A stretch of DNA of 64,000 nucleotides from Nitrospira defluvii (GTDB lineage: Bacteria; Nitrospirota; Nitrospiria; Nitrospirales; Nitrospiraceae). Under the pieces are notes generated by a model. That model saw only the letters and a program-made list of their open reading frames with translations. It had not been told where the DNA came from and did no database searches. Where the stretch lies: NCBI GenBank assembly GCA_011525625.1, contig WYAX01000023.1, positions 1-64,000 on the forward strand. Direction: 5' to 3'. The stretch's first letter is position 1. Every line of letters begins with the position of its first letter. A program made the translations under genes and the position numbers. Below, in pieces: positions 1-64,000 of the stretch.

Positions 1-2253
1 AAGACGTTCATCGCCTTCCAGATTGCGTGGAAACTGTTCCACAGCCGATGGAATCTCAGCCGCGAGCCATCGAGGCAGCCGCGCATCCTGTTTCTTGCCG
101 ACCGCAACATTCTCGCCAATCAGGCCTATAACGCGTTCTCCGCGTTTCCCGAGGATGCGCTGGTACGGATCGCGCCGGACGACATTCGCAAGAAGGGCAA
201 GGTTCCGAAGAACGGGAGCCTCTTCTTCACGATCTTTCAGACCTTCATGGCTTCGACAGGCTCAGCCACCGAGCTTCGGGAGGGCTCAGCCACCGAAGCC
301 ACCTCTGGTTCACCTATCGGCGGCGAACCTCCTGTTGTCGATGGGAGTACATGTTCGTTCGTGGAGGTGACGGACATTCAAGATGCGTATGGCTATATGT
401 ATATTCTGGAGTGCGCCGATGGGAGTTTCTACGTCGGGAGCACGAAAGATTTACGCTCGCGTATCGAGCAGCACCATCATGGGAAGGGGTCCCGACACAC
501 AGCGGCAAGAGGTGAGGCAAAACTGGTCTATTACGAACCCTTTGATCGGATAGACGAAGCATTTGCTCGGGAAAAGCAAATACAAGGCTGGAGCAGGGCG
601 AAGAAGATCGCCCTGATCACCGAGAACCATCACCTTTTACCCCCTTTGTCGCAAAATAGATCGGGTTGTGCTTCGCGGGGCGCTGAGCCTGTCGAAGCGT
701 TCGGAGAATATCCGCCCAACTTCTTCGATTTCATCGTGATCGACGAGTGCCATCGCGGAGGGGCGAACGACGAAAGCAACTGGCGGGACATTCTCGAATA
801 TTTCTCTCCCGCCGTACAGCTCGGTCTCACCGCCACGCCCAAACGCAAAGACAACGTGGACACCTACGCCTATTTCGGTGAGCCGGTCTATATTTACTCG
901 CTCAAAGACGGCATCAACGATGGCTTCCTCACGCCCTTCAAAGTGAAACAGATTTCGACGACGCTGGACGAATACGTCTACACCCCGGACGACCGAGTGA
1001 TGGAAGGGGCGGTGGAGTATGGCAAACGCTATAGCGAAGCCGACTTCAACCGGATTATTGAGATCAAAGACCGTGAGAAGAAGCGCGTCGAGATCTTCAT
1101 GCACACGATTAACCAGCGGGAAAAGACTCTGGTCTTTTGCGCGACACAGGATCACGCGCTGGCCGTCCGCGACCTCATCAACCAGATGAAGACGAGTCCC
1201 GACCCGAGCTATTGCCAGCGGGTCACGGCGAACGATGGTGAACTAGGCGAGCAGCATCTCCGCGACTTTCAAGACAACGAAAAGACGATCCCGACGATCC
1301 TCACCACCTCGCAAAAGCTTTCGACGGGTGTGGATGCCAGGAATATCCGGAATATTGTGCTCATGCGGCCGGTTAGTTCGATGATCGAGTTCAAGCAGAT
1401 CATCGGGCGCGGGACGCGGCTTTATGACGGGAAGGACTATTTCACCATCTACGATTTCGTGAAGGCGCATCATCACTTCAACGATCCGGAGTGGGATGGG
1501 GAACCGATTCCGCCGGAGCCGAAAGAACCCTGTGCGAGATGCGGACAATCTCCTTGCCGCTGCGAACAATTGCCGCCGCAACCCTGCAGCGTATGCGGCA
1601 AACAACCATGCGCCTGCGAGCGAGCGCCTTGTGAGAAATGCGGCCAGAGGCCGTGCATGTGCCAGAAAAAGGTGAAGGTCAAGCTAGCCGACGGCAAGGC
1701 TCGCACCATCCAGCACATGATGGTGACGACGTTCTGGCACCCTGACGGGACGCCCATGTCGGCACAGCAGTTCCTGGAACTACTGTTTGGTAAGTTGCCG
1801 GCCTTTTTCAGAAATGAAGCAGAGCTCCGGGCGATTTGGAGCCAGCCAGACACGCGCGCGAAACTTCTTCAAGGGCTCGCTGAGAAAGGGTTTGGTGCCG
1901 AGCAGATGGCGGAGATGCAACGCATTATCGATGCCGAGCGCAGCGATCTGTTCGATGTGCTCGCGCATGTGGCCTATGCGATGACTCCGCTCACGCGCGA
2001 GGAACGCGCTGCCAGGGCCAAGGCGGAGATCCATGCGCATTTCACCGGCAAACAGCAGGCCTTTCTGGATTTCGTCCTCGCGCAGTACGTCAGGATTGGC
2101 GTGGAAGAACTGGCCCAAGACAAGCTCTCGCCGCTCCTCAAACTGAAGTATCACAACGCCATCGCCGACGCCGTGGCCGACTTAGGCAGGCCGGAAGAGA
2201 TCGGGAAGGTCTTCGTGGGATTTCAAAAGTATCTGTATCAACCGCAACTGTAG
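1..2253 (+). CDS. hsdR: Type I restriction enzyme R subunit (HsdR, EcoEI-like), 3' part, with internal GIY-YIG domain
   Basis: ATP-dependent translocase/endonuclease subunit of a type I restriction-modification system. The frame is open from base 1 with no start, so the N-terminal nuclease domain and most of Walker A lie outside the window; 750 residues are visible. Residues 1-2 (KT) look like the end of GTGKT. They are followed by ILFLADRN, the DEAH-type box DECH at 248-251, GLTATPKR soon after, and QIIGRGTRL (helicase motif VI) near 465. A Cys-rich stretch of CxxCG...CxC repeats follows, which probably binds zinc, then the EcoEI-type C-terminal domain. Between FFTIFQTFM (ends at 83) and FGEYPPNFF (begins about 233) the normal short linker is replaced by about 150 residues that include a GIY-YIG domain (131-215). 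The reading frame is intact across the insertion. Whether the enzyme still works is unknown; the HsdM and HsdS genes would lie upstream. Confidence 0.9.
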   Translation, partial: KTFIAFQIAWKLFHSRWNLSREPSRQPRILFLADRNILANQAYNAFSAFPEDALVRIAPDDIRKKGKVPKNGSLFFTIFQTFMASTGSATELREGSATEATSGSPIGGEPPVVDGSTCSFVEVTDIQDAYGYMYILECADGSFYVGSTKDLRSRIEQHHHGKGSRHTAARGEAKLVYYEPFDRIDEAFAREKQIQGWSRAKKIALITENHHLLPPLSQNRSGCASRGAEPVEAFGEYPPNFFDFIVIDECHRGGANDESNWRDILEYFSPAVQLGLTATPKRKDNVDTYAYFGEPVYIYSLKDGINDGFLTPFKVKQISTTLDEYVYTPDDRVMEGAVEYGKRYSEADFNRIIEIKDREKKRVEIFMHTINQREKTLVFCATQDHALAVRDLINQMKTSPDPSYCQRVTANDGELGEQHLRDFQDNEKTIPTILTTSQKLSTGVDARNIRNIVLMRPVSSMIEFKQIIGRGTRLYDGKDYFTIYDFVKAHHHFNDPEWDGEPIPPEPKEPCARCGQSPCRCEQLPPQPCSVCGKQPCACERAPCEKCGQRPCMCQKKVKVKLADGKARTIQHMMVTTFWHPDGTPMSAQQFLELLFGKLPAFFRNEAELRAIWSQPDTRAKLLQGLAEKGFGAEQMAEMQRIIDAERSDLFDVLAHVAYAMTPLTREERAARAKAEIHAHFTGKQQAFLDFVLAQYVRIGVEELAQDKLSPLLKLKYHNAIADAVADLGRPEEIGKVFVGFQKYLYQPQL
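250..266 (+). repeat. Left 17-bp inverted repeat of the GIY-YIG cassette
   Basis: GCTTCGACAGGCTCAGC, the exact reverse complement of 682-698. It starts right after the HsdR codons for TFM. A 14-bp direct repeat, GGCTCAGCCACCGA, overlaps and follows it (259-272 and 283-296, 24 bp apart and so frame-neutral). Confidence 0.9.
682..698 (-). repeat. Right 17-bp inverted repeat of the GIY-YIG cassette
   Basis: GCTGAGCCTGTCGAAGC, the exact reverse complement of 250-266. HsdR homology resumes immediately after it with codons for FGEYPP. Confidence 0.9.
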
Positions 2254-2320
2254 GCGGCGAAACAGATCCCTGACGTGCATAAGCAAGGCAATGAAATAAA
2301 TCTGAGCAGAGAGGAGATCT

Positions 2321-2653
2321 ATGCAGACGTTAATTCAAGTGTTAGCTAGTAAGTCGGGATCCCTTCGGCAAAAGATCGTGAATGATGGTCGGCTAAAGAA
2401 TTGTAACTTGAGTGTTTCTAGAGAGAAGAAGAAGGGAAGAACGCATGGCTGGGCCAAGATCCATTCGGAAGCGGAAGAGGGTTATGGCGCTATTAATATG
2501 GAGTGGTACGGGCGTTCACGTATGTTGATTTGTAGGGTTATCACAAGAAATAGCAGTCGAAAAAGTGCAAATGTACTTATAGCTGACTTCATTCGGTATC
2601 TGCTTGCCTATCACGGAGGAAGTATTCAGTCTGTAAATATTCTTCCACGATAG
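2321..2653 (+). CDS. Small hypothetical protein (110 aa)
   Basis: No family recognised. The start is supported by a GAGGAG ribosome site about 7 bases before ATG. The product is basic and soluble, with no signal peptide or membrane segment. It has several Trp/Tyr residues in the middle (GYGAINMEWYGRSRM) and a hydrophobic C-terminal half. The gene is visibly more AT-rich than the rest of the window, as are the next two genes, which suggests horizontal acquisition along with the hsdR locus. It lies 67 bases after hsdR and could be co-transcribed with it. Confidence 0.6.
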   Translation: MQTLIQVLASKSGSLRQKIVNDGRLKNCNLSVSREKKKGRTHGWAKIHSEAEEGYGAINMEWYGRSRMLICRVITRNSSRKSANVLIADFIRYLLAYHGGSIQSVNILPR

Positions 2654-2677
2654 ATTCGTAAGTAAGTGGGATCTAGC

Positions 2678-2980
2678 ATGGCCAAATTGATATGGGTTGG
2701 AGAGAATTGCAACAACGTCAGAGGAAAGTCTTGTAAGGCATATTGTATTAGGAGAACGGGTAGCACGGTTTTGATATCGTATGGGTCAGTCGAGGTTAAG
2801 GGCGGCGGGGGCGGCAAATACTTCTGGTGTGGCCGTTATCCAATAAAGTTTCCGAAGCCCTTCCGTACTATCGCCAAGGCGACTGCATTCATTAAGAGTC
2901 AGATTAGAGCGAAGGTAGCCAAGGGTTATGACAGGATGCCTGGGCGTGTAAAGATTGAGGCGAAGAAAAAGCATGCCTAG
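2678..2980 (+). CDS. Small protein with WGR-like features (100 aa)
   Basis: Begins MAKLIWVG. A GTG at 2666 is an alternative start four codons upstream; neither has a strong ribosome site. The pattern of a Trp near the start, YG, a Gly-rich turn, then a helix with an A..FI..QI.AKV.KGY ending resembles the WGR fold that binds nucleic acids in other proteins. The classical W-G-R triplet is not clear, so the assignment is tentative. The C-terminus is basic, which fits nucleic-acid binding. The gene is AT-rich like its neighbours and lies 24 bases after the preceding gene. Confidence 0.5.
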   Translation: MAKLIWVGENCNNVRGKSCKAYCIRRTGSTVLISYGSVEVKGGGGGKYFWCGRYPIKFPKPFRTIAKATAFIKSQIRAKVAKGYDRMPGRVKIEAKKKHA

Positions 2981-3060
2981 TGTTCTGAGGCATTAGGATA
3001 ATGAGTATTTGGCTGAAATGAATCGGCTATTCTTACTACCGTAAACCAAAAGGCATAAAA

Positions 3061-3888
3061 ATGTCAGAACAGTCCGGGTTGGTTGCCAACATACAGAAGA
3101 CGCTCCGCACTTCGGCTGCCCTTCCCTGCGATGCGCAGGGATACGTGTCTAGGCCGGAAGAAAACCTATTGCCGGGTGTTTCTTTAGATCAGTTTAAGGA
3201 AGATTTATCGAATGGGGGTGGGCGAGAGCTTGAAAGAAAGTTTCTCGCGGTACACTCCTCGTCCGCACTAGCAGTCAATTCCTTTTGTCCCTTCAAGAAC
3301 CATCCGGAAGCACTGACTGTTCTCGGACGAAAGGGGTTTACTCACTTGTCATTCGAAAAACAGCTGACTACCGGGCTCAAAGGAACTCCTCCGAACCTCG
3401 ATGTCTTCTTGAGCGGCAATCCACACACCGTTGCAATTGAATCAAAATTTCTCGAATACCTGACTCCGAAGAAGGCGGAATTTAGTGCTAGTTACGTCCG
3501 AGATCGATTTCCTTATGCCGAAAGTTCCTGGTGGGACGTAGTGGAAGAATCCAAGCAAGGCGGCGTTAAGCACCTGGATGTTGCACAGCTTGTGAAACAT
3601 TATCTAGGCCTCAAGACTATGATTGACCAAAGACGGCAGACTGGAACGCCTGTCTCTTCAGTTTGTCTTGTGTATCTTTATTGGGAACCAGTCAATTGGA
3701 TGGATCTTTCAGAATGCCGTGCCCACGGAGAAGAAATTGTGGAATTTTCAAAGAAAGTGTCTGATGCGCAAGTAACGTTTCTGAGTCTGTCTTATCTTGA
3801 CCTCTGGCGCGAATGGGAAGCTATACCGGCGTTTGTTGAACATGTGCAGCGTCTGCAGACAAGGTACCGCATCGCTGTAGAGGTCTAG
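3061..3888 (+). CDS. PD-(D/E)xK nuclease-like protein (275 aa)
   Basis: Probable endonuclease of a defence locus. The supporting pattern is PPNLDVF with Asp114, followed 13 residues later by Glu127-Ser-Lys129 (AIESKFLEYL). This is the D-(x)n-ExK arrangement of the PD-(D/E)xK fold, with short beta strands around it. No helicase, methylase or DNA-recognition domain is visible, and there is no signal peptide. The ribosome site is weak. The gene is isolated by about 80 bases from the preceding small gene and is moderately AT-rich. A nuclease function is inferred from the motif; the exact family and its substrate are unknown. Confidence 0.55.
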   Translation: MSEQSGLVANIQKTLRTSAALPCDAQGYVSRPEENLLPGVSLDQFKEDLSNGGGRELERKFLAVHSSSALAVNSFCPFKNHPEALTVLGRKGFTHLSFEKQLTTGLKGTPPNLDVFLSGNPHTVAIESKFLEYLTPKKAEFSASYVRDRFPYAESSWWDVVEESKQGGVKHLDVAQLVKHYLGLKTMIDQRRQTGTPVSSVCLVYLYWEPVNWMDLSECRAHGEEIVEFSKKVSDAQVTFLSLSYLDLWREWEAIPAFVEHVQRLQTRYRIAVEV

Positions 3889-3928
3889 TGAGCAATGAGA
3901 GGAAGTTCGGAATAGTAGAAGAGTGCGT

Positions 3929-4111
3929 ATGAACCGCCACGATCTCGAACATAAACTTCCCACGATGACGCAGGCTCAGCTTATCGACACGGTCAAGACA
4001 TGCCTCGACATGATCGAGCGGCTGGAGAACGATCTCTCCGCCGGGGCGCGTAAACTCGAAGAAATGTCGGCACTGGTAAGAAAGCTATCCGTCAATCAGA
4101 CTGCTGGCTGA
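3929..4111 (+). CDS. Small coiled-coil protein (60 aa)
   Basis: Product begins MNRHDLEHKLPTMTQ; a GTG two codons upstream (3923) is possible. The body is one amphipathic, charged helix (LIDTVKTCLDMIERLENDL) likely to form a coiled coil. No family recognised. It lies 40 bases after the nuclease-like gene and may be part of the same unit. Confidence 0.45.
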   Translation: MNRHDLEHKLPTMTQAQLIDTVKTCLDMIERLENDLSAGARKLEEMSALVRKLSVNQTAG

Positions 4112-4230
4112 GGCGGCCACGGGCTTCTGCGATTGGCGGCGGGCTCAGGCCCACGAAACATCTCCGCCATGTGACAATCCCCGGGAGGATGGCAGAACCG
4201 CGTTCCGTCAGCCGGGTACTGCCGTTCAGG

Positions 4231-4503
4231 TTATGAGGCTGCAGACTGCTTGGTCACATCCCAGCCGGGAAAGACCAAGACGGCTGGATGGCACTGGAGA
4301 ACCCGCGCCAGAGTTTTAGCCCGTTCGACGCCAAGATTGATGGTGTCGTTTTCAATGGCCGAGATGGTGGACTGTGAAATGTTGGTCCTTCGAGCCAGCT
4401 CGCTTTGCGTGAGCCCTTGCAGTTCACGGATAATTCGAACGGATTCTCCTACCGAGACCACTACTCGCGCTTTTGCCGGGCGAACGTCTTTGGTTTTCAT
4501 CAT
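4231..4503 (-). CDS. XRE-family antitoxin (HigA-like)
   Basis: A 90-residue helix-turn-helix protein with the XRE core GLTQSELARRTNISQSTISA. It is expected to bind and neutralise the toxin encoded just upstream and to repress their shared promoter. It overlaps the toxin gene by the 4 bases ATGA (4500-4503), which indicates translational coupling. Toxin-first order is that of HigBA-type modules. The Ala/Ser-rich C-terminus is short. Confidence 0.85.
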   Translation of the reverse strand: MMKTKDVRPAKARVVVSVGESVRIIRELQGLTQSELARRTNISQSTISAIENDTINLGVERAKTLARVLQCHPAVLVFPGWDVTKQSAAS

Positions 4504-4781
4504 TGCCTCCGATAGTCGTGGGCGGTCACATCCATGATCACGACCAGTACGCGCTGTTCCTCAACTGTGTAGATCACTCGATACTGTGCATTCAACCTTG
4601 ACGAGCGATGACCTTCCCATTCGCCCTGAAGACGCTCATCGTGGAATCCCTTGATCAGGCGCAGGCCTGCCGGGCCGGAAATCCGCACAATGTCCTTCCA
4701 CTTTTCATAGCGTTTCAGCAATTCGAGCGGAAGGCGATCGAGGCTCTTGCTCGCTCGCCGGTGTTCGTAGATTTCCCACAT
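4500..4781 (-). CDS. RelE/HigB-type toxin
   Basis: A 93-residue protein of the RelE/ParE fold: MWEIYEHRRASKSLDRLP at the start, a central LIKGFHDERLQGEWEGHRSSRL, then AQYRVIYTVEEQRVLVVIMDVTAHDYRR. The last part is typical of mRNA interferases of the HigB/YafQ/RelE group, and the terminal D...HDYR motif is commonly needed for activity. It is paired with the XRE antitoxin. The target (ribosome-dependent mRNA cleavage) is inferred from the family only. Confidence 0.85.
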   Translation of the reverse strand: MWEIYEHRRASKSLDRLPLELLKRYEKWKDIVRISGPAGLRLIKGFHDERLQGEWEGHRSSRLNAQYRVIYTVEEQRVLVVIMDVTAHDYRRQ

Positions 4782-4787
4782 GACCGG

Positions 4788-4818
4788 CGCTACTATACCA
4801 TATTAGATATATCCCACC
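4788..4818 (-). promoter_or_regulatory. Candidate promoter/operator of the toxin-antitoxin pair
   Basis: An AT-rich island just upstream of the toxin start, in otherwise GC-rich DNA. On the minus strand it contains TATAGT as a possible -10. An imperfect palindrome (TATACCATATTAGATATA, 12 of 18 positions symmetric) could be the operator for the antitoxin. Confidence 0.35.
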
Positions 4819-5018
4819 TCAAGGTCTTGTTTGGCTCCGACCTTCCATCTCGGCCAGGCGGCCGCCGATGGTGCTGCAGAGTAATGAGTGCCTCCCTAAC
4901 CAGCTGAGTTGTGGAAGCAAGATCCCCGGTCTCCTGGCATGATGTGGCTGACCTGAACCAGACGTTTCCTGTTAAGATGCGCCAATCTCAATACCATGTG
5001 GGCAAGGAAAGGTCTGCG

Positions 5019-6419
5019 ATGTCGAAGCCTTCAGAATCGAATGCCGTGCTGGTGGCGATCCGCACCCCTCGGGTGACGGTGGAGGACGTGGATAGTTCGC
5101 TGCAAGAGCTCACCCGTCTGGTGACGACCCTCGGCTACCGCGTCGTGGGCCGTGTGACGCAAAAGCGCAGTTCCGATCGTTATGCGGCGGTCCTGGGAGA
5201 AGGGAAGCTCGCCGAATTGGCGCGATGGACCGGTGGTTCTGGAAAAGTCGAGGCGTCCTTTCGACGGTCGGCGCACAAAGCTGCGGCAAAGCACGAGGCA
5301 GAGGACGTGGATGTTCCGGAAGAATCAGACGAGGATGAATCGGATGACAATCCTGAGACGACCCCAGGCCCTGGCGAGCAGGCGCAGATTGTCATCGTGG
5401 ACTGTGATCTGTCGCCGTCCCAATTGAAAAACCTTGAACGTGCTGCCGGCGTGCCGGTGCTGGATCGTACCGGGGTCATCATTGAGATTTTCAGCCGGCA
5501 CGCGCGCACGAGAGCGGCCAGGCTGCAGGTGGAGATCGCGCGCCTCAATTATCTCGCGCCACGGTTGCGGGAAACCGGCGGCGGCAGCGAACGGCAGGGC
5601 GGGGGAGTCGGGGGCAAGGGGGCTGGAGAGACCAGTCTGGAGCTCGATAAGCGTAGAATTCGCGATCGCACGAAGGAACTTCGGGAGGAACTGGCGGCGA
5701 TCGGGGACGAGCATCAGACGCGCCGTGCCAGACGGGAACACGAATTGACGGTCGCGCTCGTGGGGTACACCAATGCCGGGAAATCCTCGCTTATGCGTGC
5801 GATGACGGGCAGCGAGGTGCTCGTGGCCGACAAGCTGTTTGCCACGCTCGATACTACGATCCGACCCTTGTATCCTGAGACGCGTCCCAAAGTGCTCCTG
5901 TCCGATACGGTGGGATTTATTAAGAAGCTTCCGCATGACCTGGTGGCCTCGTTCAAGTCGACACTGGATGAAGCGGCCAGTGCCTCGCTCTTGCTGTTTG
6001 TCGTCGATGCCTCCGATCCGTCCTTTCGCTCCCAGCTGGAGGTCACGCGGAAGGTGTTGGCCGAAGTCGGCGCCACGGATGTTCCCAGCCTGTTGGTGTT
6101 GAATAAACGCGATCGCCTCGGGCCGGAGGAGCTCGCGGCGTTGAAGGCCGAATATCCCGATGCCTTTTTTCTCTCCACGCGAAGCAAGGACGATCTGCAG
6201 GCGCTCCGCGAGAGCATCATGGGCTACTTTGAGAGCGATATGCTCGACGAGGAATTACGGATTCCGTTTACGGCTCAAAAGGTCGTGGCGGAGATCCGCG
6301 CGCGGATGCGTGTCTTGTCCGAAGCCTACGATGCCGAGGGGCTCACGCTGCGCGTACGATCGACCCCTGAGAACCTGACGGCGATCAAACAGAAGCTCGG
6401 GCGTCTTCCGAAAACATAA
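5019..6419 (+). CDS. hflX: GTPase HflX
   Basis: Ribosome-associated GTPase that binds the 50S subunit and helps split or rescue stalled ribosomes. ATG at 5019 is preferred (AAGGAAAGG just upstream). The frame also has an upstream GTG at 4911, but those 36 residues are not HflX-like. The 466-residue product has the HflX N-terminal domain (LGEGKLAEL, VPVLDRTGVII, a coiled coil with ARLQVEIARL), the glycine-rich GGGSERQGGG loop, then the G domain: GYTNAGKSSL near 250, DTVGFIKKLP, NKRD, and a C-terminal domain. An unusual acidic Glu/Asp insert (about residues 90-120, VPEESDEDESDD) lies inside the N-terminal domain. Confidence 0.95.
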   Translation: MSKPSESNAVLVAIRTPRVTVEDVDSSLQELTRLVTTLGYRVVGRVTQKRSSDRYAAVLGEGKLAELARWTGGSGKVEASFRRSAHKAAAKHEAEDVDVPEESDEDESDDNPETTPGPGEQAQIVIVDCDLSPSQLKNLERAAGVPVLDRTGVIIEIFSRHARTRAARLQVEIARLNYLAPRLRETGGGSERQGGGVGGKGAGETSLELDKRRIRDRTKELREELAAIGDEHQTRRARREHELTVALVGYTNAGKSSLMRAMTGSEVLVADKLFATLDTTIRPLYPETRPKVLLSDTVGFIKKLPHDLVASFKSTLDEAASASLLLFVVDASDPSFRSQLEVTRKVLAEVGATDVPSLLVLNKRDRLGPEELAALKAEYPDAFFLSTRSKDDLQALRESIMGYFESDMLDEELRIPFTAQKVVAEIRARMRVLSEAYDAEGLTLRVRSTPENLTAIKQKLGRLPKT

Positions 6420-6504
6420 GGCTCACCCCATCGGCCCTCTCCGGTTCATGCCTTGCGATCCGCTACCGGACGTGAGACCTTAAGCCGACTGGGCTGATTC
6501 CCCC

Positions 6505-7589
6505 ATGAACGTCCTCCAAGCCACTCAGGCCTATGAGCGATGGTCGGCGCGACAGGTGCCGTTGGTGCCGACCGATCTGCGTCTGAAGCATGCCATGATG
6601 ACGCAAAGCGCCTTCTCGTTTCTCCGCGCCACCTGTTACCGGTGGATGCAGGTCTGGCCGGAAGTCTGCGCCGATCTGGCGACCGTGCCCTCGCTGCGCG
6701 CCGTTGCCGATCTCCACGTCGAAAATTTCGGCACCTGGCGCGACAGTGAAGGGCGTTTGATCTGGGGCATCAACGATTTCGACGAGGCCTGTGTCTTTCC
6801 CTATGCGAGCGACTTAGTGCGTCTGGTGGCGAGTGCCAAACTTGCCGGTCGGGCGGAACATGTGGCCGTCAAGTTGGACGAGGCCTCCGATGCGGTGTTG
6901 ACCGGCTACCTCGAAGGGGTGCGGGCGGGTGGCGGCCCTTTGTGTTGTCGGAGCAACATACCTGGTTGCGCGAGATTGCCACGAACTCCCTGCGTGATCC
7001 GGTCAAGTTCTGGAAGAAGATGGCGGCCCTGCCGATGGTGCAGGGGACGGTGTCGGGCGAGGTGACGGATGCGCTTGAGCAGGTGATGCCGGAGGCCGGC
7101 TTGTCGTACAGCCTAAGGCGACGGGTGTCGGGCCTGGGCAGCCTGGGGCGTCCGCGGTTTGTCGCGCTCGCTGAGTGGCGCGGCGGGAAGGTCGCCCGTG
7201 AGGCGAAGCGGCTGATTGCGTCTTCCGCTCTATGGGCCCGGGGGCAGAAGGGGAGCGGCGCGCTGCTGTATCAAGTGATGTTGGAGCGGTCCGTGCGTTG
7301 TCGCGATCCGTTTGTTTGCATGGAGGGGCCGTGGCTGCTCCGGCGGCTCTCGCCCTATTGCTCACGGATCGAACTGACGGCGTTACCGAAGAAGCGGGAT
7401 GAAGGCAAGCTGCTGTATGCCATGGGCTGGGAGACGGCCAATGTGCATCTCGGCGACCGGCAACAGATCAAGGCGGTGCCGCGCGATCTGGCCGCGCGAA
7501 CATCCACCTGGCTCCGGAAGGCGGCGAAGGCGATGACGACGCGCACGCTTACCGATTGGAAAGAGTGGACGGTGTATCATGCCGGGTAA
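6505..7589 (+). pseudogene. DUF2252 family gene with a -1 frameshift
   Basis: Two overlapping frames together encode one DUF2252 protein (kinase-like fold, function unknown). The 5' part (from ATG 6505) has DLHVENFGTW and INDFDEACVFPY. Homology stops at GYLEGVRAGG and resumes in another frame with PFVLSEQHTWLR (from about 6936) to 7589. Restoring one G in the run near 6928-6934 would give the continuous AGGRPFVLSEQ expected for the family, so a single base appears to be missing. The intact product would have about 361 residues. This is either a genuine inactivating mutation or a sequencing error. The 3' end overlaps the following phosphatase gene. Confidence 0.75.
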
Positions 7590-8085
7590 GGCCTCACCAG
7601 AGTGGCAGAACGGGAGCCTGCTGACGGCCTACCCGCTGAATCTGAAGGGGCACGTCTACGGAAGCGCCATGCCGTTCGGCCTCTATGATCCCGAAGGGGC
7701 ATTGTTGCCGGAGTTGAGAGCCGCGGCTATCCATGCAGTGGTGCTGCTGGCCGAGCCGGACGAATGCCGAGAGAAAACGGGGCGGGATCTGTTCGCGATC
7801 TATCGTGATGAAGGATTGACGGTGCTTCCTCTCCCGATTCCCAATTACGGTGTTCCAACCGATGGCCGCCTGACCGATGTGCTCCGGCAGGCGCACGAGC
7901 AGGCCGCGCAGGGCCGCAATCTGCTGATCCACTGTTCCGCCGGGCTGGGGCGCACGGCCCTGTTTGCCGCCTTGCTGGCCCGATCGGTCCTGGGACTCTC
8001 GGGGCTGGATGCCCTGGCCTGGCTCGGGCGTCATCAGCCAGGCGCGCTCCTCACGCCCGCGCAGATCATGTTGGTGATGGCCTGA
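7579..8085 (+). CDS. Dual-specificity/tyrosine phosphatase-like protein
   Basis: A 168-residue cysteine phosphatase with the signature HCSAGLGRTAL (HCx5R). An upstream Asp/Pro loop, LPIPNYGVPTDG, may supply the general acid. It is cytoplasmic, with no signal peptide. The ATG lies 11 bases inside the end of the DUF2252 gene, so it is probably translated by coupling. The pairing with a kinase-fold DUF2252 protein suggests a linked function, though the frameshift upstream may disturb it. Substrate unknown. Confidence 0.8.
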   Translation: MPGKASPEWQNGSLLTAYPLNLKGHVYGSAMPFGLYDPEGALLPELRAAAIHAVVLLAEPDECREKTGRDLFAIYRDEGLTVLPLPIPNYGVPTDGRLTDVLRQAHEQAAQGRNLLIHCSAGLGRTALFAALLARSVLGLSGLDALAWLGRHQPGALLTPAQIMLVMA

Positions 8086-8112
8086 GTCGACAGGCCCATG
8101 GTCGCCGATCGT

Positions 8113-8667
8113 TCATTTCTTCGTCTTTGGCGCATATGTTTCCACCGTCTCCCGAATCTTGACCCACTTGTCCCAGCCGTAACTCTTAGCGGTACCTTTG
8201 ATCGCCTCCTTCGCGGCGTCGATCGCTGTTCTGACCTGTTCACGGTTCATGGTGGACGCATGTCGAACGATGATCTGCAGGGTTTGCGGATCGGCGAGGA
8301 CGATATCGAGCGAATAGGGCCGGTCGGGACTGGCTTCCCGACGGAGGGCGGCCCTCGTCATCAGGGCCAGCCACTCTCCTTCGGTGGGCGTGTAGGGTGC
8401 GAGGCCTGGCCTGACGGGGGTGGATGGCGTCTCTGTCGTTGACGTTTCCTCCCTGACCGTCTGACATTGATTCTCGCTACAGGCCTTGAGACGCACCCGT
8501 CGGTTTTCCAAGCAGCTGTTTTTATCGTCCGCACTGATGGCATTTTGAAGGCATTTCCGGACTTCTTCTTCGGCGGCGTAGAAACAATCCGAACAGGGAC
8601 TTTGGGCGGTGACTGGTGCGGTGAGCAACAGCAGCAGAGGCAGGGCGAACAACAGCCGACGGGTCAT
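8113..8667 (-). CDS. Secreted hypothetical protein with Cys-rich N-terminal part
   Basis: A 184-residue protein with a clear signal peptide (MTRRLLFALPLLLLLTAPVTA, cleavage near AQS). Six cysteines follow in the first 60 residues of the mature part (SPCSDCF, KCL, SCLE, ACS, QCQ), probably forming periplasmic disulphides. The C-terminal half is a mixed domain with predicted helices. No family recognised. It is convergent with the phosphatase gene, with only 27 bases between. Confidence 0.7.
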   Translation of the reverse strand: MTRRLLFALPLLLLLTAPVTAQSPCSDCFYAAEEEVRKCLQNAISADDKNSCLENRRVRLKACSENQCQTVREETSTTETPSTPVRPGLAPYTPTEGEWLALMTRAALRREASPDRPYSLDIVLADPQTLQIIVRHASTMNREQVRTAIDAAKEAIKGTAKSYGWDKWVKIRETVETYAPKTKK

Positions 8668-8800
8668 GAGCGGACCTCTCGTACCTCCACTGTCTACGCC
8701 ACTTGCCGCGCAATTTCAATCGTGTACACGTGCCGCAGGCCCCGGCGATGGTTCGCGTCAGCGCTGCGGGGCCTGCGGCTGAGCGGAGGAAAGACGGGAG

Positions 8801-8992
8801 TCAGGATCCGACGGCTGTTGCCTCCTCGCAGCGGCAATCGTCGAGGATGTCCCGGCCACGGGTGACCTCGAGAATGCCGATGTAGACGAGCTGCGCCCCC
8901 CGGGACCAGTCGGAGTCGAGAGGAAGGCCGCGGAATGCGGCCTCAGCGGCTTTGTGTTCATCATATGTAAGCACACTGTCGTCGGCGTACAT
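8801..8992 (-). CDS. Small hypothetical protein (63 aa)
   Basis: Starts MYADDSVLTYDEHK; the chosen ATG is preceded by GAGGTG at 4-base spacing on the minus strand. The product is acidic with Trp and Tyr residues, a helical LTYDEHKAAEAAF segment, and a C-terminal DDCRCEE. No family recognised. It belongs to a run of small minus-strand genes. Confidence 0.55.
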   Translation of the reverse strand: MYADDSVLTYDEHKAAEAAFRGLPLDSDWSRGAQLVYIGILEVTRGRDILDDCRCEEATAVGS

Positions 8993-9020
8993 GGTGCACC
9001 TCATTCAGGTTGTGCCCGGG

Positions 9021-9200
9021 TTATGCGGCTCGGTCAGGGGGCATCAGGCGCGTGACGCGGATCGGTATGCTGGTCGAGAGCAGTCCCGACAGGGACAGCT
9101 TCATGAATTCGCGGGCAGAAAAGGGAAAGCTCTGTTCCTTGTCCTGACCGGGCCGTTGCCGGTTGTTCCGACGAGCCGGGCGTTCCCGTTGCTGTTTCAT
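9021..9200 (-). CDS. Small basic hypothetical protein (59 aa)
   Basis: Starts [15 protein letters not shown] near-perfect ribosome site, AGGAGGTGGCCACC, precedes this ATG and decides the start over an upstream in-frame codon. The N-terminal half is very basic and polar; the C-terminal part is hydrophobic ([15 protein letters not shown]), possibly amphipathic. No family recognised. Confidence 0.5.
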
Positions 9201-9388
9201 GGTGGCCACCTCCTGTGACAACGAACAATGAACCTGTCTATCACTGTTCTATCGTGAGCGCTCCGTGGCCACGACTAGCGGAATCCCTGGGCCCTGGAGG
9301 CCATGACCCTGGTCTTGCGATCGTCCTTCGCTTGCACAGTCCCGATCGGCCAGGTACGATCCCGACCACATTCTTTCTGGAGGGCATC

Positions 9389-10141
<753 letters not shown>

Positions 10142-10274
10142 AATTGTTTTCATGCGGCTCTAATCCGTTCCTCATGTTGCCGAATTACAGTGGGGCAGGG
10201 TGAGTCGGGAGAGACGCCCACCGGCCGCCCTTGTGAGGGCGTCGAGTGCGACACATGGGAGGGGAGGTAGAGTC

Positions 10275-10598
10275 ATGAAAAACGCGATGACAGCTCCATC
10301 GAAGGTCGAACGCCGTGTCGAGTCTGAAGCCACCAGCCCGCTGCCACGCGGTCTCTCGGATCTCGCCGCTTGGTTGTTCAGCGTGAATGCCGACCGTTGG
10401 CGACGGCGGGCGCAGTTTTATGAGCGCCATCGCGACTATTTCCCACGCCTGGCGTCGAGCCCGTTTGTCGATCGCTGTCGCGAGTTGGAGGCAGCGTCTC
10501 GAGCTTTCGCACATCGGGTGTTTGCCGTGCCGCCTCAGGACCACTTGGTGCCGGTCCGGGTAACGGTCTCGCGAGTGACGTCGTTGCGCATACGGTAA
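10275..10598 (+). CDS. Hypothetical protein (107 aa)
   Basis: Start MKNAMTAPSK supported by GGGAGGT just upstream. Arg-rich soluble protein with WLFSVNADRWRRRAQFYERH in the middle; no signal peptide or known motif. It lies between the diiron protein and a lipoprotein hydrolase on the same strand. Confidence 0.5.
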   Translation: MKNAMTAPSKVERRVESEATSPLPRGLSDLAAWLFSVNADRWRRRAQFYERHRDYFPRLASSPFVDRCRELEAASRAFAHRVFAVPPQDHLVPVRVTVSRVTSLRIR

Positions 10599-10697
10599 TC
10601 CGCGTGCACCTCGCGATGCGATTCCAGCATTGAATCTGACCGGCTGACGGCTTAGGCTACGTCAATCGGCCGTCAGCCTGTTCAGAGGGGGGAATGT

Positions 10698-11606
10698 ATG
10701 CTGGTCGTTCGAATGGTGCTTGCGTTTGGATTAGCCGGTCTCGTCGGCTGTGCCGGCGCGACTCCGCCGGTGCGAACCAACAGCGGTGCGCATCCCCCCC
10801 AACTGTCCGATGTCATTCCCCCCGATCAGCCTTTTACGCGCCATCTGGTCAATGTGGACGGCCTGCGCCTGAGCGTGTTGGAGGCGGGCACGGGCGATCC
10901 GATTGTGTTCGTGCACGGGGGCGTGACGACCAGCAATATCTTTCCCAAATACGTCGGCGCCTATGCGCCGGAGTTTCGCGGCATTGCGGTCGATTTGCGT
11001 GGCTATGGCGATTCGGAAAAGCCGGCGACCGGCTTCACGATCGAACGGTTTGCCCGCGACCTGATCGGACTGGCCGATGCGTTGGAGATCGAGAAGGCGG
11101 TTTGGGTCGGCGTGTCGATGGGCGGGATGATTCTCCAACAGCTGGCCTTGGACCATCCTGAGCGGGTACGGGCGCTGGTGCTGGTGTCGACCACCGATGG
11201 AGCCATGATTCTGGATCAGGATATTCCGACCATCGGGCACTCACGCGACTATCGCGAGGTGTCGAAGCGCATGATCGTCGAGAGTTTTCCTGCCGGCACC
11301 CTGCCGAAAACCTATCAGCCGCTGCTCGAACGCATTCCGACCTGGAACGGCACGGTGATTCGGGAGGCGCTCACGTCCATGTCGCAGTTTCACGTTCATG
11401 GTCGACTCTCGGCGATCGCGGTGCCCACGTTGATCATGGTGGGAGCGAAAGACGATGTGGCGACCCCGGCCATTGCCATGGGGATTCAGGGGCAGATTCC
11501 CGGGGCACAGCTCGTGGAATTCAACACCGGCCATTTCATGATGGCCGAAGACCCGGACCGGTTTCGGATTGTGCTCGGAGATTTTCTCGCGCGGCTTCCG
11601 CGGTGA
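10698..11606 (+). CDS. Lipoprotein alpha/beta hydrolase
   Basis: A 302-residue envelope-anchored serine hydrolase. The lipobox LVGC places the lipidated Cys at residue 18. The alpha/beta-hydrolase fold shows FVHGG (oxyanion region), DLRGYGDSEKP, the nucleophile elbow GVSMGG, VGAKDDVATP (acid) and the catalytic His in NTGHFM. A strong GAGGGGGGA ribosome site precedes ATG 10698. The substrate cannot be predicted; the family includes esterases, peroxidases and epoxide hydrolases. Confidence 0.85.
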   Translation: MLVVRMVLAFGLAGLVGCAGATPPVRTNSGAHPPQLSDVIPPDQPFTRHLVNVDGLRLSVLEAGTGDPIVFVHGGVTTSNIFPKYVGAYAPEFRGIAVDLRGYGDSEKPATGFTIERFARDLIGLADALEIEKAVWVGVSMGGMILQQLALDHPERVRALVLVSTTDGAMILDQDIPTIGHSRDYREVSKRMIVESFPAGTLPKTYQPLLERIPTWNGTVIREALTSMSQFHVHGRLSAIAVPTLIMVGAKDDVATPAIAMGIQGQIPGAQLVEFNTGHFMMAEDPDRFRIVLGDFLARLPR

Positions 11607-11687
11607 GCCGCCGTGCAGAGCGTTCTCCGGGGATGGTATGATGACGCACATGTGTTCACTTTGTTGTCCTCACAGGGAGAAGAGACT

Positions 11688-12104
11688 ATGACCATGCAGC
11701 TATCGCGTCACGTCGTCGGGATTGCGTTGGGGCTTGTGTTGTGTGCCGGGACCGGCCTGGCGGCCGAGCCTGCGGACGTGGAGAAGTTTGTGAACGCCCG
11801 CATCGAGATCGGCGAGATGATGACGAATTATTTCAAGGGCGGGGAATCGTATGGCTCGGGCCAGCGGCCGTCGCCGGAGAAGATGAAGGAGATGGGCGAG
11901 GACATTCAAGCGAAGCTCGGCGCGCTCCTGTCGAAACGCGGGCTGACGGTGGAGGAATATCGGGCTCGCAGCAAAGACGTGTTTGCCGATGAGGCCGCGG
12001 TGAACGGTTACCTGGCGGCGCATCCGGATCTCAAGACGCGGTATGACGCGTTACCGTTAGGGCGTATGGGTGGCGGCGGAGGCAGCACGGGACGGGGGTA
12101 CTGA
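11688..12104 (+). CDS. Secreted hypothetical protein (138 aa)
   Basis: Signal peptide MTMQLSRHVVGIALGLVL..., cleavage probably after GLAA. The mature part is a small helical domain (VEKFVNARIEIGEMMTNYF, KMKEMGEDIQAKLGALL) ending in a Gly-rich tail (MGGGGGSTGRGY). No family recognised. Start chosen at ATG 11688 after GGGAGAAGAG. Confidence 0.6.
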   Translation: MTMQLSRHVVGIALGLVLCAGTGLAAEPADVEKFVNARIEIGEMMTNYFKGGESYGSGQRPSPEKMKEMGEDIQAKLGALLSKRGLTVEEYRARSKDVFADEAAVNGYLAAHPDLKTRYDALPLGRMGGGGGSTGRGY

Positions 12105-12148
12105 AAAGTTTGGCCAGGGTGGTCCGCCGCCAAGGGTGAGGATACGAG

Positions 12149-12182
12149 GAGGCTCGACCTGTCGCACGACACGTCGAGCCTC
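12149..12182. terminator. Perfect 10-bp stem hairpin, likely bidirectional terminator
   Basis: GAGGCTCGAC (12149-12158) pairs with GTCGAGCCTC (12173-12182) around a 14-base loop. It lies between two convergent genes (ending at 12104 and 12211). The flank is only mildly T-rich, so the strength of intrinsic termination is uncertain. Confidence 0.65.
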
Positions 12183-12210
12183 TCTTCGTTCAGAGAGTCA
12201 GCTGGGGAAG

Positions 12211-12660
12211 TTAGATCACCTGGATGATCAGGTTGGTCAGGTGTTCCATGCCGATACAGTCGAGGATGCAGTAAGCGCGGTATTGCGTACGGCCCTTCTC
12301 GCCGGCGAGAAAGCTCACGGTCGATTCACGGTTCATCATCCACAACGGGCTGGTTTCCTGCTTCCAGCCGTCTTCCGCCCGCAGGGCGATCTGGTGAGTG
12401 TCGCCCGCGGCCAAGCTGGTGAGGTCTTCGCCGAAGACGAAGGTGATTTTCACCATCGTGTCTTTGGGGATTTGTAACATCCGCTTTCCGCCGTAGGGTT
12501 TGCCCTTCTCGTCGAAGAATCCCTTTTCATTCACGCGCACCTTGATCTCCAGCGGAGCCTTGTCGGGTCCTGCGGCATAGGTCAGCGACGGCGCAGCCAA
12601 GGCGGCGGCAACGGCCAAGGCAGTCAGTCCGCTGGCAAATCGCTTCACGATCTCCTTCAT
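12211..12660 (-). CDS. Periplasmic cupredoxin-like copper protein
   Basis: A 149-residue secreted protein (signal MKEIVKRFASGLTALAVAAALAA...). The beta-rich body contains the His of DTHQIAL and a C-terminal YCILDCIGMEHL. The CxxxC followed by Met and His is reminiscent of the CuA site of cytochrome oxidase subunit II and N2O reductase, or of nitrosocyanin-like red copper proteins; the exact ligand spacing differs from classical CuA. A role in periplasmic electron transfer or copper handling is inferred. A good GAGAGGAGA ribosome site precedes the ATG. Confidence 0.65.
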   Translation of the reverse strand: MKEIVKRFASGLTALAVAAALAAPSLTYAAGPDKAPLEIKVRVNEKGFFDEKGKPYGGKRMLQIPKDTMVKITFVFGEDLTSLAAGDTHQIALRAEDGWKQETSPLWMMNRESTVSFLAGEKGRTQYRAYCILDCIGMEHLTNLIIQVI

Positions 12661-12936
12661 GATCTTGATCTCCTCTCTGTCAGATCGGCTGTTGTTCGAG
12701 CCGGCCCTTCCCTGATGGGGAGCGATGTTAGTGCAATATTGCGGAGGACGAGAGCGGAGTGGGTCGTTCAGTACGATGCGGACTGTGTGTTCCCGAACGC
12801 TTCGCCTGCTGTCATGACCTTAGCACAGCATCGCCGGTTGGCAAGTTCTTTCACCGGACGCGCAGCGTGGAAATCTCGGAGCAGATGAGGTCTGCGGAAA
12901 CCCTTGTCCAGAAAGGAGATTCAGCGATGCATTGTC

Positions 12937-13758
12937 TCAGGGAACACCCTCACTGAGTCGCGCGTGTGCGTCGACAACGGGCAGTTCGCGCCAGGCCCCC
13001 GGTTGCAGATCGCCCAAACTGAACGGGCCATACCGGATGCGGCGCAATCTGGTCACCTCATGGCCGAGCGCCTTGAAGAGCCGCCGGATTTCGCGGTTCT
13101 TGCCTTCGGTCAACGTGACCGCCAGGTGCGATTCACGACCGGAATGTTTCTGAATCGTCACTGCGGCGCACCGTAAGTACTCGCCGTCATCTTCCAGTCC
13201 ATCGATGGCCGCTTGCCGCACCTGGTCGGTGACATTTCCACGTACGGTGACGAGATACTCACGCGGGATCTTGTTCCGCGGGTCGGTAAGAAAACCGGAA
13301 AGGGTGGAGACATTGGTGAGGAGGAGCAGTCCGCTGGTCGCTTGGTCAAGCCGCCCCACCGCGTGCAGGCGTTTCATCTCCGGAGGGAGCACGTCGAAGA
13401 TCGTCCGGCGTCCCTGTTCGTCGTGATGCGTGGTGACGCAGCCCTTCGGCTTGTGAAAGAGGATGAAGCGCGGCGGACTCTGATGCAGCGGCTGCTCATC
13501 GAGCGAGACGGCATCACCGGGCCACTCGACCCAGATGTCCGGCTGGCGCACGATGCGTTGATTGATGCGGACACGTCCGGCCCTAATCCACTCCTGCGCT
13601 TGTTTTCGGCTGGCGATGCCGAGTTTCGACAGAAGACGGTCCAGCGTGACGCGTGGGGTCTCGCCTCTGGAAGCAGATGCTGCCCGGCCCGTCGAAGTTG
13701 CTTGAGGCGCTCCGGTCCCTCGTGGCGGCGCAGGCTTTCTGCTGGGTGGCGGTGGCAT
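12937..13758 (-). CDS. rRNA pseudouridine synthase, RsuA/RluB family
   Basis: Forms pseudouridine in rRNA. The 273-residue product has a disordered basic, Pro-rich N-terminus (about 35 residues), an S4 RNA-binding domain (RLLSKLGIASRKQAQEWI), and the catalytic domain with GRLDQATSGLLLLTN (catalytic Asp), KxPREYLVTV and KNREIRRLFKALGHEV. The length and pattern fit RluB (23S U2605) better than RluE or RsuA, but they do not prove it. Confidence 0.85.
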   Translation of the reverse strand: MPPPPSRKPAPPRGTGAPQATSTGRAASASRGETPRVTLDRLLSKLGIASRKQAQEWIRAGRVRINQRIVRQPDIWVEWPGDAVSLDEQPLHQSPPRFILFHKPKGCVTTHHDEQGRRTIFDVLPPEMKRLHAVGRLDQATSGLLLLTNVSTLSGFLTDPRNKIPREYLVTVRGNVTDQVRQAAIDGLEDDGEYLRCAAVTIQKHSGRESHLAVTLTEGKNREIRRLFKALGHEVTRLRRIRYGPFSLGDLQPGAWRELPVVDAHARLSEGVP

Positions 13759-13892
13759 GGCGTGACTCTACACGGACGTCGGATACAAAAGCAGCAGAGG
13801 AGTGGTGAGAGACGGCTGCATGTCATGAGCACCGATGGTATGATGCCGATGGTAGTGGTCTCAGTCTTCGATGCGGAATCAAAGGACGGACA

Positions 13893-14285
13893 ATGCTGAA
13901 ATATGTGTGGATGATTCTGGGGGCGATCCTGTTGATCAGTGGGACCGCTTCGGCGGAGTGGGTGCTGGTCGGCGGCACGCATAAGTATGACGGGTATGTC
14001 GACATGGCCACCATCGGGCCGAGCGGCAAGACCGTTACGTTTTGGACGTTGAAAGACTTTAAAGTCGATCGACAGATTCCGCAGGGGACCTATCGGTCGG
14101 TGAAGGTGAAAAAGCAAATCGACTGCGACGCCCGGAAGAGCCGGCCGCTGCAGACGAAGTATTATGCCGGGCAGATGGCGAAGGGCCGTCCCATGCAGGC
14201 AGGGAAGGCGACGCGGGAATGGTCGCGTGTCACGCCGGGGAGCGATGGCGAGGCGGAGTTCAAGATTGCCTGCAAGAAGGGATAG
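13893..14285 (+). CDS. Secreted surface-adhesin-E-like protein
   Basis: A 130-residue protein with a signal peptide (MLKYVWMILGAILLISGTASA). Its mature part has the short beta repeats EWVLVGG, YDGYVDMATI, TVTFWTLKDF, KKQIDCDARKSR and the final KIACKKG. This pattern matches the surface-adhesin E-type small periplasmic or outer-membrane domain. The two cysteines (in IDCD and IACK) could pair. The 3' end overlaps the next frame only before that gene's likely start. Confidence 0.65.
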   Translation: MLKYVWMILGAILLISGTASAEWVLVGGTHKYDGYVDMATIGPSGKTVTFWTLKDFKVDRQIPQGTYRSVKVKKQIDCDARKSRPLQTKYYAGQMAKGRPMQAGKATREWSRVTPGSDGEAEFKIACKKG

Positions 14286-14353
14286 CCATCTGCGACGAGG
14301 CCACGCGCGGGGCCTGGGGTCCGGCGCTACCTCTGTTTAGAATGGCACCCACC

Positions 14354-15628
14354 ATGTCTGTCACGCCACACGTCATCATCATCGGTGCCGGGCTTGCCGG
14401 GCTGGCCTGTGCCCGTGTGTTGGTCACGCATGGCGTGTCCTGCACCATCCTCGACGCCTCCGACGATATCGGCGGCCGGGTTCGCACCGATCGTGTCGAC
14501 GGGTTTCAACTCGACCGCGGCTTCCAGGTGTTTCTCAGCGGCTATCCGGAAGCCACAGCCGTGCTGGACTATTCCGCCCTCAGATTACAGGCCTTTCACC
14601 CCGGTGCGTTGGTTCGCTACGCCGGTCGCTTCCATCGCCTCAGCGATCCATTTCGCCGCCCGCAGGATGTGCTGGCCACGGTCATGAGTCCCGTCGGCTC
14701 GCTGCGTGACAAACTGACCGTGGTCAGACTGCGGCAGGACGCGTTGCACCGGCACCTGTCCGCGCGCGCAGGCGGAGAATCGCAGAGCACGCTGCAGGCC
14801 TTGCAGGCTTATGGATTTTCGCCGGTCATGCAGGAACGGTTTTTCCGCCCGTTTCTCGGCGGGGTCTTTCTCGACCGGTCGCTGTCGACGCCGTGCGGCG
14901 TCTTTGAGCAGGTGTGGGCGGCGTTTTCCCGTGGAGCGATTGCATTGCCCCAGGAAGGGATGGGTGCGATTGCCCGACAACTAGCCGACGGGATTCCCGA
15001 CGGGACCGTTCGACTGCGCGCTCCAGTGGCCCGCCTCGATGGAGGCCGTGTCGTGCTCCTGTCCGGTGAACGGCTGGAGGCTGACGCCCTGGTGCTGGCG
15101 ACCGACTACGCGACGGCGGCGGCGTTGTGCGATGAGCCGGTTCCGACCGATCCTGGACGCCAGTCGTTGTCGCTCTATTTCGATGCGCCTGCGCCGCCGG
15201 TTCGCGGGCCATGGTTGATGGTCAACGGAGACGGTCAGGGACCGATCGGCACGGCCTCGGTGTTGAGCGAGGTGGCCCCGAGCTATGCACCGGCGGGGCG
15301 AGCCCTGGTGGCCGTGAGCCTTTCCGACCAGTCCACGTCGGACAGTCCGGAGTTGCTTGCCGCCGTGCGTCGACAGTTACAAGACTGGTTCGGCGGGCAG
15401 GCGGAGACCTGGCGGCACCTGCGGACCGATTGCGTCAAGCGCGCGTTGCCGCCACTCTCGCTTCTCGCCGCGCAGAACGGAGAGGGCCGGCCTCGGCTGC
15501 GACGAGGTCTGTATCGCTGCGGTGACTATTGCGCCTCCGGTACGCTCGACGGGGCATTACGCTCCGGGCGTCATGCCGCCGAGTCGATTCTCGCCGACGT
15601 CACCGCCTTGCGACAAGGAGCCGCATGA
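14354..15628 (+). CDS. FAD-dependent amine oxidase/protoporphyrinogen-oxidase-like protein
   Basis: A flavoprotein of about 424 residues. The Rossmann FAD motif is at the N-terminus (IIIGAGLAGLACARVL), then the GG-doublet DDIGGRVRTD, DRGFQVFLSGYPE, and a C-terminal FAD-contacting GLYRCGDYCASGTLDGALRS. It resembles NAD(P)-binding amine oxidases that include squalene- and carotenoid-modifying desaturases. The true substrate is unknown. ATG at 14342 is an equally plausible start; no good ribosome site distinguishes them. The stop overlaps the next start as ATGA. Confidence 0.8.
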   Translation: MSVTPHVIIIGAGLAGLACARVLVTHGVSCTILDASDDIGGRVRTDRVDGFQLDRGFQVFLSGYPEATAVLDYSALRLQAFHPGALVRYAGRFHRLSDPFRRPQDVLATVMSPVGSLRDKLTVVRLRQDALHRHLSARAGGESQSTLQALQAYGFSPVMQERFFRPFLGGVFLDRSLSTPCGVFEQVWAAFSRGAIALPQEGMGAIARQLADGIPDGTVRLRAPVARLDGGRVVLLSGERLEADALVLATDYATAAALCDEPVPTDPGRQSLSLYFDAPAPPVRGPWLMVNGDGQGPIGTASVLSEVAPSYAPAGRALVAVSLSDQSTSDSPELLAAVRRQLQDWFGGQAETWRHLRTDCVKRALPPLSLLAAQNGEGRPRLRRGLYRCGDYCASGTLDGALRSGRHAAESILADVTALRQGAA

Positions 15629-16071
15629 CGGAGGGGAGCCGGTTGGGCCTGGCGGTAGCGGTAGTGACGGCGTGGCTCTATGGCTGGACGCCGTTGGTCC
15701 TCGCCGATCCGGCCTCCGATCATCAGCTCCAGACCCTCGCCGGCCAGGGAGACGCGAACGCGCAGTGGATGTTGGGGCAGGCCTTGCTCACCGGCAGCCT
15801 GGGTACGACCGACGAGAATGAAGCCGTCCGCTGGTTTCGACTCGCGGCGGATCGGGGGCATGCGTTGGCCCAGCGTGATTTGGGTATGGTGTACGAGCAG
15901 GGGCAGGGTGTCACACCGGACAGGCTGGAAGCCTTCTTCTGGTATTCGCTGGCCAGTCGTCAGGACAGCGGGCGGGCGAGACTCCGTCGCGACGCCTTGG
16001 CTGGAATGCTCACGCCGGATCAGCGGCAGGCTATCGCCGCGCGTGTGAAAGCGTGGCGACCCAGGCAATAG
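15625..16071 (+). CDS. Secreted Sel1-repeat protein
   Basis: A 148-residue protein with an N-terminal signal or anchor (GLAVAVVTAWLYGWTPLVLA) and two Sel1-like repeats (GDANAQWMLGQALL, DENEAVRWFRLAADRGHALAQRDLGMVYEQG). These form helical hairpins for protein-protein contacts. ATG overlaps the previous stop by 4 bases and has AAGGAG upstream, so it is translationally coupled to the flavoprotein gene. Confidence 0.75.
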   Translation: MTEGSRLGLAVAVVTAWLYGWTPLVLADPASDHQLQTLAGQGDANAQWMLGQALLTGSLGTTDENEAVRWFRLAADRGHALAQRDLGMVYEQGQGVTPDRLEAFFWYSLASRQDSGRARLRRDALAGMLTPDQRQAIAARVKAWRPRQ

Positions 16072-16091
16072 GGAGGCGACGCAGGAGGCGA

Positions 16092-16589
16092 TCAGCCAGA
16101 GGTCTTCCGCCTGAAGAGATCCGTGCTGAGCGACTGAATACGGTCGAGAAACAGCAGGCCGTTCAGATGGTCCACCTCGTGCTGAAACGCCAGCGCCTCG
16201 AATCCTGACGTGCTGAGCGTGACGACGCGACCGTCCAGGGTGATGCCTTCCACCACCGCCTGTTCGTGCCGCAGGACGTTGCCGGTATAATCCGGCACGC
16301 TCAAGCAGCCTTCCCGCAGAATCTTCGGCCCTTCCAGCACGAGAATCACCGGGTTGATCAGCACGATCAGCCCATGGCCCTGTTCGCCGTTCTTGCGCGA
16401 CACATCTACGACGATGACGCGGAGCGCGTAACCGATCTGCGGCGCGGCCAGGGCGACGCCAGGCGAAGCGGCGAGGGTATCGAGCAGGTCTTGCGCCACG
16501 GCCTGCGTCGCCGGATCGCAAGGCGCAACGGCGGCGCTGGTTGTTTTTAATGTCGGATGGGGGTAGTACAGGATCGGACGGATCGCCAC
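16092..16589 (-). CDS. def: Peptide deformylase
   Basis: Removes the formyl group from nascent N-termini. All three metal and active-site motifs are present in the 165-residue product: GVALAAPQIG, EGCLSVPD (Cys ligand) and QHEVDHLNG (HExxH). It starts 3 bases after the stop of the ACT-domain gene, so the two form an operon. Confidence 0.97.
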   Translation of the reverse strand: MAIRPILYYPHPTLKTTSAAVAPCDPATQAVAQDLLDTLAASPGVALAAPQIGYALRVIVVDVSRKNGEQGHGLIVLINPVILVLEGPKILREGCLSVPDYTGNVLRHEQAVVEGITLDGRVVTLSTSGFEALAFQHEVDHLNGLLFLDRIQSLSTDLFRRKTSG

Positions 16590-16591
16590 GA

Positions 16592-17140
16592 TCAGAATGT
16601 CACGCTGTCAAGCGAGCGGAACGTGAGATCCACACCCAACAGCGGCTTGAGTGCCTCCAGCGCCTGCCTGAGCTGATCCGATTGCCGGTCCTGCGGAAGC
16701 TGGATCTCCAGCACCATGACGTAGACGGGGACCTCGCCCGAGCCGATCACGCGGGTATTCATATCCGTGATGTTGCCGCCTTGCTCCGCCACGGTACGCG
16801 CCACTTGCGCCACGATTCCGGGATGGTCGGCGCCGTAGACCGATAACATGAAAGTCGGCAATTCCGGCATGTGCAGACGGAGCGCCGCCTGACCGGGAAG
16901 CGCTCTGCAGAGCACGGCAAGGTCCAGCGAGCGGGTCGAAGCGGTGAGTCGATGGCCCAGCGCTTCGGCATCGAGGCCTTGCGGCAGGCGGACCATGAGC
17001 ATCATGGTGAACTCGCCCCGGAGTCTGGTCATGCAGCTGTCTTCGATATTGCAGCCGAATTGATAGAGGCTGTCGGCCATAAGGGCGACGATGCCGGAAC
17101 GGTCTTGGCCGAAGGCGGTGACGATGGCGAATTGGTCCAT
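16592..17140 (-). CDS. Two-ACT-domain protein, GcvR-like regulator
   Basis: A 182-residue protein made of two ACT domains: MDQFAIVTAFGQDRSGIVALM, and SVYGADHPGIVAQVARTVAEQGGNI. This is the layout of GcvR, the glycine cleavage repressor, and of related amino-acid sensors. The start is set at ATG 17140 because homology begins there; the upstream extension of the open frame is Pro/Arg-rich and unlikely to be translated. It is adjacent to def. Confidence 0.75.
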   Translation of the reverse strand: MDQFAIVTAFGQDRSGIVALMADSLYQFGCNIEDSCMTRLRGEFTMMLMVRLPQGLDAEALGHRLTASTRSLDLAVLCRALPGQAALRLHMPELPTFMLSVYGADHPGIVAQVARTVAEQGGNITDMNTRVIGSGEVPVYVMVLEIQLPQDRQSDQLRQALEALKPLLGVDLTFRSLDSVTF

Positions 17141-17250
17141 GTGAGGCTCGTGGTCGACGGATGGTGCTGCGTGCAGGGTAGCATGCGGGAATCGGGAGGG
17201 AATCGCAAGTGGCGGGGTGATGTGCGGTTGGGGCGGGCCTTGTTCGATGG

Positions 17251-19749
17251 CTACGTGCGTCGCTTGGTCCGGTTGGTCGGTGGCGCGCTGAGCGGATCGT
17301 CCGGCCAATGGTGTCGTGGATACCGGCCGCGCAATTCCTTTTTCACCTCTTGATACGCCGATCGCCAGAAGCTTGCCAGGTCTTTGGTCACTTGCACAGG
17401 TCTCCCGGCCGGTGAGAGTAGATGCACCATCACCGGCACCGTGCCCCCCGCGATTCTCGGCGTCTCCTGACAACCGAACATTTCCTGCAAGCGCACGGCC
17501 AGCACGGGCGACTCACCCTGCTCATAATCCAGCCTGACGTGCGAGCCGCTCGGCACCGTGATCTGTGTCGGTGCGAGTCGGGGCAACTCCTGGCGTTGCT
17601 GCCGGGTCAGCAGACTGTCGAGCGGAGCTTGTAGGTCTATGCGGCGGAGTTGCGCCAGGCTGGTGACCCCGGTCAGGAACGGGCCCAGCCACTGCTCCAG
17701 GTTGTTCGTCAGCGCCTCGTCGGAGAGGTCTGGCCAGGTTGGGTCAATACGATGGAGGAGGGCAATGCGTGCCCGCCATTGTTGCAGTTCTTTGGTCCAG
17801 GGCAGGGCGGCGAGTCCAACGCGACGCAGGCCAACGAGCAACGCGGCAGTGACCTGAGCCGGGTCGGGCTCATGGGTGGCCCGATCTTCTAGGATCAAGT
17901 GACCGAAGCGACGTTGTCGTCGTGCGCGGACCGATTCGGAGCGATCATCCCATTCCAGCACGTCGACCGAACAGATTTGCTCCGCGCAGTACCGCTCGAG
18001 TTCGTGAAGATGTACCGGCGCGGCGGCAAGGATGCGTGCCCAATCGCCCGTGCCGTCCAGCTGTGCCACGACGAGGTAGTCTTCCTGCGACAGACCCTGC
18101 TGATGTTGGAGCGCCGCGCCGCGCCCGTTGGCCAAGCGGTACCGTCCATCGCCGCCGGCGAGCCGTTGTGCCACCCGATCCGGGTAGGCGAAGGCCAGCA
18201 GGATGCCGATGTGCTCGGTGCCGTCACCGGATGGGGCGCCCAGTTGAAGTTGTCGCCGCCATTGCTCCGATGCGCGTCGAACCCGTTCACAGCCTGTCCG
18301 GTTGACGGTGGCGCCGGCGAGGTGGTCCTTGTTGCCGTACAAGCCTTCCATGCGCAGCCGAAGATCGGCATTCCGCCAACCGGAGCCGCCCTGCAGGATG
18401 TCGCGTTCGCTGAGCAGCGCCGCGAGGTCGCAGGCCCAGGAACCAAACCCCAACGGTGCGGCGGCGACCATCATATGGGCTAGCCTCGGGTGCACCGTGA
18501 CGTGGGCCAACCGGCGGCCATGCGCCGTCAGCGCGCCTTTCGCATCCAGTGCGCCCAATTGCCTGAGCAGGTCGCGCGCCTGCGCCAGTGCCCCGGCCGG
18601 CGGCGGATCGAGCCAAGACAGTTCGCCGGCGTCGAGGACGCCCCATTCCGCCAGATCCAGCGCGAGCGGAGCCAGATCGGCCTCGAGGATTTCCGGTGGC
18701 CGCCGTGGCAGCAGCCCCTGGTGCTCGGCGTTGGTCCAGAGGCGGTAGCAGGTGCCGGGTTCCAAGCGTCCGGCCCGTCCGCGGCGTTGATCCGCTGCAT
18801 CGTGTGTCACGCGAATCGTGTCGAGTCTCGTCAGCCCAGTGCGCGGATCGAAACGTGGCACACGCATCAGGCCCGCATCGATGACGACACGTACGCCTTC
18901 GATGGTCAAGCTGGTTTCGGCGATCGAGGTCGCCAACACGATTTTTCGAAACCCGGTCGGCGCGGGACGAATGGCCTGGTCTTGCTCGGCTTGCGGGAGT
19001 TCTCCGTGCAGAGGGGCAACGATGACGTCAGGTCCCGGCCGGCTCTCATGCAGTTGCCGCTCGACGCGGCGGATCTCCGCCATACCGGGCAGGAAGACCA
19101 GCAGACTGCCTGATTCTTTGGCGAGTGCCAGCCTGATGCTCCGCACCACCGCCGGTTCAAGGTGGCCGTCGATCGGCCGGTCGAGATAGTGCGTGGTGAC
19201 GGGAAACAGCCGACCTTCGCAGGAGATGGTCGTGGCGTCGGACAACAGCCCTGTCACGGCGGCACAGTCGAGGGTCGCCGACATGACAAGCAGGCGCAGG
19301 TCTTCGCGGAACAACCGCTGCGATTCCCTGGCGAACGCCAGCCCAAGATCGGCCTGCAGGCTGCGTTCGTGGAACTCATCGAAGATCGCGAGCCCGTACC
19401 CGGCCAGCGACGGGTCCTGTTGCAAAAGACGCGTGAGGACGCCTTCTGTGACGACCTCGATGCGGGTACCCGAGCTCACCTTGGATTCGTGCCGGATGCG
19501 ATAGCCGACGGTCCGTCCGACCGGCTCGCCGAGGCTTGCGGCCATATAGGCGGCGGCGGCGCGGGCGGCCAGGCGGCGTGGTTCCAGCATGATCAACTTC
19601 TGTCCGGCCAGCCAGGGTTCGTCGAGCAGGGCCAGCGGAACGCGGGTGGTCTTGCCCGCTCCCGGTTGCGCGGTCAGCAGCGCCGATCGCCCCGTCGCGA
19701 GCCGCTCGCGGAGCGTGGGAATCGCCTCTTCTATTGGTAATCGGTCCAT
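17251..19749 (-). CDS. hrpB: ATP-dependent helicase HrpB
   Basis: DEAH-family RNA/DNA helicase, 832 residues, close to the usual HrpB size. Motifs: QPGAGKTTRVP (Walker A), EPRRLAARAAA, DEFHERSLQADLGLA (DEAH-type box), SATLD, TSIAETSLTIEGV and a QRRGRAGR motif VI, then the HrpB-specific C-terminal domains. The start MDRLPIEEAIP at 19749 matches family starts; the 48 upstream residues of the frame do not. Its cellular role is poorly known. Confidence 0.95.
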   Translation of the reverse strand: MDRLPIEEAIPTLRERLATGRSALLTAQPGAGKTTRVPLALLDEPWLAGQKLIMLEPRRLAARAAAAYMAASLGEPVGRTVGYRIRHESKVSSGTRIEVVTEGVLTRLLQQDPSLAGYGLAIFDEFHERSLQADLGLAFARESQRLFREDLRLLVMSATLDCAAVTGLLSDATTISCEGRLFPVTTHYLDRPIDGHLEPAVVRSIRLALAKESGSLLVFLPGMAEIRRVERQLHESRPGPDVIVAPLHGELPQAEQDQAIRPAPTGFRKIVLATSIAETSLTIEGVRVVIDAGLMRVPRFDPRTGLTRLDTIRVTHDAADQRRGRAGRLEPGTCYRLWTNAEHQGLLPRRPPEILEADLAPLALDLAEWGVLDAGELSWLDPPPAGALAQARDLLRQLGALDAKGALTAHGRRLAHVTVHPRLAHMMVAAAPLGFGSWACDLAALLSERDILQGGSGWRNADLRLRMEGLYGNKDHLAGATVNRTGCERVRRASEQWRRQLQLGAPSGDGTEHIGILLAFAYPDRVAQRLAGGDGRYRLANGRGAALQHQQGLSQEDYLVVAQLDGTGDWARILAAAPVHLHELERYCAEQICSVDVLEWDDRSESVRARRQRRFGHLILEDRATHEPDPAQVTAALLVGLRRVGLAALPWTKELQQWRARIALLHRIDPTWPDLSDEALTNNLEQWLGPFLTGVTSLAQLRRIDLQAPLDSLLTRQQRQELPRLAPTQITVPSGSHVRLDYEQGESPVLAVRLQEMFGCQETPRIAGGTVPVMVHLLSPAGRPVQVTKDLASFWRSAYQEVKKELRGRYPRHHWPDDPLSAPPTNRTKRRT

Positions 19750-19856
19750 GATAGGGTGCCCGCTGCGAGTGAGCCGGAGGAAGACTGTAGCAGAAATAGG
19801 ACCTGCCCGCCGAGGGCGAATCGATGGTCCGGCAGGAGTGAGGAGCGCTAGACACG

Positions 19857-20057
19857 ATGCAACGATTAATCTGGACAAGCGACAAGCCGACACAGGCGGG
19901 CTGGTATTGGTGGCGGGCCACTGAGGAGGAGATGGATCCGCTCATTCTCTTCGTTGATGAGGTAGGGTATTTTCAATGGCCCGACGGCGCATCCCAGGAA
20001 GTCGGCCTGACCAAGGGCGAATGGGCCGGTCCGCTCACGCCGCCGAGTGAGAGTTGA
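19857..20057 (+). CDS. Small hypothetical protein (66 aa)
   Basis: Trp-rich small protein (IWTSDKPTQAGWYWWRATEE...EWAGPL). The pattern resembles short proteins in which a KPT..GWYWW motif is followed by VDEVGYF; I recognise no named domain. GAGGAG lies 12 bases before ATG. It is divergent from hrpB and 8 bases from the next gene. Confidence 0.6.
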   Translation: MQRLIWTSDKPTQAGWYWWRATEEEMDPLILFVDEVGYFQWPDGASQEVGLTKGEWAGPLTPPSES

Positions 20058-20065
20058 CCACGGCC

Positions 20066-20656
20066 ATGATGACCCTTCCTGAAACCTGCGAGCAGGCGCT
20101 GCTTGAACGATTTCTGCGGGCCGAAGCGATGGCGTTGTGGGCGGTCCGGTCGGCTCAAACGCAGCAGCTTCCACGCCATGTCCAGACGTTTCTCCAGCGG
20201 CATGAGACGGATGAGCAGGATCATCTCCGGCAATTCGAAGGTATGCTCGGGACCCTGTCGCAGCGGCCGGCGACGTTGCCGACGGTGCCCTCACAGTGGG
20301 AAATGCTGGCGGTGTTGTTGTTCGGCTATGAGGCGCTGGGGCTGGAGTTCGCCACGTTGCTTGCCGCGATCAGGCCGGATCTCTCGGACATTCTGGAGGA
20401 TGAACAGGTGCACGTGGGATTCTTCGAGAAAGAACTGACGACGATTCTGGCGGGCGGTGGCGTCGGCGCGCAGCAGGCGTGTGAGGCCGCGCGCACTTGG
20501 TGGAAGAAGTTGCCGCGCACGGTGGATCGATACCTGCGTGACCCAGCCCTGACTCCTTATCGGTCCGTGCTTCGCGACCACATTCTATCTGCCATCGGGC
20601 AGCGCTTCGTCGGGCTCGGATTGCTCAGCGACGCCACAGTCTTGACGGCACAGTGA
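20066..20656 (+). CDS. Ferritin-like domain protein
   Basis: About 196 residues, all helical, with the ferritin-like metal-binding pattern: RAEAMALWAV, RHETDEQDHLRQFEG (ExxH-type ligands), GYEALGLEFATLL and EDEQVHVGFFEKEL (ExxH). Likely binds a diiron centre. A TTG at 20054 would overlap the preceding stop; ATG 20066 after GAGTGAGAG is preferred. Function unknown. Confidence 0.65.
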   Translation: MMTLPETCEQALLERFLRAEAMALWAVRSAQTQQLPRHVQTFLQRHETDEQDHLRQFEGMLGTLSQRPATLPTVPSQWEMLAVLLFGYEALGLEFATLLAAIRPDLSDILEDEQVHVGFFEKELTTILAGGGVGAQQACEAARTWWKKLPRTVDRYLRDPALTPYRSVLRDHILSAIGQRFVGLGLLSDATVLTAQ

Positions 20657-20728
20657 CGCGTGATCCGGTTCGGCGATCGTGTCGGGTGATCCGGAGACCA
20701 CCCGACCGCTCACTGGTGTTATTCGTGC

Positions 20729-21000
20729 TAGCAGGTTTTGGAAACACTCGTGTGTTCCGTCATGGCTTCTGCGGATCCCCCGCCTGCTGTTTCACGGCAA
20801 AAGAAATTGCAGGATGCGCAAATAGGCCGTCCAGCAAGGCGGCAGCGAGGTCCACGGCGCGAAGAATAATGAGCGCCACGTTTGTGGACGCCGGCGAGAC
20901 GGTGAGCCGGCAGTGTCTTTAGAGGCGAGTCGTACCCTTGTGGTACGGTGAGCCTCTGCGCGATGCGAGAACGCCGCTGGTGGACTTTTTCCGCATCCTG
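20729..21000. repeat. Dispersed repeat, copy A (core 20808-21000 plus outer arm)
   Basis: The core 20808-21000 is bounded by inverted ends (TGCAGGATGCGCAAA... and ...TTTTTCCGCATCCTG) and ends exactly at the porin stop codon (21001-21003). It shares CCGTCCAGCAAGGC and GAGAACGCCG blocks with copies B, C and D. It is 193 bp, longer than the other cores (123-126 bp), because a 65-bp block at 20855-20919 is inserted. An outer arm, 20729-20807, begins TAGCAGG...GGAAACACTCGT and is shared with copy B. It fills most of the 344-base gap between convergent genes; 20657-20728 shows nothing else. Confidence 0.8.
20855..20919 (-). repeat. 65-bp nested repeat block E, copy 1
   Basis: On the minus strand it matches 27121-27185 (plus) with about 6 differences in 65 bases. 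Both begin AAGACACTGCCGGCTCACC and contain CTCATTATTCTTCGCG. It sits inside repeat copy A. Confidence 0.85.
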
Positions 21001-22317
21001 TTAGAACTGCAGATTCCCGTTGATTGCCGCCAACACCTGATTCTTGTTCAGGCCGTCGTTGAAGGGCTGTCGTTGCCCGTCAAACCAATCGGCGCGCACC
21101 TCCGGACGAATCAGCACGTTGGGGTACGGTCGGTAGTTGAGACCGACGCTGACGGAATAGAAGGACCCGGCAAAGGGCCCGAGATTCGGGTTGTCGCGCA
21201 CCGGGTTGCCGCCCACGCGGGTGCCGGCCTCGTCGCGCATCCACTCGAAGCGAAGTCCTGCCCGCAGTTGCTCGGTGAGGGCATAGTAGAGGTAGTTGTC
21301 GATGCCATACCAGCGCGCGGTCCCGCCGTCGAGCTTGCCCTGATTTTGATAGGCATAGTGGTGATGGAACACATATTCCCACCGCTCCGCCGGATGCAGC
21401 GTGAAGATGGCGCTGTAGCGGGTGCGGGTTTCGAATCGTGTCGCCACGGCGCTCGGTTCGTTGCCCGTCACCATCGCGAACGACAGGGACCAGAAATCGT
21501 TGGGTGCGCTGTACTTGATGCTCGCGAGACCTGTCGCACTGTCCTTGTCCCGATCCAGTGAATCCCATCCGTTGACCAGTCCGCCCTGCAGCGTGACGCG
21601 GTCGTTCACATGCCAGGTCGCCAGTCCGCCCCAATGGGTGAACGGTCCGGCGAATTGATAGGCGTAGGACTTGGAATAGAAGAAGTTGTTGATGGCCGGC
21701 ACGCCTTCATACCCGATGATCGTGTAGAAGTGCCCGACTTTGACGCTGAAGGTTTGGTTGCCGATTTCCGCGTAGGCCTGCGGCATCGCCAGTCCGTAAT
21801 GTTGCCCCTGCGCGTTCCAGCGTTGTCCGCCGTTCTCCCGCCGCTCGACCCCGTTGCTCTGCGTGAGAAAGTAATCGTAGCCGTACATAAAGTCGAGGCG
21901 TCCGCCGATGCCCCAGTTGCTGCCCGTAGCCGTCAACGGCTTCTCGACGATCATATACAACTGGTTGAGGACCGGAATATCGCGGTCGATGGCGTTGTAG
22001 GGCCCGTTGAAATTGTTGCTCGGGCTGCTGGCGTTGTAGGTGTAGCCGCCGTCGACCCACCCCCGGACGCGCAGGAAGCCATCCTGTGGCAGAAAGCGAC
22101 GGATGCCTTTCTCGTCCGCGTGCCAGAGAGCGTCGGTCCACAGCGGCTCGGTGGCAGGACTGACTCCCGGGCCGGACGTTTGCGCGGAGATGACGGGCGC
22201 GGACAGGTCGCCCAACGGCAACCCGGTGGGCAACGACTGTGCGTGCGCGGCACCGGTGCCGCCGCCGACCGCGAGGATCACTGCAAAGATGAACCTGTTC
22301 ACATGCTTCTTCGACAT
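21001..22317 (-). CDS. Outer-membrane beta-barrel porin (BBP2/OmpL-like)
   Basis: A 438-residue porin with a signal peptide (start MSKKHVNRFIF, cleavage after AHA). Alternating aromatic beta strands follow (GFLRVRGWVDGGYTYN, GGRLDFMYGYDYFL, FSVKVGHFYTIIGYE, RYSAIFTLHPAERWEYVF), ending in Phe, the usual signal for barrel assembly. Its pattern fits the putative beta-barrel porin-2 group, which is common in Nitrospira. GGAGGT lies about 10 bases before ATG 22317, which sets the start. Its stop codon directly abuts repeat copy A. The solute is unknown. Confidence 0.85.
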   Translation of the reverse strand: MSKKHVNRFIFAVILAVGGGTGAAHAQSLPTGLPLGDLSAPVISAQTSGPGVSPATEPLWTDALWHADEKGIRRFLPQDGFLRVRGWVDGGYTYNASSPSNNFNGPYNAIDRDIPVLNQLYMIVEKPLTATGSNWGIGGRLDFMYGYDYFLTQSNGVERRENGGQRWNAQGQHYGLAMPQAYAEIGNQTFSVKVGHFYTIIGYEGVPAINNFFYSKSYAYQFAGPFTHWGGLATWHVNDRVTLQGGLVNGWDSLDRDKDSATGLASIKYSAPNDFWSLSFAMVTGNEPSAVATRFETRTRYSAIFTLHPAERWEYVFHHHYAYQNQGKLDGGTARWYGIDNYLYYALTEQLRAGLRFEWMRDEAGTRVGGNPVRDNPNLGPFAGSFYSVSVGLNYRPYPNVLIRPEVRADWFDGQRQPFNDGLNKNQVLAAINGNLQF

Positions 22318-22590
22318 ACCGCTACAGACCTCCTGTGCAAGTGGATTGCCCAATGCGTGAGAGAGCCGGGTGTGCTGTGGGTCTCTCCCGGCGACGGTCG
22401 ATCTAGGCTGAGCGGTCGGGCGTCACGTGCCCGACGTCAGCGCGGGCGGCAGTGTACCAAGTCGGGGGACAACGGAAAATAGGGAAAACCGTGTAGGCTA
22501 TCGATGTGCGGCAGAAGTGAGCGGTGCACGGGAACGGTGTCCCGGCTGGGGATCGCTGGGAGGAGACTCGGAAGCGAGTAGGGCCGGAGG

Positions 22591-23559
22591 TTAGGTTGCG
22601 ACCGGCACGAGTCCGCCGACGACGCCGATCTTGCGGAACTTCTGATCGCGTTGCTCGATGAGCTGATCCGTCGGGAGTTCCGCCAAGGCGTAGAGCTGAT
22701 TGGCCAGGGCCTTGGCGACCCGGTCGCACATGGCTCGCGGCTCGCGGTGTGCGCCGCCGAGCGGTTCAGGAATGACCTCATCCACAATGCCGAGCCCGAC
22801 GAGGTCCTGCGCGGTCATTCGCAACGAGGCCGCCGCATCCGGCACCTTTGCCGGATCGTCGTAGAGAATGGCCGCGCAGCCTTCGGGGGAAATGACGGAG
22901 TACACGGAATGTTCCAGCATGAGAATTCGATCGCTCACGCCCAGGGCCAATGCGCCGCCGCTGCCGCCTTCGCCGATGACGACGGAAATGATGGGGACGC
23001 TCAAGCGCGACATGACGAACAGGTTACGAGCGATCGCTTCAGCCTGACCTCGTTCTTCCGCGCCGATGCCGGGATAGGCGCCGGGGGTGTCGATCAAGGT
23101 GATGATGGGGCGGCCGAACTTTTCGGCCAGGCGCATGAGCCGCAACGCTTTGCGATATCCCTCGGGATTGGGCATGCCGAAATTCCGCTGCATGCGTTCC
23201 TTGAGGGTTTTCCCCTTCTGATGGCCGATGATCATGACCGAACGATCGTTAAAGCGGGCGAATCCGCCGACAATGGCGCGATCGTCGCCGAAGTTGCGAT
23301 CACCGTGGAGTTCCAGAAATTCGCGCGAGAGTTCGTTGATATAGTCGAGCGTGGTGGGCCGTTGGGGATGGCGAGCCAACTGGGTCCGTTGCCAAGGCGT
23401 CAGGTTGGTGTAGAGCTGATGCTCGACCTGGGCGAGCTTGTTCCGCAGCTTGCGAATTTCGTCCTGGGTCCCGGATTTGGGTGACTCGGCGGAAGCCAGC
23501 TTCTCGATTTTCTCTTCGAGTTCGCGGATCGGTTTTTCAAAGTCGAGGTAGTCTCTCAT
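22591..23559 (-). CDS. accA: Acetyl-CoA carboxylase carboxyltransferase subunit alpha
   Basis: Carboxyl transfer step of malonyl-CoA formation for fatty-acid synthesis; works with AccD. The 322-residue product starts MRDYLDFEKPIRELEEKI and has HGDRNFGDDRAIVGG, IGHQKGKTLKER, LIDTPGAYPGIGAEERGQ and SEGGSGGALA-type oxyanion loops, ending with the typical PLGGAHREP. It lies 37 bases after dnaE, the common dnaE-accA arrangement. Confidence 0.97.
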   Translation of the reverse strand: MRDYLDFEKPIRELEEKIEKLASAESPKSGTQDEIRKLRNKLAQVEHQLYTNLTPWQRTQLARHPQRPTTLDYINELSREFLELHGDRNFGDDRAIVGGFARFNDRSVMIIGHQKGKTLKERMQRNFGMPNPEGYRKALRLMRLAEKFGRPIITLIDTPGAYPGIGAEERGQAEAIARNLFVMSRLSVPIISVVIGEGGSGGALALGVSDRILMLEHSVYSVISPEGCAAILYDDPAKVPDAAASLRMTAQDLVGLGIVDEVIPEPLGGAHREPRAMCDRVAKALANQLYALAELPTDQLIEQRDQKFRKIGVVGGLVPVAT

Positions 23560-23596
23560 ACTCCTGAACTCCCTTACGGGTCTTGCCTAGGTTCGC

Positions 23597-26500
23597 CTAG
23601 GTTACCAAAGTGATGGCGCCTTTGCCCAGTACTTCCTCGATATCGGCGACGAAGTGCTCGCTGGGACTGATTTTGACGTTAGGTAGAGGAGAGGTGCGGG
23701 CTTCGATGGTGCCGCCGAGCGCCATGACCAGCGACACGGTCGAGGAACCGGGATATTTCTGAAACACCTGCCGAAGCATCGGCAGCCTGGTCGACGCCGA
23801 GGGACTGTCGTGCAGGCGAATCATCACCCGCGAGATCCCTTTATTCTGCAGTTCGGCCAACGGTTCGATCTTGGTCCCACGCAACTTGGTGCCCTTGTCT
23901 CCGCGATCGACGGTCCCCGTCAGTCGCACGACCTGTTCCGGCACGATCATGTCGGCATGGTCTCGGTAGAGGTCGGGGAACGCTATCACTTCTATCACGC
24001 CGTGTAAATCCTCCAGCGTGATGTAGGCCATGCGATCGCCTTTTTTGGTCAGCATGGATTTCACCGCGGTGATGATGCCGCACAGTTTGACTTCGCGGCC
24101 ATCCGGCACATCGGCGACCTGCATGCTTGTCGTGTTTGCGAAGAGTTGGATAGCGGCCTCGTAGCGAGCGAGCGGATGGGCACTGATATAGAAGCCGGTC
24201 AGCTCGCGTTCATACTTCAACAGTTCGCCTTGGCTCCACTCGGGAACATCGGGGAGGGCCGGATCGGCAAGCTGTTGCGGCAGGCCGGCCGTTTCGTCGC
24301 CGAAGATGCTCGTTTGGCCGACGGCCCGTTCCTTTTGAATGCTCACGCCTTCGTCCATCGCCTGATCGAGCACGGCCAGATATTGCGAGCGGCGTCCGCC
24401 CATGGAGTCGAACGCTCCCGTCTTGATCAGACCTTCCATCATGCGCTTGTTCAGCTTGCGGAGATCGACGCGCCGGAACAGATCGAAGAAGGAGCGGAAC
24501 GGGCCCCCTTCCTTGCGCGCCTCGATGACCGCCTCCACGGCGCCTTCGCCCACATTCTTGATGGCGGCCAGACCGAACCGGATGCTCGTGTCGACGACGG
24601 CAAAATCTTTCTGGCTTTGATTCACGTCCGGCGGCAGCACGGGAATACCGAGCCCGCGGCACTCGGTGAAGTAGCCGACGATCTTGTCGGCGTTGCCCAT
24701 GTCGGTCGTCATGAGGGCCGCCATAAACTCGGTCGGGTAGTGCGCCTTCAGGTAGGCCGTGTGGTAGCAGACGACGGCGTAGGCGGCGGCGTGCGACTTG
24801 TTGAATCCGTAGCCGGCAAATTTCTGAATCAATTCGTAGAGCTTGTCGGCCTTCTTCTCCGGGATTTTTTTCTGCTTCGCGCCTTCCAGGAATTGGACCC
24901 GGAGCTTTTCCATTTCCTCCGGTTTCTTCTTTCCCATGGCGCGGCGAAGAATGTCGGCTTGTCCCAGCGAAAACCCGGCCACCTTGTTGGCGATGGCCAT
25001 GACCTGTTCCTGGTACACGATGACGCCGTACGTGTCCTTCAGGATCGGTTCCAGCTCGGGCATCTCGTAGGCGATCGGAATTTTGCCCTGTTTGCGCTTG
25101 ATGAAGTCCGGGATCAGATCCATGGGACCGGGGCGATAGAGCGCGATGATGGCGATGATGTCTTCGAACCGATCGGGCTTGAGGCCCATCAGCAGGTCGC
25201 GCATGCCAGAGCTTTCCAGCTGGAACACGCCGGTGGTTTTGCCGGAGGCGAGCAGCGCAAACGTCTCCGGATCGTCGAAGGGCAATTGTTCGACCCGCAG
25301 CGGCGGCCGGTCGGGACGGCCTTGGTTCACCAGCGACTCGGCCCGCTGAATCATCGTCAACGTCTTGAGCCCGAGGAAATCGAATTTCACCAAGCCGATT
25401 TTTTCGACATCCCCCATCGAATATTGAGTGACGATTTCGTCTTTGGGGCCTTTGTAGAGCGGGACATGTTCCGTGAGCGGCTGGTCGGAGATCACGATGC
25501 CGGCCGCATGCGTGGAGGCGTGGCGCGCCAGTCCTTCGAGCGATTGCGCGACCGACATGAGCTCCTTCACCTTCACGTCTTTGTCGACGAGTTCTTTGAG
25601 GCGCGGTTCCTGTTCGAGCGCCTTGTCGAGCGTCATCTTCAAATCGTCGGGGACGAGTTTGGCGATCCGGTCGACTTCGGCGTAGGGCATTTCGAGGACG
25701 CGGCCGACATCGCGAATGGCGGCCTTGGCCTTCATGGTGCCGAACGTGATGATTTGCGCGACGTGGTCTTCGCCGTATTTGTGGATGACGTAGTTGATGA
25801 CCTCATCCCGGCGATCCATGCAGAAGTCCATGTCGATGTCGGGGAGGGACACGCGTTCGGGGTTCAGGAATCGTTCGAACAGCAGCGAGTAGACCAGCGG
25901 ATCGAGGTCGGTGATGCGCAGGGCATAGGCGACGAGGCTGCCGGCGGCGGAGCCGCGTCCCGGCCCCACGGGAATGCCGCGTGAGCGGGCGAACTTGATG
26001 ATGTCCCACACGATGAGAAAATACCCGGCGAATCCCATCGAGCAGATCACCGCGATTTCTTCCTTCAGCCGGACCTGATAGGCGAGTTCGGGAATGGAGC
26101 TCGGGCGTTCCTTGAGGCGCGCCGCCAGGCCTTCCGTCGCGAGTTGCTCGACGTAGGTTTCGCGGGTGTATCCTTCCGGTACTTTGAACTGGGGCAGATA
26201 AGTTTTGTTGAGCGCCAGTTCGAGGGTGCAGGCTTCGGCGATCTTGACGGTGTTGGAGACGGCCGTCGGCATTTCCTTGAATTCGACCAGCGCCTGCTCG
26301 GTGGACTTCACGTAGAGCTGGTCCGTGTCGAACTTCATGCGGTTGGGATCGTTGATCGTTTTCCCGGTCTGCAAGCAGAGCATAAGGTCGTGCGGGCGCG
26401 AGTCTTCTTTTTTGAGGTAGTGGCAGTCGTTGGTGCCTGCGAGGGGGATGCCCAGTTTCTTGTGGATGTCGAGCAGCCCGTCGTTGGCGATGCGCTGGTG

Positions 26501-27049
26501 TTCCAACCCGTTGGCTTGCAGTTCGAGATAATAATTGTCCTTGCCGAAGATCTCGCGATATTCGCCGGCCGCTTTCGTGGCGCCGGCCAGATCTTTCTGA
26601 CCGATGAGATAGGCAACTTCACCGCTGAGGCAGCCGGACAGGCCGATCAGTCCTTCGTGGTGCTGCTGTAAAATTTCCTTATCCATCCGTGGCTTATAGT
26701 AGAATCCTTCAAGATACGCTTTGCTCACCAATTTGATGAGGTTCTGGTATCCCTTGAGGTTTGTGGCCAGCAGGATGAGATGATAGTAGTCGTTGTGCGC
26801 GAGGTGTGAATTCTTCTCCAGGCGGCTTCCCGGGGCCATGTAGGCTTCGCACCCGATGATGGGTTTGACGCCATGTTCCCTGGCCTTCCGGTAAAACTCC
26901 ACCGCCCCGAACATGTTGCCATGATCGGTCATCGCGACGGCCGGCTGCCCGAACGACTTCACCTGTTGCATCAGGGGGTCGATTTGATTGGCGCCGTCGA
27001 GAAGGCTGTATTGGGTGTGGAGATGGAGATGAACGAATTGTGATGCCAC
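23597..27049 (-). CDS. dnaE: DNA polymerase III subunit alpha
   Basis: Replicative polymerase, 1150 residues. The PHP domain is at the N-terminus (FVHLHLHTQYSLLDGA, MTDHGNMFGAVEFY). The catalytic palm has PDIDMDFCMDRRDEV; the fingers and helix-hairpin-helix regions follow (RRAMGKKKPEEM, FAGYGFNKSHAAAYA), then the OB domain. The start is GTG, giving VASQFVHLHLHT. Followed closely by accA on the same strand. Confidence 0.98.
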   Translation of the reverse strand: MASQFVHLHLHTQYSLLDGANQIDPLMQQVKSFGQPAVAMTDHGNMFGAVEFYRKAREHGVKPIIGCEAYMAPGSRLEKNSHLAHNDYYHLILLATNLKGYQNLIKLVSKAYLEGFYYKPRMDKEILQQHHEGLIGLSGCLSGEVAYLIGQKDLAGATKAAGEYREIFGKDNYYLELQANGLEHQRIANDGLLDIHKKLGIPLAGTNDCHYLKKEDSRPHDLMLCLQTGKTINDPNRMKFDTDQLYVKSTEQALVEFKEMPTAVSNTVKIAEACTLELALNKTYLPQFKVPEGYTRETYVEQLATEGLAARLKERPSSIPELAYQVRLKEEIAVICSMGFAGYFLIVWDIIKFARSRGIPVGPGRGSAAGSLVAYALRITDLDPLVYSLLFERFLNPERVSLPDIDMDFCMDRRDEVINYVIHKYGEDHVAQIITFGTMKAKAAIRDVGRVLEMPYAEVDRIAKLVPDDLKMTLDKALEQEPRLKELVDKDVKVKELMSVAQSLEGLARHASTHAAGIVISDQPLTEHVPLYKGPKDEIVTQYSMGDVEKIGLVKFDFLGLKTLTMIQRAESLVNQGRPDRPPLRVEQLPFDDPETFALLASGKTTGVFQLESSGMRDLLMGLKPDRFEDIIAIIALYRPGPMDLIPDFIKRKQGKIPIAYEMPELEPILKDTYGVIVYQEQVMAIANKVAGFSLGQADILRRAMGKKKPEEMEKLRVQFLEGAKQKKIPEKKADKLYELIQKFAGYGFNKSHAAAYAVVCYHTAYLKAHYPTEFMAALMTTDMGNADKIVGYFTECRGLGIPVLPPDVNQSQKDFAVVDTSIRFGLAAIKNVGEGAVEAVIEARKEGGPFRSFFDLFRRVDLRKLNKRMMEGLIKTGAFDSMGGRRSQYLAVLDQAMDEGVSIQKERAVGQTSIFGDETAGLPQQLADPALPDVPEWSQGELLKYERELTGFYISAHPLARYEAAIQLFANTTSMQVADVPDGREVKLCGIITAVKSMLTKKGDRMAYITLEDLHGVIEVIAFPDLYRDHADMIVPEQVVRLTGTVDRGDKGTKLRGTKIEPLAELQNKGISRVMIRLHDSPSASTRLPMLRQVFQKYPGSSTVSLVMALGGTIEARTSPLPNVKISPSEHFVADIEEVLGKGAITLVT

Positions 27050-27120
27050 GAGATCGGATTGTAGTGAGAGGGAAAGTTGAAGTCAAACAGAGGGGGGCGG
27101 GTGGTGTGAGGCCCTCCTGG

Positions 27121-27185
27121 AAGACACTGCCGGCTCACCACCTCGCCGGCGTGCGCAAACGTGACGCTCATTATTCTTCGCGTCG
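27121..27185 (+). repeat. 65-bp repeat block E, copy 2
   Basis: Near-identical, in inverted orientation, to 20855-20919. It lies in the 304-base divergent gap between dnaE and the 1038-residue membrane-protein gene, without the surrounding 125-bp core seen in copy A. Confidence 0.85.
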
Positions 27186-27233
27186 CGCGCGCAGGGAGCC
27201 TCCGCCGATCACCCTCTTCCCTCATTCTCTCCA

Positions 27234-27262
27234 TTGACAGTTTTCGTTGTCGAGACTAGCCT
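27234..27262 (+). promoter_or_regulatory. Candidate sigma70-type promoter for the 27354 gene
   Basis: Perfect -35 TTGACA (27234-27239), 17-base spacer, weak -10 TAGCCT (27257-27262), about 90 bases before the start codon. Confidence 0.35.
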
Positions 27263-27353
27263 GTCGCTGAATTTGCGTCGGTGGGGATTGTCGGGGTGTC
27301 ACTCTTGAAGATCAAAGTCTCGACACCATCCGGCTGGTGAAGAGGGCGTGCGA

Positions 27354-30300
27354 ATGGCGGAACCGAAAGGCGACCAACCGAAATTGCCCCTGGCTGCGTT
27401 GCTGGCTTTGCTGCTGGCGGCAGTGAGCAGCCTGATCATCTACCAGGTGCCCATCAAGACCTCCCGACCCATCGATAAGGAGGCGGAAAAGTCTGCCTCG
27501 GTTGTCCGGGATCGGGTCCAGTCCCGGCTCTGGCAGGACCCGTTCGAGGCGGTGGCGACCCATATTCAGAAGGAGAAGGCTGCCGGAGACAGGGGGCATG
27601 GGCACCATACCTCGCCGGGGCTGGTGGAAGGGGCTGACACGGCCAAGGAGGCATTTCGCTTCCGCTTGATGCCGGTGTTTGTCGATGGGAGTCCCTATGC
27701 CAGCGGTGTGGAGTCGAGATTGCGCGACCGGTATGCGCTGGTCTCGGCGCTCGGCGCAGCCGGGTATTTGCCGGAGTCCGGAGAATCCATCCGGTTCTTT
27801 GAATGGAAATCCACCGCGGGGGTGACCACGGTCGTCCCGGCCGAATGGTTTGTACCGGGGCCCAGGCTCTCCAAATCAGATCAGGTGGACGCGCCGGAGA
27901 AAGGGAGGGCCTACGATGCCCAGCCGATTCTCGTCCTGTGGCTCAAAGAGCAGGACCTTGGTGCGAAGCCGTTGCACGCGCTGACGGATCTGCTGCGTTA
28001 TCTCAAGACGGAGATGAGCACGACCCCTTCCGCCTATCGCGTATTGGGTCCCCGTACCTCCGGCTCCCTCAGTGCCATGCTGGAGGAACTCAAGCCGAAT
28101 TCCGCGGTCGAAAATCCAAATGCCGAGTGTCGCGAGGTGATTCAGCCGGTCCTGTCGCCGGTGTTGAAAGGCGCCGAATGGTATTCCTCATGGGCCACAG
28201 CCGCCGATCCGGTACTCCTGGACGAGCCTTCTGGCCGGCAGACGGACCGGCCGGTCGAGCATCGGTTCACATCCGCCTGTCTGAGCGTGATCCGCACGAT
28301 CGGCTCCGACGACGCGCTGGCGAGCGAATTAGTGCTGGAACTACAGCGCCGGAAAATCGACCTGACTGCACCGTCCGAGATGCCTCACATCGCGCTGATC
28401 TCGGAATGGGACACCCTCTACGGCCGATCCTTGCCGCGGACGTTCGTGGCGGTCGCCAATCGTTTGGCGGAAGAAGCCGCAGCGAAGAAACCCGAAGCCG
28501 CTGCACAGAAGACACCCGCTCGGACGTTGGCACAGCACATGGATGCGCTTCGTGCGGAGCAGTATCCGAACTGGGTGCACCGCTATTCCTATCTGGCCGG
28601 TCTCGATGGAGAATTGCCGCCCAAGGAGAACGGGAAGGATGCGGGCGGCGCCAAAGGCAAACCGGGCGACACGTGGCTAGGGGGTGCACCGCTGGTGGAG
28701 GATGTTCCTGTCGGCCGGAGCCAACTCGATTATCTCCGTCGCTTGGTGGAGCAGTTGAAGCAGGAGGAATCCACGTCCGACGGCGAATTCAAGGCCATCG
28801 GTGTCCTGGGGAGCGACGTCTACGACAAACTCATGATCCTGCAGGCGTTGCGAAAGAACTTCCCCCACGCGTTGTTCTTCACGACCGATCTCGACTCCCG
28901 ATTGACTCATTCGAGCCAATTGCCGTGGACGAGGAATCTTGTGGTCGCCTCGCATTTCGGCCTCGAACTTGATCCCAGGCTGCAGACGCCCATCCCGCCG
29001 TTCCGCGACAGTTATCAAACCGCACTGTTTTATTCCGTGCTGCGGGCGGTGGGGTATCTCCGGGTTTCGTCCGACAAGACCCGCCTGGAATTGCCGGACC
29101 GCACGCAATTTTCGACGGAAGTCTTGCCGCGCCTCTATGAAGTCGGCCGGCACGGTGCGATCGATCTCAGTCCGGATCCGCTCCATCGGGCGGATGCCCC
29201 TGCAAGTATCCATCTGCCTCGTCCCGATGTCGATCCGGCGAGCGGCGCACTGCGGTTGCCCTCGATTCGCGCCATCGGGCTGCTCCTGCTGGCCGCCGGT
29301 TTGATGTTCTGCTGCGCCGTCTTGATCAACAGTGAATTGTGGGTGCTGTGCCTTAGGAGTCGGGGGGGCGGACTTCCCCTGCTTTCGCTGCTGACGGGCT
29401 TCATTGCGGTCGGTTTGCTCGGCAGTGCCATGTTGGACGGCACGGGCGGGGAGCCGTTTTCATTCACCGACGGGATCAGCGTGTGGCCGACGGCAAGTCT
29501 ACGGCTATTGGCGTTTGTGCTCTGCGTCGTCTTCTTCGCCCATTCCTGGTGGCGTTTGTGGGAGAGCGATCGAGCATTGATGCGGAGATTTCGCTTGCCG
29601 CGGCTCGATGCCGTGCTGTCGCGCCCGTTCCGTTCGTGGATCGGCATTCATCGTTGGCTACCGCCTCTCGCTGGTCATGCGGAGGCACGGGAGCTCTGGC
29701 ACGAGTATCGTCTACTCGGGGCATGGCAGGAACGAGCACGGCGTGTCGTGCCTCAGGCGGCAGTGTACGGACTGTTCGGCGTCGTGTTGATGGTGCAATT
29801 CGGCTTTCCCGTCATGCCCTGTCGAGGGCAGGCCTGTTTCACGCTCAACTACATCATTCTGGGTGTGAGCGTCGTCACGATGACGCTGCTGATGTTTTAT
29901 GTGGTGGACGCCACACGCCTCTGCCGTCGGCTGATCTTCATCATGATCAAGACCACGATTGAGTGGCCGAGCCGGACGCTCGCGCGGGAAGCGAAAAAGC
30001 TTGGCGTCGATGAGGCCCACATACACGAGTGGCTCGGCGTCCAGTTTATCGCCGCACGGACGCAGGTCATCAGCACCATGATCTACTATCCGTTCGTCAT
30101 TGTGTTCCTGATGGCGGTCGCGCGCCACAGCTATTTCGACCGATGGGATTTCCCTGCGGGCTTGCTGGCGATCTTTACGCTCAACGCGCTCTATGCGTTC
30201 GGCAACGGCGTCTATCTGCGGCGTTCCGCCGAGCTGGCGAAACGGGAGGCGTTGGATCAATTGAAACGGCGGCTCAAGGACCTGGCCGACGAGCCATCCC

Positions 30301-30470
30301 TCAAACGGAACACGCGTGGTCAGGTTGAGCGCATGGTCGAGTTGATCGAACAGACACAGGAAGGCGCCTTCCTGCCGTTTACCCGCCATCCCTTGTTCGG
30401 TGCGATTGCCTTGCCGACGGGCGGCACCGGTCTGGTGTTCCTGCTGGAGTATCTGGCCACGTTATGGTGA
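27354..30470 (+). CDS. Large multi-spanning membrane protein of unknown function (1038 aa)
   Basis: One N-terminal membrane helix (LPLAALLALLLAAVSSLIIY) precedes about 600 residues predicted to be extracytoplasmic. Seven or eight further helices follow, for example AIGLLLLAAGLMFCCAVLI, LLAFVLCVVFFAHSWW, IILGVSVVTMTLLMFYVV and MIYYPFVIVFLMAVA. The soluble part has two halves with Rossmann-like features. One contains AIGVLGSDVYDKLMILQALR, then FPHALFFTTDLDSRLTHSS and PPFRDSYQTALFYSVLRA, reminiscent of type 1 periplasmic-binding folds. No enzymatic motif seen. A sensor or transport role is only a guess. ATG 27354 is preferred because GAGG lies 8 bases upstream. Confidence 0.8.
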   Translation: MAEPKGDQPKLPLAALLALLLAAVSSLIIYQVPIKTSRPIDKEAEKSASVVRDRVQSRLWQDPFEAVATHIQKEKAAGDRGHGHHTSPGLVEGADTAKEAFRFRLMPVFVDGSPYASGVESRLRDRYALVSALGAAGYLPESGESIRFFEWKSTAGVTTVVPAEWFVPGPRLSKSDQVDAPEKGRAYDAQPILVLWLKEQDLGAKPLHALTDLLRYLKTEMSTTPSAYRVLGPRTSGSLSAMLEELKPNSAVENPNAECREVIQPVLSPVLKGAEWYSSWATAADPVLLDEPSGRQTDRPVEHRFTSACLSVIRTIGSDDALASELVLELQRRKIDLTAPSEMPHIALISEWDTLYGRSLPRTFVAVANRLAEEAAAKKPEAAAQKTPARTLAQHMDALRAEQYPNWVHRYSYLAGLDGELPPKENGKDAGGAKGKPGDTWLGGAPLVEDVPVGRSQLDYLRRLVEQLKQEESTSDGEFKAIGVLGSDVYDKLMILQALRKNFPHALFFTTDLDSRLTHSSQLPWTRNLVVASHFGLELDPRLQTPIPPFRDSYQTALFYSVLRAVGYLRVSSDKTRLELPDRTQFSTEVLPRLYEVGRHGAIDLSPDPLHRADAPASIHLPRPDVDPASGALRLPSIRAIGLLLLAAGLMFCCAVLINSELWVLCLRSRGGGLPLLSLLTGFIAVGLLGSAMLDGTGGEPFSFTDGISVWPTASLRLLAFVLCVVFFAHSWWRLWESDRALMRRFRLPRLDAVLSRPFRSWIGIHRWLPPLAGHAEARELWHEYRLLGAWQERARRVVPQAAVYGLFGVVLMVQFGFPVMPCRGQACFTLNYIILGVSVVTMTLLMFYVVDATRLCRRLIFIMIKTTIEWPSRTLAREAKKLGVDEAHIHEWLGVQFIAARTQVISTMIYYPFVIVFLMAVARHSYFDRWDFPAGLLAIFTLNALYAFGNGVYLRRSAELAKREALDQLKRRLKDLADEPSLKRNTRGQVERMVELIEQTQEGAFLPFTRHPLFGAIALPTGGTGLVFLLEYLATLW

Positions 30471-30812
30471 GACGCCCGAGTCATCGCCGATGAAGGGTGC
30501 AGGACCGCCTCCGCCCACAGGCATGCATCCGGGTGACCAACCCTGAGGGGAGGACTGGCCGACCGGACCCGTTCGATGCCTCCTTGCTTCGCGTGTATGG
30601 ACCTGATAAGGTGCCGTTGTTCGCGTAAGACCTTCTGGACCCCGGGGGCAGCAGCTCCTGAATCAGGTGATGTCTTACGCGATTGTTGTTTGTGCCCGCA
30701 GCCGCGCCGTTTCCGCTGAGCATACCGCCGAAGGTGCCGTCCTCCGTCGTTCGCATCGCCAGCCCGTCACAGCCGTGGGAATCGTTCCGTTACCCTTTCG
30801 AAAGGTGCATCG
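30471..30812. other. Intergenic stretch of 342 bases, nothing clear
   Basis: No convincing gene, terminator or repeat. AAGGTG at about 30801 serves as ribosome site for the next gene, which starts with TTG. Confidence 0.4.
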
Positions 30813-31805
30813 TTGTTGTACGAATTGTGGTCCGTTCTTCGGGCATTCCTCCGCCATGCGGCGGGAAGACTTTTTCCTCTGGTCATCGTCGGTGTGAGTG
30901 TGGGGATTGCGTTGCTCCTGCCGGCCGGAGCCCGACAGGTTCTGTCGCTCTGGTCGCTGCTCGAACATGACAAGGTCTCACTGGTCGCGGTGGAAATGAT
31001 CCTTGCCATTTTCTTGATGGTCTGTTTCAACTATGTTCATCGTCATGTCCGGGACCGGTCGCTTGCCACGGCTGCGAGGGGTGCCGGGCTCGTCTCGTTT
31101 TTCCCCCATCCCACGCCCGAGGCGCAGCGACGTATCCTGTGCGTGAAGGTAGAGCAGGGGGCCGGCCGCACGGCCATGGTCATCGGCTCCAGCGGGTCCG
31201 GATCCCCGAGGGATCAGGTGGGAGACCTGTCTTCGGTGCTCGACACCTGTTTGGAGGCGAAGGTGTTCCTGGCGAATCCTTTTCGTCAGGATGCCCAGGC
31301 GCGGATGGGGGCGCTTGGTCGTTCCGCCGATGCGCTTCCGGCGTTTCGCGAAGAGGTCCGGCAAAGTATTGCCTTGCTGAAGCGGTTGAAGGCCATGGGG
31401 AAGGTTGTGAAGTTGAAGCTGTACGCCGAGCCTCCGCTGGTGAAGCTCGTGATCCTCGGTGACTCCATCTGGCTTCAACATCACCATGCCGAGCTGAATG
31501 GTCGGCACATGCCGGAGTATGTGTTGCAACGGAACGGCCGGACGCACGGCTTCTACTCATTCTATGCGCACTATTTCATGGAGCGATGGGAACAGTGCGA
31601 CTGTCCCGAGTATGATCTGGATACCGACGAACTGGTGTATCGCACTCGAGCGGGGCGGGAAATCCGGCGCGAACCGGTGGAAATCAGCGCAGCGCAGCGT
31701 CGATCTGCCGTCGACGGCACGCCGTCGCCTCACGTTTCCGATGCGTTCCAGTTGCGCCACGCGCCAGGCCCCTACCTCCCGGTTCGAGGGTATGGCCTCG
31801 ACTAG
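30813..31805 (+). CDS. Membrane-anchored phospholipase-D-like protein
   Basis: 330 residues. Two N-terminal membrane helices (FPLVIVGVSVGIALLL, VSLVAVEMILAIFLMVCFNYV) precede a cytoplasmic domain with a PLD-like pattern: VFLANPF, an FREEVRQSIALLKRLKAMG helix, VKLKLYAEPPLVKLVILGDSIWLQ, then FYAHYFMERWEQ. The catalytic HxK(x)4D of true PLD is not evident, so it may bind rather than cleave phosphodiesters. The TTG start follows AAGGTG; no ATG fits. Same strand as the large membrane protein, 342 bases away, and possibly linked to it in function. Confidence 0.6.
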   Translation: MLYELWSVLRAFLRHAAGRLFPLVIVGVSVGIALLLPAGARQVLSLWSLLEHDKVSLVAVEMILAIFLMVCFNYVHRHVRDRSLATAARGAGLVSFFPHPTPEAQRRILCVKVEQGAGRTAMVIGSSGSGSPRDQVGDLSSVLDTCLEAKVFLANPFRQDAQARMGALGRSADALPAFREEVRQSIALLKRLKAMGKVVKLKLYAEPPLVKLVILGDSIWLQHHHAELNGRHMPEYVLQRNGRTHGFYSFYAHYFMERWEQCDCPEYDLDTDELVYRTRAGREIRREPVEISAAQRRSAVDGTPSPHVSDAFQLRHAPGPYLPVRGYGLD

Positions 31806-31952
31806 AGCGGGGCGCGCGTGTATGTGTCACGAGGGGACTGTTCGCGCCAAGAACGTCTCGGATCGGCCATGGCTGCCGGGAAGTCCTCTGCCCCTGTGGT
31901 TGGATGAAGGGTGGGGGAGCGTGGTGACGGCAAACGATGAGGAGTGCTGGCG

Positions 31953-33137
31953 ATGCGCGACGGAATGAAGCCACGAGGTGCGGTGACGGATTGGCCGGTG
32001 TTGTCCTACGGATTCAGACCATTTTTTCTGGGCGCCGCTCTGTTTGCCGGCCTAGCCGTGCCGGCATGGATCGTCATGCTGGTGGTCGGGATCGGCTCCA
32101 CCGGTCTGGCTGCGCCTCGCGAATGGCACGTGCACGAAATGTTGTTCGGATTTCTGCCCGCGGTGATCACGGGGTTTGTGTTGACGGCGGTGCCCAATTG
32201 GACCGACCGGCCTGCCATCAAGGGGCGCCTGCTGCTGACGCTCTTCACGCTGTGGTTCGCCGGACGCATCGTGCTCGCCTTGTCGTGGTTCCCGCCGCTC
32301 CTGTCCGCCGCCGTGGATATGGCCTATCTCCTGGCCCTGGCTCTCGTGCTGTGGCGGGAGATCGTCGGCGGGAAAAGTTGGTCTCATGCGCCGATCGCGG
32401 TGCTGATCAGCCTCTACGCCGTCACGAATGTGCTGTTCCATTCGGCGGCCCTCCACGGAGCGGCGACGGATGTGCCCGAGCGGATGGCCCTGGCATTGGA
32501 CATGACGCTGCTGGCGTTCATCGGCGGACGCGTGACACCGAACTTTACCCGGGAGTTTCTGGTTCAGGCACGGAGGCCGGAGAAACCGGCGCGGTTTTCT
32601 CAGCTGGATATGGCGGCGATTGGGATCGGCGCGTTCGCCTCGACCCTCTGGGCACTATTTCCGCAGGGGGCCATGATCGGCTGGGTCCTCATCCTGGCAG
32701 GAGCCGTCAGTCTGGTCCGGCTGTCGCGTTGGTATGGGTGGCTCACGTGGCGGGAACCGCTGGTATTCGTGTTGCACTGGGGCTATGGGTGGCTCACGCT
32801 GGCGCTCGTCCTGCTCGGTTGCGCCGCGCTGGGCGTCGGCCTGCCGCAAGAAGATGCCGTCCACGCCCTGACCACAGGGGCGGTGGGCGTGATGACGCTG
32901 GGCATTATGACCCGCGCGAGTTTAGGTCATACCGGACGTACGCGCCAGGCCGACATGGCCACGGTGGCGATGTATGGGCTGGTGAGCTGCGGCGCAATCC
33001 TCCGTGTATTCGGACCGAGTATGGGGCTGCCGACCCAGGCCCTGCTGAGTGTGGCGGCGTTGAGTTGGAGTGGCGCCTATCTGCTCTTTGCCCTGGTCTA
33101 CGGTCCGTATCTGGTGCGACCGAGTGTTGATGAGTGA
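31953..33137 (+). CDS. nnrS: NnrS family haem/copper membrane protein
   Basis: 394 residues with about 12 membrane helices: SYGFRPFFLGAALFAG, HVHEMLFGFLPAVITGFVLTAVPNWT, FIGGRVTPNFTREF, LTTGAVGVMTLGIMTRASLGHTGR. The His-rich motifs (WHVHEM, MTRASLGHTGR) and the RPFF start are signatures of NnrS, which protects against nitric-oxide stress in denitrifiers and nitrifiers. ATG 31953 follows GATGAGGAG; an in-frame GTG at 31944 is too close to that site. Confidence 0.92.
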   Translation: MRDGMKPRGAVTDWPVLSYGFRPFFLGAALFAGLAVPAWIVMLVVGIGSTGLAAPREWHVHEMLFGFLPAVITGFVLTAVPNWTDRPAIKGRLLLTLFTLWFAGRIVLALSWFPPLLSAAVDMAYLLALALVLWREIVGGKSWSHAPIAVLISLYAVTNVLFHSAALHGAATDVPERMALALDMTLLAFIGGRVTPNFTREFLVQARRPEKPARFSQLDMAAIGIGAFASTLWALFPQGAMIGWVLILAGAVSLVRLSRWYGWLTWREPLVFVLHWGYGWLTLALVLLGCAALGVGLPQEDAVHALTTGAVGVMTLGIMTRASLGHTGRTRQADMATVAMYGLVSCGAILRVFGPSMGLPTQALLSVAALSWSGAYLLFALVYGPYLVRPSVDE

Positions 33138-33181
33138 ATCGGGTGTCATGGCGCGTGACCACAGGCTGTGCCGAATTCGAA

Positions 33182-33211
33182 GGCGTATCGTTTTCGATAC
33201 GCCGGCGTATG
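33182..33211. terminator. Hairpin downstream of nnrS
   Basis: GGCGTATCG (33182-33190), TTTT loop, CGATACGCC (33195-33203): a perfect 9-bp stem 45 bases past the stop. The second arm also forms a 14-bp palindrome with the following bases (ATACGCCGGCGTAT, 33198-33211). No T-tract follows, so it may be a terminator without one, or a protein site. Confidence 0.45.
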
Positions 33212-33398
33212 CGCGGAGACACGAGGGCCTCCCGCATGTCCGTGCGAAACAATTACGTGTATTGCAATCGCCTGAATAAAATGAGCAGGACTTGTCGTCC
33301 ATCTTCGGGTATAACCTTTGCTGCCTCACCGAGTGAGAAGATGCGCAACGAATCTGTGCGCTGCGCGTGGCAACCTGTTTCGGTTCGTGAGGAAGCCC

Positions 33399-35135
33399 AT
33401 GGCCAAAAAGAAATCGAGCTCATCAACGAGAGGAAAAAAACCCTCGCGCCGGTCGTCTGAACGGAAGGCGTCTGATACCTCCTCCCCAGCCGGTCCGCAG
33501 CCTGCTCCAACCCAGGCCTTCGAAGCCGCCGTCCCGACGGAGACCATCCCGCATCCGAAGCCGACCGTCGACAACGATCACGAGGAGCGGCTTGCGAAGA
33601 ATCTCATCAGGACGGTCATCGCGCTTCCGCTCCTCGACAAGCTGAACCATGAAACCAAGCAGCGACTCGCGGATCCCTCCCGCCGTCCGATCCTCTATGA
33701 GGTGATCATCGATTTGAATCTGGAATACCCGAAAGGCCGGGAAGCGGCGCGAGACTGGGTGTTCAAGTCGGTCGAGGACCTGCTCTCACGCCAGGGGCCG
33801 GACCGGGCCGGCCAACGGCTCGATCGCAAGAAAAGCGAGTTCAACGAACAATACATCTTTGCCTCCCTTGAAGGGCGCGTGATTCGCGAACTGGTCGACT
33901 GGGATGGGAAGGAAAAACCCGATGTGCTCGGCAAGGACGGGAAGCCGCGTAAGGCGCGGGCGATATACCAGATCTGGGAAGACTTCAAGCTGAAGGCATT
34001 TATCACCAGTTCCATCACCACCGTGAAAGCCGATGCGGCGCGAGTGGCCTTCACAGCGTTGGGCGACAACATCGTCTGGGCCGTGGTCGATTCCGGGATT
34101 CAGGGAGACCATCGGCATTTCGGCGCACACCAGAACCTTGCCGGTCAGGTCGAGGAATGGCATTACGATTTTACGGGTGGGGCTGACCCGAAGCAGAGCG
34201 CCTTGGTGGACGGCATGGGCCACGGTACCCATGTGGCCGGCATCATCGCGGGAGAGATTCCTGCCGATCCGACGCTGCGGGCGGGCGAATCACATCCGGA
34301 CATTCTCGCCTATTCCCGATCGCTCAGGCCCGATGGAGACCAGACGGAGCGAGAAGTGGTGTACGAGCAGATCAAGGCGCCCTGCATTGCCGGTATGGCC
34401 TCGCGGTGCAAGCTGGTGAGCTTGAAGGTGTTGAACGAGGGCGGCGAGGGGAGTGTGAGTAACATTATTGCCGCGCTCGGACATATTCAGCGCGTCAACA
34501 GTTTCGGGCGGCATATTCGCATTCATGGTGTGAATCTCAGTGTCGGCTATCCCTTCGAGCCCGAATGGTTTGCCTGCGGGCAAAGCCAACTCTGTGTGGA
34601 GGTGAATCGCCTCGTGCGCTCCGGCGTCGTCGTGGTGGTGGCGGCCGGCAATTCCGGATACGGAGTGCTGTCCACGGATTTTACGGGGCTCCGTTCGGCC
34701 GGAATCGGCCTGACCATCAACGATCCGGGCAATGCCGACCTCGCGATCACCGTCGGATCGACGCATCGGAACATGCCGCACATTTACGGGGTGTCGTATT
34801 TTTCCTCGAAGGGACCCACGGGCGACGGACGCCTGAAGCCGGATTTGGTCGCGCCGGGAGAGAAAATTCTTTCCTGCGCGGCGGGGCAGATGGAGAAAGA
34901 CATTCAGGAGAAAATCGAGAAGGACGTGACCTATCTCGAACATTCCGGGACGAGCATGGCGGCGCCGCATGTGTCCGGGGTTATCGCGGCATTCTTGTCC
35001 GTCCGCCGCGAATTCATCGGGCAACCGGAACGGATCAAAGAGATCTTTGTCTCGACCGCAACGGATCTTCGTCGGGAACGGTACTTTCAAGGGGCCGGAC
35101 TCGTCGATCTGATGCGCGCGATTCAATCCATCTAG
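33399..35135 (+). CDS. Cytoplasmic S8 (subtilisin-like) serine peptidase
   Basis: 578 residues. The N-terminus is Lys/Arg/Ser-rich and disordered (MAKKKSSSSTRGKKPSRRSS) with no signal peptide, so it probably acts in the cytoplasm. A domain of about 150 residues follows, then the peptidase core: VWAVVDSGIQGDH (catalytic Asp), GMGHGTHVAGIIAG (His), VVVVAAGNSGYG (oxyanion Asn), HSGTSMAAPHVSGV (Ser). The triad is complete. Start ATG 33399 after GTGAGGA. The hydrolase gene starts 17 bases downstream with a strong ribosome site, so they form an operon. Similar peptidases occur in bacterial conflict systems; that role is inferred here. Confidence 0.9.
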   Translation: MAKKKSSSSTRGKKPSRRSSERKASDTSSPAGPQPAPTQAFEAAVPTETIPHPKPTVDNDHEERLAKNLIRTVIALPLLDKLNHETKQRLADPSRRPILYEVIIDLNLEYPKGREAARDWVFKSVEDLLSRQGPDRAGQRLDRKKSEFNEQYIFASLEGRVIRELVDWDGKEKPDVLGKDGKPRKARAIYQIWEDFKLKAFITSSITTVKADAARVAFTALGDNIVWAVVDSGIQGDHRHFGAHQNLAGQVEEWHYDFTGGADPKQSALVDGMGHGTHVAGIIAGEIPADPTLRAGESHPDILAYSRSLRPDGDQTEREVVYEQIKAPCIAGMASRCKLVSLKVLNEGGEGSVSNIIAALGHIQRVNSFGRHIRIHGVNLSVGYPFEPEWFACGQSQLCVEVNRLVRSGVVVVVAAGNSGYGVLSTDFTGLRSAGIGLTINDPGNADLAITVGSTHRNMPHIYGVSYFSSKGPTGDGRLKPDLVAPGEKILSCAAGQMEKDIQEKIEKDVTYLEHSGTSMAAPHVSGVIAAFLSVRREFIGQPERIKEIFVSTATDLRRERYFQGAGLVDLMRAIQSI

Positions 35136-35152
35136 CAAGGGAGGAGGGTGCG

Positions 35153-36469
35153 ATGGAACAGTTATCGGGGTTTCCGTATTTTCCCGTGCAGTTTACGAAG
35201 GAGGCTGCCGTCCACAATCAGGCCGACGTCGCCGCCCTGCAGGACTTCCTCAAACGGGAGGGCACGACCGATCTGATCGTCATCTCGCATGGCTGGAATA
35301 ACAACATGGAGGAGGCCAAGGCACTCTACGCCAGCTTGTTTGCGAATGTCCGCTCGCTGCTCGATGCCGGCACGTTCGCGACGCTCGCGAACCGGAAATG
35401 GGCTGTTCTCGGCGTGTTGTGGCCGTCCAAGAAATTCGAGGAGAAGGAGCTGATTCCCAGCGGCGCCGCCGGAGCCGGGTCAGTCGTCGGCGTGGCGGCC
35501 TTGAAGGCGAAGCTGGAAGGGCTCAAGGGCGTCTTCGATGCACCGCAGGCCGACCGGACGCTCGACGAGCTGCAACGGCTCTTGCCGAAGCTGGAGGACA
35601 GCACCTCCGCGCAAAAAGAATTTGTCGATAAAGTCCGCTCGCTGGTTCAGACGCACACGCTGGAAGCGGAGGATGGGTCGGAGGTCTTCTTCAAAGTGCC
35701 ATCGGGCGAGTTGTTGGAAAAGTTGCGCAAGCCGGTCTCCTTTACGGTAGCCCGCCCGCCGGCGAATGCCGGTGGGGCGGCAGGAATCGGCACCGGGGGC
35801 GCCGCCGGATTAGGGGAGTTTTTCAGCGGGATCTGGTCCGGCGTCCGGAACGCCCTCAATTACACCACCTACTATCAAATGAAGGAGCGAGCAGGATTGG
35901 TGGGGGCCAATGGGGTGAATCCGATCCTTCGCGCCATTCAAGCCGCCAGGCCGGACGTGAGACTGCATCTGATCGGTCACAGTTTCGGTGGGCGCCTCGT
36001 GGCCGCCGCCGTCGCCGGTGTCGATGATGCGACGCTGCTTCGCGTGCAGACGCTCTCCCTCTTGCAAGCCGCGTTTTCTCATTACGGATTTGCGGAAAAA
36101 TGGGACGGCACGCACAACGGATTCTTCCACCGAGTGATCAGCGGCCGAGCGGTTGCAGGCCCGACGATTATCACCTGCACGGCGAACGACAAGGCCGTCG
36201 GTCTCGCCTATCCCATTGCCTCCCTGTTGGCCGGTCAGGTGGCGGCCGGAATCGGGGACAAAAACGACAAGTACGGGGGTATCGGCCGCAACGGAGCTCA
36301 GAAGACCCCTGGCACTGTGGACCTGACTCTGCTTGAGTCGACCGGTTCCTATCAGTTGACGAACGGCATGATGCACAACCTTTCGACCGATCGACTCATC
36401 AAGGATCACGGGGACGTCGCCAATAGGGAAGTCGCGTTTGCCGTCGTGTCGGCTATCTCGGCCGCGTGA
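35153..36469 (+). CDS. Alpha/beta hydrolase paired with the subtilase
   Basis: 438 residues, no signal peptide. LIVISHGWNNNMEEAK forms the oxyanion region, with a large insertion between about 100 and 230 rich in Glu/Lys and Gly/Ala (GGAAGIGTGGAAGLG). The nucleophile elbow is LIGHSFGGRLVAAAV. A late MMHNL could hold the catalytic His. A lipase- or esterase-like role is likely but the substrate is unknown. GGAGGAGGG precedes ATG. The constant pairing with the peptidase suggests that one activates or processes the other; this is inference. Confidence 0.75.
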   Translation: MEQLSGFPYFPVQFTKEAAVHNQADVAALQDFLKREGTTDLIVISHGWNNNMEEAKALYASLFANVRSLLDAGTFATLANRKWAVLGVLWPSKKFEEKELIPSGAAGAGSVVGVAALKAKLEGLKGVFDAPQADRTLDELQRLLPKLEDSTSAQKEFVDKVRSLVQTHTLEAEDGSEVFFKVPSGELLEKLRKPVSFTVARPPANAGGAAGIGTGGAAGLGEFFSGIWSGVRNALNYTTYYQMKERAGLVGANGVNPILRAIQAARPDVRLHLIGHSFGGRLVAAAVAGVDDATLLRVQTLSLLQAAFSHYGFAEKWDGTHNGFFHRVISGRAVAGPTIITCTANDKAVGLAYPIASLLAGQVAAGIGDKNDKYGGIGRNGAQKTPGTVDLTLLESTGSYQLTNGMMHNLSTDRLIKDHGDVANREVAFAVVSAISAA

Positions 36470-36609
36470 ACGTGAAGCGAGGGACCGGACCGTAGGCAGA
36501 GCGGAGTGATCGTCGCACGCTCTGTGCTCGTTCAGTCCGAGGAGTCGCGGCGGCGCACGGGCAGGATGGTCCCGGCGAATGAGCGAGATGCGCTGGGGGG
36601 ATGTCGCCT

Positions 36610-36812
36610 TAGCAGGCTGCGGAAACACTCGTATGTCGCCCAATAGGCAAGGATCGACTCATGCGCCGTATCGATAGCAAAATACCCTGCAGGATACGCA
36701 AAAACGCCGTCCAGCAAGGCCGCAGCGAGCGACGTGGCGAATCGTACTCACGTTGTACGGTGAGCCGCTGCAGGATGCGAGCAGGCCGCCGGCGGACGTT
36801 TTCCGCATCCGG
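36610..36812. repeat. Dispersed repeat, copy B (core 36688-36812 plus outer arm)
   Basis: The 125-bp core has inverted ends (TGCAGGATACGCAAAAACG and CGTTTTCCGCATCCGG) and ends exactly at the stop codon of the coiled-coil gene (36813-36815). It shares GCCGTCCAGCAAGGC with copy A, and the outer arm 36610-36687 begins TAGCAGG..GCGGAAACACTCGT as in A. It occupies most of the 343-base gap between convergent genes; 36470-36609 shows nothing else. Confidence 0.8.
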
Positions 36813-38063
36813 CTAGAGTTCTTCGCCGTATTTCAGGAAGTGCTGTTCCTTGGCACCGGCAATCCAATTGTCATGGCGGATGCGGTCGGGGAATGTGTTG
36901 AGTTCCGACGCCATCTGTTCGACGTCTTGCTCCTTCCATTCGGCGATCTGGCGAAAGGTAAACATGCCCATACGATTGAGCACCCGTTCCATCACGGGTC
37001 CGATGCCATGGATTTGCTTGAGATCGTCCTTTTGCATCGTCCGATGTTTCCCCGTGCCGTGTCCGGTCGTCGAGTTGCCGTGCATGCCCGAGTCGGTCGT
37101 GCCGACCGATTTAGCCTGGGCCCCATGCCGCTGGGCCACGCGATATTCCACGAGTCGTTTGCGTAGGGCGGCGATCTCTTCCTCCCGTTCGCTGACATCC
37201 ATGACCCGTCGCTCCTCCGCCTCGCGGAGCGCAATTTCCTTTTTCTCCACTTCGCTGCGGAAGACTTCCAGCTCTTCCACGGTCGCCCGCAGCCGCTGGA
37301 TGTCCTGATCACGCTGCTCCACCGTTTCCGTGAAACGCGCGAGATCTTCCTGATTCTGGGTCCGCAGGCGGGTCAATTCCGCCTCGATGTCGGCGATGCG
37401 AGCCTGTTGACGGTCGAGTTCCTGCTCCTTGCTGCGGAGCGTGGAGGCGGTCTGTGCGCGTGTCTGCTCCAGTTCCTGTTCCAGCCGGCTGCTTCGCTCC
37501 CGGAACGGTTCCAACTCTTCGGTGCGTGCCCGGAGACGAGCGATCTCGGCATCTTTCGGCGCCAGCTGTTCTACCCAGGTTTTGAGGGTGGCGATTTCCT
37601 GGTCGCGGCTGATGAGCACGTCTTCGGCATTTTCCATCTGGGCCTGCATTTCGGCAAACCCTGCCTGTTGCCCCTTGAACTTGTTTTCGGCTTCTTCGAC
37701 TTCCCGCCGGAGTGTGTCGCGCTCCCGTTCGATAGCATGGAGGCGCACGCCCTTCTCCCGCACGTCGGTTTGCAAGGCCGTCAGCTGTTCCACCTTTGTC
37801 GCAAGGTCGGCGGTCAGATCCTTGAGCGCCGCTTCGGAGGTGATCATCTTTCCTTCCAGCATCTGCACGGCGGAGGTGCGAACCTTCAACTCATGGTTGA
37901 GCGTGTCCAATTCGTGTTCGCGTCCCCGGAGCCGGGTGGCAATCTCGGACAACTGCTGGCGTTTTTCGGACGTGGCGAAACTGCGCAGCAGCCACCCCAT
38001 CATCACCCCGATGGTTGCCGCCACCAGTAAGCATCCGATCATTTGCAGTATTAAGGCTCCCAT
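36813..38063 (-). CDS. Membrane-anchored coiled-coil protein with C-terminal helix-hairpin-helix
   Basis: 416 residues. One N-terminal membrane helix (MGALILQMIGCLLVAATIGVMM) anchors a long coiled coil (about residues 30-320, regular Glu/Arg/Leu heptads). A Gly/His-rich linker follows, then an HHH-like DNA-binding motif: DLKQIHGIGPVMERVLNRMG and FRQIAEWKEQDVEQM. Similar helix-hairpin-helix tails occur in membrane proteins of unknown role. A tether between membrane and DNA is possible. It lies 4 bases after the OmpA/BON gene, in one operon. Confidence 0.75.
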   Translation of the reverse strand: MGALILQMIGCLLVAATIGVMMGWLLRSFATSEKRQQLSEIATRLRGREHELDTLNHELKVRTSAVQMLEGKMITSEAALKDLTADLATKVEQLTALQTDVREKGVRLHAIERERDTLRREVEEAENKFKGQQAGFAEMQAQMENAEDVLISRDQEIATLKTWVEQLAPKDAEIARLRARTEELEPFRERSSRLEQELEQTRAQTASTLRSKEQELDRQQARIADIEAELTRLRTQNQEDLARFTETVEQRDQDIQRLRATVEELEVFRSEVEKKEIALREAEERRVMDVSEREEEIAALRKRLVEYRVAQRHGAQAKSVGTTDSGMHGNSTTGHGTGKHRTMQKDDLKQIHGIGPVMERVLNRMGMFTFRQIAEWKEQDVEQMASELNTFPDRIRHDNWIAGAKEQHFLKYGEEL

Positions 38064-38067
38064 ACGT

Positions 38068-38961
38068 TCACCGTTCCTCTTTCACACGAAATTCAATCCG
38101 CCGGTTTTTCTTCGACGCGGCGCGCGTCCGGTCCTGGCTGAGCGGACGGGTGGCTCCGTAGCCCACGGCGGTCAATCGATTGGTGACACCATGGTCGGCC
38201 AGATACTGGCGAACGGACTCCGCTCGCGTGCGACTGAGTTGGAGATTGTAGTCCGGATCGCCGTAAGCATCGGTATGGCCGCCGATTTCGACGGTCGCCT
38301 CCGGGGATCGTTTGAGCGCGGGTATGATCTTGTCGACCACGGCGCGCCCTTTGGGAGTGAGGACCGCGCTGTTGCTTTCAAATGCGATATGTTCTCCGCG
38401 CAAGACATCGTCTAATCCGGCCTGCACCTGCGCCCGGGAGGCATGGACCGGGGGCTGGGCCTGAACCGCCGGCAGCGCTGCCGGTGAGGCTGAGGCGACC
38501 GTCAGCTGATCCTGCACATGCACCGCGCTGCCAAGCGACGCGGCGATGTCGTGTAGGAGTGTTGCCTTGGCTTCGCCGGTTGCGACCGTGCCTTTGACCG
38601 TGAGTGTCTGGTCCGAGAGCGAAACCGTGGCGTGATGCGGATGAAGCAGGGGTATTTGTGCCAACAGCGCGGGCACGGCGGTCTCCCATGCCGCGGGAGC
38701 GGTCTCTTCGAGAATGTCGAGGTTGTCGGTGACGCGGAGCTTGAGTCCTTTGGCGAGCTCCTGTGCGCGGGTGACGGCCGCAAGTTTCGCCTCTTCGCTG
38801 GCCATGGCGCCGGAGAGTGTCAGGTGGCCGTTTTCGATGTGCGCGCGAAAGGTGAGGTGGCCCCCTGCCGACGACGTCACGGGTAAGTGTCGCGGGATGC
38901 AGATGAGGGCCAAGATTGTGAGTGCGAACAATCCGACTGCGAAAATGATTCCGCGCGACAT
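38068..38961 (-). CDS. OmpA-family protein with BON domains
   Basis: 297 residues. An N-terminal anchor (GIIFAVGLFALTILALICI) precedes two BON-like domains (LTFRAHIENGHLTLSG..., HATVSLSDQTLTVKGTV...) and a C-terminal OmpA domain (IAFESNSAVLTPKGR, EIGGHTDAYGDPDYNLQLSRTRAESVRQYL) that binds peptidoglycan. This resembles the ArfA-type layout. The start is ATG 38961 with AAGGGC upstream; an upstream TTG at 39018 is also open. Confidence 0.85.
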   Translation of the reverse strand: MSRGIIFAVGLFALTILALICIPRHLPVTSSAGGHLTFRAHIENGHLTLSGAMASEEAKLAAVTRAQELAKGLKLRVTDNLDILEETAPAAWETAVPALLAQIPLLHPHHATVSLSDQTLTVKGTVATGEAKATLLHDIAASLGSAVHVQDQLTVASASPAALPAVQAQPPVHASRAQVQAGLDDVLRGEHIAFESNSAVLTPKGRAVVDKIIPALKRSPEATVEIGGHTDAYGDPDYNLQLSRTRAESVRQYLADHGVTNRLTAVGYGATRPLSQDRTRAASKKNRRIEFRVKEER

Positions 38962-39309
38962 GCGCCAGCCCTTATCGACCCAGGCACGAGGCCTCCCTGC
39001 GGCACGGAGTCGCCGCAAGGCGGGTGTCTTTTTAAGACTTCGAGTATTACTTGATTGATGGAATGCATCGGCCTAGGCCGACGCACGACTATCGGGCGAA
39101 GGGTATCACAACGTCAAGACTCATGCTAGCCCGGATTCGCTGGGGAGGTCTGCGTGCCGATTCGAATCGGTGCCTGTGCACGGTTGGGCAGACGCCGCCA
39201 TTCCGGTCCGATCAACTTGCAGTGGCGTCAAGGCATCTGCTATTGTCACAGCGTTTTTTCGTCCAATGTGATCCCACCCACACGATATCCATAGTTGAAG
39301 GAGTTCATC
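38962..39309. other. Divergent intergenic region upstream of purH
   Basis: Contains a perfect 14-bp palindrome TCGGCCTAGGCCGA (39068-39081) and the candidate purH promoter listed separately. No riboswitch-like structure or gene recognised. Confidence 0.4.
39217..39246 (+). promoter_or_regulatory. Candidate sigma70-type promoter for purH
   Basis: TTGCAG (39217-39222), 18-base spacer, TATTGT (39241-39246), about 65 bases before the start codon. Confidence 0.4.
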
Positions 39310-40863
39310 ATGGCCAGCATTGCGCGGGCACTGATCAGTGTTTCTGACAAGACCGGAGTGATCGATATGGCCAAGGGGTTGGCGGCCCTTGGTGCAGAAG
39401 TGTTGTCCACCGGGGGCACGGCCAAAGCCCTGCGCGAGGCGGGTGTCGCGGTGACCGACGTCGCGGCCTACACCGGTTCCCCGGAAATTCTCGACGGCCG
39501 CGTGAAAACCTTGCACCCGAAAATCCACGGCGGTCTGCTCGGGCGTCGGGGCGTTCCCGACCACGTCAAGCAGATGCAGCAGCATGGCATCGGCAACATC
39601 GATGTGGTCGTGGTGAATCTGTATCCCTTCGAAGCGACGATCGCCAAGCCCAATTGTCCGTTCGAGGAAGCGATTGAGAATATCGACATCGGCGGCCCGT
39701 CGATGTTGCGCTCCGCGGCGAAGAACCATGAGGACGTGCTCGTCGTGGTCGATCCGTCCGACTACACTCGCGTGTTGGAGGCCGTAAAGGCCGGATCGGT
39801 CACGCCGGCGTTGCGACGCGAGTTGGCGATGAAGGTGTTTCAGCACACGGCGCGCTACGACAGTTTGATCGCCGGCTATCTCGAAAAGCAGGTGCAGGGG
39901 AGCGAGGTCAAGTTTCCTGCCATGCTGTCGCTGCAGTTCGAGCGGGTGGAGACGCTGCGGTATGGAGAGAACCCGCACCAGCAGGGAGCCTTCTACCGTG
40001 AATTGCACGCGAAGGAGCCGGCGGTGTCGCGCGGCAAGATCCTGCATGGCAAAGCAATGTCCTACAATAATTTCCTGGATGCCAATTCCGCCCTCGAACT
40101 GGTGAAGGAGTTCGATCAGACGGCGGTGGCCATTATCAAGCACAACAATCCATGCGGCTGTGCGCTCGGGGCGACGCCGGTTGAGGCCTATGTGAAAGCG
40201 CGAGTAACGGATCCCGTCTCAGCGTTCGGCGGTGTCCTTGCGTTCAACCGCCCGGTGGATCTGGCCGCGGCGAAAGAAATCACCTCGACCTTCGTGGAAG
40301 TCGTCATCGCGCCGGCATTTACCGAGGAGGCCTTGGCCGAACTCAAGCGGAAGAAGGACCTCCGGCTGCTGGATGTGGGACCGCTGAGCAAGGCGACGGC
40401 TGAAGGGTATGATCTGAAGAAGCTGGTCGGCGGGCTGATCGTGCAAGACCGAGACCTCGGTGTGATCAAGGACATCAAAGCCCTGGCGGTGCCGACAGCG
40501 CGCAAACCGACCGAAGAGGAATATGCGGCTTGCGCCTTCGCCTGGGTCGTGTGTAAGCATGTGAAGTCGAACGCCATCATTTACGGACGCCCCGGCGAGA
40601 TCGTGGGCATCGGAGCCGGACAGATGAGCCGCGTCGACTCGGTGAAGCTGGCGGCTATGAAAGCGCAGTCGTCGGTGAAGGGATGTGTGATGGCGTCCGA
40701 TGCGTTCTTTCCGTTTCGCGACGGGATCGATGCGGCGGCAGAGGCAGGAATTACCTGCGTCATTCAGCCCGGTGGATCCATCCGTGACCCCGAGGTGACG
40801 AAGGCGGTGGACGAGCACGGGATGGCGATGATTCTGACCGGGATGCGTCACTTCCGCCATTGA
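39310..40863 (+). CDS. purH: Bifunctional AICAR transformylase/IMP cyclohydrolase
   Basis: Last two steps of IMP synthesis. The 517-residue product starts MASIARALISVSDKTG after a GAAGGAG site. The N-terminal IMP cyclohydrolase (STGGTAKAL, GRVKTLHPKIHGG) and C-terminal AICAR transformylase (RYGENPHQQGAFY, KHNNPCGCA, SDAFFPFRDG, QPGGSIRD) are complete. Its stop codon is followed directly by repeat copy D; purD follows on the same strand. Confidence 0.98.
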   Translation: MASIARALISVSDKTGVIDMAKGLAALGAEVLSTGGTAKALREAGVAVTDVAAYTGSPEILDGRVKTLHPKIHGGLLGRRGVPDHVKQMQQHGIGNIDVVVVNLYPFEATIAKPNCPFEEAIENIDIGGPSMLRSAAKNHEDVLVVVDPSDYTRVLEAVKAGSVTPALRRELAMKVFQHTARYDSLIAGYLEKQVQGSEVKFPAMLSLQFERVETLRYGENPHQQGAFYRELHAKEPAVSRGKILHGKAMSYNNFLDANSALELVKEFDQTAVAIIKHNNPCGCALGATPVEAYVKARVTDPVSAFGGVLAFNRPVDLAAAKEITSTFVEVVIAPAFTEEALAELKRKKDLRLLDVGPLSKATAEGYDLKKLVGGLIVQDRDLGVIKDIKALAVPTARKPTEEEYAACAFAWVVCKHVKSNAIIYGRPGEIVGIGAGQMSRVDSVKLAAMKAQSSVKGCVMASDAFFPFRDGIDAAAEAGITCVIQPGGSIRDPEVTKAVDEHGMAMILTGMRHFRH

Positions 40864-40986
40864 GGCGCGGTGAAACGGGCCTCCAACTTCGTTCTCGGCC
40901 AGAAAAAATCCTCAACGTAGCCAGTAGGCTGCGCCTCCGGTTTTTTCTCGCCTGCGGCCTCGTTGGCGACCCGTTTGAATGACCTC
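40864..40986. repeat. Dispersed repeat, copy D
   Basis: About 123 bp with shorter inverted ends (TGAAACGGGCC and CGACCCGTTTGA), beginning at the first base after the purH stop. It aligns along its length with the reverse complement of copy C: GTTCTCG, ATCCTC.ACGTAGC, TCTCG.CTGCGGCCT. It fills most of the purH-purD gap. Confidence 0.75.
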
Positions 40987-41072
40987 ACGAATGTCGGGAG
41001 AGGACTGAGCGAAACGAGCGAGAAGCCTCGGTAAGAGCATCGGGCGCACTTCATTCAAGCAAAGGTTGAGCT

Positions 41073-42350
41073 GTGAAGATTCTGGTTGTTGGCAGTGGTG
41101 GCCGGGAGCATGCGCTGGTCTGGAAGATTGCGCAGAGTCCGAGGAAACCGCAAATCTTTTGCGCCCCCGGCAATGCGGGGATCGACGGCCTGGCGACCTG
41201 CGTGCCGATCAAGGCGGATGACATCGCCGGACTCAGAGATTTCGCGCTGAAGGAGCAGATCGATCTCACGGTGGTCGGTCCGGAAGCACCGTTGGCGTTG
41301 GGAATTGCCGATGAATTCCGCAAGGCGCGATTGAGAATCTTCGGGCCGACGAAAGCGGCTGCGCGGCTGGAGTCGAGCAAGAGTTTTTCCAAGGACATCA
41401 TGACCGCCAACCGGATTCCGACGGCGGTGTCGCAAAGTTTTGAGCAGATGGAACAGGCGTTGGCCTATCTGGATACGCAGCCGGTGCCGATCGTGGTGAA
41501 GGCCGATGGTTTAGCGCAGGGGAAAGGCGTGGTCGTGGCCACCACGCGCGAAGAAGCCAAGCAGGCGGTGCGTGATGCGATGGAAAAATCCGTGTTCGGT
41601 CAGGCGGGCCATCGGGTGTTGATCGAGGAGTTTCTCGACGGGGAAGAACTGACCATCATGGCGTTTACCGATGGGAAGACCGTCGTGCCGATGATTCCGG
41701 CGCAGGACCACAAGCGGGTGGGGGACGGCGACACCGGTCCCAACACCGGCGGAATGGGTGCCTACGCACCGGCTCCCATTGCCACGTCTGCGCTCCGTGA
41801 GCAAGTGACGCGGCAGGTATTGCAGCCGACCGTCGATGCGCTGGCACGGTTGGGGTGCCCCTTTCAAGGCGTGTTGTATGCGGGCTTGATGATTGTGAAG
41901 GGCACGCCCTACGTCCTGGAGTTCAATGCGCGGATGGGGGACCCTGAGACCGAAGTCGTGTTGCCGCTCTTGAAGACGGATCTGGTCGACGTCATTGAGG
42001 CCGTGGTTGAACATCGTCTCGACCAGCTGGCGGTGGAATGGAAGCAGGAGACGGCGGTCTGTGTGGTCCTGACCTCGCCTGGTTATCCGGGAGCCTATCC
42101 GACGGGATTGCCGATTCAAGGATTACCCTCTCCATCGAACTCAGCGCCGATCGCGGTGTTTCATGCCGGCACCAAGCGTGATGCCGGTCAGGTCGTAACG
42201 GCAGGGGGAAGAGTATTGGCGGTGACGGCCTGGGCGCTGTCGCTCCTGCAGGCGAGAACAGCGGTGTATCAGGCCGTGCCGGCAATTTCCTTCGAGGGGC
42301 GGCACTATCGCACCGACATCGCACATCGGGCGCTGCCACGCACTTCCTGA
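41073..42350 (+). CDS. purD: Phosphoribosylamine-glycine ligase
   Basis: ATP-grasp enzyme of purine synthesis (glycinamide ribonucleotide formation), 425 residues. KILVVGSGGREHALVWK, EAPLALGIADEF, VVKADGLAQGKGVV, EEFLDGEELT, PNTGGMGAYAPAP and EFNARMGDPETE are all typical. The start is GTG (41073) with AAAGG upstream. Its stop lies in a 14-bp palindrome (GATCCGATCGGATC, 42349-42362). Confidence 0.98.
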   Translation: MKILVVGSGGREHALVWKIAQSPRKPQIFCAPGNAGIDGLATCVPIKADDIAGLRDFALKEQIDLTVVGPEAPLALGIADEFRKARLRIFGPTKAAARLESSKSFSKDIMTANRIPTAVSQSFEQMEQALAYLDTQPVPIVVKADGLAQGKGVVVATTREEAKQAVRDAMEKSVFGQAGHRVLIEEFLDGEELTIMAFTDGKTVVPMIPAQDHKRVGDGDTGPNTGGMGAYAPAPIATSALREQVTRQVLQPTVDALARLGCPFQGVLYAGLMIVKGTPYVLEFNARMGDPETEVVLPLLKTDLVDVIEAVVEHRLDQLAVEWKQETAVCVVLTSPGYPGAYPTGLPIQGLPSPSNSAPIAVFHAGTKRDAGQVVTAGGRVLAVTAWALSLLQARTAVYQAVPAISFEGRHYRTDIAHRALPRTS

Positions 42351-42372
42351 TCCGATCGGATCGAGCCATCAC

Positions 42373-43020
42373 ATGGCATGGATTCTTCCGTTCACCGATT
42401 CGTCTTGCGACGCGGCACTGCCACAAGTACAGCGGGTGCTGGCGGCGCATGGTGTCGTCGCCCTTCCCACTGAAACCTACTATGGTCTCGCCGTGCGGCC
42501 GACCGACGATGCGGCCTTGGCCCGCTTAGTCGAGGTGAAAGGCCGTCCTCCCGACAAGCCTATCCTGGTGCTCATCGGAGCACCGGAGCAGTTGGTTCCC
42601 CTGGTCGCGTCCATCACCCCCGCCGCTTCTTTGCTGATGGAGCGATTCTGGCCCGGCTCCTTGACCATCGTGTTTCAGGCCGCCTCAGGCCTCTCACCAT
42701 TGCTCACGGCTGGAAGTGGGACCATCGGGGTCCGCTTGTCACCGTTGCCGGTCCTTCAGCGACTCTTGACCCACACCGGTCCGCTCACCGGAACGAGTGC
42801 CAATCGCTCGTCGGAATCGCCGATGGCCGATCCTGGCGCAGTGCAGCATCTCCTCGGATCCTACATCGATCTGATTCTCGACGGCGGCCGCACACCTGGT
42901 GGGCCGGCTTCCACCGTCGTCGACGCCCGCGAGTGTCCACGACTGCTTCGAGCCGGCGTTATTGCGACGGATCACATCCGAACGGTCCTGGAGCGATCAG
43001 GGTACACACTTTCATCATGA
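42373..43020 (+). CDS. L-threonylcarbamoyladenylate synthase (Sua5/YrdC/TsaC family)
   Basis: Makes the threonylcarbamoyl-AMP used for tRNA t6A modification. The 215-residue product has GVVALPTETYYGLAV, KGRPPDKPILVLI, FWPGSLTIVF, TIGVRLSP and TGTSANRSSES, matching the single-domain TsaC/YrdC form. It starts 22 bases after purD. Confidence 0.92.
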   Translation: MAWILPFTDSSCDAALPQVQRVLAAHGVVALPTETYYGLAVRPTDDAALARLVEVKGRPPDKPILVLIGAPEQLVPLVASITPAASLLMERFWPGSLTIVFQAASGLSPLLTAGSGTIGVRLSPLPVLQRLLTHTGPLTGTSANRSSESPMADPGAVQHLLGSYIDLILDGGRTPGGPASTVVDARECPRLLRAGVIATDHIRTVLERSGYTLSS

Positions 43021-43039
43021 TTTGATGGTGCGTAGTCGG

Positions 43040-43045
43040 TATAAT
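43040..43045 (+). promoter_or_regulatory. -10-like TATAAT upstream of a lipoprotein gene
   Basis: Perfect TATAAT 23 bases before the start codon. The -35 region (ATGATT at 17 bases) is poor. Confidence 0.3.
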
Positions 43046-43068
43046 TCACCCACATGGGAGGACCACTT

Positions 43069-43521
43069 ATGCTCATTCGTTCACGCCGCGCGGTGATGGG
43101 ACTGTGTGTGCTCGGGGTCAGCAGCGTGTTGTTGACGGGATGTGATTTCTGGCCGCCGGCTCTTCAAGCGCAAATCGAACAACTCCACTCGGAAGCTCAG
43201 CAGGCGGCGGCGGATAAGGCACTCTTGCAGAATCAACTGAATGCCGCAAACAAGGCGAAAGAAGAACTGCAGATTCGCGTGGAAGATCTGACCAGGGTGA
43301 ATAAGGAAAAGTCGGCGATGATCGCAAATTTGGAACACACGATCGCTGCGGCCCGGGAACGCGCTGCAAAGGCGGTGAAGACGAACACCGCGAAACCCGT
43401 TACGAAATCGGCCGTGAAAAAGGCCACCAAGCCATCAAGCAAAGCCGGCGGAAACTCTTCGGGGAAGTCGACGCCTCGCAAGCCCACAAAGGCTGCTCCG
43501 GCCAAGCGAGTACACCCTTAG
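43069..43521 (+). CDS. Lipoprotein with coiled coil and basic tail
   Basis: 150 residues. Signal MLIRSRRAVMGLCVLG... ends in the lipobox LLTGC. A coiled coil (IEQLHSEAQQAAADKALLQ and IANLEHTIAAARERAAK) is followed by a Lys/Ala/Pro/Ser-rich C-terminus (AVKKATKPSSKAGG). The tail could bind cell wall or nucleic acid; function unknown. Start decided by GGGAGGA 7 bases upstream of ATG 43069. Confidence 0.75.
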   Translation: MLIRSRRAVMGLCVLGVSSVLLTGCDFWPPALQAQIEQLHSEAQQAAADKALLQNQLNAANKAKEELQIRVEDLTRVNKEKSAMIANLEHTIAAARERAAKAVKTNTAKPVTKSAVKKATKPSSKAGGNSSGKSTPRKPTKAAPAKRVHP

Positions 43522-43628
43522 TGTTGTGCGGCGTCTTGATCTCGCCTCGGCGACGGGCAGCCGCAGACCGGCATCCAGACCGAGGCTTGCAGTGATCAGG
43601 GAGTAGAAGAAGTCGGATCTCGATCCGA

Positions 43629-44012
43629 TCAGCTGCTCGAGGACGAAGTGGAACTCGAGTTGGAAGCGGCGGTGGACGCCGTGCTCGTCGCAGGACCAGT
43701 GGCGGTCGTCGTGGCGCCGGCGGGAGCGGCAGCTGGGGTGCTCGTCGTGCTCTCACTCGCGGTCGAGGTTGTCGCCTTATCCGTCCCCGCGGCTGCCGGC
43801 TTTTCAGATGTGTCACTGCCTCCGGGCTTCATCTTGTCCGAGTAGTCGGTGATATACCAGCCGCTGCCTTTGAACATGATGGCCGGGGGTGAAATCAATT
43901 TCGTGACGTCCTTCCCGCAGCGAGCGCATTCCTTGATCGGATCGTCTTTAATGCTCTGCTTCACCTCGAAGCGGTAGGCGCAGCTGGTACATTGGTACTC
44001 ATAGATTGGCAC
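43629..44012 (-). CDS. FmdB-type zinc-ribbon protein with low-complexity tail
   Basis: 127 residues. The N-terminal zinc ribbon PIYEYQCTSCAYRFEV...ECARCGKDV is the FmdB/CxxC regulatory domain. It is followed by KGSGWYITDY and an extended Thr/Ala/Ser-rich tail ending in polyserine. Start is GTG with GAGGAGGAA upstream. FmdB-type proteins are putative regulators; the role here is unknown. Confidence 0.8.
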   Translation of the reverse strand: MPIYEYQCTSCAYRFEVKQSIKDDPIKECARCGKDVTKLISPPAIMFKGSGWYITDYSDKMKPGGSDTSEKPAAAGTDKATTSTASESTTSTPAAAPAGATTTATGPATSTASTAASNSSSTSSSSS

Positions 44013-44140
44013 GGGTTATTCCTCCTCTGGTCTCACACCGCACAAGGCACGATTCGTTTTTCCCGCGATCCACGGGGCACTTCTCCTAGTAGCCTCGATT
44101 TCATCAGAATCAAGGGGGAGCGGAACATTTGTGCCCGGCC

Positions 44141-45334
44141 TTAGGTCAATCGACGGATGGCCGCTTCGATTCTTGTGAGCCCGCGTTCAATGGCCTCCAT
44201 GGACGTCGCATAGGACAGCCGGATGTGGATGTCGCTGCCGAATGGTTCTCCGGGGACCAGGGCGACTTGGGCCTCGTTCAGTAAAAACGTCGCCAGGTTG
44301 GCCGCAGTGCCGAGGGGTTGATCCTTCCAGCGTTTGGCGAGGAGCCCGCTGACATTGGGGAACGCATAGAAGGCGCCCGTCGGCATTCTGCACGTGATCC
44401 CGGGCATATTATTCAACCGTTCAACCATGAGGCGGCGGCGTCGATCGAATTCCGCCACCATGACGGCGGTAAACGGATTGCCGAGTCGCAAGGCCGCCAC
44501 CGCGGCCTTTTGTGAAATCGAACAGGGATTGGACGTGCTCTGGCTTTGAATGTTGGCCATGGCCGTCAGTAAGGGTTTCGGCCCGGCGGCATAGCCGATG
44601 CGCCAGCCGGTCATGGCATACGCTTTCGAGACACCGTTAATGACGACCGTTCGTGCGGCGACTTCCGGGCTCAAGCTCGCGATGCTGATGTGCTGGGCTC
44701 CATCATAGAGCACCTTTTCGTAGATCTCGTCGGAAATAATGATCAGGTCGTGCCGCAGGGCCGTGGCCGCGATCCCCTCGAGCGTCTGCTTGTCATAGGT
44801 CGCCCCGGTCGGATTGCACGGACTGTTGACGATGATGGCCTTGGTGCGCGGCGTGATCGCTGCCTCAAGGGCCTCCGGGCTGATCGTGTAGCCGTCTCGC
44901 TCCTCGGTCCGCAGCAGGACCGGCGTGGCATCATTCAACAGGGTCTGGTCCTGATACGACACCCAAAACGGCACCGGGATAATGAGTTCGTCTCCTGCTT
45001 CGAGCAGCGCCTCGGCGACGTTGTACAACGAATGTTTCGCGCCGCAGGACACAAGGATCTGGGACTTCTCGTACTGGAGTCCCTGTTCCTCTTTTAGTTT
45101 GTCGGCGATGGCGCCGCGCAATTCATCGATACCCGACGACGGCGTGTATTTGGTGAAGCCGGCACGGATCGCGGCCTCGGCGGCTGCCTTCACCGGTTCA
45201 GGCGTATCGAAATCCGGTTCTCCGGACGCAAAATCGATGACGTCGATGCCTTGGGCCGCCATGGCCTTCGCGGTTGCGGTAATGCTGAGAGTGGGAGAGG
45301 GGACGATACGTCCGACACGGGCTGCCAGTTTCAT
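44141..45334 (-). CDS. Aspartate aminotransferase (class I PLP enzyme)
   Basis: 397 residues. SPTLSITATAKAM, DFASGEPDFDTPEPV, TKYTPSSGIDELR, NSPCNPTGATYDK, SDEIYEKVLYDG, and the PLP-lysine motif GVSKAYAMTGWRIGYAAG. This is the class Ib AspC type found in many bacteria; prephenate may be a second substrate. It overlaps coaD by 4 bases. Confidence 0.9.
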   Translation of the reverse strand: MKLAARVGRIVPSPTLSITATAKAMAAQGIDVIDFASGEPDFDTPEPVKAAAEAAIRAGFTKYTPSSGIDELRGAIADKLKEEQGLQYEKSQILVSCGAKHSLYNVAEALLEAGDELIIPVPFWVSYQDQTLLNDATPVLLRTEERDGYTISPEALEAAITPRTKAIIVNSPCNPTGATYDKQTLEGIAATALRHDLIIISDEIYEKVLYDGAQHISIASLSPEVAARTVVINGVSKAYAMTGWRIGYAAGPKPLLTAMANIQSQSTSNPCSISQKAAVAALRLGNPFTAVMVAEFDRRRRLMVERLNNMPGITCRMPTGAFYAFPNVSGLLAKRWKDQPLGTAANLATFLLNEAQVALVPGEPFGSDIHIRLSYATSMEAIERGLTRIEAAIRRLT

Positions 45335-45819
45335 CCTTTGAAACTCCGGATTCGTTCTTGGAGCCTCCGCGCCACTTCGGGATGCACAAAATCCTTGAGC
45401 GATCCTCCGTGGCTGGCGACGTCCTTAATGATGGTGGAAGAAAGATAGGAATATTCCTCACTGGGCATCAGGAAGACCGTTTCAACGGTCTCCGCCAGCT
45501 TGCGATTGACGAGTGCCATTTGAAATTCGTGTTCGAAATCGGAAATTGCGCGAAGCCCTCGTAGAATAGCATGGGCGCCGCTGCTCCGCACAAAGTCCAC
45601 CAGCAGCCCTTCGAAGGTCGTCACTTCGAGGTTGGGCAGGTCCTTGGTGACGAGGCGGACCATGTCGAGTCGTTCTTCTGCGCTGAACAACGGATGTTTG
45701 GACGGGTTCGGAGCGATGGCGACGATCATCTTTTCGAACATCCGGAATCCGCGACGGATGATGTCCGAGTGGCCGTGGGTGATCGGATCAAATGTGCCGG
45801 GGTACACGGCGATCTTCAT
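45331..45819 (-). CDS. coaD: Phosphopantetheine adenylyltransferase
   Basis: Fourth step of coenzyme A synthesis. 162 residues with AVYPGTFDPITHGHSDII, PLFSAEERLDMV, LRGLRAISDFEHEFQMA and FLMPSEEYSYLSSTIIKDVA. Overlaps both neighbours by 4 bases (rsmD upstream, aspartate aminotransferase downstream), giving a tight operon. Confidence 0.97.
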   Translation of the reverse strand: MKIAVYPGTFDPITHGHSDIIRRGFRMFEKMIVAIAPNPSKHPLFSAEERLDMVRLVTKDLPNLEVTTFEGLLVDFVRSSGAHAILRGLRAISDFEHEFQMALVNRKLAETVETVFLMPSEEYSYLSSTIIKDVASHGGSLKDFVHPEVARRLQERIRSFKG

Positions 45820-46388
45820 GCGCGCGGGGCTTCTTTCGGCGTCAGGTGGAACCGTGTGAGTGCCGTGTCGCCATAGTCATAACGTTTCGTTTGGGAGAGC
45901 GGTCCCAGTGCCTCGGGCATGTGTTCCTTGCTGCTATGTTCGATGATCACCACCGCGTCTTCGGCCAACCATCCCGCCTGCCAATCTCCGGCCAACGTCA
46001 GGAGTTCCGGAGTGAGTCGATAGGGTGGATCGCAGAAGACAATGTCGTAGGGGCCTGACCATTGGGTGCCCCGGTGAAAAAATTGGCTCACCTGACAGGC
46101 GCAGATATTGGCGTAGGCCTCCAGACCGCATTGCTGGAGATTGGAGCGGACGAGGCGCAAGGCCTCCCGGTCGGTCTCGACAAACGTGACATGCCCTGCA
46201 CCGCGGCTGAGCGCCTCAATTCCAATGGAGCCGGTTCCGGCATAGAGGTCGAGCACACGGGCTCCGGCGGTGCGTTCGCCAAGAATGGAAAAGAGGGCTT
46301 CCTTTACTCGGTCGGATGTGGGGCGGATGGCCTGTCCTCTGGGACCCAGCAACCGTCGGCCTCGATGAAGCCCTGCGATGACGCGCAT
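45816..46388 (-). CDS. rsmD: 16S rRNA (guanine966-N2)-methyltransferase
   Basis: 190 residues. MRVIAGLHRGRRLLGP, PTSDRVKEALFSIL, LDLYAGTGSIGIEALSRGA (SAM site) and the catalytic FCDPPYRL are characteristic. First gene of the rsmD-coaD-aminotransferase operon. Confidence 0.95.
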   Translation of the reverse strand: MRVIAGLHRGRRLLGPRGQAIRPTSDRVKEALFSILGERTAGARVLDLYAGTGSIGIEALSRGAGHVTFVETDREALRLVRSNLQQCGLEAYANICACQVSQFFHRGTQWSGPYDIVFCDPPYRLTPELLTLAGDWQAGWLAEDAVVIIEHSSKEHMPEALGPLSQTKRYDYGDTALTRFHLTPKEAPRA

Positions 46389-46558
46389 GATCGTATTCTG
46401 GAGAGAGCCACTCGCTGTCGGCTAAGAAGTGAGAGACTCTAACACAGCGTTTTTGAAGGGGTCAAGGTGATGCGGGCCTGAGGAAGGGGAGAGAGGCGCG
46501 TCTTCTCCCCGCCGCGGGGCGGGGAGCGCTGCAGATGTCACCAACGGAGGTTCATGCT

Positions 46559-46587
46559 TTGACGCATTCGGGGAGGCTCGCTATAAT
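46559..46587 (+). promoter_or_regulatory. Strong sigma70-type promoter in an intergenic region
   Basis: TTGACG (46559-46564), 17-base spacer, TATAAT (46582-46587). It points rightwards at a small ORF with a strong ribosome site and, further on, at radC. Confidence 0.6.
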
Positions 46588-46635
46588 CGGGCCACACTGG
46601 AACTCAGTTCGCGCAGGCTGAGGAGGTGGCCACAC

Positions 46636-46767
46636 GTGCGGTCGTCACACCACCACATCACACTGAGAACGGAGCGTTACGTCAGCCGGATCAGCGGGTC
46701 GCCACCGGTTGAGCGTCGCGGGCGGCGAGGCTCTTCCTACGGTTCGCCGAAATGGTCCGGTCGATGA
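46636..46767 (+). CDS. Candidate small basic protein (43 aa), antisense to a zinc-ribbon gene
   Basis: GTG start 46636 preceded by GAGGAGGTGG at 7-base spacing and by a near-consensus promoter 49 bases upstream. The product is very basic (MRSSHHHITLRTERYVSR...GRRGSS...WSGR). Its 3' half lies opposite the end of the 46691-46864 gene, so it could instead be part of an antisense RNA or of the radC leader. No homology known. Confidence 0.35.
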   Translation: MRSSHHHITLRTERYVSRISGSPPVERRGRRGSSYGSPKWSGR

Positions 46768-46864
46768 TGGCGCCACAGTTGATGCATTTCCAGGCGTAGA
46801 AAATGAGAAAGAAGTCAGAGAACCGTTCCAACATCATCATGCCTTTGCACTTCGGACATTCCAT
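46691..46864 (-). CDS. Small zinc-ribbon protein (57 aa)
   Basis: Start MECPKCKGMMM set by AGGAGG just upstream. The two Cys pairs, CPKC and CINCG, form a zinc ribbon around FSDFFLIFYAWK; the C-terminus is basic. Similar short single-ribbon proteins are common in environmental bacteria; role unknown. Confidence 0.7.
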   Translation of the reverse strand: MECPKCKGMMMLERFSDFFLIFYAWKCINCGAIIDRTISANRRKSLAARDAQPVATR

Positions 46865-47049
46865 GGTTTCCTCCTGGGTGGTGACGTTCACAGCTGTGTC
46901 TGCTCTCAAGCAAGAGCTGCACCAAAATGTCAAGTGTATAGATTTCAATGAGTTGCGTGGTTGAATGGCCATACATGAGATGAGTCACGCGTCAAGTCTC
47001 CGGCACAAAAAGGTGCGGGCTGACATTTTTTTGTCGTAGAAGGCAGGCT

Positions 47050-47763
47050 GTGAGACCCAAAAAGTCAGGGCGTGGTATCGGCGAATGGCCGGAGACTGAG
47101 CGGCCGCGAGAGCGATTGCTCAGCGAGGGGGCCACCAGTCTCTCCGATGCGCAACTCCTGGCGATTCTCCTGCGGGTGGGACGGCAAGAGGCCTCCGCAG
47201 TCAAAGTGGGAATGGAAGTTCTGGCCAGGGTCGGCGGTATCTACGGACTTCTCCATTGCAGTGTTGAAGAACTCTGTGCCATTCCAGGGGTCGGACCGGC
47301 CAAAGCGGCGCAATTAAAGGCGGCGGTGGAGGTCGGCAAACGGGCGGTGTCGGCTCCATTGACGACCGGGACCCGCATCAATTCCAGCGCAGACCTCTTT
47401 AAACATTACCACGCACGCTTGCGCGATCTCCGTCATGAGATTTTTGCCGTCGTGCTCTTGGATGCCAAGAACCAGGTCATTCGCGATGTGACCATCTCCG
47501 AGGGGAGCCTCACCCTCAGTATCGTCCATCCTCGAGAGGTGTTTATTCCGGCGATGCGTGCGTCGGCGGCGGGAGTCATTTTCCTTCACAATCATCCGAG
47601 TGGCGACCCGACCCCGAGCCAGGAAGACCGTGTATTGACGGCGAGGTTGGTGTCAGCCGGTGCGCTTCTCGGCATTCAGGTGCTGGATCATCTGATTGTG
47701 GGCGACGGTCGGTACGTGAGTTTCGCCGACCAGGGATGGCTTTGCGGAGAGGTCACGCGATGA
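47050..47763 (+). CDS. radC: RadC-family JAB/MPN-domain protein
   Basis: 237 residues. The N-terminal helix-hairpin-helix segment (LCAIPGVGPAKAAQLKAAVEV) precedes the JAB/MPN metalloprotease-like domain with FLHNHPSGDPTPSQED (metal-binding HxHx..D). Not truly a recombination protein; the family's function is unresolved. GTG start 47050. Confidence 0.93.
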   Translation: MRPKKSGRGIGEWPETERPRERLLSEGATSLSDAQLLAILLRVGRQEASAVKVGMEVLARVGGIYGLLHCSVEELCAIPGVGPAKAAQLKAAVEVGKRAVSAPLTTGTRINSSADLFKHYHARLRDLRHEIFAVVLLDAKNQVIRDVTISEGSLTLSIVHPREVFIPAMRASAAGVIFLHNHPSGDPTPSQEDRVLTARLVSAGALLGIQVLDHLIVGDGRYVSFADQGWLCGEVTR

Positions 47764-47893
47764 TACGCGTCCGGGAAAAGGGGCTGTGCCTGCCATCCAC
47801 TCCATCGATCATTCGTCTGACGAAAGGAAGGTCTTACCTACATCACTCCCTCTAACCAGGCCCAGGGGGGCCGCCGACTTACCAGAGGAGGTC

Positions 47894-50002
47894 ATGATGA
47901 ACGTTCCCCTCACCGAATCCATCAGGAATGTGGCTGTGGTGTCGAACGCGGGATCGGGAAAAACCTCGTTAGTCGAATCGCTCGCCTACTGTACCGGAAC
48001 GCTGTCATCCCCCGGATCCGTACTCGCAGGAAACACGGTCTCCGATTTCGAACCGGAAGAAGTGCACCATCGCAGCTCGTGCAATACCACCGTCCTTCGC
48101 TGCTCTCACAACGGGACCGTCCTCAATCTCCTGGATACTCCGGGCGCGCCAAGTTTCGTCGCCGATGTCCGGGCAGCGCTGCGCATTGCGGATGGGGTGG
48201 TCATGGTCGTGAACGCGGCGACCGGCGTACGCAGCGATCTTCAACGGCTGTGGTCGCTGGTGGAGGCAGCGGAACTTCCCTGCCTCCTGTTCGTGAACGG
48301 ATTGGATAAAGAGGGAACTCAGTGTGAGAGGACCGTGGAGGAGTTGATCAACGAGTTGGGGATTACGGCAGTGCCGTTGACGCTGTCGGTGGGCAGCGGG
48401 CCGCAGATGAGCGGAGTGGTGGACCTGCTGCAGAATCGGCTCGTCGCCGTTCGCTCGGACGGGCCGCAGGCAGAGGAGGCGCCGGTTCCTGCAGAGCAAC
48501 GAGATCAGGCGGCTGAGGCCAGGAGACGCGCGAGCGAACTTGTGGCCGAACAGGACGAAGCGCTTCTCGATCGATATGTGACCGACGGGGAATTGACGGA
48601 TGAAGTGCTGGTGCAGGGATTGCGGATGGGAGTCCGCCGTCGAACGCTGGTTCCGGTACTGGGCGGTTCGGCCGTACACAATCTGGGGATTCATTCGCTC
48701 CTGCGCGCGCTTGTCCATCTCTTGCCGTCACCGGTTGATCGCGCCCAAGCGGTGCCATTGCAGGGGGTGGGACTGACGAATGACCCTGCTCCGATCCAGC
48801 GCGACCCACTGGCGACGGCACCGTTCTCGGCTCTGGTGTTCAAGACGCTCATCGATCCTTTCATCGGGCGATTGTCCTATGTCCGCCTGTATTCGGGTAC
48901 CTTGGAAGCGGACAGCGGTCTGTACAACGCTACCAAACAGGTGCGGGAGCGGGGTGGCCACCTCTTCACCATTTTCGGGAAAAAATACACGCCGATCTCC
49001 CGTGCCGTGGCAGGAGACATCGTGGCCATCGGCAAATTGAAGGATACCCTCACGGGGGATACGCTGTGTGATGAGCATGCACCCATCCGGTATCCCGGCA
49101 TTCCGACGGCCAGACCGGTGATGTCGTTCGCAATCGAGCCAAAAGCCCGGGTCGATATCGAGAAGGTGAGTCTGGGGTTACATAAGCTCATCGAAGAGGA
49201 TCCGAGCCTGGAATTCGTTCGTCATCTGGAAACCAAGGAGATGGTGCTCAGCGGCATGGGGCAACGGCACATCGAGATTGCGCTGGAAAAACTACATCGC
49301 AAATATGGGGCGGAGGTCACGCTGCACGCGCCGAAAATTCCGTATCGTGAAACGGTCCGGAGCGTCGCGCAGGCGCAAGGCAAATACAAAAAGCAGACCG
49401 GCGGGCATGGACAGTATGGAGATTGCTGGTTGGAAGTCGGTCCATTGCCGCGTGGGCAGGGGTTCGAATTCGAAAACAAAATCGTCGGCGGTGCCATTCC
49501 CCGCAATTTCGTGCCGGCTGTGGAGAAGGGAGTGATCGAGGCGCTGCACGAGGGGCCTCTGGCCGGGTTTCCCACTGTGGATGTGCGGGTGACGGTGTAT
49601 GACGGTTCCTATCATGTCGTCGATTCGTCGGAGATGGCCTTCAAAATCGCCGGGTCGATGGGTGTGAAAAAGGCATTGGAAGCGGCCCATCCGATCCTGC
49701 TCGAACCGCTGATGACCCTCGAAGTCGAAGTTCCTGCCGACTCTGTCGGGGCCGTGCTCGGAGATCTCAATGCCCGCCGGGGACGGATCATCATGGTCGA
49801 AGCCAAGGGCCATATGGAAACCGTGAAGGCTCTCGTTCCCCAGGCTGAACTGCTGAATTATGCGCCGGCGTTGAACTCATTGACCGGCGGGCAGGGCAGC
49901 TACGTGATGGAATACGCCCAGTATGAGGAGGTACCGAGGGAGCTGGCCGGGAGGATTGTTGAGGAGCACCGGGCAGAACGCCACGGGGTGGTGGCTCGCT
50001 AG
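47894..50002 (+). CDS. Elongation factor G-like GTPase (EF-G paralogue)
   Basis: 702 residues with the five-domain layout of EF-G: the G domain, domain II (GRLSYVRLYSG), domain III (SFAIEPKARVDIEKV), domain IV (PYRETVRSVAQAQGKYKKQTGGHGQYGD) and a C-terminal domain. The G motifs are altered: G1 SNAGSGKTSL instead of AHIDAGKTT, G3 DTPGAPSF instead of DTPGHVDF, and G4 NGLDKE instead of NKMD. This marks it as the EF-G-like/FusA2 group rather than the main translocase. ATG 47894 follows GAGGAGGT; ATG 47897 is the next codon. Confidence 0.88.
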   Translation: MMNVPLTESIRNVAVVSNAGSGKTSLVESLAYCTGTLSSPGSVLAGNTVSDFEPEEVHHRSSCNTTVLRCSHNGTVLNLLDTPGAPSFVADVRAALRIADGVVMVVNAATGVRSDLQRLWSLVEAAELPCLLFVNGLDKEGTQCERTVEELINELGITAVPLTLSVGSGPQMSGVVDLLQNRLVAVRSDGPQAEEAPVPAEQRDQAAEARRRASELVAEQDEALLDRYVTDGELTDEVLVQGLRMGVRRRTLVPVLGGSAVHNLGIHSLLRALVHLLPSPVDRAQAVPLQGVGLTNDPAPIQRDPLATAPFSALVFKTLIDPFIGRLSYVRLYSGTLEADSGLYNATKQVRERGGHLFTIFGKKYTPISRAVAGDIVAIGKLKDTLTGDTLCDEHAPIRYPGIPTARPVMSFAIEPKARVDIEKVSLGLHKLIEEDPSLEFVRHLETKEMVLSGMGQRHIEIALEKLHRKYGAEVTLHAPKIPYRETVRSVAQAQGKYKKQTGGHGQYGDCWLEVGPLPRGQGFEFENKIVGGAIPRNFVPAVEKGVIEALHEGPLAGFPTVDVRVTVYDGSYHVVDSSEMAFKIAGSMGVKKALEAAHPILLEPLMTLEVEVPADSVGAVLGDLNARRGRIIMVEAKGHMETVKALVPQAELLNYAPALNSLTGGQGSYVMEYAQYEEVPRELAGRIVEEHRAERHGVVAR

Positions 50003-50045
50003 GCCTTGCCCCGTGGTGCTGGTTGGTACAGGACCGGCGCCTGCG

Positions 50046-51449
50046 TTAGTGGTCAGCCGGCTTGAGGACGACGTAAAAGGCCCGGCCTTCGCGCAATACG
50101 CGTAGAAGGATCGTATCGCCGCGTTTGACCTTAGCCACTGCGACCGTGAATTCTCCGACGGTGCCTGTGTCGACGCGGTTCACTTCCTTGATCAGATCGC
50201 CCTCCCGTAAGCCTTCGGCCTGGGCGAGGCTGCCCGATTCTACCTTAGAGATCAGGACGCCGCGACTCTCATTGAGGCGGAACTTTTCCGCCAGGCCTGC
50301 GGTCAGATCCTGCACGTCGATTCCGAGCTTGAAGTCGCTCCGGCTTTGAGGCAGCGATGCGGCAACCACGGCATCACGGCGTTCGCTCAAGGCGACAGTC
50401 AGGTTCATCCGTTTCCCGTCCCGTACGACCTCCACGATGGTCATGGATCCCGGGTCGAGTGCCGCAACAAGCCGCGACAGCTTGTTCGGTGTATCGACGA
50501 GCGCGCCATCGACTTTCGTAATGACGTCTCCGGGCCTGATGCCCGCGAGCGCTGCCGGATCCCGTTCAAAGACCTCGTTGACCAGGACGCCCTCATTCTC
50601 ATCCACGCCGAACTTGCTTGCCAGATCAAGAGTCAGCGGCTGCAGACCGACCCCTAACCAGGCGCGGACCACTTTGCCTTTGTTGATGAGTTGATTCATC
50701 ACTTGCTTGGCCATGTTGGACGGAATAGCGAAACCGATCCCTTGAGCGAAATTAATGATGGCTGTGTTGATTCCGATGATGTCGCCGCGCAGATCGAACA
50801 ACGGTCCGCCGGAGTTGCCCGGATTGATGGAGGCATCTGTCTGAATGAAATTTTCATACCGCGATAAATTGATGTTTTCCCGTCCGATGCCGCTGACGAC
50901 CCCGAGCGTTACTGTGCGATCCAGCCCGAACGGATTGCCGACGGCCAACACCCACTGTCCCACTTTCACTCCGGACGAATCTCCGAAGCGGGCGGCGGGG
51001 AGGGGGTGATCGGTCGTGACTTTCAGTACAGCCAGGTCGGTGTCGGGGTCTTTTCCGATGACTTGGGCAAATAGTTTGGTTTTATCGGAGAGACGTACTT
51101 CGACTTCCGCGGCGTCCCCGACGACATGGTTGTTGGTGATGATATGGCCGACCCCATCGACAATCACGCCGGAACCGGAGCCGGTGGAGTTGGGCATGCG
51201 CTCGCCGGCCTCCCGTGAGCGTCCTGTTGCCTGGATGGGGAAAATGCTCACGACGGATGGTTTGGCTTCTTCGGCCAGGTCTGTGATCACGGTTTGAAGT
51301 TCTTCCAGCATTCGCAAGCCGGGTGAGGTTTTGCGGGGCGCGGACCCGCTTTCACCGGCGGTAACGGTCGAGACGGGCATGCCTAGTAGCCATCCGGCGA
51401 GGCCGCATCCAAGCATGATCACGGTGAAACGCGCTGTCGGTGTCTTCAT
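50046..51449 (-). CDS. DegP/DegQ-type periplasmic serine protease
   Basis: 467 residues with an N-terminal signal/anchor (FTVIMLGCGLAGWLLG). Protease domain: ITNNHVVGD (His108), DPDTDLAVLKV (Asp), TDASINPGNSGGPLFD (Ser213). Two PDZ domains follow (GVLVNEVFERDPAALAGIRPGD and GVLISKVESGSLAQAEGLREGD). It degrades or refolds misfolded envelope proteins. Last gene of the lepA-led run. Confidence 0.95.
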   Translation of the reverse strand: MKTPTARFTVIMLGCGLAGWLLGMPVSTVTAGESGSAPRKTSPGLRMLEELQTVITDLAEEAKPSVVSIFPIQATGRSREAGERMPNSTGSGSGVIVDGVGHIITNNHVVGDAAEVEVRLSDKTKLFAQVIGKDPDTDLAVLKVTTDHPLPAARFGDSSGVKVGQWVLAVGNPFGLDRTVTLGVVSGIGRENINLSRYENFIQTDASINPGNSGGPLFDLRGDIIGINTAIINFAQGIGFAIPSNMAKQVMNQLINKGKVVRAWLGVGLQPLTLDLASKFGVDENEGVLVNEVFERDPAALAGIRPGDVITKVDGALVDTPNKLSRLVAALDPGSMTIVEVVRDGKRMNLTVALSERRDAVVAASLPQSRSDFKLGIDVQDLTAGLAEKFRLNESRGVLISKVESGSLAQAEGLREGDLIKEVNRVDTGTVGEFTVAVAKVKRGDTILLRVLREGRAFYVVLKPADH

Positions 51450-51538
51450 GATCGGCCAAGCTCCGGGGAGTCCCTCTGTTGTCTGACTACAGGGTCAGAA
51501 TATCAGATCGATACGCGGGAGCGAAAGCAGGTCAGGGA

Positions 51539-52177
51539 TCAAGCGGTCTTGGAGGCGGCCGGGCGTTGGAAGCGGGGAAGCCAGTGGGCCAGGTCGTGAC
51601 GCAGGCCGACCAGGATGACACTATCGTCCGGTCTGAGGGTCAGGGAGTTGGTGAGGGGGAGAAGAAAAGGGCCGCGAAACACAGCGGCGATATGGGTTGT
51701 GGGCGGGAGGTCGAACTCCCCGATCGGATGGCCGATGACCGGAGCCCCGCGTGTCACCACCACGCGCTCAATGGCGGCATCCCGTAAGCCGAGCTCTCGC
51801 TGCATAGTGAGCAGGTCTTCGTGGGCCAATTCAATTTTGAGCTCGCGGATCTGGCGCTCCAGCTGTTGCAAGGCCGAGCGTTGCCCTTTGATGCGTTCGG
51901 AGCCAACACGCAACACTTGCTCCAGCGGCGCGAGAGTGTTGGCCCGGTCCGTCGTGATCCCTCCGGCAGGAGGCACGGGTGTCGCGGTAATGCGTCGGCC
52001 GATCTGCTGATGGATGAGGTGAATCTGGTGCAGGATCGTTGTGGCTTGGCCATGTAGACGGAGGACATGAACCTTGCGATTGACGCGTTCCGCAATGGCG
52101 ACAATCGTCTCGTAGAATGCGCTGCCGGTCAGGAAGAGTTCTTTGCGGATACGAGCTAACAGCTCAAAAGACAGCAT
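51539..52177 (-). CDS. TrkA_C (RCK_C)-domain protein
   Basis: 212 residues. Helical and coiled-coil N-terminal part (ERIKGQRSALQQLERQIRELKIEL) then a C-terminal RCK_C domain (GLRDAAIERVVVTRGAPVIGHPIGEF, LRPDDSVILVGLRHDL) of the kind that binds small ligands on K+ channels and transporters. No NAD-binding RCK_N or membrane part, so it is a stand-alone regulator. It starts 29 bases after plsY. Confidence 0.7.
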   Translation of the reverse strand: MLSFELLARIRKELFLTGSAFYETIVAIAERVNRKVHVLRLHGQATTILHQIHLIHQQIGRRITATPVPPAGGITTDRANTLAPLEQVLRVGSERIKGQRSALQQLERQIRELKIELAHEDLLTMQRELGLRDAAIERVVVTRGAPVIGHPIGEFDLPPTTHIAAVFRGPFLLPLTNSLTLRPDDSVILVGLRHDLAHWLPRFQRPAASKTA

Positions 52178-52206
52178 AGTCTTGATGTCTGATAAGATAT
52201 ATTATG

Positions 52207-52809
52207 TCAACTTGCCTGTCCGATGCGCGATTCTGTTCCGCTCCAGAGACGAACGAGATTGTCCTTGTGTCTCGCCCAAATAAGCAGGCTCACCACACAG
52301 GCAAAACCGATAAACAGCCAGGAGCGATGAAATAGCAGCGACACGACCGGAAACATGGCAAAGGCGAACAGTGCGCCTCCTGAGGAATACCTCCAGAGAA
52401 CCACCGCGCCGATCCACAGGCCCATCAAAGTCAGGCCGATCCACGGCGCAACGCCCAATGCCGCGCCTAACGCAGTCGCCACGCCTTTGCCTCCCTTGAA
52501 TCCGAGGAACATGGAATGCAAGTGACCGATGATCGAGGCCAGCGCGACGCCCAGTACCGCCGCCTCTTGATGCAGGAGGAATGTCGCCGCCCACCCTGCC
52601 GCCCATCCCTTCCCAATGTCACCGATGAGTGTCAGCACGCCGGCTTTTTTCCCACTCACCCGCAGGACGTTGGTAAATCCGACATTCTTGCTGCCTGCCG
52701 ATCGTGGATCGACCGTGCCCAGCAGGCGTGACACCACGACGCCGAACGGAATGGATCCCAAAAGATAGCCGAAGAAGGTGAGGAAACCGATGAGCCAGGG
52801 ACTGTCCAT
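52207..52809 (-). CDS. plsY: Acyl-phosphate glycerol-3-phosphate acyltransferase
   Basis: First acylation of glycerol-3-phosphate in phospholipid synthesis. 200 residues, five membrane helices, with GYLLGSIPFGVVVSRL, DPRSAGSKNVGFTNVLR, GWAAG and GHLHSMFLGFKGGKGVAT. ATG 52809 chosen; a TTG one codon upstream is unlikely. Confidence 0.96.
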   Translation of the reverse strand: MDSPWLIGFLTFFGYLLGSIPFGVVVSRLLGTVDPRSAGSKNVGFTNVLRVSGKKAGVLTLIGDIGKGWAAGWAATFLLHQEAAVLGVALASIIGHLHSMFLGFKGGKGVATALGAALGVAPWIGLTLMGLWIGAVVLWRYSSGGALFAFAMFPVVSLLFHRSWLFIGFACVVSLLIWARHKDNLVRLWSGTESRIGQAS

Positions 52810-52857
52810 CAATGGTTGACCGGATCGTCGAATGTCGGTGCCCGCCGGCCTGAGTGA

Positions 52858-53472
52858 CTACAGGCCCTTCGCCCCGACCTGACGCCAGAAACTCCAGACA
52901 TATTGCGCGCCCGACACATAGCCCAGAATGAGGGAGAGATACAAGGTGACGATGCCGGCCAAGTGCAGGTTGCCGATCATTTCCACCACGGTGCCTTCAA
53001 GGAGCAGCAGGACGATGGCGACTACCTGCAAGGCCATTTTGTATTTACCGGTGACTTCGGCCGACATGATCATGCCTTCGGACGCCGCTATCGCGCGAAG
53101 GCCGGTGACTGCGACTTCCCGGGCGATGATCAGAATTGCCACCAGCGCGGTAACCCGATCAACTTGCACCAGCAGGATCAAGGCGGAAAGGACGAGTAGC
53201 TTGTCGGCAATGGGATCCAACAGCCGGCCGAGTTTCGTAATCTGGCCGGTTTTCCGTGCAACGTAGCCGTCCAGTAAATCCGTCACTGCCGCGATGACGA
53301 AGACAATGGCGGCCGCAAGGGATCGATCCGGAGTGGGGTCGAGCAGGAGCATCACGAACACCGGAATCAGCAGAATCCGGACGAGCGTCAGTACGTTGGG
53401 CAGATTGATATTACTTTCCTGCCCTGCCGACCGCATCATGACCAGCCCGGCTTCTTTCCAGCTGTCTCCCAT
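52858..53472 (-). CDS. pgsA: CDP-diacylglycerol-glycerol-3-phosphate 3-phosphatidyltransferase
   Basis: Makes phosphatidylglycerol phosphate. 204 residues. The CDP-alcohol phosphotransferase motif is complete: DLLDGYVARKTGQITKLGRL followed by LDPIADKL. NLPNVLTLVRILLIP at the N-terminus is typical. Precedes plsY in the run. Confidence 0.94.
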   Translation of the reverse strand: MGDSWKEAGLVMMRSAGQESNINLPNVLTLVRILLIPVFVMLLLDPTPDRSLAAAIVFVIAAVTDLLDGYVARKTGQITKLGRLLDPIADKLLVLSALILLVQVDRVTALVAILIIAREVAVTGLRAIAASEGMIMSAEVTGKYKMALQVVAIVLLLLEGTVVEMIGNLHLAGIVTLYLSLILGYVSGAQYVWSFWRQVGAKGL

Positions 53473-53505
53473 GATTCTTTCCGCTTCGTCTGCGTAAGGA
53501 CTTCC

Positions 53506-54543
53506 TTACACAATGCCGTGTTTGAGCAGGTCATGCAAGTGGATCACACCAGCCAGTCGATTCGGTGCTTCGATCACCACTAAGGCCGTGATCGAATATT
53601 GTTCCATCATGGCCACGGCTGTCGTGGCTAATTCGTCTGGTCCGATGGTTTTTGGATGGCGACTCGCGAGGTCGCGGGCCGTGACTTTGCTGAAGTCCCC
53701 GCCTGCCTGGATAAAGCGACGCAGGTCGCCGTCGGTGACGATCCCATACAAGGCGCCCTTGGCATTGACGACGGTCGTCAGCCCGAGTTTCTTCGAGGTC
53801 ATCTCCAGAATCGTGTCCGCGCCGGATACATCGGCGCGCACACGAGGCAGATGTGCTTCCCGATGCATGAGATCACGCACCTTGACGAGCAACCGGCGGC
53901 CCAGGCTGCCGCCAGGATGAAATTGTGCAAAATCGTCGTGCTTGAATCCCCGCTTCTGCAGCAGCGCGACAGCCAAGGCGTCGCCCATGGCGAGGGTCGC
54001 GGTCGTACTGGCGGTCGGGGCCAAGCCCAGCGGGCAGGCCTCCTCATCGACCGAGACGTCCAGCGTGACATCGCTGTTCTTCGCCAACGTCGAGGTCGTC
54101 TTGCCCGTCATGCCCACGACAGGCACATTCAACCGTTTCACGAAGGGCAGCAGTTGGAGCACCTCTTGCGTTTCCCCGCTGTTTGAAATCGCGATCAGCA
54201 CGTCCCGTCGTGCCAGCATGCCCAAATCGCCATGCACGCCCTCGGCCGGATGCAAAAAGAACGACGGGGTTCCGGTGCTGGCCAAGGTTGCCGCAATCTT
54301 CTGACCGATGAGGCCGGACTTACCCATGCCTGATATGACGACTTTCCCCTGGCAGGCAAACAGAAAATTGACGGCTTGGGCGAATCGGTCGTCGAGACGA
54401 GCTTTGAGGTCCTGGACGGCGCGGGCCTCGATGTCCAATACGCGAATCCCCTCCCGCACGCTCGCGTCGGTAGACGGGCGCCGAGAGGCGCGGGGTGTCC
54501 GCGTGGAGTTTATCGGCCTGGCGGTGTTGCGGCTGCGTCGCAT
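53506..54543 (-). CDS. kdsD: Arabinose-5-phosphate isomerase (KdsD/KpsF)
   Basis: Ribulose-5-P to arabinose-5-P, the first step to Kdo. 345 residues. An Arg-rich, disordered N-terminus (about 30 residues) precedes the SIS domain ([46 protein letters not shown]) and two CBS domains. The reading frame overlaps the end of kdsA by 34 bases; a start further downstream is possible, because the disordered extension is not needed for the fold. Confidence 0.93.
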
Positions 54544-55343
54544 ATACGTAGTACCCGTGAGAGAAGTGAGTGAAGCGCGTTGAGCGGAACCATGTTCGGT
54601 CCATCGGACAAGGCGGAGTCGGGGTCAGGGTGGACTTCCATGAAGAACCCGTCGCAGCCGGCTCCTGCCGCCGCGCAAGCTAAGGGTTCGACGAATTCAC
54701 GCTGGCCGCTGGATTTCGTGCCGCCTCCGCCAGGCAGCTGCACACTGTGCGTGGCATCGAAGACCACGGGGTATCCGAAGCGGCGCATGATGGGAAACGA
54801 ACGCATGTCGACCACCAGGTTGTTGTAGCCGAACGACGAGCCCCGTTCCGTCAGCACAATCCGGCGGTTGCCGGCGTCTTCGACTTTCTTGACGGCGTTG
54901 CCCATTTCCGGGGGCGAAAGAAACTGCCCTTTCTTGATGTTCACGACCTTGCCGGTTTTGGCGGCGGCGAGCAATAAATCGGTCTGGCGACAGAGGAAGG
55001 CCGGAATCTGCAGAATGTCCACCACGCGTCCCGCCTCGGTGGCCTGCTCCTCCGTGTGGACATCGGTCAACACCGGGACACCGATCTGTTGCTGGACCTT
55101 GGCGAGGACGGCCAACCCCTTGTCCAGACCGGGCCCTCGGAACGAGGTGATGGAGGTGCGATTGGCCTTATCGAAGGACGATTTAAACACGTACGGCATG
55201 CCGAGCGCCTTGGTGATCTCTGCGATGCGTCCCGCCGTGTCCATGACGAGCTGCTCGCTTTCAATCACGCAAGGGCCCGCGATCAAAAACGGCCGATGCC
55301 CTGCCCCGATCTTAAACTGTCCTAAATCCACTTCGTGCGCCAT
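54510..55343 (-). CDS. kdsA: 3-deoxy-8-phosphooctulonate synthase
   Basis: Condenses arabinose-5-P and PEP to Kdo-8-P. 277 residues. [70 protein letters not shown] and [16 protein letters not shown] are all family motifs. ATG 55343 follows GGAG; an upstream TTG at 55352 is unlikely. Lies between repeat copy C and kdsD. Confidence 0.97.
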
Positions 55344-55368
55344 AGTCTCCAATGAGTGTCGTGTAAGT

Positions 55369-55494
55369 CAGGGGATGCTCAAACTGGTCTTTCAGCAAGG
55401 CCGCAGACGAGACAGAACCGCAGGCGTAGCGGAGCTACGTCGAGGATTGTGTCGAGTCGAGAACGCCGTTGAAAGGCAGTTTCAGCATTCCTGT
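55369..55494. repeat. Dispersed repeat, copy C
   Basis: 126 bp with long inverted ends (CAGGGGATGCTCAAACTGGTC and GGCAGTTTCAGCATTCCTGT), finishing exactly at the pyrG stop codon (55495-55497). Contains CAGCAAGGCCGCAG and GTCGAGAACGCCG as in the other copies. It sits inside an otherwise tightly packed operon between pyrG and kdsA. Confidence 0.8.
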
Positions 55495-57096
55495 TCAGTG
55501 GCCGCACTTGCGGCGCAACGCCGCCCCCACAAACCCGCCGAACAACGGGTGCGGGTGATGGGGCCGTGATTTGTACTCGGGATGAAACTGCGTAGCCAGG
55601 AACCACGGATGGTTCGGCAGTTCGACGATTTCTACCAGGCGCCCGTCCGGCGACAAGCCGCTGAGCACCAAACCCTTGGCCGTCAGTTGTTCACGATAGG
55701 CATTATTAAATTCGTATCGATGCCGGTGTCGTTCCCGCACCTCGCTGACGCCGTACATTTTTTGCGCCAAGGTGCCCTCACCCAACTTGCAGGCATAGGC
55801 CCCGAGTCGCATCGTGCCGCCCTTCTCATTGACGGATTGCTGGTCGGACATCAGATGAATGACCGGATGTGGCGACTGTGCATCGAACTCAGCGCTGTTG
55901 GCGCCAGCCAGACCGGCGACGTTCCGCGCGAATTCGATTGTGGCGCATTGCATGCCCAGACAGAGCCCGAGGAACGGAATCTGATGCTCTCGCGCATACT
56001 GAATCGTGATGATCTTGCCTTCGATGCCGCGCGCGCCAAACCCGCCAGGGATGAGAATGCCGTCGGCCTCGCGCAGGATCCGTTCCGTCCCCTGACGTTC
56101 CACATCTTCGGATTCGATCCAGGTGACGTTGACTCGGGTTTCGTGGTCGATTCCTCCATGCACCAGGGCTTCCGCCAGGCTCTTGTAACATTCCTTCAGC
56201 CCGGCATATTTGCCGACGAGTGCGATGGACACTTCGTGTTTGGGATGCTTGATCTTCTGCACCATCGCATCCCACTCGCGCAGGTTGGGCGGACCCGTCT
56301 CCAGTTTGAGCTGGCGCACGATCAGTTCATCGAGGCCTTCCTTGCGGAAGACGATGGGGACTTCGTAGATGGTCTCGACATCCTTCGCGGTGATCACCGC
56401 ATCCTTCTCCACGTTGCAGAACATAGCGATCTTCGCCTTGAGTTCCGGCGGGAGATACCGGTCGGTCCGGCACAACAGAATGTTCGGCTGAATACCGATT
56501 TCGCGTAGCTTATTCACCGAATGCTGGGTCGGCTTCGTCTTGAGCTCGCCGGCGGCTCCGATATAGGGCACCAGCGTGAGATGCACGTAGAGGACGTTGT
56601 CGCGTCCGACGTCATACGGGATCTGACGAATAGCTTCCAGAAACGGCAGACTTTCAATGTCGCCCACCGTCCCGCCGATTTCGACGATCGTGACGTCCAT
56701 GCCCTGTGAGATCCGCATGATGCACTGCTTGATCTCGTCGGTGACATGCGGCACGACCTGTACGGTTCCGCCGAGGTAATCGCCGCGCCGCTCCTTCGAA
56801 ATGACGGAATGGTAGATGCGCCCGGTCGTGTAGTTGTTTTCGCGGGTCAGGGTCAACGAGGTATAGCGTTCGTAGTGTCCCAGATCCAGATCGGTCTCGG
56901 CCCCGTCTTCCGTGACGTAGACTTCGCCGTGCTGGTAGGGGTTCATGGTGCCGGGATCGACGTTGATGTAGGGGTCGAGCTTCAAGAACGTGATCTTCAA
57001 TCCCCGACTTTCCAGCAGGTTGCCGATGGATGCGGAAGCCAGCCCCTTTCCGAGCGACGAGACGACTCCTCCGGTCACAAAGATCAGCTTGCTCAT
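55495..57096 (-). CDS. pyrG: CTP synthase
   Basis: UTP plus glutamine to CTP. 533 residues. Synthase domain: [61 protein letters not shown]. Glutaminase domain: [17 protein letters not shown] (nucleophile Cys) and the C-terminal [12 protein letters not shown]. Its product CTP is used by the neighbouring kdsB. Confidence 0.98.
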
Positions 57097-57130
57097 CGTG
57101 GCACCTTCTGTGTGTGAATGCGGCGTAAGG

Positions 57131-57901
57131 TCATGCTTGAGTGATCCCGAGGCCGGTCGTGCCGCCGCGCAGTTGTTCCAGCGCGCCGGGCACGTCGTCG
57201 GGGCTATCGATGCGGACCGACTGATGGGCGGTTTCCCACACGCGAATCCGAATGCCGTTTTCCAGTGCGCGCAACTGTTCGAGCTTTTCCGCTTCTTCCA
57301 ACGTTCCCGTCGGCAAAGCGGTCAGCCGGCTCAACGTTTCGCGCGTGTAGATGTACAGGCCCAGGTGAATGAAATGTAAGCCCGGCACGGCGGCCCGTTT
57401 CGGGTCGTCGCGCACGAGCGGAATCGGGGCGCGTGAAAAATACAGGGCATACCCGTCGCGGTCCGTCGTCACCTTGACGACGCCAGGATTGTGAAGGTCC
57501 TGGTCGGACTCGATTTGTCGTTTCAAGGTCCCCATCGGCGCGTCGCTGGCCAGAAACGGTTCGACCAGGTCCGTCACCAGGTCGGGATGGAGAAGAATTT
57601 CATCTCCTTGGAGGTCAACGTAACAGTCACCGCCTCTGGCCTGCGCGACGGCAGCCACGCGATCCGTGCCGGTGCGATAGGGCTCCGTCATGATGACCAC
57701 CTTCCCCCCGAATCGCTCGACAGCTGTCTTGATACGTTCGTCATCCGTGGCGACCAGCACCTCGTCCACCACGCGGCACGCCGTGGCCTGTTCGTAGACA
57801 TGTTGGATCATTGGCTTGCCCATCAGGTTCACCAGCGGCTTGCCGGGAAACCGCGACGATCCGTAGCGGGCTGGAATCACGACCGTGACCGAACGTTTCA
57901 C
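57131..57901 (-). CDS. kdsB: CMP-Kdo synthetase
   Basis: 3-deoxy-manno-octulosonate cytidylyltransferase, activates Kdo with CTP. 256 residues from a GTG start one base after the heptose-kinase stop; homology begins at [22 protein letters not shown]. Further motifs are [19 protein letters not shown] and [11 protein letters not shown] longer frame from ATG 57922 would overlap the upstream gene. Confidence 0.95.
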
Positions 57902-57902
57902 G

Positions 57903-58883
57903 TCAGCTCTGCCCCAGGGCATCCGTCAGCTGGGCTGCGGTGACGGTGGCGGTGCCGACCATGCCCACGACCACCCCAGCGGCTTGATTCGCGAGCATGG
58001 CGGCTTCCCGCATGCTGGCGCCGGTCGAAAGGGCCAAGGCCAACGTCCCGACGACCGTGTCGCCCGCCCCCGTGACGTCGTAGACCTGACGGGCACGCGT
58101 GGGAATGTGCCAGTGGTCGCCGTGACTCTGGTACACACTCATGCCCCGTTCCCCTCTGGTCACGAGAACGGTCTGGCATCCCAATCGCTGACGAAGGATC
58201 ATTCCGGCTTTGTTGATCGTCTTGTCATCCTCCCCTTGCACGCCGGCGGCCTGGGTCGCCTCGAGATGATTGGGGGTGACGACGGTCACACCTTTGTAAT
58301 AGCTGAAATGCTCCACCTTAGGATCGACGATGATGGGGATCTTGCGCTGTCCGGCCAGGCGAGTCAACTCCGTCATCAGCGAGGCCGTCACGACACCCTT
58401 CGCATAGTCTGAGACGACCAGGCAGGAGAGCTCTTTCAATCGCGATTCCACGTACCGAAGCATACGACGTTGCAACAGGCTGGAGAGTTCGTTGCGACGC
58501 TCCACGTCGTAGCGGACGATCTGCTGGTTATGAGCGACGACGCGGGACTTTCTTGTGGTCGGCCGGCTCTGATCGATAATGACCCCGCCTCGCCCTTGGC
58601 GGCGCCCGCCCAATTCCTTCAACAGCAGTCGCCCGCTCTCGTCCGCGCCGATGACGCCGCAAATATCCGCTTGGCCGCCGAGCGCGAGGATGTTGTTGAA
58701 GACATTGGCCGCACCACCGAGCTTCAGAGATTCCGACTCGACGTGCACGACGGGCACAGGGGCTTCCGGAGAAATCCGGCTGACCCTGCCCCACACATAA
58801 TGATCCAGGATCAAGTCCCCGATGACCAGTACACTGGCCTGTGGAAAGCGCTGGATGTATGTGGTGAGCGCAGCCTGACCCAC
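57903..58883 (-). CDS. rfaE1: D-glycero-beta-D-manno-heptose-7-phosphate kinase (HldE N-domain/RfaE1 type)
   Basis: PfkB-family sugar kinase for ADP-heptose and the lipopolysaccharide inner core. 326 residues with VLVIGDLILDHYVWG, SPEAPVPVV, LGGAANVFNNI, CGVIGADESG and the ATP-site DVTGAGDTVVGTLALAL. There is no nucleotidyltransferase half, so adenylylation must be done by a separate protein. GTG 58883 is chosen because it clears the lepB stop; the frame extends upstream into lepB. Confidence 0.88.
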   Translation of the reverse strand: MGQAALTTYIQRFPQASVLVIGDLILDHYVWGRVSRISPEAPVPVVHVESESLKLGGAANVFNNILALGGQADICGVIGADESGRLLLKELGGRRQGRGGVIIDQSRPTTRKSRVVAHNQQIVRYDVERRNELSSLLQRRMLRYVESRLKELSCLVVSDYAKGVVTASLMTELTRLAGQRKIPIIVDPKVEHFSYYKGVTVVTPNHLEATQAAGVQGEDDKTINKAGMILRQRLGCQTVLVTRGERGMSVYQSHGDHWHIPTRARQVYDVTGAGDTVVGTLALALSTGASMREAAMLANQAAGVVVGMVGTATVTAAQLTDALGQS

Positions 58884-58936
58884 TGTCGGATCCTCGCTCC
58901 CCTCCCCATGCGACGCTCCGGGTGGCCCGGGCCGCC

Positions 58937-59716
58937 CTACTGGATGGCTTTTCCTAACCTTCCCCATCGTACCCATTCCGTCCACGATCCTTGGCCGCTC
59001 CACGACCAGTAAATGCGAAATGCTTTGCCGCGCACCTTCTCCGTGCGGACATACCCCCAGAACCGACTGTCGAGACTGTGATCCCGGTTGTCTCCCATGA
59101 CGAAATACGCATCCTCCGGTACGGTGACGGGCCCAAAGTTGTCGCGTGGGCTGATGTGCCCGTCATGGATGGGAGGGTCGGTGTGTTGCGTAAAGGTATG
59201 ATCGTCGAACGGCGTTCCATTGATGTGCACGACTTTGTTCCGTACCTGAATGGTATCGCCGGGTAATCCGATCACGCGTTTGATGAAGTCCTTGTCTTCA
59301 TCTTCCGGAAAACGAAACACGATGATGTCGCCGCGCTGAATCGATCCGAACGGAATGACCGTGTGCGAGGAATAGCAGGTGACGGGTGGAAAGCCCGGTT
59401 GAAACTTGCAGTCCTTCGGCCATTGCAATCCATACGACAGCTTGCTGACCAGAATATGATCTCCGACCAGGAGCGTGGGAATCATCGAGCCGGACGGAAT
59501 CTTAAAGGCCTGCACCACGAACACGCGGATCGCGAAGGCGAGCAGCATCGCAATGATGATCGCCTCCGCATACTCTCGCAGGATCGATTTGTGTGTCGGT
59601 TGATCAGCAGCCGAGGCGCGGGGCTCCCGGGTCGCCTGGTCCGACTGCGAGGGGGGAGGTCCCGGGTTTGTTGAGGGAGGGACTTCGTCAGGACGTGGGT
59701 TAGGGTCGATGCTCAT
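58937..59716 (-). CDS. lepB: Signal peptidase I
   Basis: Cleaves signal peptides at the inner membrane. 259 residues. A Pro/Ser-rich N-terminus of about 40 residues precedes one membrane helix ([18 protein letters not shown]), the catalytic Ser in [23 protein letters not shown], the catalytic Lys in [12 protein letters not shown] and [18 protein letters not shown] overlaps the lepA stop as ATGA. Confidence 0.97.
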
Positions 59717-61524
59717 TCCTCGCCCACCCTGAGGATCGCGAGAAACGCCTCTTGCGGTACTTCTACGCGGCCGACCGCCTTCATGCGTTTTTTGCCTTCC
59801 TTCTGCTTCTCCCACAGTTTGCGCTTGCGGGAAATGTCGCCGCCGTAACATTTAGCGGTGACATTTTTCTTGATGGCCCCGATGGTTTCGCGGGCGATGA
59901 TCTTGTTGCCGATGGCCGCTTGAATGGCGATTTCGAACATCTGTTTGGGAATGAGCTCTTTCATTTTTTCGGCGACCTGGCGACCGCGCTGATACGCCCG
60001 TTCCTTATGGGTGATGAACGACAGGGCATCGACGGGCTCCCCATTGAGGAGAATGTCCAGTCGCACAAGGTCGGACTCTCGGTAGCCGAGCAGTTCGTAG
60101 TCGAGCGAGGCATAGCCCTGGGTCTTGGATTTGAGCTTGTCGTAAAAATCCAGGATGACTTCATTGAGCGGCAGTTCATAGGCGACGACCACGCGGGTCG
60201 GGTCTAGATAGTGGATGCTCCGCTGGATGCCGCGCCGTTCCTGACAGAGTTGCAACAAGGCGCCGAGATACCGTTCCGGCGCGATCAGCGTGGCCAGAAT
60301 GAAGGGTTCTTCAAACGACTCGATGGAACTGGGCTCCGGCAGATCAGCCGGGTTGTTCAGCTCCAGCACGTCGCCGCCGGTGGTGAGGATCCGGTAGATG
60401 ACGGTCGGCGCAGTGGTAATGAGCGTCAATCCGTACTCGCGTTCCAGGCGCTCTTGAATGATCTCCATGTGGAGCAGCCCAAGGAACCCGCAGCGGAATC
60501 CGAACCCGAGCGCCAACGAGGTTTCCGGCTCGTAAATGAACGAGGAATCGTTCAGCCGCAACTTGAGCAAGGCATCGCGGAGATCTTCGTAACGGGCGGT
60601 ATCCGTAGAATACAGACCACAAAAGACCAGCGGCTTCACTTCCTTGTAACCGGGAAACGGTTGATCGGTCGGCCGCGCGGCATCGGTGATCGTGTCGCCG
60701 ATCTTCACGTCGGCCACTTCTTTCATATTGGCGCAGAGGTAGCCGACCTCACCGGTCAGCAGTTGGGTCCCCTTGGTTCGTTTCGGGGTGAACTGCCCGA
60801 CTTCCGTCACCTCGAACTGTCGATCGTTCGACATGACTTTGATTTTCATGCCAGGGCGTACGGCGCCGTCGATGATGCGGGTCAGGACGATCACACCCTG
60901 ATAGTTGTCGAACCAGGAATCAAAAATGAGCGCCTTGAGCGGACGCGTGGGGTCGCCGGACGGAGGCGGAATCCGCTTCACGATCGCTTCGAGGACCTCC
61001 GGTACGCCGAGTCCCTCCTTGGCGCTGACCAGCATGGCATCGCTCGCGTCCAGGGCCAACACGTCGGAGATCTGCTGCTTCGTCCCCTCCACATCGGCGC
61101 TGGCGAGGTCGATCTTATTGATGACCGGGATGATGGTGTGATGGCTGCCCATCGCCAGGTTCACGTTGGCGATCGTTTGCGCCTGCACGCCCTGCGTGGC
61201 GTCCACCAGCAGGAGCGATCCTTCGCAGGCCGCGAGACTACGCGACACTTCGTACGTGAAATCGACGTGTCCGGGCGTATCGATCAGATGCAGTAAATAG
61301 GTCTTCCCGTCGAGCGCCTTGTAGCGGATGGCCACGGCGTGAGCTTTGATCGTGATACCACGCTCACGCTCCAGGTCCATCGCGTCGAGGATCTGCTCCT
61401 TCGCCTCCCGGGCAGTCACTGCGCCAGTTGCGTCGAGGAGCCGGTCGGCGAGGGTCGATTTACCGTGATCGATATGGGCGATGATCGAGAAATTTCGGAT
61501 GAGACTTTGCAAATCTTGGCTCAT
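59713..61524 (-). CDS. lepA: Elongation factor 4 (LepA)
   Basis: Ribosome-associated GTPase acting in translation under stress and in initiation. 603 residues. [37 protein letters not shown], and the LepA-specific C-terminal domain ([26 protein letters not shown]). Start [12 protein letters not shown] at 61524. First gene of the eleven-gene run. Confidence 0.98.
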
Positions 61525-61542
61525 GTTCCCCAAAATCGGCTC

Positions 61543-61571
61543 ATTATAGTGACCGCCTCCAAGGTTGTCAA
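61543..61571 (-). promoter_or_regulatory. Consensus sigma70-type promoter of the lepA operon
   Basis: On the minus strand, TTGACA (61571-61566), 17-base spacer, TATAAT (61548-61543): a perfect match to the consensus, about 19 bases before the lepA ATG. The -35 overlaps the -35 of the opposing bioA promoter. Confidence 0.75.
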
Positions 61572-61593
61572 AGAAATCGCCCGCCGGTATAAT
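61565..61593 (+). promoter_or_regulatory. Divergent promoter of bioA
   Basis: TTGTCA (61565-61570), 17-base spacer, TATAAT (61588-61593), 11 of 12 consensus bases, about 75 bases before the bioA start. It shares the bases 61566-61570 with the lepA -35 on the other strand. Confidence 0.7.
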
Positions 61594-61667
61594 CCGCGCG
61601 CGGCGCGGCGTTTCACGCATCTGACGCGTTCCTGCCGCGTTGTCGTTGTATCACGTCCCATCACCCC

Positions 61668-63050
61668 ATGACACGATCATCCACCCCTGCTCCGCTGGCC
61701 CAATGGGATCATAGGTATCTCTGGCACCCCTTCACCCAGATGGAGGAGTGGGAGGCCGAGACCCCGCTGATCATTGAAAAGGGCAAGGGCTCCTACCTCA
61801 TCGATACGGAGGGACGAAAGTATCTCGACGGCACCTCCTCGATCTGGGTCAATCTCCACGGGCACCGGCATCCGCATCTCGATCGCGCGCTCACGCGGCA
61901 GCTCAGACAGATTGCACACTCCACCTTTCTCGGCCTCACGAACCCGCCGGCCATTCGGCTGGCGCGAGCACTCATCCGTCTGGCTCCGAAAGGGCTGCAG
62001 CGAGTGTTTTATTCCGACAACGGCTCCACGGCGGTCGAAGTGGCCCTTAAGATGGCAGTGCAGTACTGGCAACAGATCCGGCCCACGGCCGGACCGAAAC
62101 AGTCCTTCGCCCATTTAAAAATGGCGTACCACGGCGACACGATCGGTTCGGTCAGCGTGGGCAACATCGAGTTGTTCCATGCGCGATTCAAACCGCTCCT
62201 CTTTCCCACGCATCCGGTGGAGCCGCCCTACTGTTATCGCTGCCCCCTGGGCCGGACGTATCCGGCTTGTGACATGGCCTGTATCGATCCGCTCGAACGG
62301 TTGCTCAAGACACGGCACCGCGAGTTGGCGGGTGTGATCATTGAACCGTTGGTGCAGGCGGCAGCCGGAATGATGGTGGCTCCGCCCGGATATCTGGCAC
62401 GCGTACGTGAGCTCTGTACCAGATATCACGTACTGTTGATCGTGGATGAAGTCGCGACCGGATTCGGACGGACCGGAACGATGTTCGCCTGCCAGCATGA
62501 GGGGGTGACGCCGGATCTCATGGCGATCAGTAAGGGGTTGACCGGCGGGTATATGCCGTTGGCCGCGACACTGACGACGGAAGCGATCTATCGCGCCTTC
62601 CTGGGACGGTATGACGAGTGGAAGACCTTTTTTCATGGGCACAGCTATACGGGCAATCCGCTGGGCTGCGCCGTGGCCCTCGCTAATCTTGAGATTTTCG
62701 CACGTGAAGGGACGCTCGCGCAGGTGCGGAAAAAGTCGCGTTTGCTCGGCCGTCTCCTCCGTCCGTTGGCCGACTTGAGGCACGTGGGCGACATCCGTCA
62801 GTGCGGTTTCATGGTCGGCATTGAACTGGTGCAGGATCGTCAGAGCAAAGTTCCCTTTCCATTGGAGCGTCGTATCGGGCATCGAGTGGCGCAGGCATGC
62901 CGGCTCCGTGGTCTGTTACTGAGGCCGCTCGGGAACGTCATTGCCCTCGTCCCTCCCCTCTCGATCAAGCCTCACGAGCTTACGAAGATGGTGGCAATTT
63001 TGCACAGTGCCATTCGTGAGGCGACTGAGCCTCTCACCCCGTTCTCGTAG
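61668..63050 (+). CDS. bioA: Adenosylmethionine-8-amino-7-oxononanoate aminotransferase
   Basis: Biotin synthesis, PLP-dependent. 460 residues: WHPFTQMEEWEAETPLII, DGTSSIWVNLHGHRHP, FYSDNGSTAVEVALKMA, IVDEVATGFGRTGTMFA, the PLP Lys in LMAISKGLTGGYMPLAA, and FFHGHSYTGNPLGCAVA. The start ATG 61668 is 75 bases after the promoter -10. No other bio gene is visible beside it. Confidence 0.96.
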   Translation: MTRSSTPAPLAQWDHRYLWHPFTQMEEWEAETPLIIEKGKGSYLIDTEGRKYLDGTSSIWVNLHGHRHPHLDRALTRQLRQIAHSTFLGLTNPPAIRLARALIRLAPKGLQRVFYSDNGSTAVEVALKMAVQYWQQIRPTAGPKQSFAHLKMAYHGDTIGSVSVGNIELFHARFKPLLFPTHPVEPPYCYRCPLGRTYPACDMACIDPLERLLKTRHRELAGVIIEPLVQAAAGMMVAPPGYLARVRELCTRYHVLLIVDEVATGFGRTGTMFACQHEGVTPDLMAISKGLTGGYMPLAATLTTEAIYRAFLGRYDEWKTFFHGHSYTGNPLGCAVALANLEIFAREGTLAQVRKKSRLLGRLLRPLADLRHVGDIRQCGFMVGIELVQDRQSKVPFPLERRIGHRVAQACRLRGLLLRPLGNVIALVPPLSIKPHELTKMVAILHSAIREATEPLTPFS

Positions 63051-63225
63051 AACTACTTGTCATTCCCGCTGATTCCCGTTTGTCGCCCCTCGTCGTGTCT
63101 TGTTCACGATCGAACAGCCTACCGACACGTTTTGTACACCGTCGAAGCCGGGCGGGATGCTGAATATCGAGTGCTACACTTGAGTTCATGCTGTGTGACG
63201 CCATGGCTTCGTCGAGCTGTTTCTC

Positions 63226-64000
63226 ATGATATCCGGTCGGGTAATCGGGGCGTTCCTGCTGTGTCTGACCCTCCCATTGACGGTACTCGCAGAAGACGGT
63301 CAACAATCGGAACTGCTGCTCCAGCGTATTCAATTCAGTGACACTGCGGGAGAATCCGGTACCGGAGCGATTCCCTTTTCCATCGCCTCGCCGGTGCTGC
63401 ACACGTCCTTCCAGGCGACGTCCTTCGCGCCACAAACGACCTCAACCCGGTTGAAAGATCTGGTTCCGGACTCCGAACGGCCGCAGACGAAGGGAATCGG
63501 CGCCAGTTCAACGTGGATGAAGGGACAGCTGATCGCGGAAGGTGAAGTGGCGAATAACGCAACCAATGACGCCGGTATGTCCTCCCGTATCGATCGACGC
63601 GAGGACGGAGCCACGCGTATGGTACGGATGGCATTGGCCGGCAATAATGGTCCGATGCGGTACGGGATCTCGTATCGCTCCGCTGGGAAGGCCTTTTTCA
63701 ATTCCCCGGATCAAACGGTCCGCGAAATGTGGGCCGAATGGGGATTGGGCATCGCCAAACTGCGAAGTTCCTCAGGCCAAAGCTGGAATAACGTGGATCT
63801 CGACCCGAATCGTCCGCGAATTGAACAGCAGGTCAACCGGATCGGGATTGCCTTGGTGAAGCCGGCCTGGCCGGAATTGAGTGTGACCTATGCACGGAGC
63901 GCCATGGCCAGCAGTTTCACGCCGGCCAGCATGGAGCGGCAGCGGAGTCGGAGCAATAGCATGGAAGCCGCCATCGCCTATACGGGTCTGACCTGGAACG
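63226..64000 (+). CDS. Secreted, probably outer-membrane protein, truncated at the window end
   Basis: The frame is open from ATG 63226 to base 64000 with no stop (258 codons), so the gene runs off the window. The first residues form a signal peptide (MISGRVIGAFLLCLTLPLTVLA, cleavage before EDGQQ). The mature part has alternating, amphipathic beta-like segments (MRYGISYRSAGKAFF, WPELSVTYARSAMA, IAYTGLTWN) suggesting a beta barrel. No family recognised. No strong ribosome site; the start is chosen for the signal peptide. Confidence 0.65.
   Translation, partial: MISGRVIGAFLLCLTLPLTVLAEDGQQSELLLQRIQFSDTAGESGTGAIPFSIASPVLHTSFQATSFAPQTTSTRLKDLVPDSERPQTKGIGASSTWMKGQLIAEGEVANNATNDAGMSSRIDRREDGATRMVRMALAGNNGPMRYGISYRSAGKAFFNSPDQTVREMWAEWGLGIAKLRSSSGQSWNNVDLDPNRPRIEQQVNRIGIALVKPAWPELSVTYARSAMASSFTPASMERQRSRSNSMEAAIAYTGLTWN

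Follow-up and report, generated by a model that had tools for sequence, protein, structure and literature searches.

A subtilase and an alpha/beta hydrolase encoded side by side in Nitrospira defluvii form an inseparable, conserved two-gene module. The genes were examined within a stretch of 64,000 nucleotides (positions 1 to 64,000 of contig WYAX01000023.1, hereafter the window) from a Nitrospira genome of 4.6 Mb. We consider it moderately probable that the pair is a compact, mobile conflict module, probably anti-phage, in which a protease zymogen located in the cytoplasm is coupled to a latent lipase or esterase effector. The arrangement looks like a kill switch in which a cutter releases a lipase, because the two genes occur side by side in six phyla and antiviral gene clusters contain relatives of both.

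The subtilase and the hydrolase

The S8 subtilase gene occupies positions 33399–35135 of the forward strand (ATG at 33399, TAG at 35135) and encodes a cytoplasmic, zymogen-like protein of 578 aa, of which residues 222–567 belong to the Pfam family Peptidase_S8 (E 1.9e-42). The catalytic residues Asp231 (codon 34089–34091), His275 (34221–34223) and Ser519 (34953–34955, within GTSMAAPH), all on the forward strand, are invariant, with no variation across 16 homologues. Residues 71–200 (33609–33998, forward strand) constitute a pro-domain that resembles the propeptides of pro-subtilisins and is modeled by AlphaFold with a pLDDT of 75–93. In VIA-align, the subtilase model matched two pro-subtilisin structures that include the propeptide, 3afg (Z 22.6) and 3whi (Z 21.9), with alignments beginning at residues 54 and 98, respectively. 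Residues 1–69 are predicted to be disordered and the model is poor in the C-terminal half, beyond residue 416. The preliminary description had noted a complete S8 peptidase devoid of a signal peptide and this holds: over the first 45 residues the Kyte-Doolittle maximum (12-residue window) is -0.02 for the subtilase and 0.62 for the hydrolase, compared with 3.07 by the same measure for a membrane-anchored OmpA/BON neighbor, and neither protein of the pair has a signal-peptide-like N-terminus.

The hydrolase gene (35153–36469, forward strand; 438 aa, DUF900-like) begins after a gap of 17 bp (35136–35152) which contains, as first noticed from the sequence, a ribosome binding site of its own (GGAGG, 35140–35144, forward strand, 8 bases before the ATG). 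The protein matches Pfam DUF900 over its N-terminal and core parts with an E-value of 5.5e-6, a match that passes the Pfam cut-off. Its nucleophile Ser277 (GHSFGG; codon 35981–35983) and the candidate catalytic residues Asp346 (36188–36190) and His419 (36407–36409), encoded on the same strand, are invariant, being unchanged in 18 homologues and in both the S8-linked and the C25-linked clades; Asp346 and His419 are the putative partners of the serine in a catalytic triad.

According to AlphaFold and VIA-align, the hydrolase has an alpha/beta hydrolase core of the lipase type (Nir1/Nir2 DDHD, Z 13.8–13.3; LipA, 13.2; Tle4, 12.1; Tle3, 11.7), while Foldseek alone gave no significant PDB match (best E 1.6e-3). 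The similarity to Tle4 and Tle3 could be taken to mean that the pair is delivered as payload by a secretion system or a contractile injection system and consists of a phospholipase effector similar to the Tle proteins of T6SS and a processing protease. A Tle1-like protein adjoining one pair of a sister S8 branch, and plasmid neighbors that are peptidoglycan hydrolases apparently without signal peptides, point in the same direction. Nevertheless, generic lipases reach equal Z scores, the genes seen beside the pair included no VgrG, PAAR or immunity gene, and the family is present in Actinomycetota and Cyanobacteriota, all of which make a role as an injected payload very improbable.

The large insertion reported earlier for the GHSFGG hydrolase is a genuine and family-specific feature. 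It spans residues 94–243 (35432–35881, forward strand; about 150 aa), a site where solitary DUF900-type relatives from the same phylum have 5–33 residues; it is absent from DUF900-type relatives without an adjoining subtilase of the same family and occurs in all protease-paired hydrolases, with a WPS-to-GHS distance of 163–206 residues where both motifs could be identified. Two segments of the insertion are modeled with pLDDT <50 and are candidate cleavage regions: loop 1 (residues 94–111; 35432–35485, forward strand), comprising the LIPxGAA region, and the Gly/Ala-rich loop 2 (residues 198–223; 35744–35821, forward strand). The LIPxGAA motif is found in many sequences; loop 2 varies in length (15–39 residues) and its G215 is kept in 94% of sequences. 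Conservation of the loops is otherwise modest, and no conserved cleavage motif was demonstrated in them. In the monomeric model the insertion lies after a core strand at the edge of the active site, a topology which suggests that the loops may lie over it. The proposal made at the outset that the insertion is the cleavage-sensitive part of the hydrolase is plausible, because it is universal in the protease-paired proteins, missing where there is no such subtilase and equipped with two predicted disordered loops.

Occurrence of the pair and its genomic setting

Conservation of the pair across genomes, proposed beforehand as a check, is now well documented, with near-perfect co-occurrence in both directions. 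Genome contigs and plasmids yielded 31 intact pairs, with the S8 gene first and both genes on the same strand in all of them, distributed among Nitrospirota, Bacteroidota, Acidobacteriota (including Thermoanaerobaculia), Pseudomonadota, Actinomycetota and Cyanobacteriota; three further pairs that are cut or disrupted (L057, L064, L095) are outside this count. The homologues are not mostly solitary, nor do they sit in housekeeping contexts without co-occurrence: the sole orphan among intact S8-clade hydrolases (L056) is located on a 6-kb contig and has the shortest loop 2, of 15 residues. The strong subtilase matches in the Nitrospira family number eight, as do the full-length hydrolase matches; they come from the same genomes and adjoin each other. 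Among 120 Hymenobacter genomes, 10 have the subtilase and these 10 also have the hydrolase, of which one further copy is a relic. The subtilase and hydrolase trees are closely correlated (Mantel r 0.91; 0 of 2000 permutations as high), and both genes are under purifying selection (dN/dS 0.09–0.14 against six orthologues). The intergenic gap is usually 14–17 bp and reaches 206–231 bp in three sister genomes (L042, L100, L103), where it holds a sequence similar in appearance to a dispersed repeat of about 160 bp. This repeat lies just 3' of the hydrolase gene in the window (36660–36818) and has at least 44 copies in the genome.

The pair is accessory, mobile and horizontally spread. In the window it sits in a cargo slot of variable content, flanked by NnrS and a coiled-coil/HHH gene (33138–36812). 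At this slot the 11 pair-less congeners examined have a gap of 65–111 bp, a gene resembling an exonuclease, an M64 peptidase or different cargo. The M64 peptidase (635 aa, with a fungal-lectin-like part and preceded by a small gene) shares the slot with or without the pair; it is upstream of the pair in L101 and L103, and lies at 5102–7575 in L105. Large plasmids of Rhizobium, Sinorhizobium and Rhodococcus also carry the pair, in three copies in the case of pRHL1. Hydrolase relatives were found neither in IMG/VR viral contigs nor in phage genomes and subtilase relatives were not found in phage genomes, so the pair is not evidently phage-borne.

The immediate neighbors in the window are dnaE, NnrS, OmpA/BON, purH and purD, and the window itself was rejected as a defence island. 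Most S8-clade pairs elsewhere are likewise surrounded by housekeeping genes or genes for secreted enzymes rather than defence genes, and in most of these loci no sensor gene is linked to the pair. Such surroundings, and the metabolic neighbors of many relatives, would suit an ordinary stress or nutrient operon combining cytoplasmic proteolysis with lipid or ester turnover, with no immune role. This reading is improbable in view of the patchy presence of the pair at an otherwise empty slot, its carriage on plasmids, and its distribution over six phyla with exchange of partners towards caspase/CHAT-STAND and Avs1a-type systems.

Other genes in these regions were recorded. Upstream of the pair in the window are a 1040-aa gene (27348–30470) and a 330-aa gene (30813–31805), both without Pfam or PADLOC matches; they are outside the module, since pair-less genomes have them too (the former in all pair-less congeners with a complete region, the latter in many). 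On three rhizobial plasmids, S8-hydrolase or S8-MBL pairs have DUF3616 genes in their vicinity (L061, 14338–15372; L062, 5517–6422; L131, 6079–7161). Multidomain proteins that degrade peptidoglycan adjoin the pair on plasmids (L059, 3602–8073; L061, 11503–12669; L062, 6547–8109), with the domain combinations M23+GH25+DUF4185, C39+GH19, amidase+glucosaminidase and DUF2272+SH3; in several of them the first domain is at the extreme N-terminus, which suggests that they have no signal peptide.

Links to conflict systems and a proposed mechanism

The preliminary description compared the pair with proteolytically triggered effectors of bacterial conflict systems and proposed a check for association with defence islands. 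The comparison is well supported by the pairing itself and by the C25/C14-caspase and Avs1a/LmuA-type links of the relatives, and not by the neighborhood in the window; the island association applies to some relatives (with CHAT/caspase-nSTAND1-WD40, Pycsar or SIR2_2 genes) and fails for the window and most S8-clade loci.

Within the S8-linked group, a SIR2-caspase fusion is the next gene after the pair in two Nitrospira genomes (C14 type; L102, 10647–12878, 743 aa; L103, 10770–12914, 714 aa, the latter with a PADLOC match to SIR2-type pAgo partners), and a second hydrolase and a SIR2 protein come after the pair in Zoogloea and Aromatoleum. Four of 24 loci were seen to have a SIR2_2 gene no more than 4 kb from the pair versus 0.04 expected, a figure that comes from two lineages and from a family picked after it had been seen. 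PADLOC also gave candidate matches to MkoA-like and PDC-S02 among the neighbors, each at a single locus and with no background set, and they carry little weight.

A divergent clade of the hydrolases pairs with C25 peptidases, which have the caspase fold, and with CHAT-nSTAND1 or nSTAND1-WD40 proteins (in Nostoc, Planktothrix, Sinorhizobium terangae and cyanobacterial genomes). Caspase-fold C25 or CHAT proteins stand beside hydrolase relatives at L065, L116, L125 and L126, and one relative (L127, G590) pairs with a C14-caspase-nSTAND1-WD40 protein. For the second genes of L117 and L118, a C25 assignment is unsupported (no Pfam match), CHAT alone being secure.

The subtilases have links of their own. 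In a sister S8 branch, carried by plasmids from S. meliloti, R. phaseoli, Methylorubrum and Miltoncostaea, the subtilase gene is followed, in the same gene order, by one for an MBL-fold hydrolase. These MBL partners match the PADLOC model for LmuA with E-values of 2e-46 to 7e-53 and that for Avs1a with 1e-28 to 4e-33. Just upstream of the S8-MBL pair in Methylorubrum are a Pycsar cyclase and PycTIR; the row on plasmid pCMU01 (L132, 1–6025) reads Pycsar cyclase, E2-domain protein, PycTIR, S8 subtilase and Avs1a/LmuA-type MBL hydrolase. The sister branch scores 319–377 bits, and generic S8 proteins no more than 75. In the S8 tree a clade with support 0.92 unites the sister branch with the hydrolase-linked S8 proteins and leaves outside the generic Nitrospira S8 proteins sampled, a comparison set drawn from a single bacterial family. 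Support for monophyly of the hydrolase-linked S8 proteins by themselves is weak (0.31).

From these data we infer the following steps for the subtilase-hydrolase module, together with their order, substrate and trigger. The N-terminal pro-domain would keep the subtilase off until a cue produced by infection or damage relieves the inhibition. The active subtilase would then cut one or both disordered loops of the hydrolase insertion, and the freed hydrolase would attack a lipid or ester, probably in the membrane, such that the cell is stopped or killed.

The roles could also be reversed within a conflict module, with the hydrolase sensing or restraining (for instance by binding or modifying) and a broad subtilase killing by degradation of host or phage proteins. 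Pairing and co-evolution are compatible with either direction, subtilases are often broad in specificity, and IetS of the IetAS system is an S8 defence component with weak similarity to the window subtilase. We regard this arrangement as unlikely, given that the MBL hydrolases paired with the sister S8 branch have relatives that are switched on by their own partner proteases (PMC12799240), that the insertion is specific to protease-paired hydrolases, and that the hydrolase retains its full predicted catalytic triad with a dN/dS of about 0.1.

The pair may represent the stand-alone form of an immune class that has gone unrecognized, in which a dedicated subfamily of S8 pro-subtilases in the cytoplasm activates interchangeable latent effectors (the alpha/beta hydrolase here, the Avs1a/LmuA-type MBL protein in the sister branch) and gating extends beyond nucleases to a lipase-like attacker of the membrane. 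We give this broader proposal an even chance of being correct. Were it true, the proteases known to activate immunity would include subtilases besides trypsins and caspases, and the gated effectors would include a lipase-like enzyme.

Comparison with known systems

IetAS, composed of the subtilase IetS and the ATPase IetA, is a point of comparison since the window S8 protein matches the PADLOC model for IetS (E 8.9e-13). The score of 30.8 bits compares with a cut-off of 900, the assignment was rejected, and the genes next to the pair include no ATPase, either in the window or at the S8-clade loci inspected. The hydrolase is like the DUF900 hydrolases in its core, and it differs by its insertion of about 150 aa from those DUF900-type relatives that lack an adjoining subtilase of the same family. 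With the T6SS Tle phospholipases, the DDHD phospholipases and Bacillus LipA it shares a lipase-type core (Z 11.7–13.8), but identity is about 10–14% and neither a common insertion nor a common export context was shown. Open-access main texts on S8 proteases combined with a hydrolase, caspase or MBL protein in defence contained no S8/alpha-beta-hydrolase pair.

Caspase-bearing VMAP systems always have a neighboring alpha/beta hydrolase (Kaur et al., 2020; PMC7159879). The module resembles this MoxR-vWA (VMAP) arrangement in having a hydrolase beside a peptidase, and its relatives adjoin C14-caspase, C25 and CHAT-nSTAND1-WD40 proteins; the likeness is drawn from the published description rather than from the published hydrolase sequences. 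In the window, by contrast, the peptidase is an S8 protein outside the caspase superfamily and has no STAND partner, and no MoxR, vWA or VMAP gene is named among the annotated neighbors of the pair.

The nearest parallel in mechanism is offered by the pro-nucleases. HamM is opened by its partner protease, which cuts each of two disordered insertions at one site, and the Avs1a/LmuA MBL family is also activated by partner proteases (PMC12799240). The same study predicts that non-nuclease enzyme classes are activated by proteases in immunity as well, with protease co-evolution and insertions that block the active site as hallmarks (PMC12799240). Differences from these systems are that the effector in the window is an alpha/beta hydrolase instead of an MBL-fold nuclease, the MBL partner being confined to the sister S8 branch; that a pro-domain-bearing S8 subtilase takes the place of the trypsin-like or caspase proteases of HamM and canu; and that no sensor is fused or linked to the pair in the window, for which gating and defence are what we infer. 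On the other hand, like HamM, Avs1a, LmuA and RTasMBL with their trypsin-like proteases and the caspase-nuclease canu (PMC12799240), the window pair joins a protease to an adjoining, co-evolving and presumably latent hydrolytic enzyme, and its hydrolase has two predicted disordered loops (low pLDDT) in a family-specific insertion. The MBL family of that study is the very partner found in the sister branch of the window subtilase. The shared subfamilies link the caspase/alpha-beta-hydrolase pairing known from surveys to the experimentally studied pro-nuclease pairs. The first hallmark, co-evolution with a protease, is present in the pair described here, and its dual disordered insertions are consistent with the second (PMC12799240).
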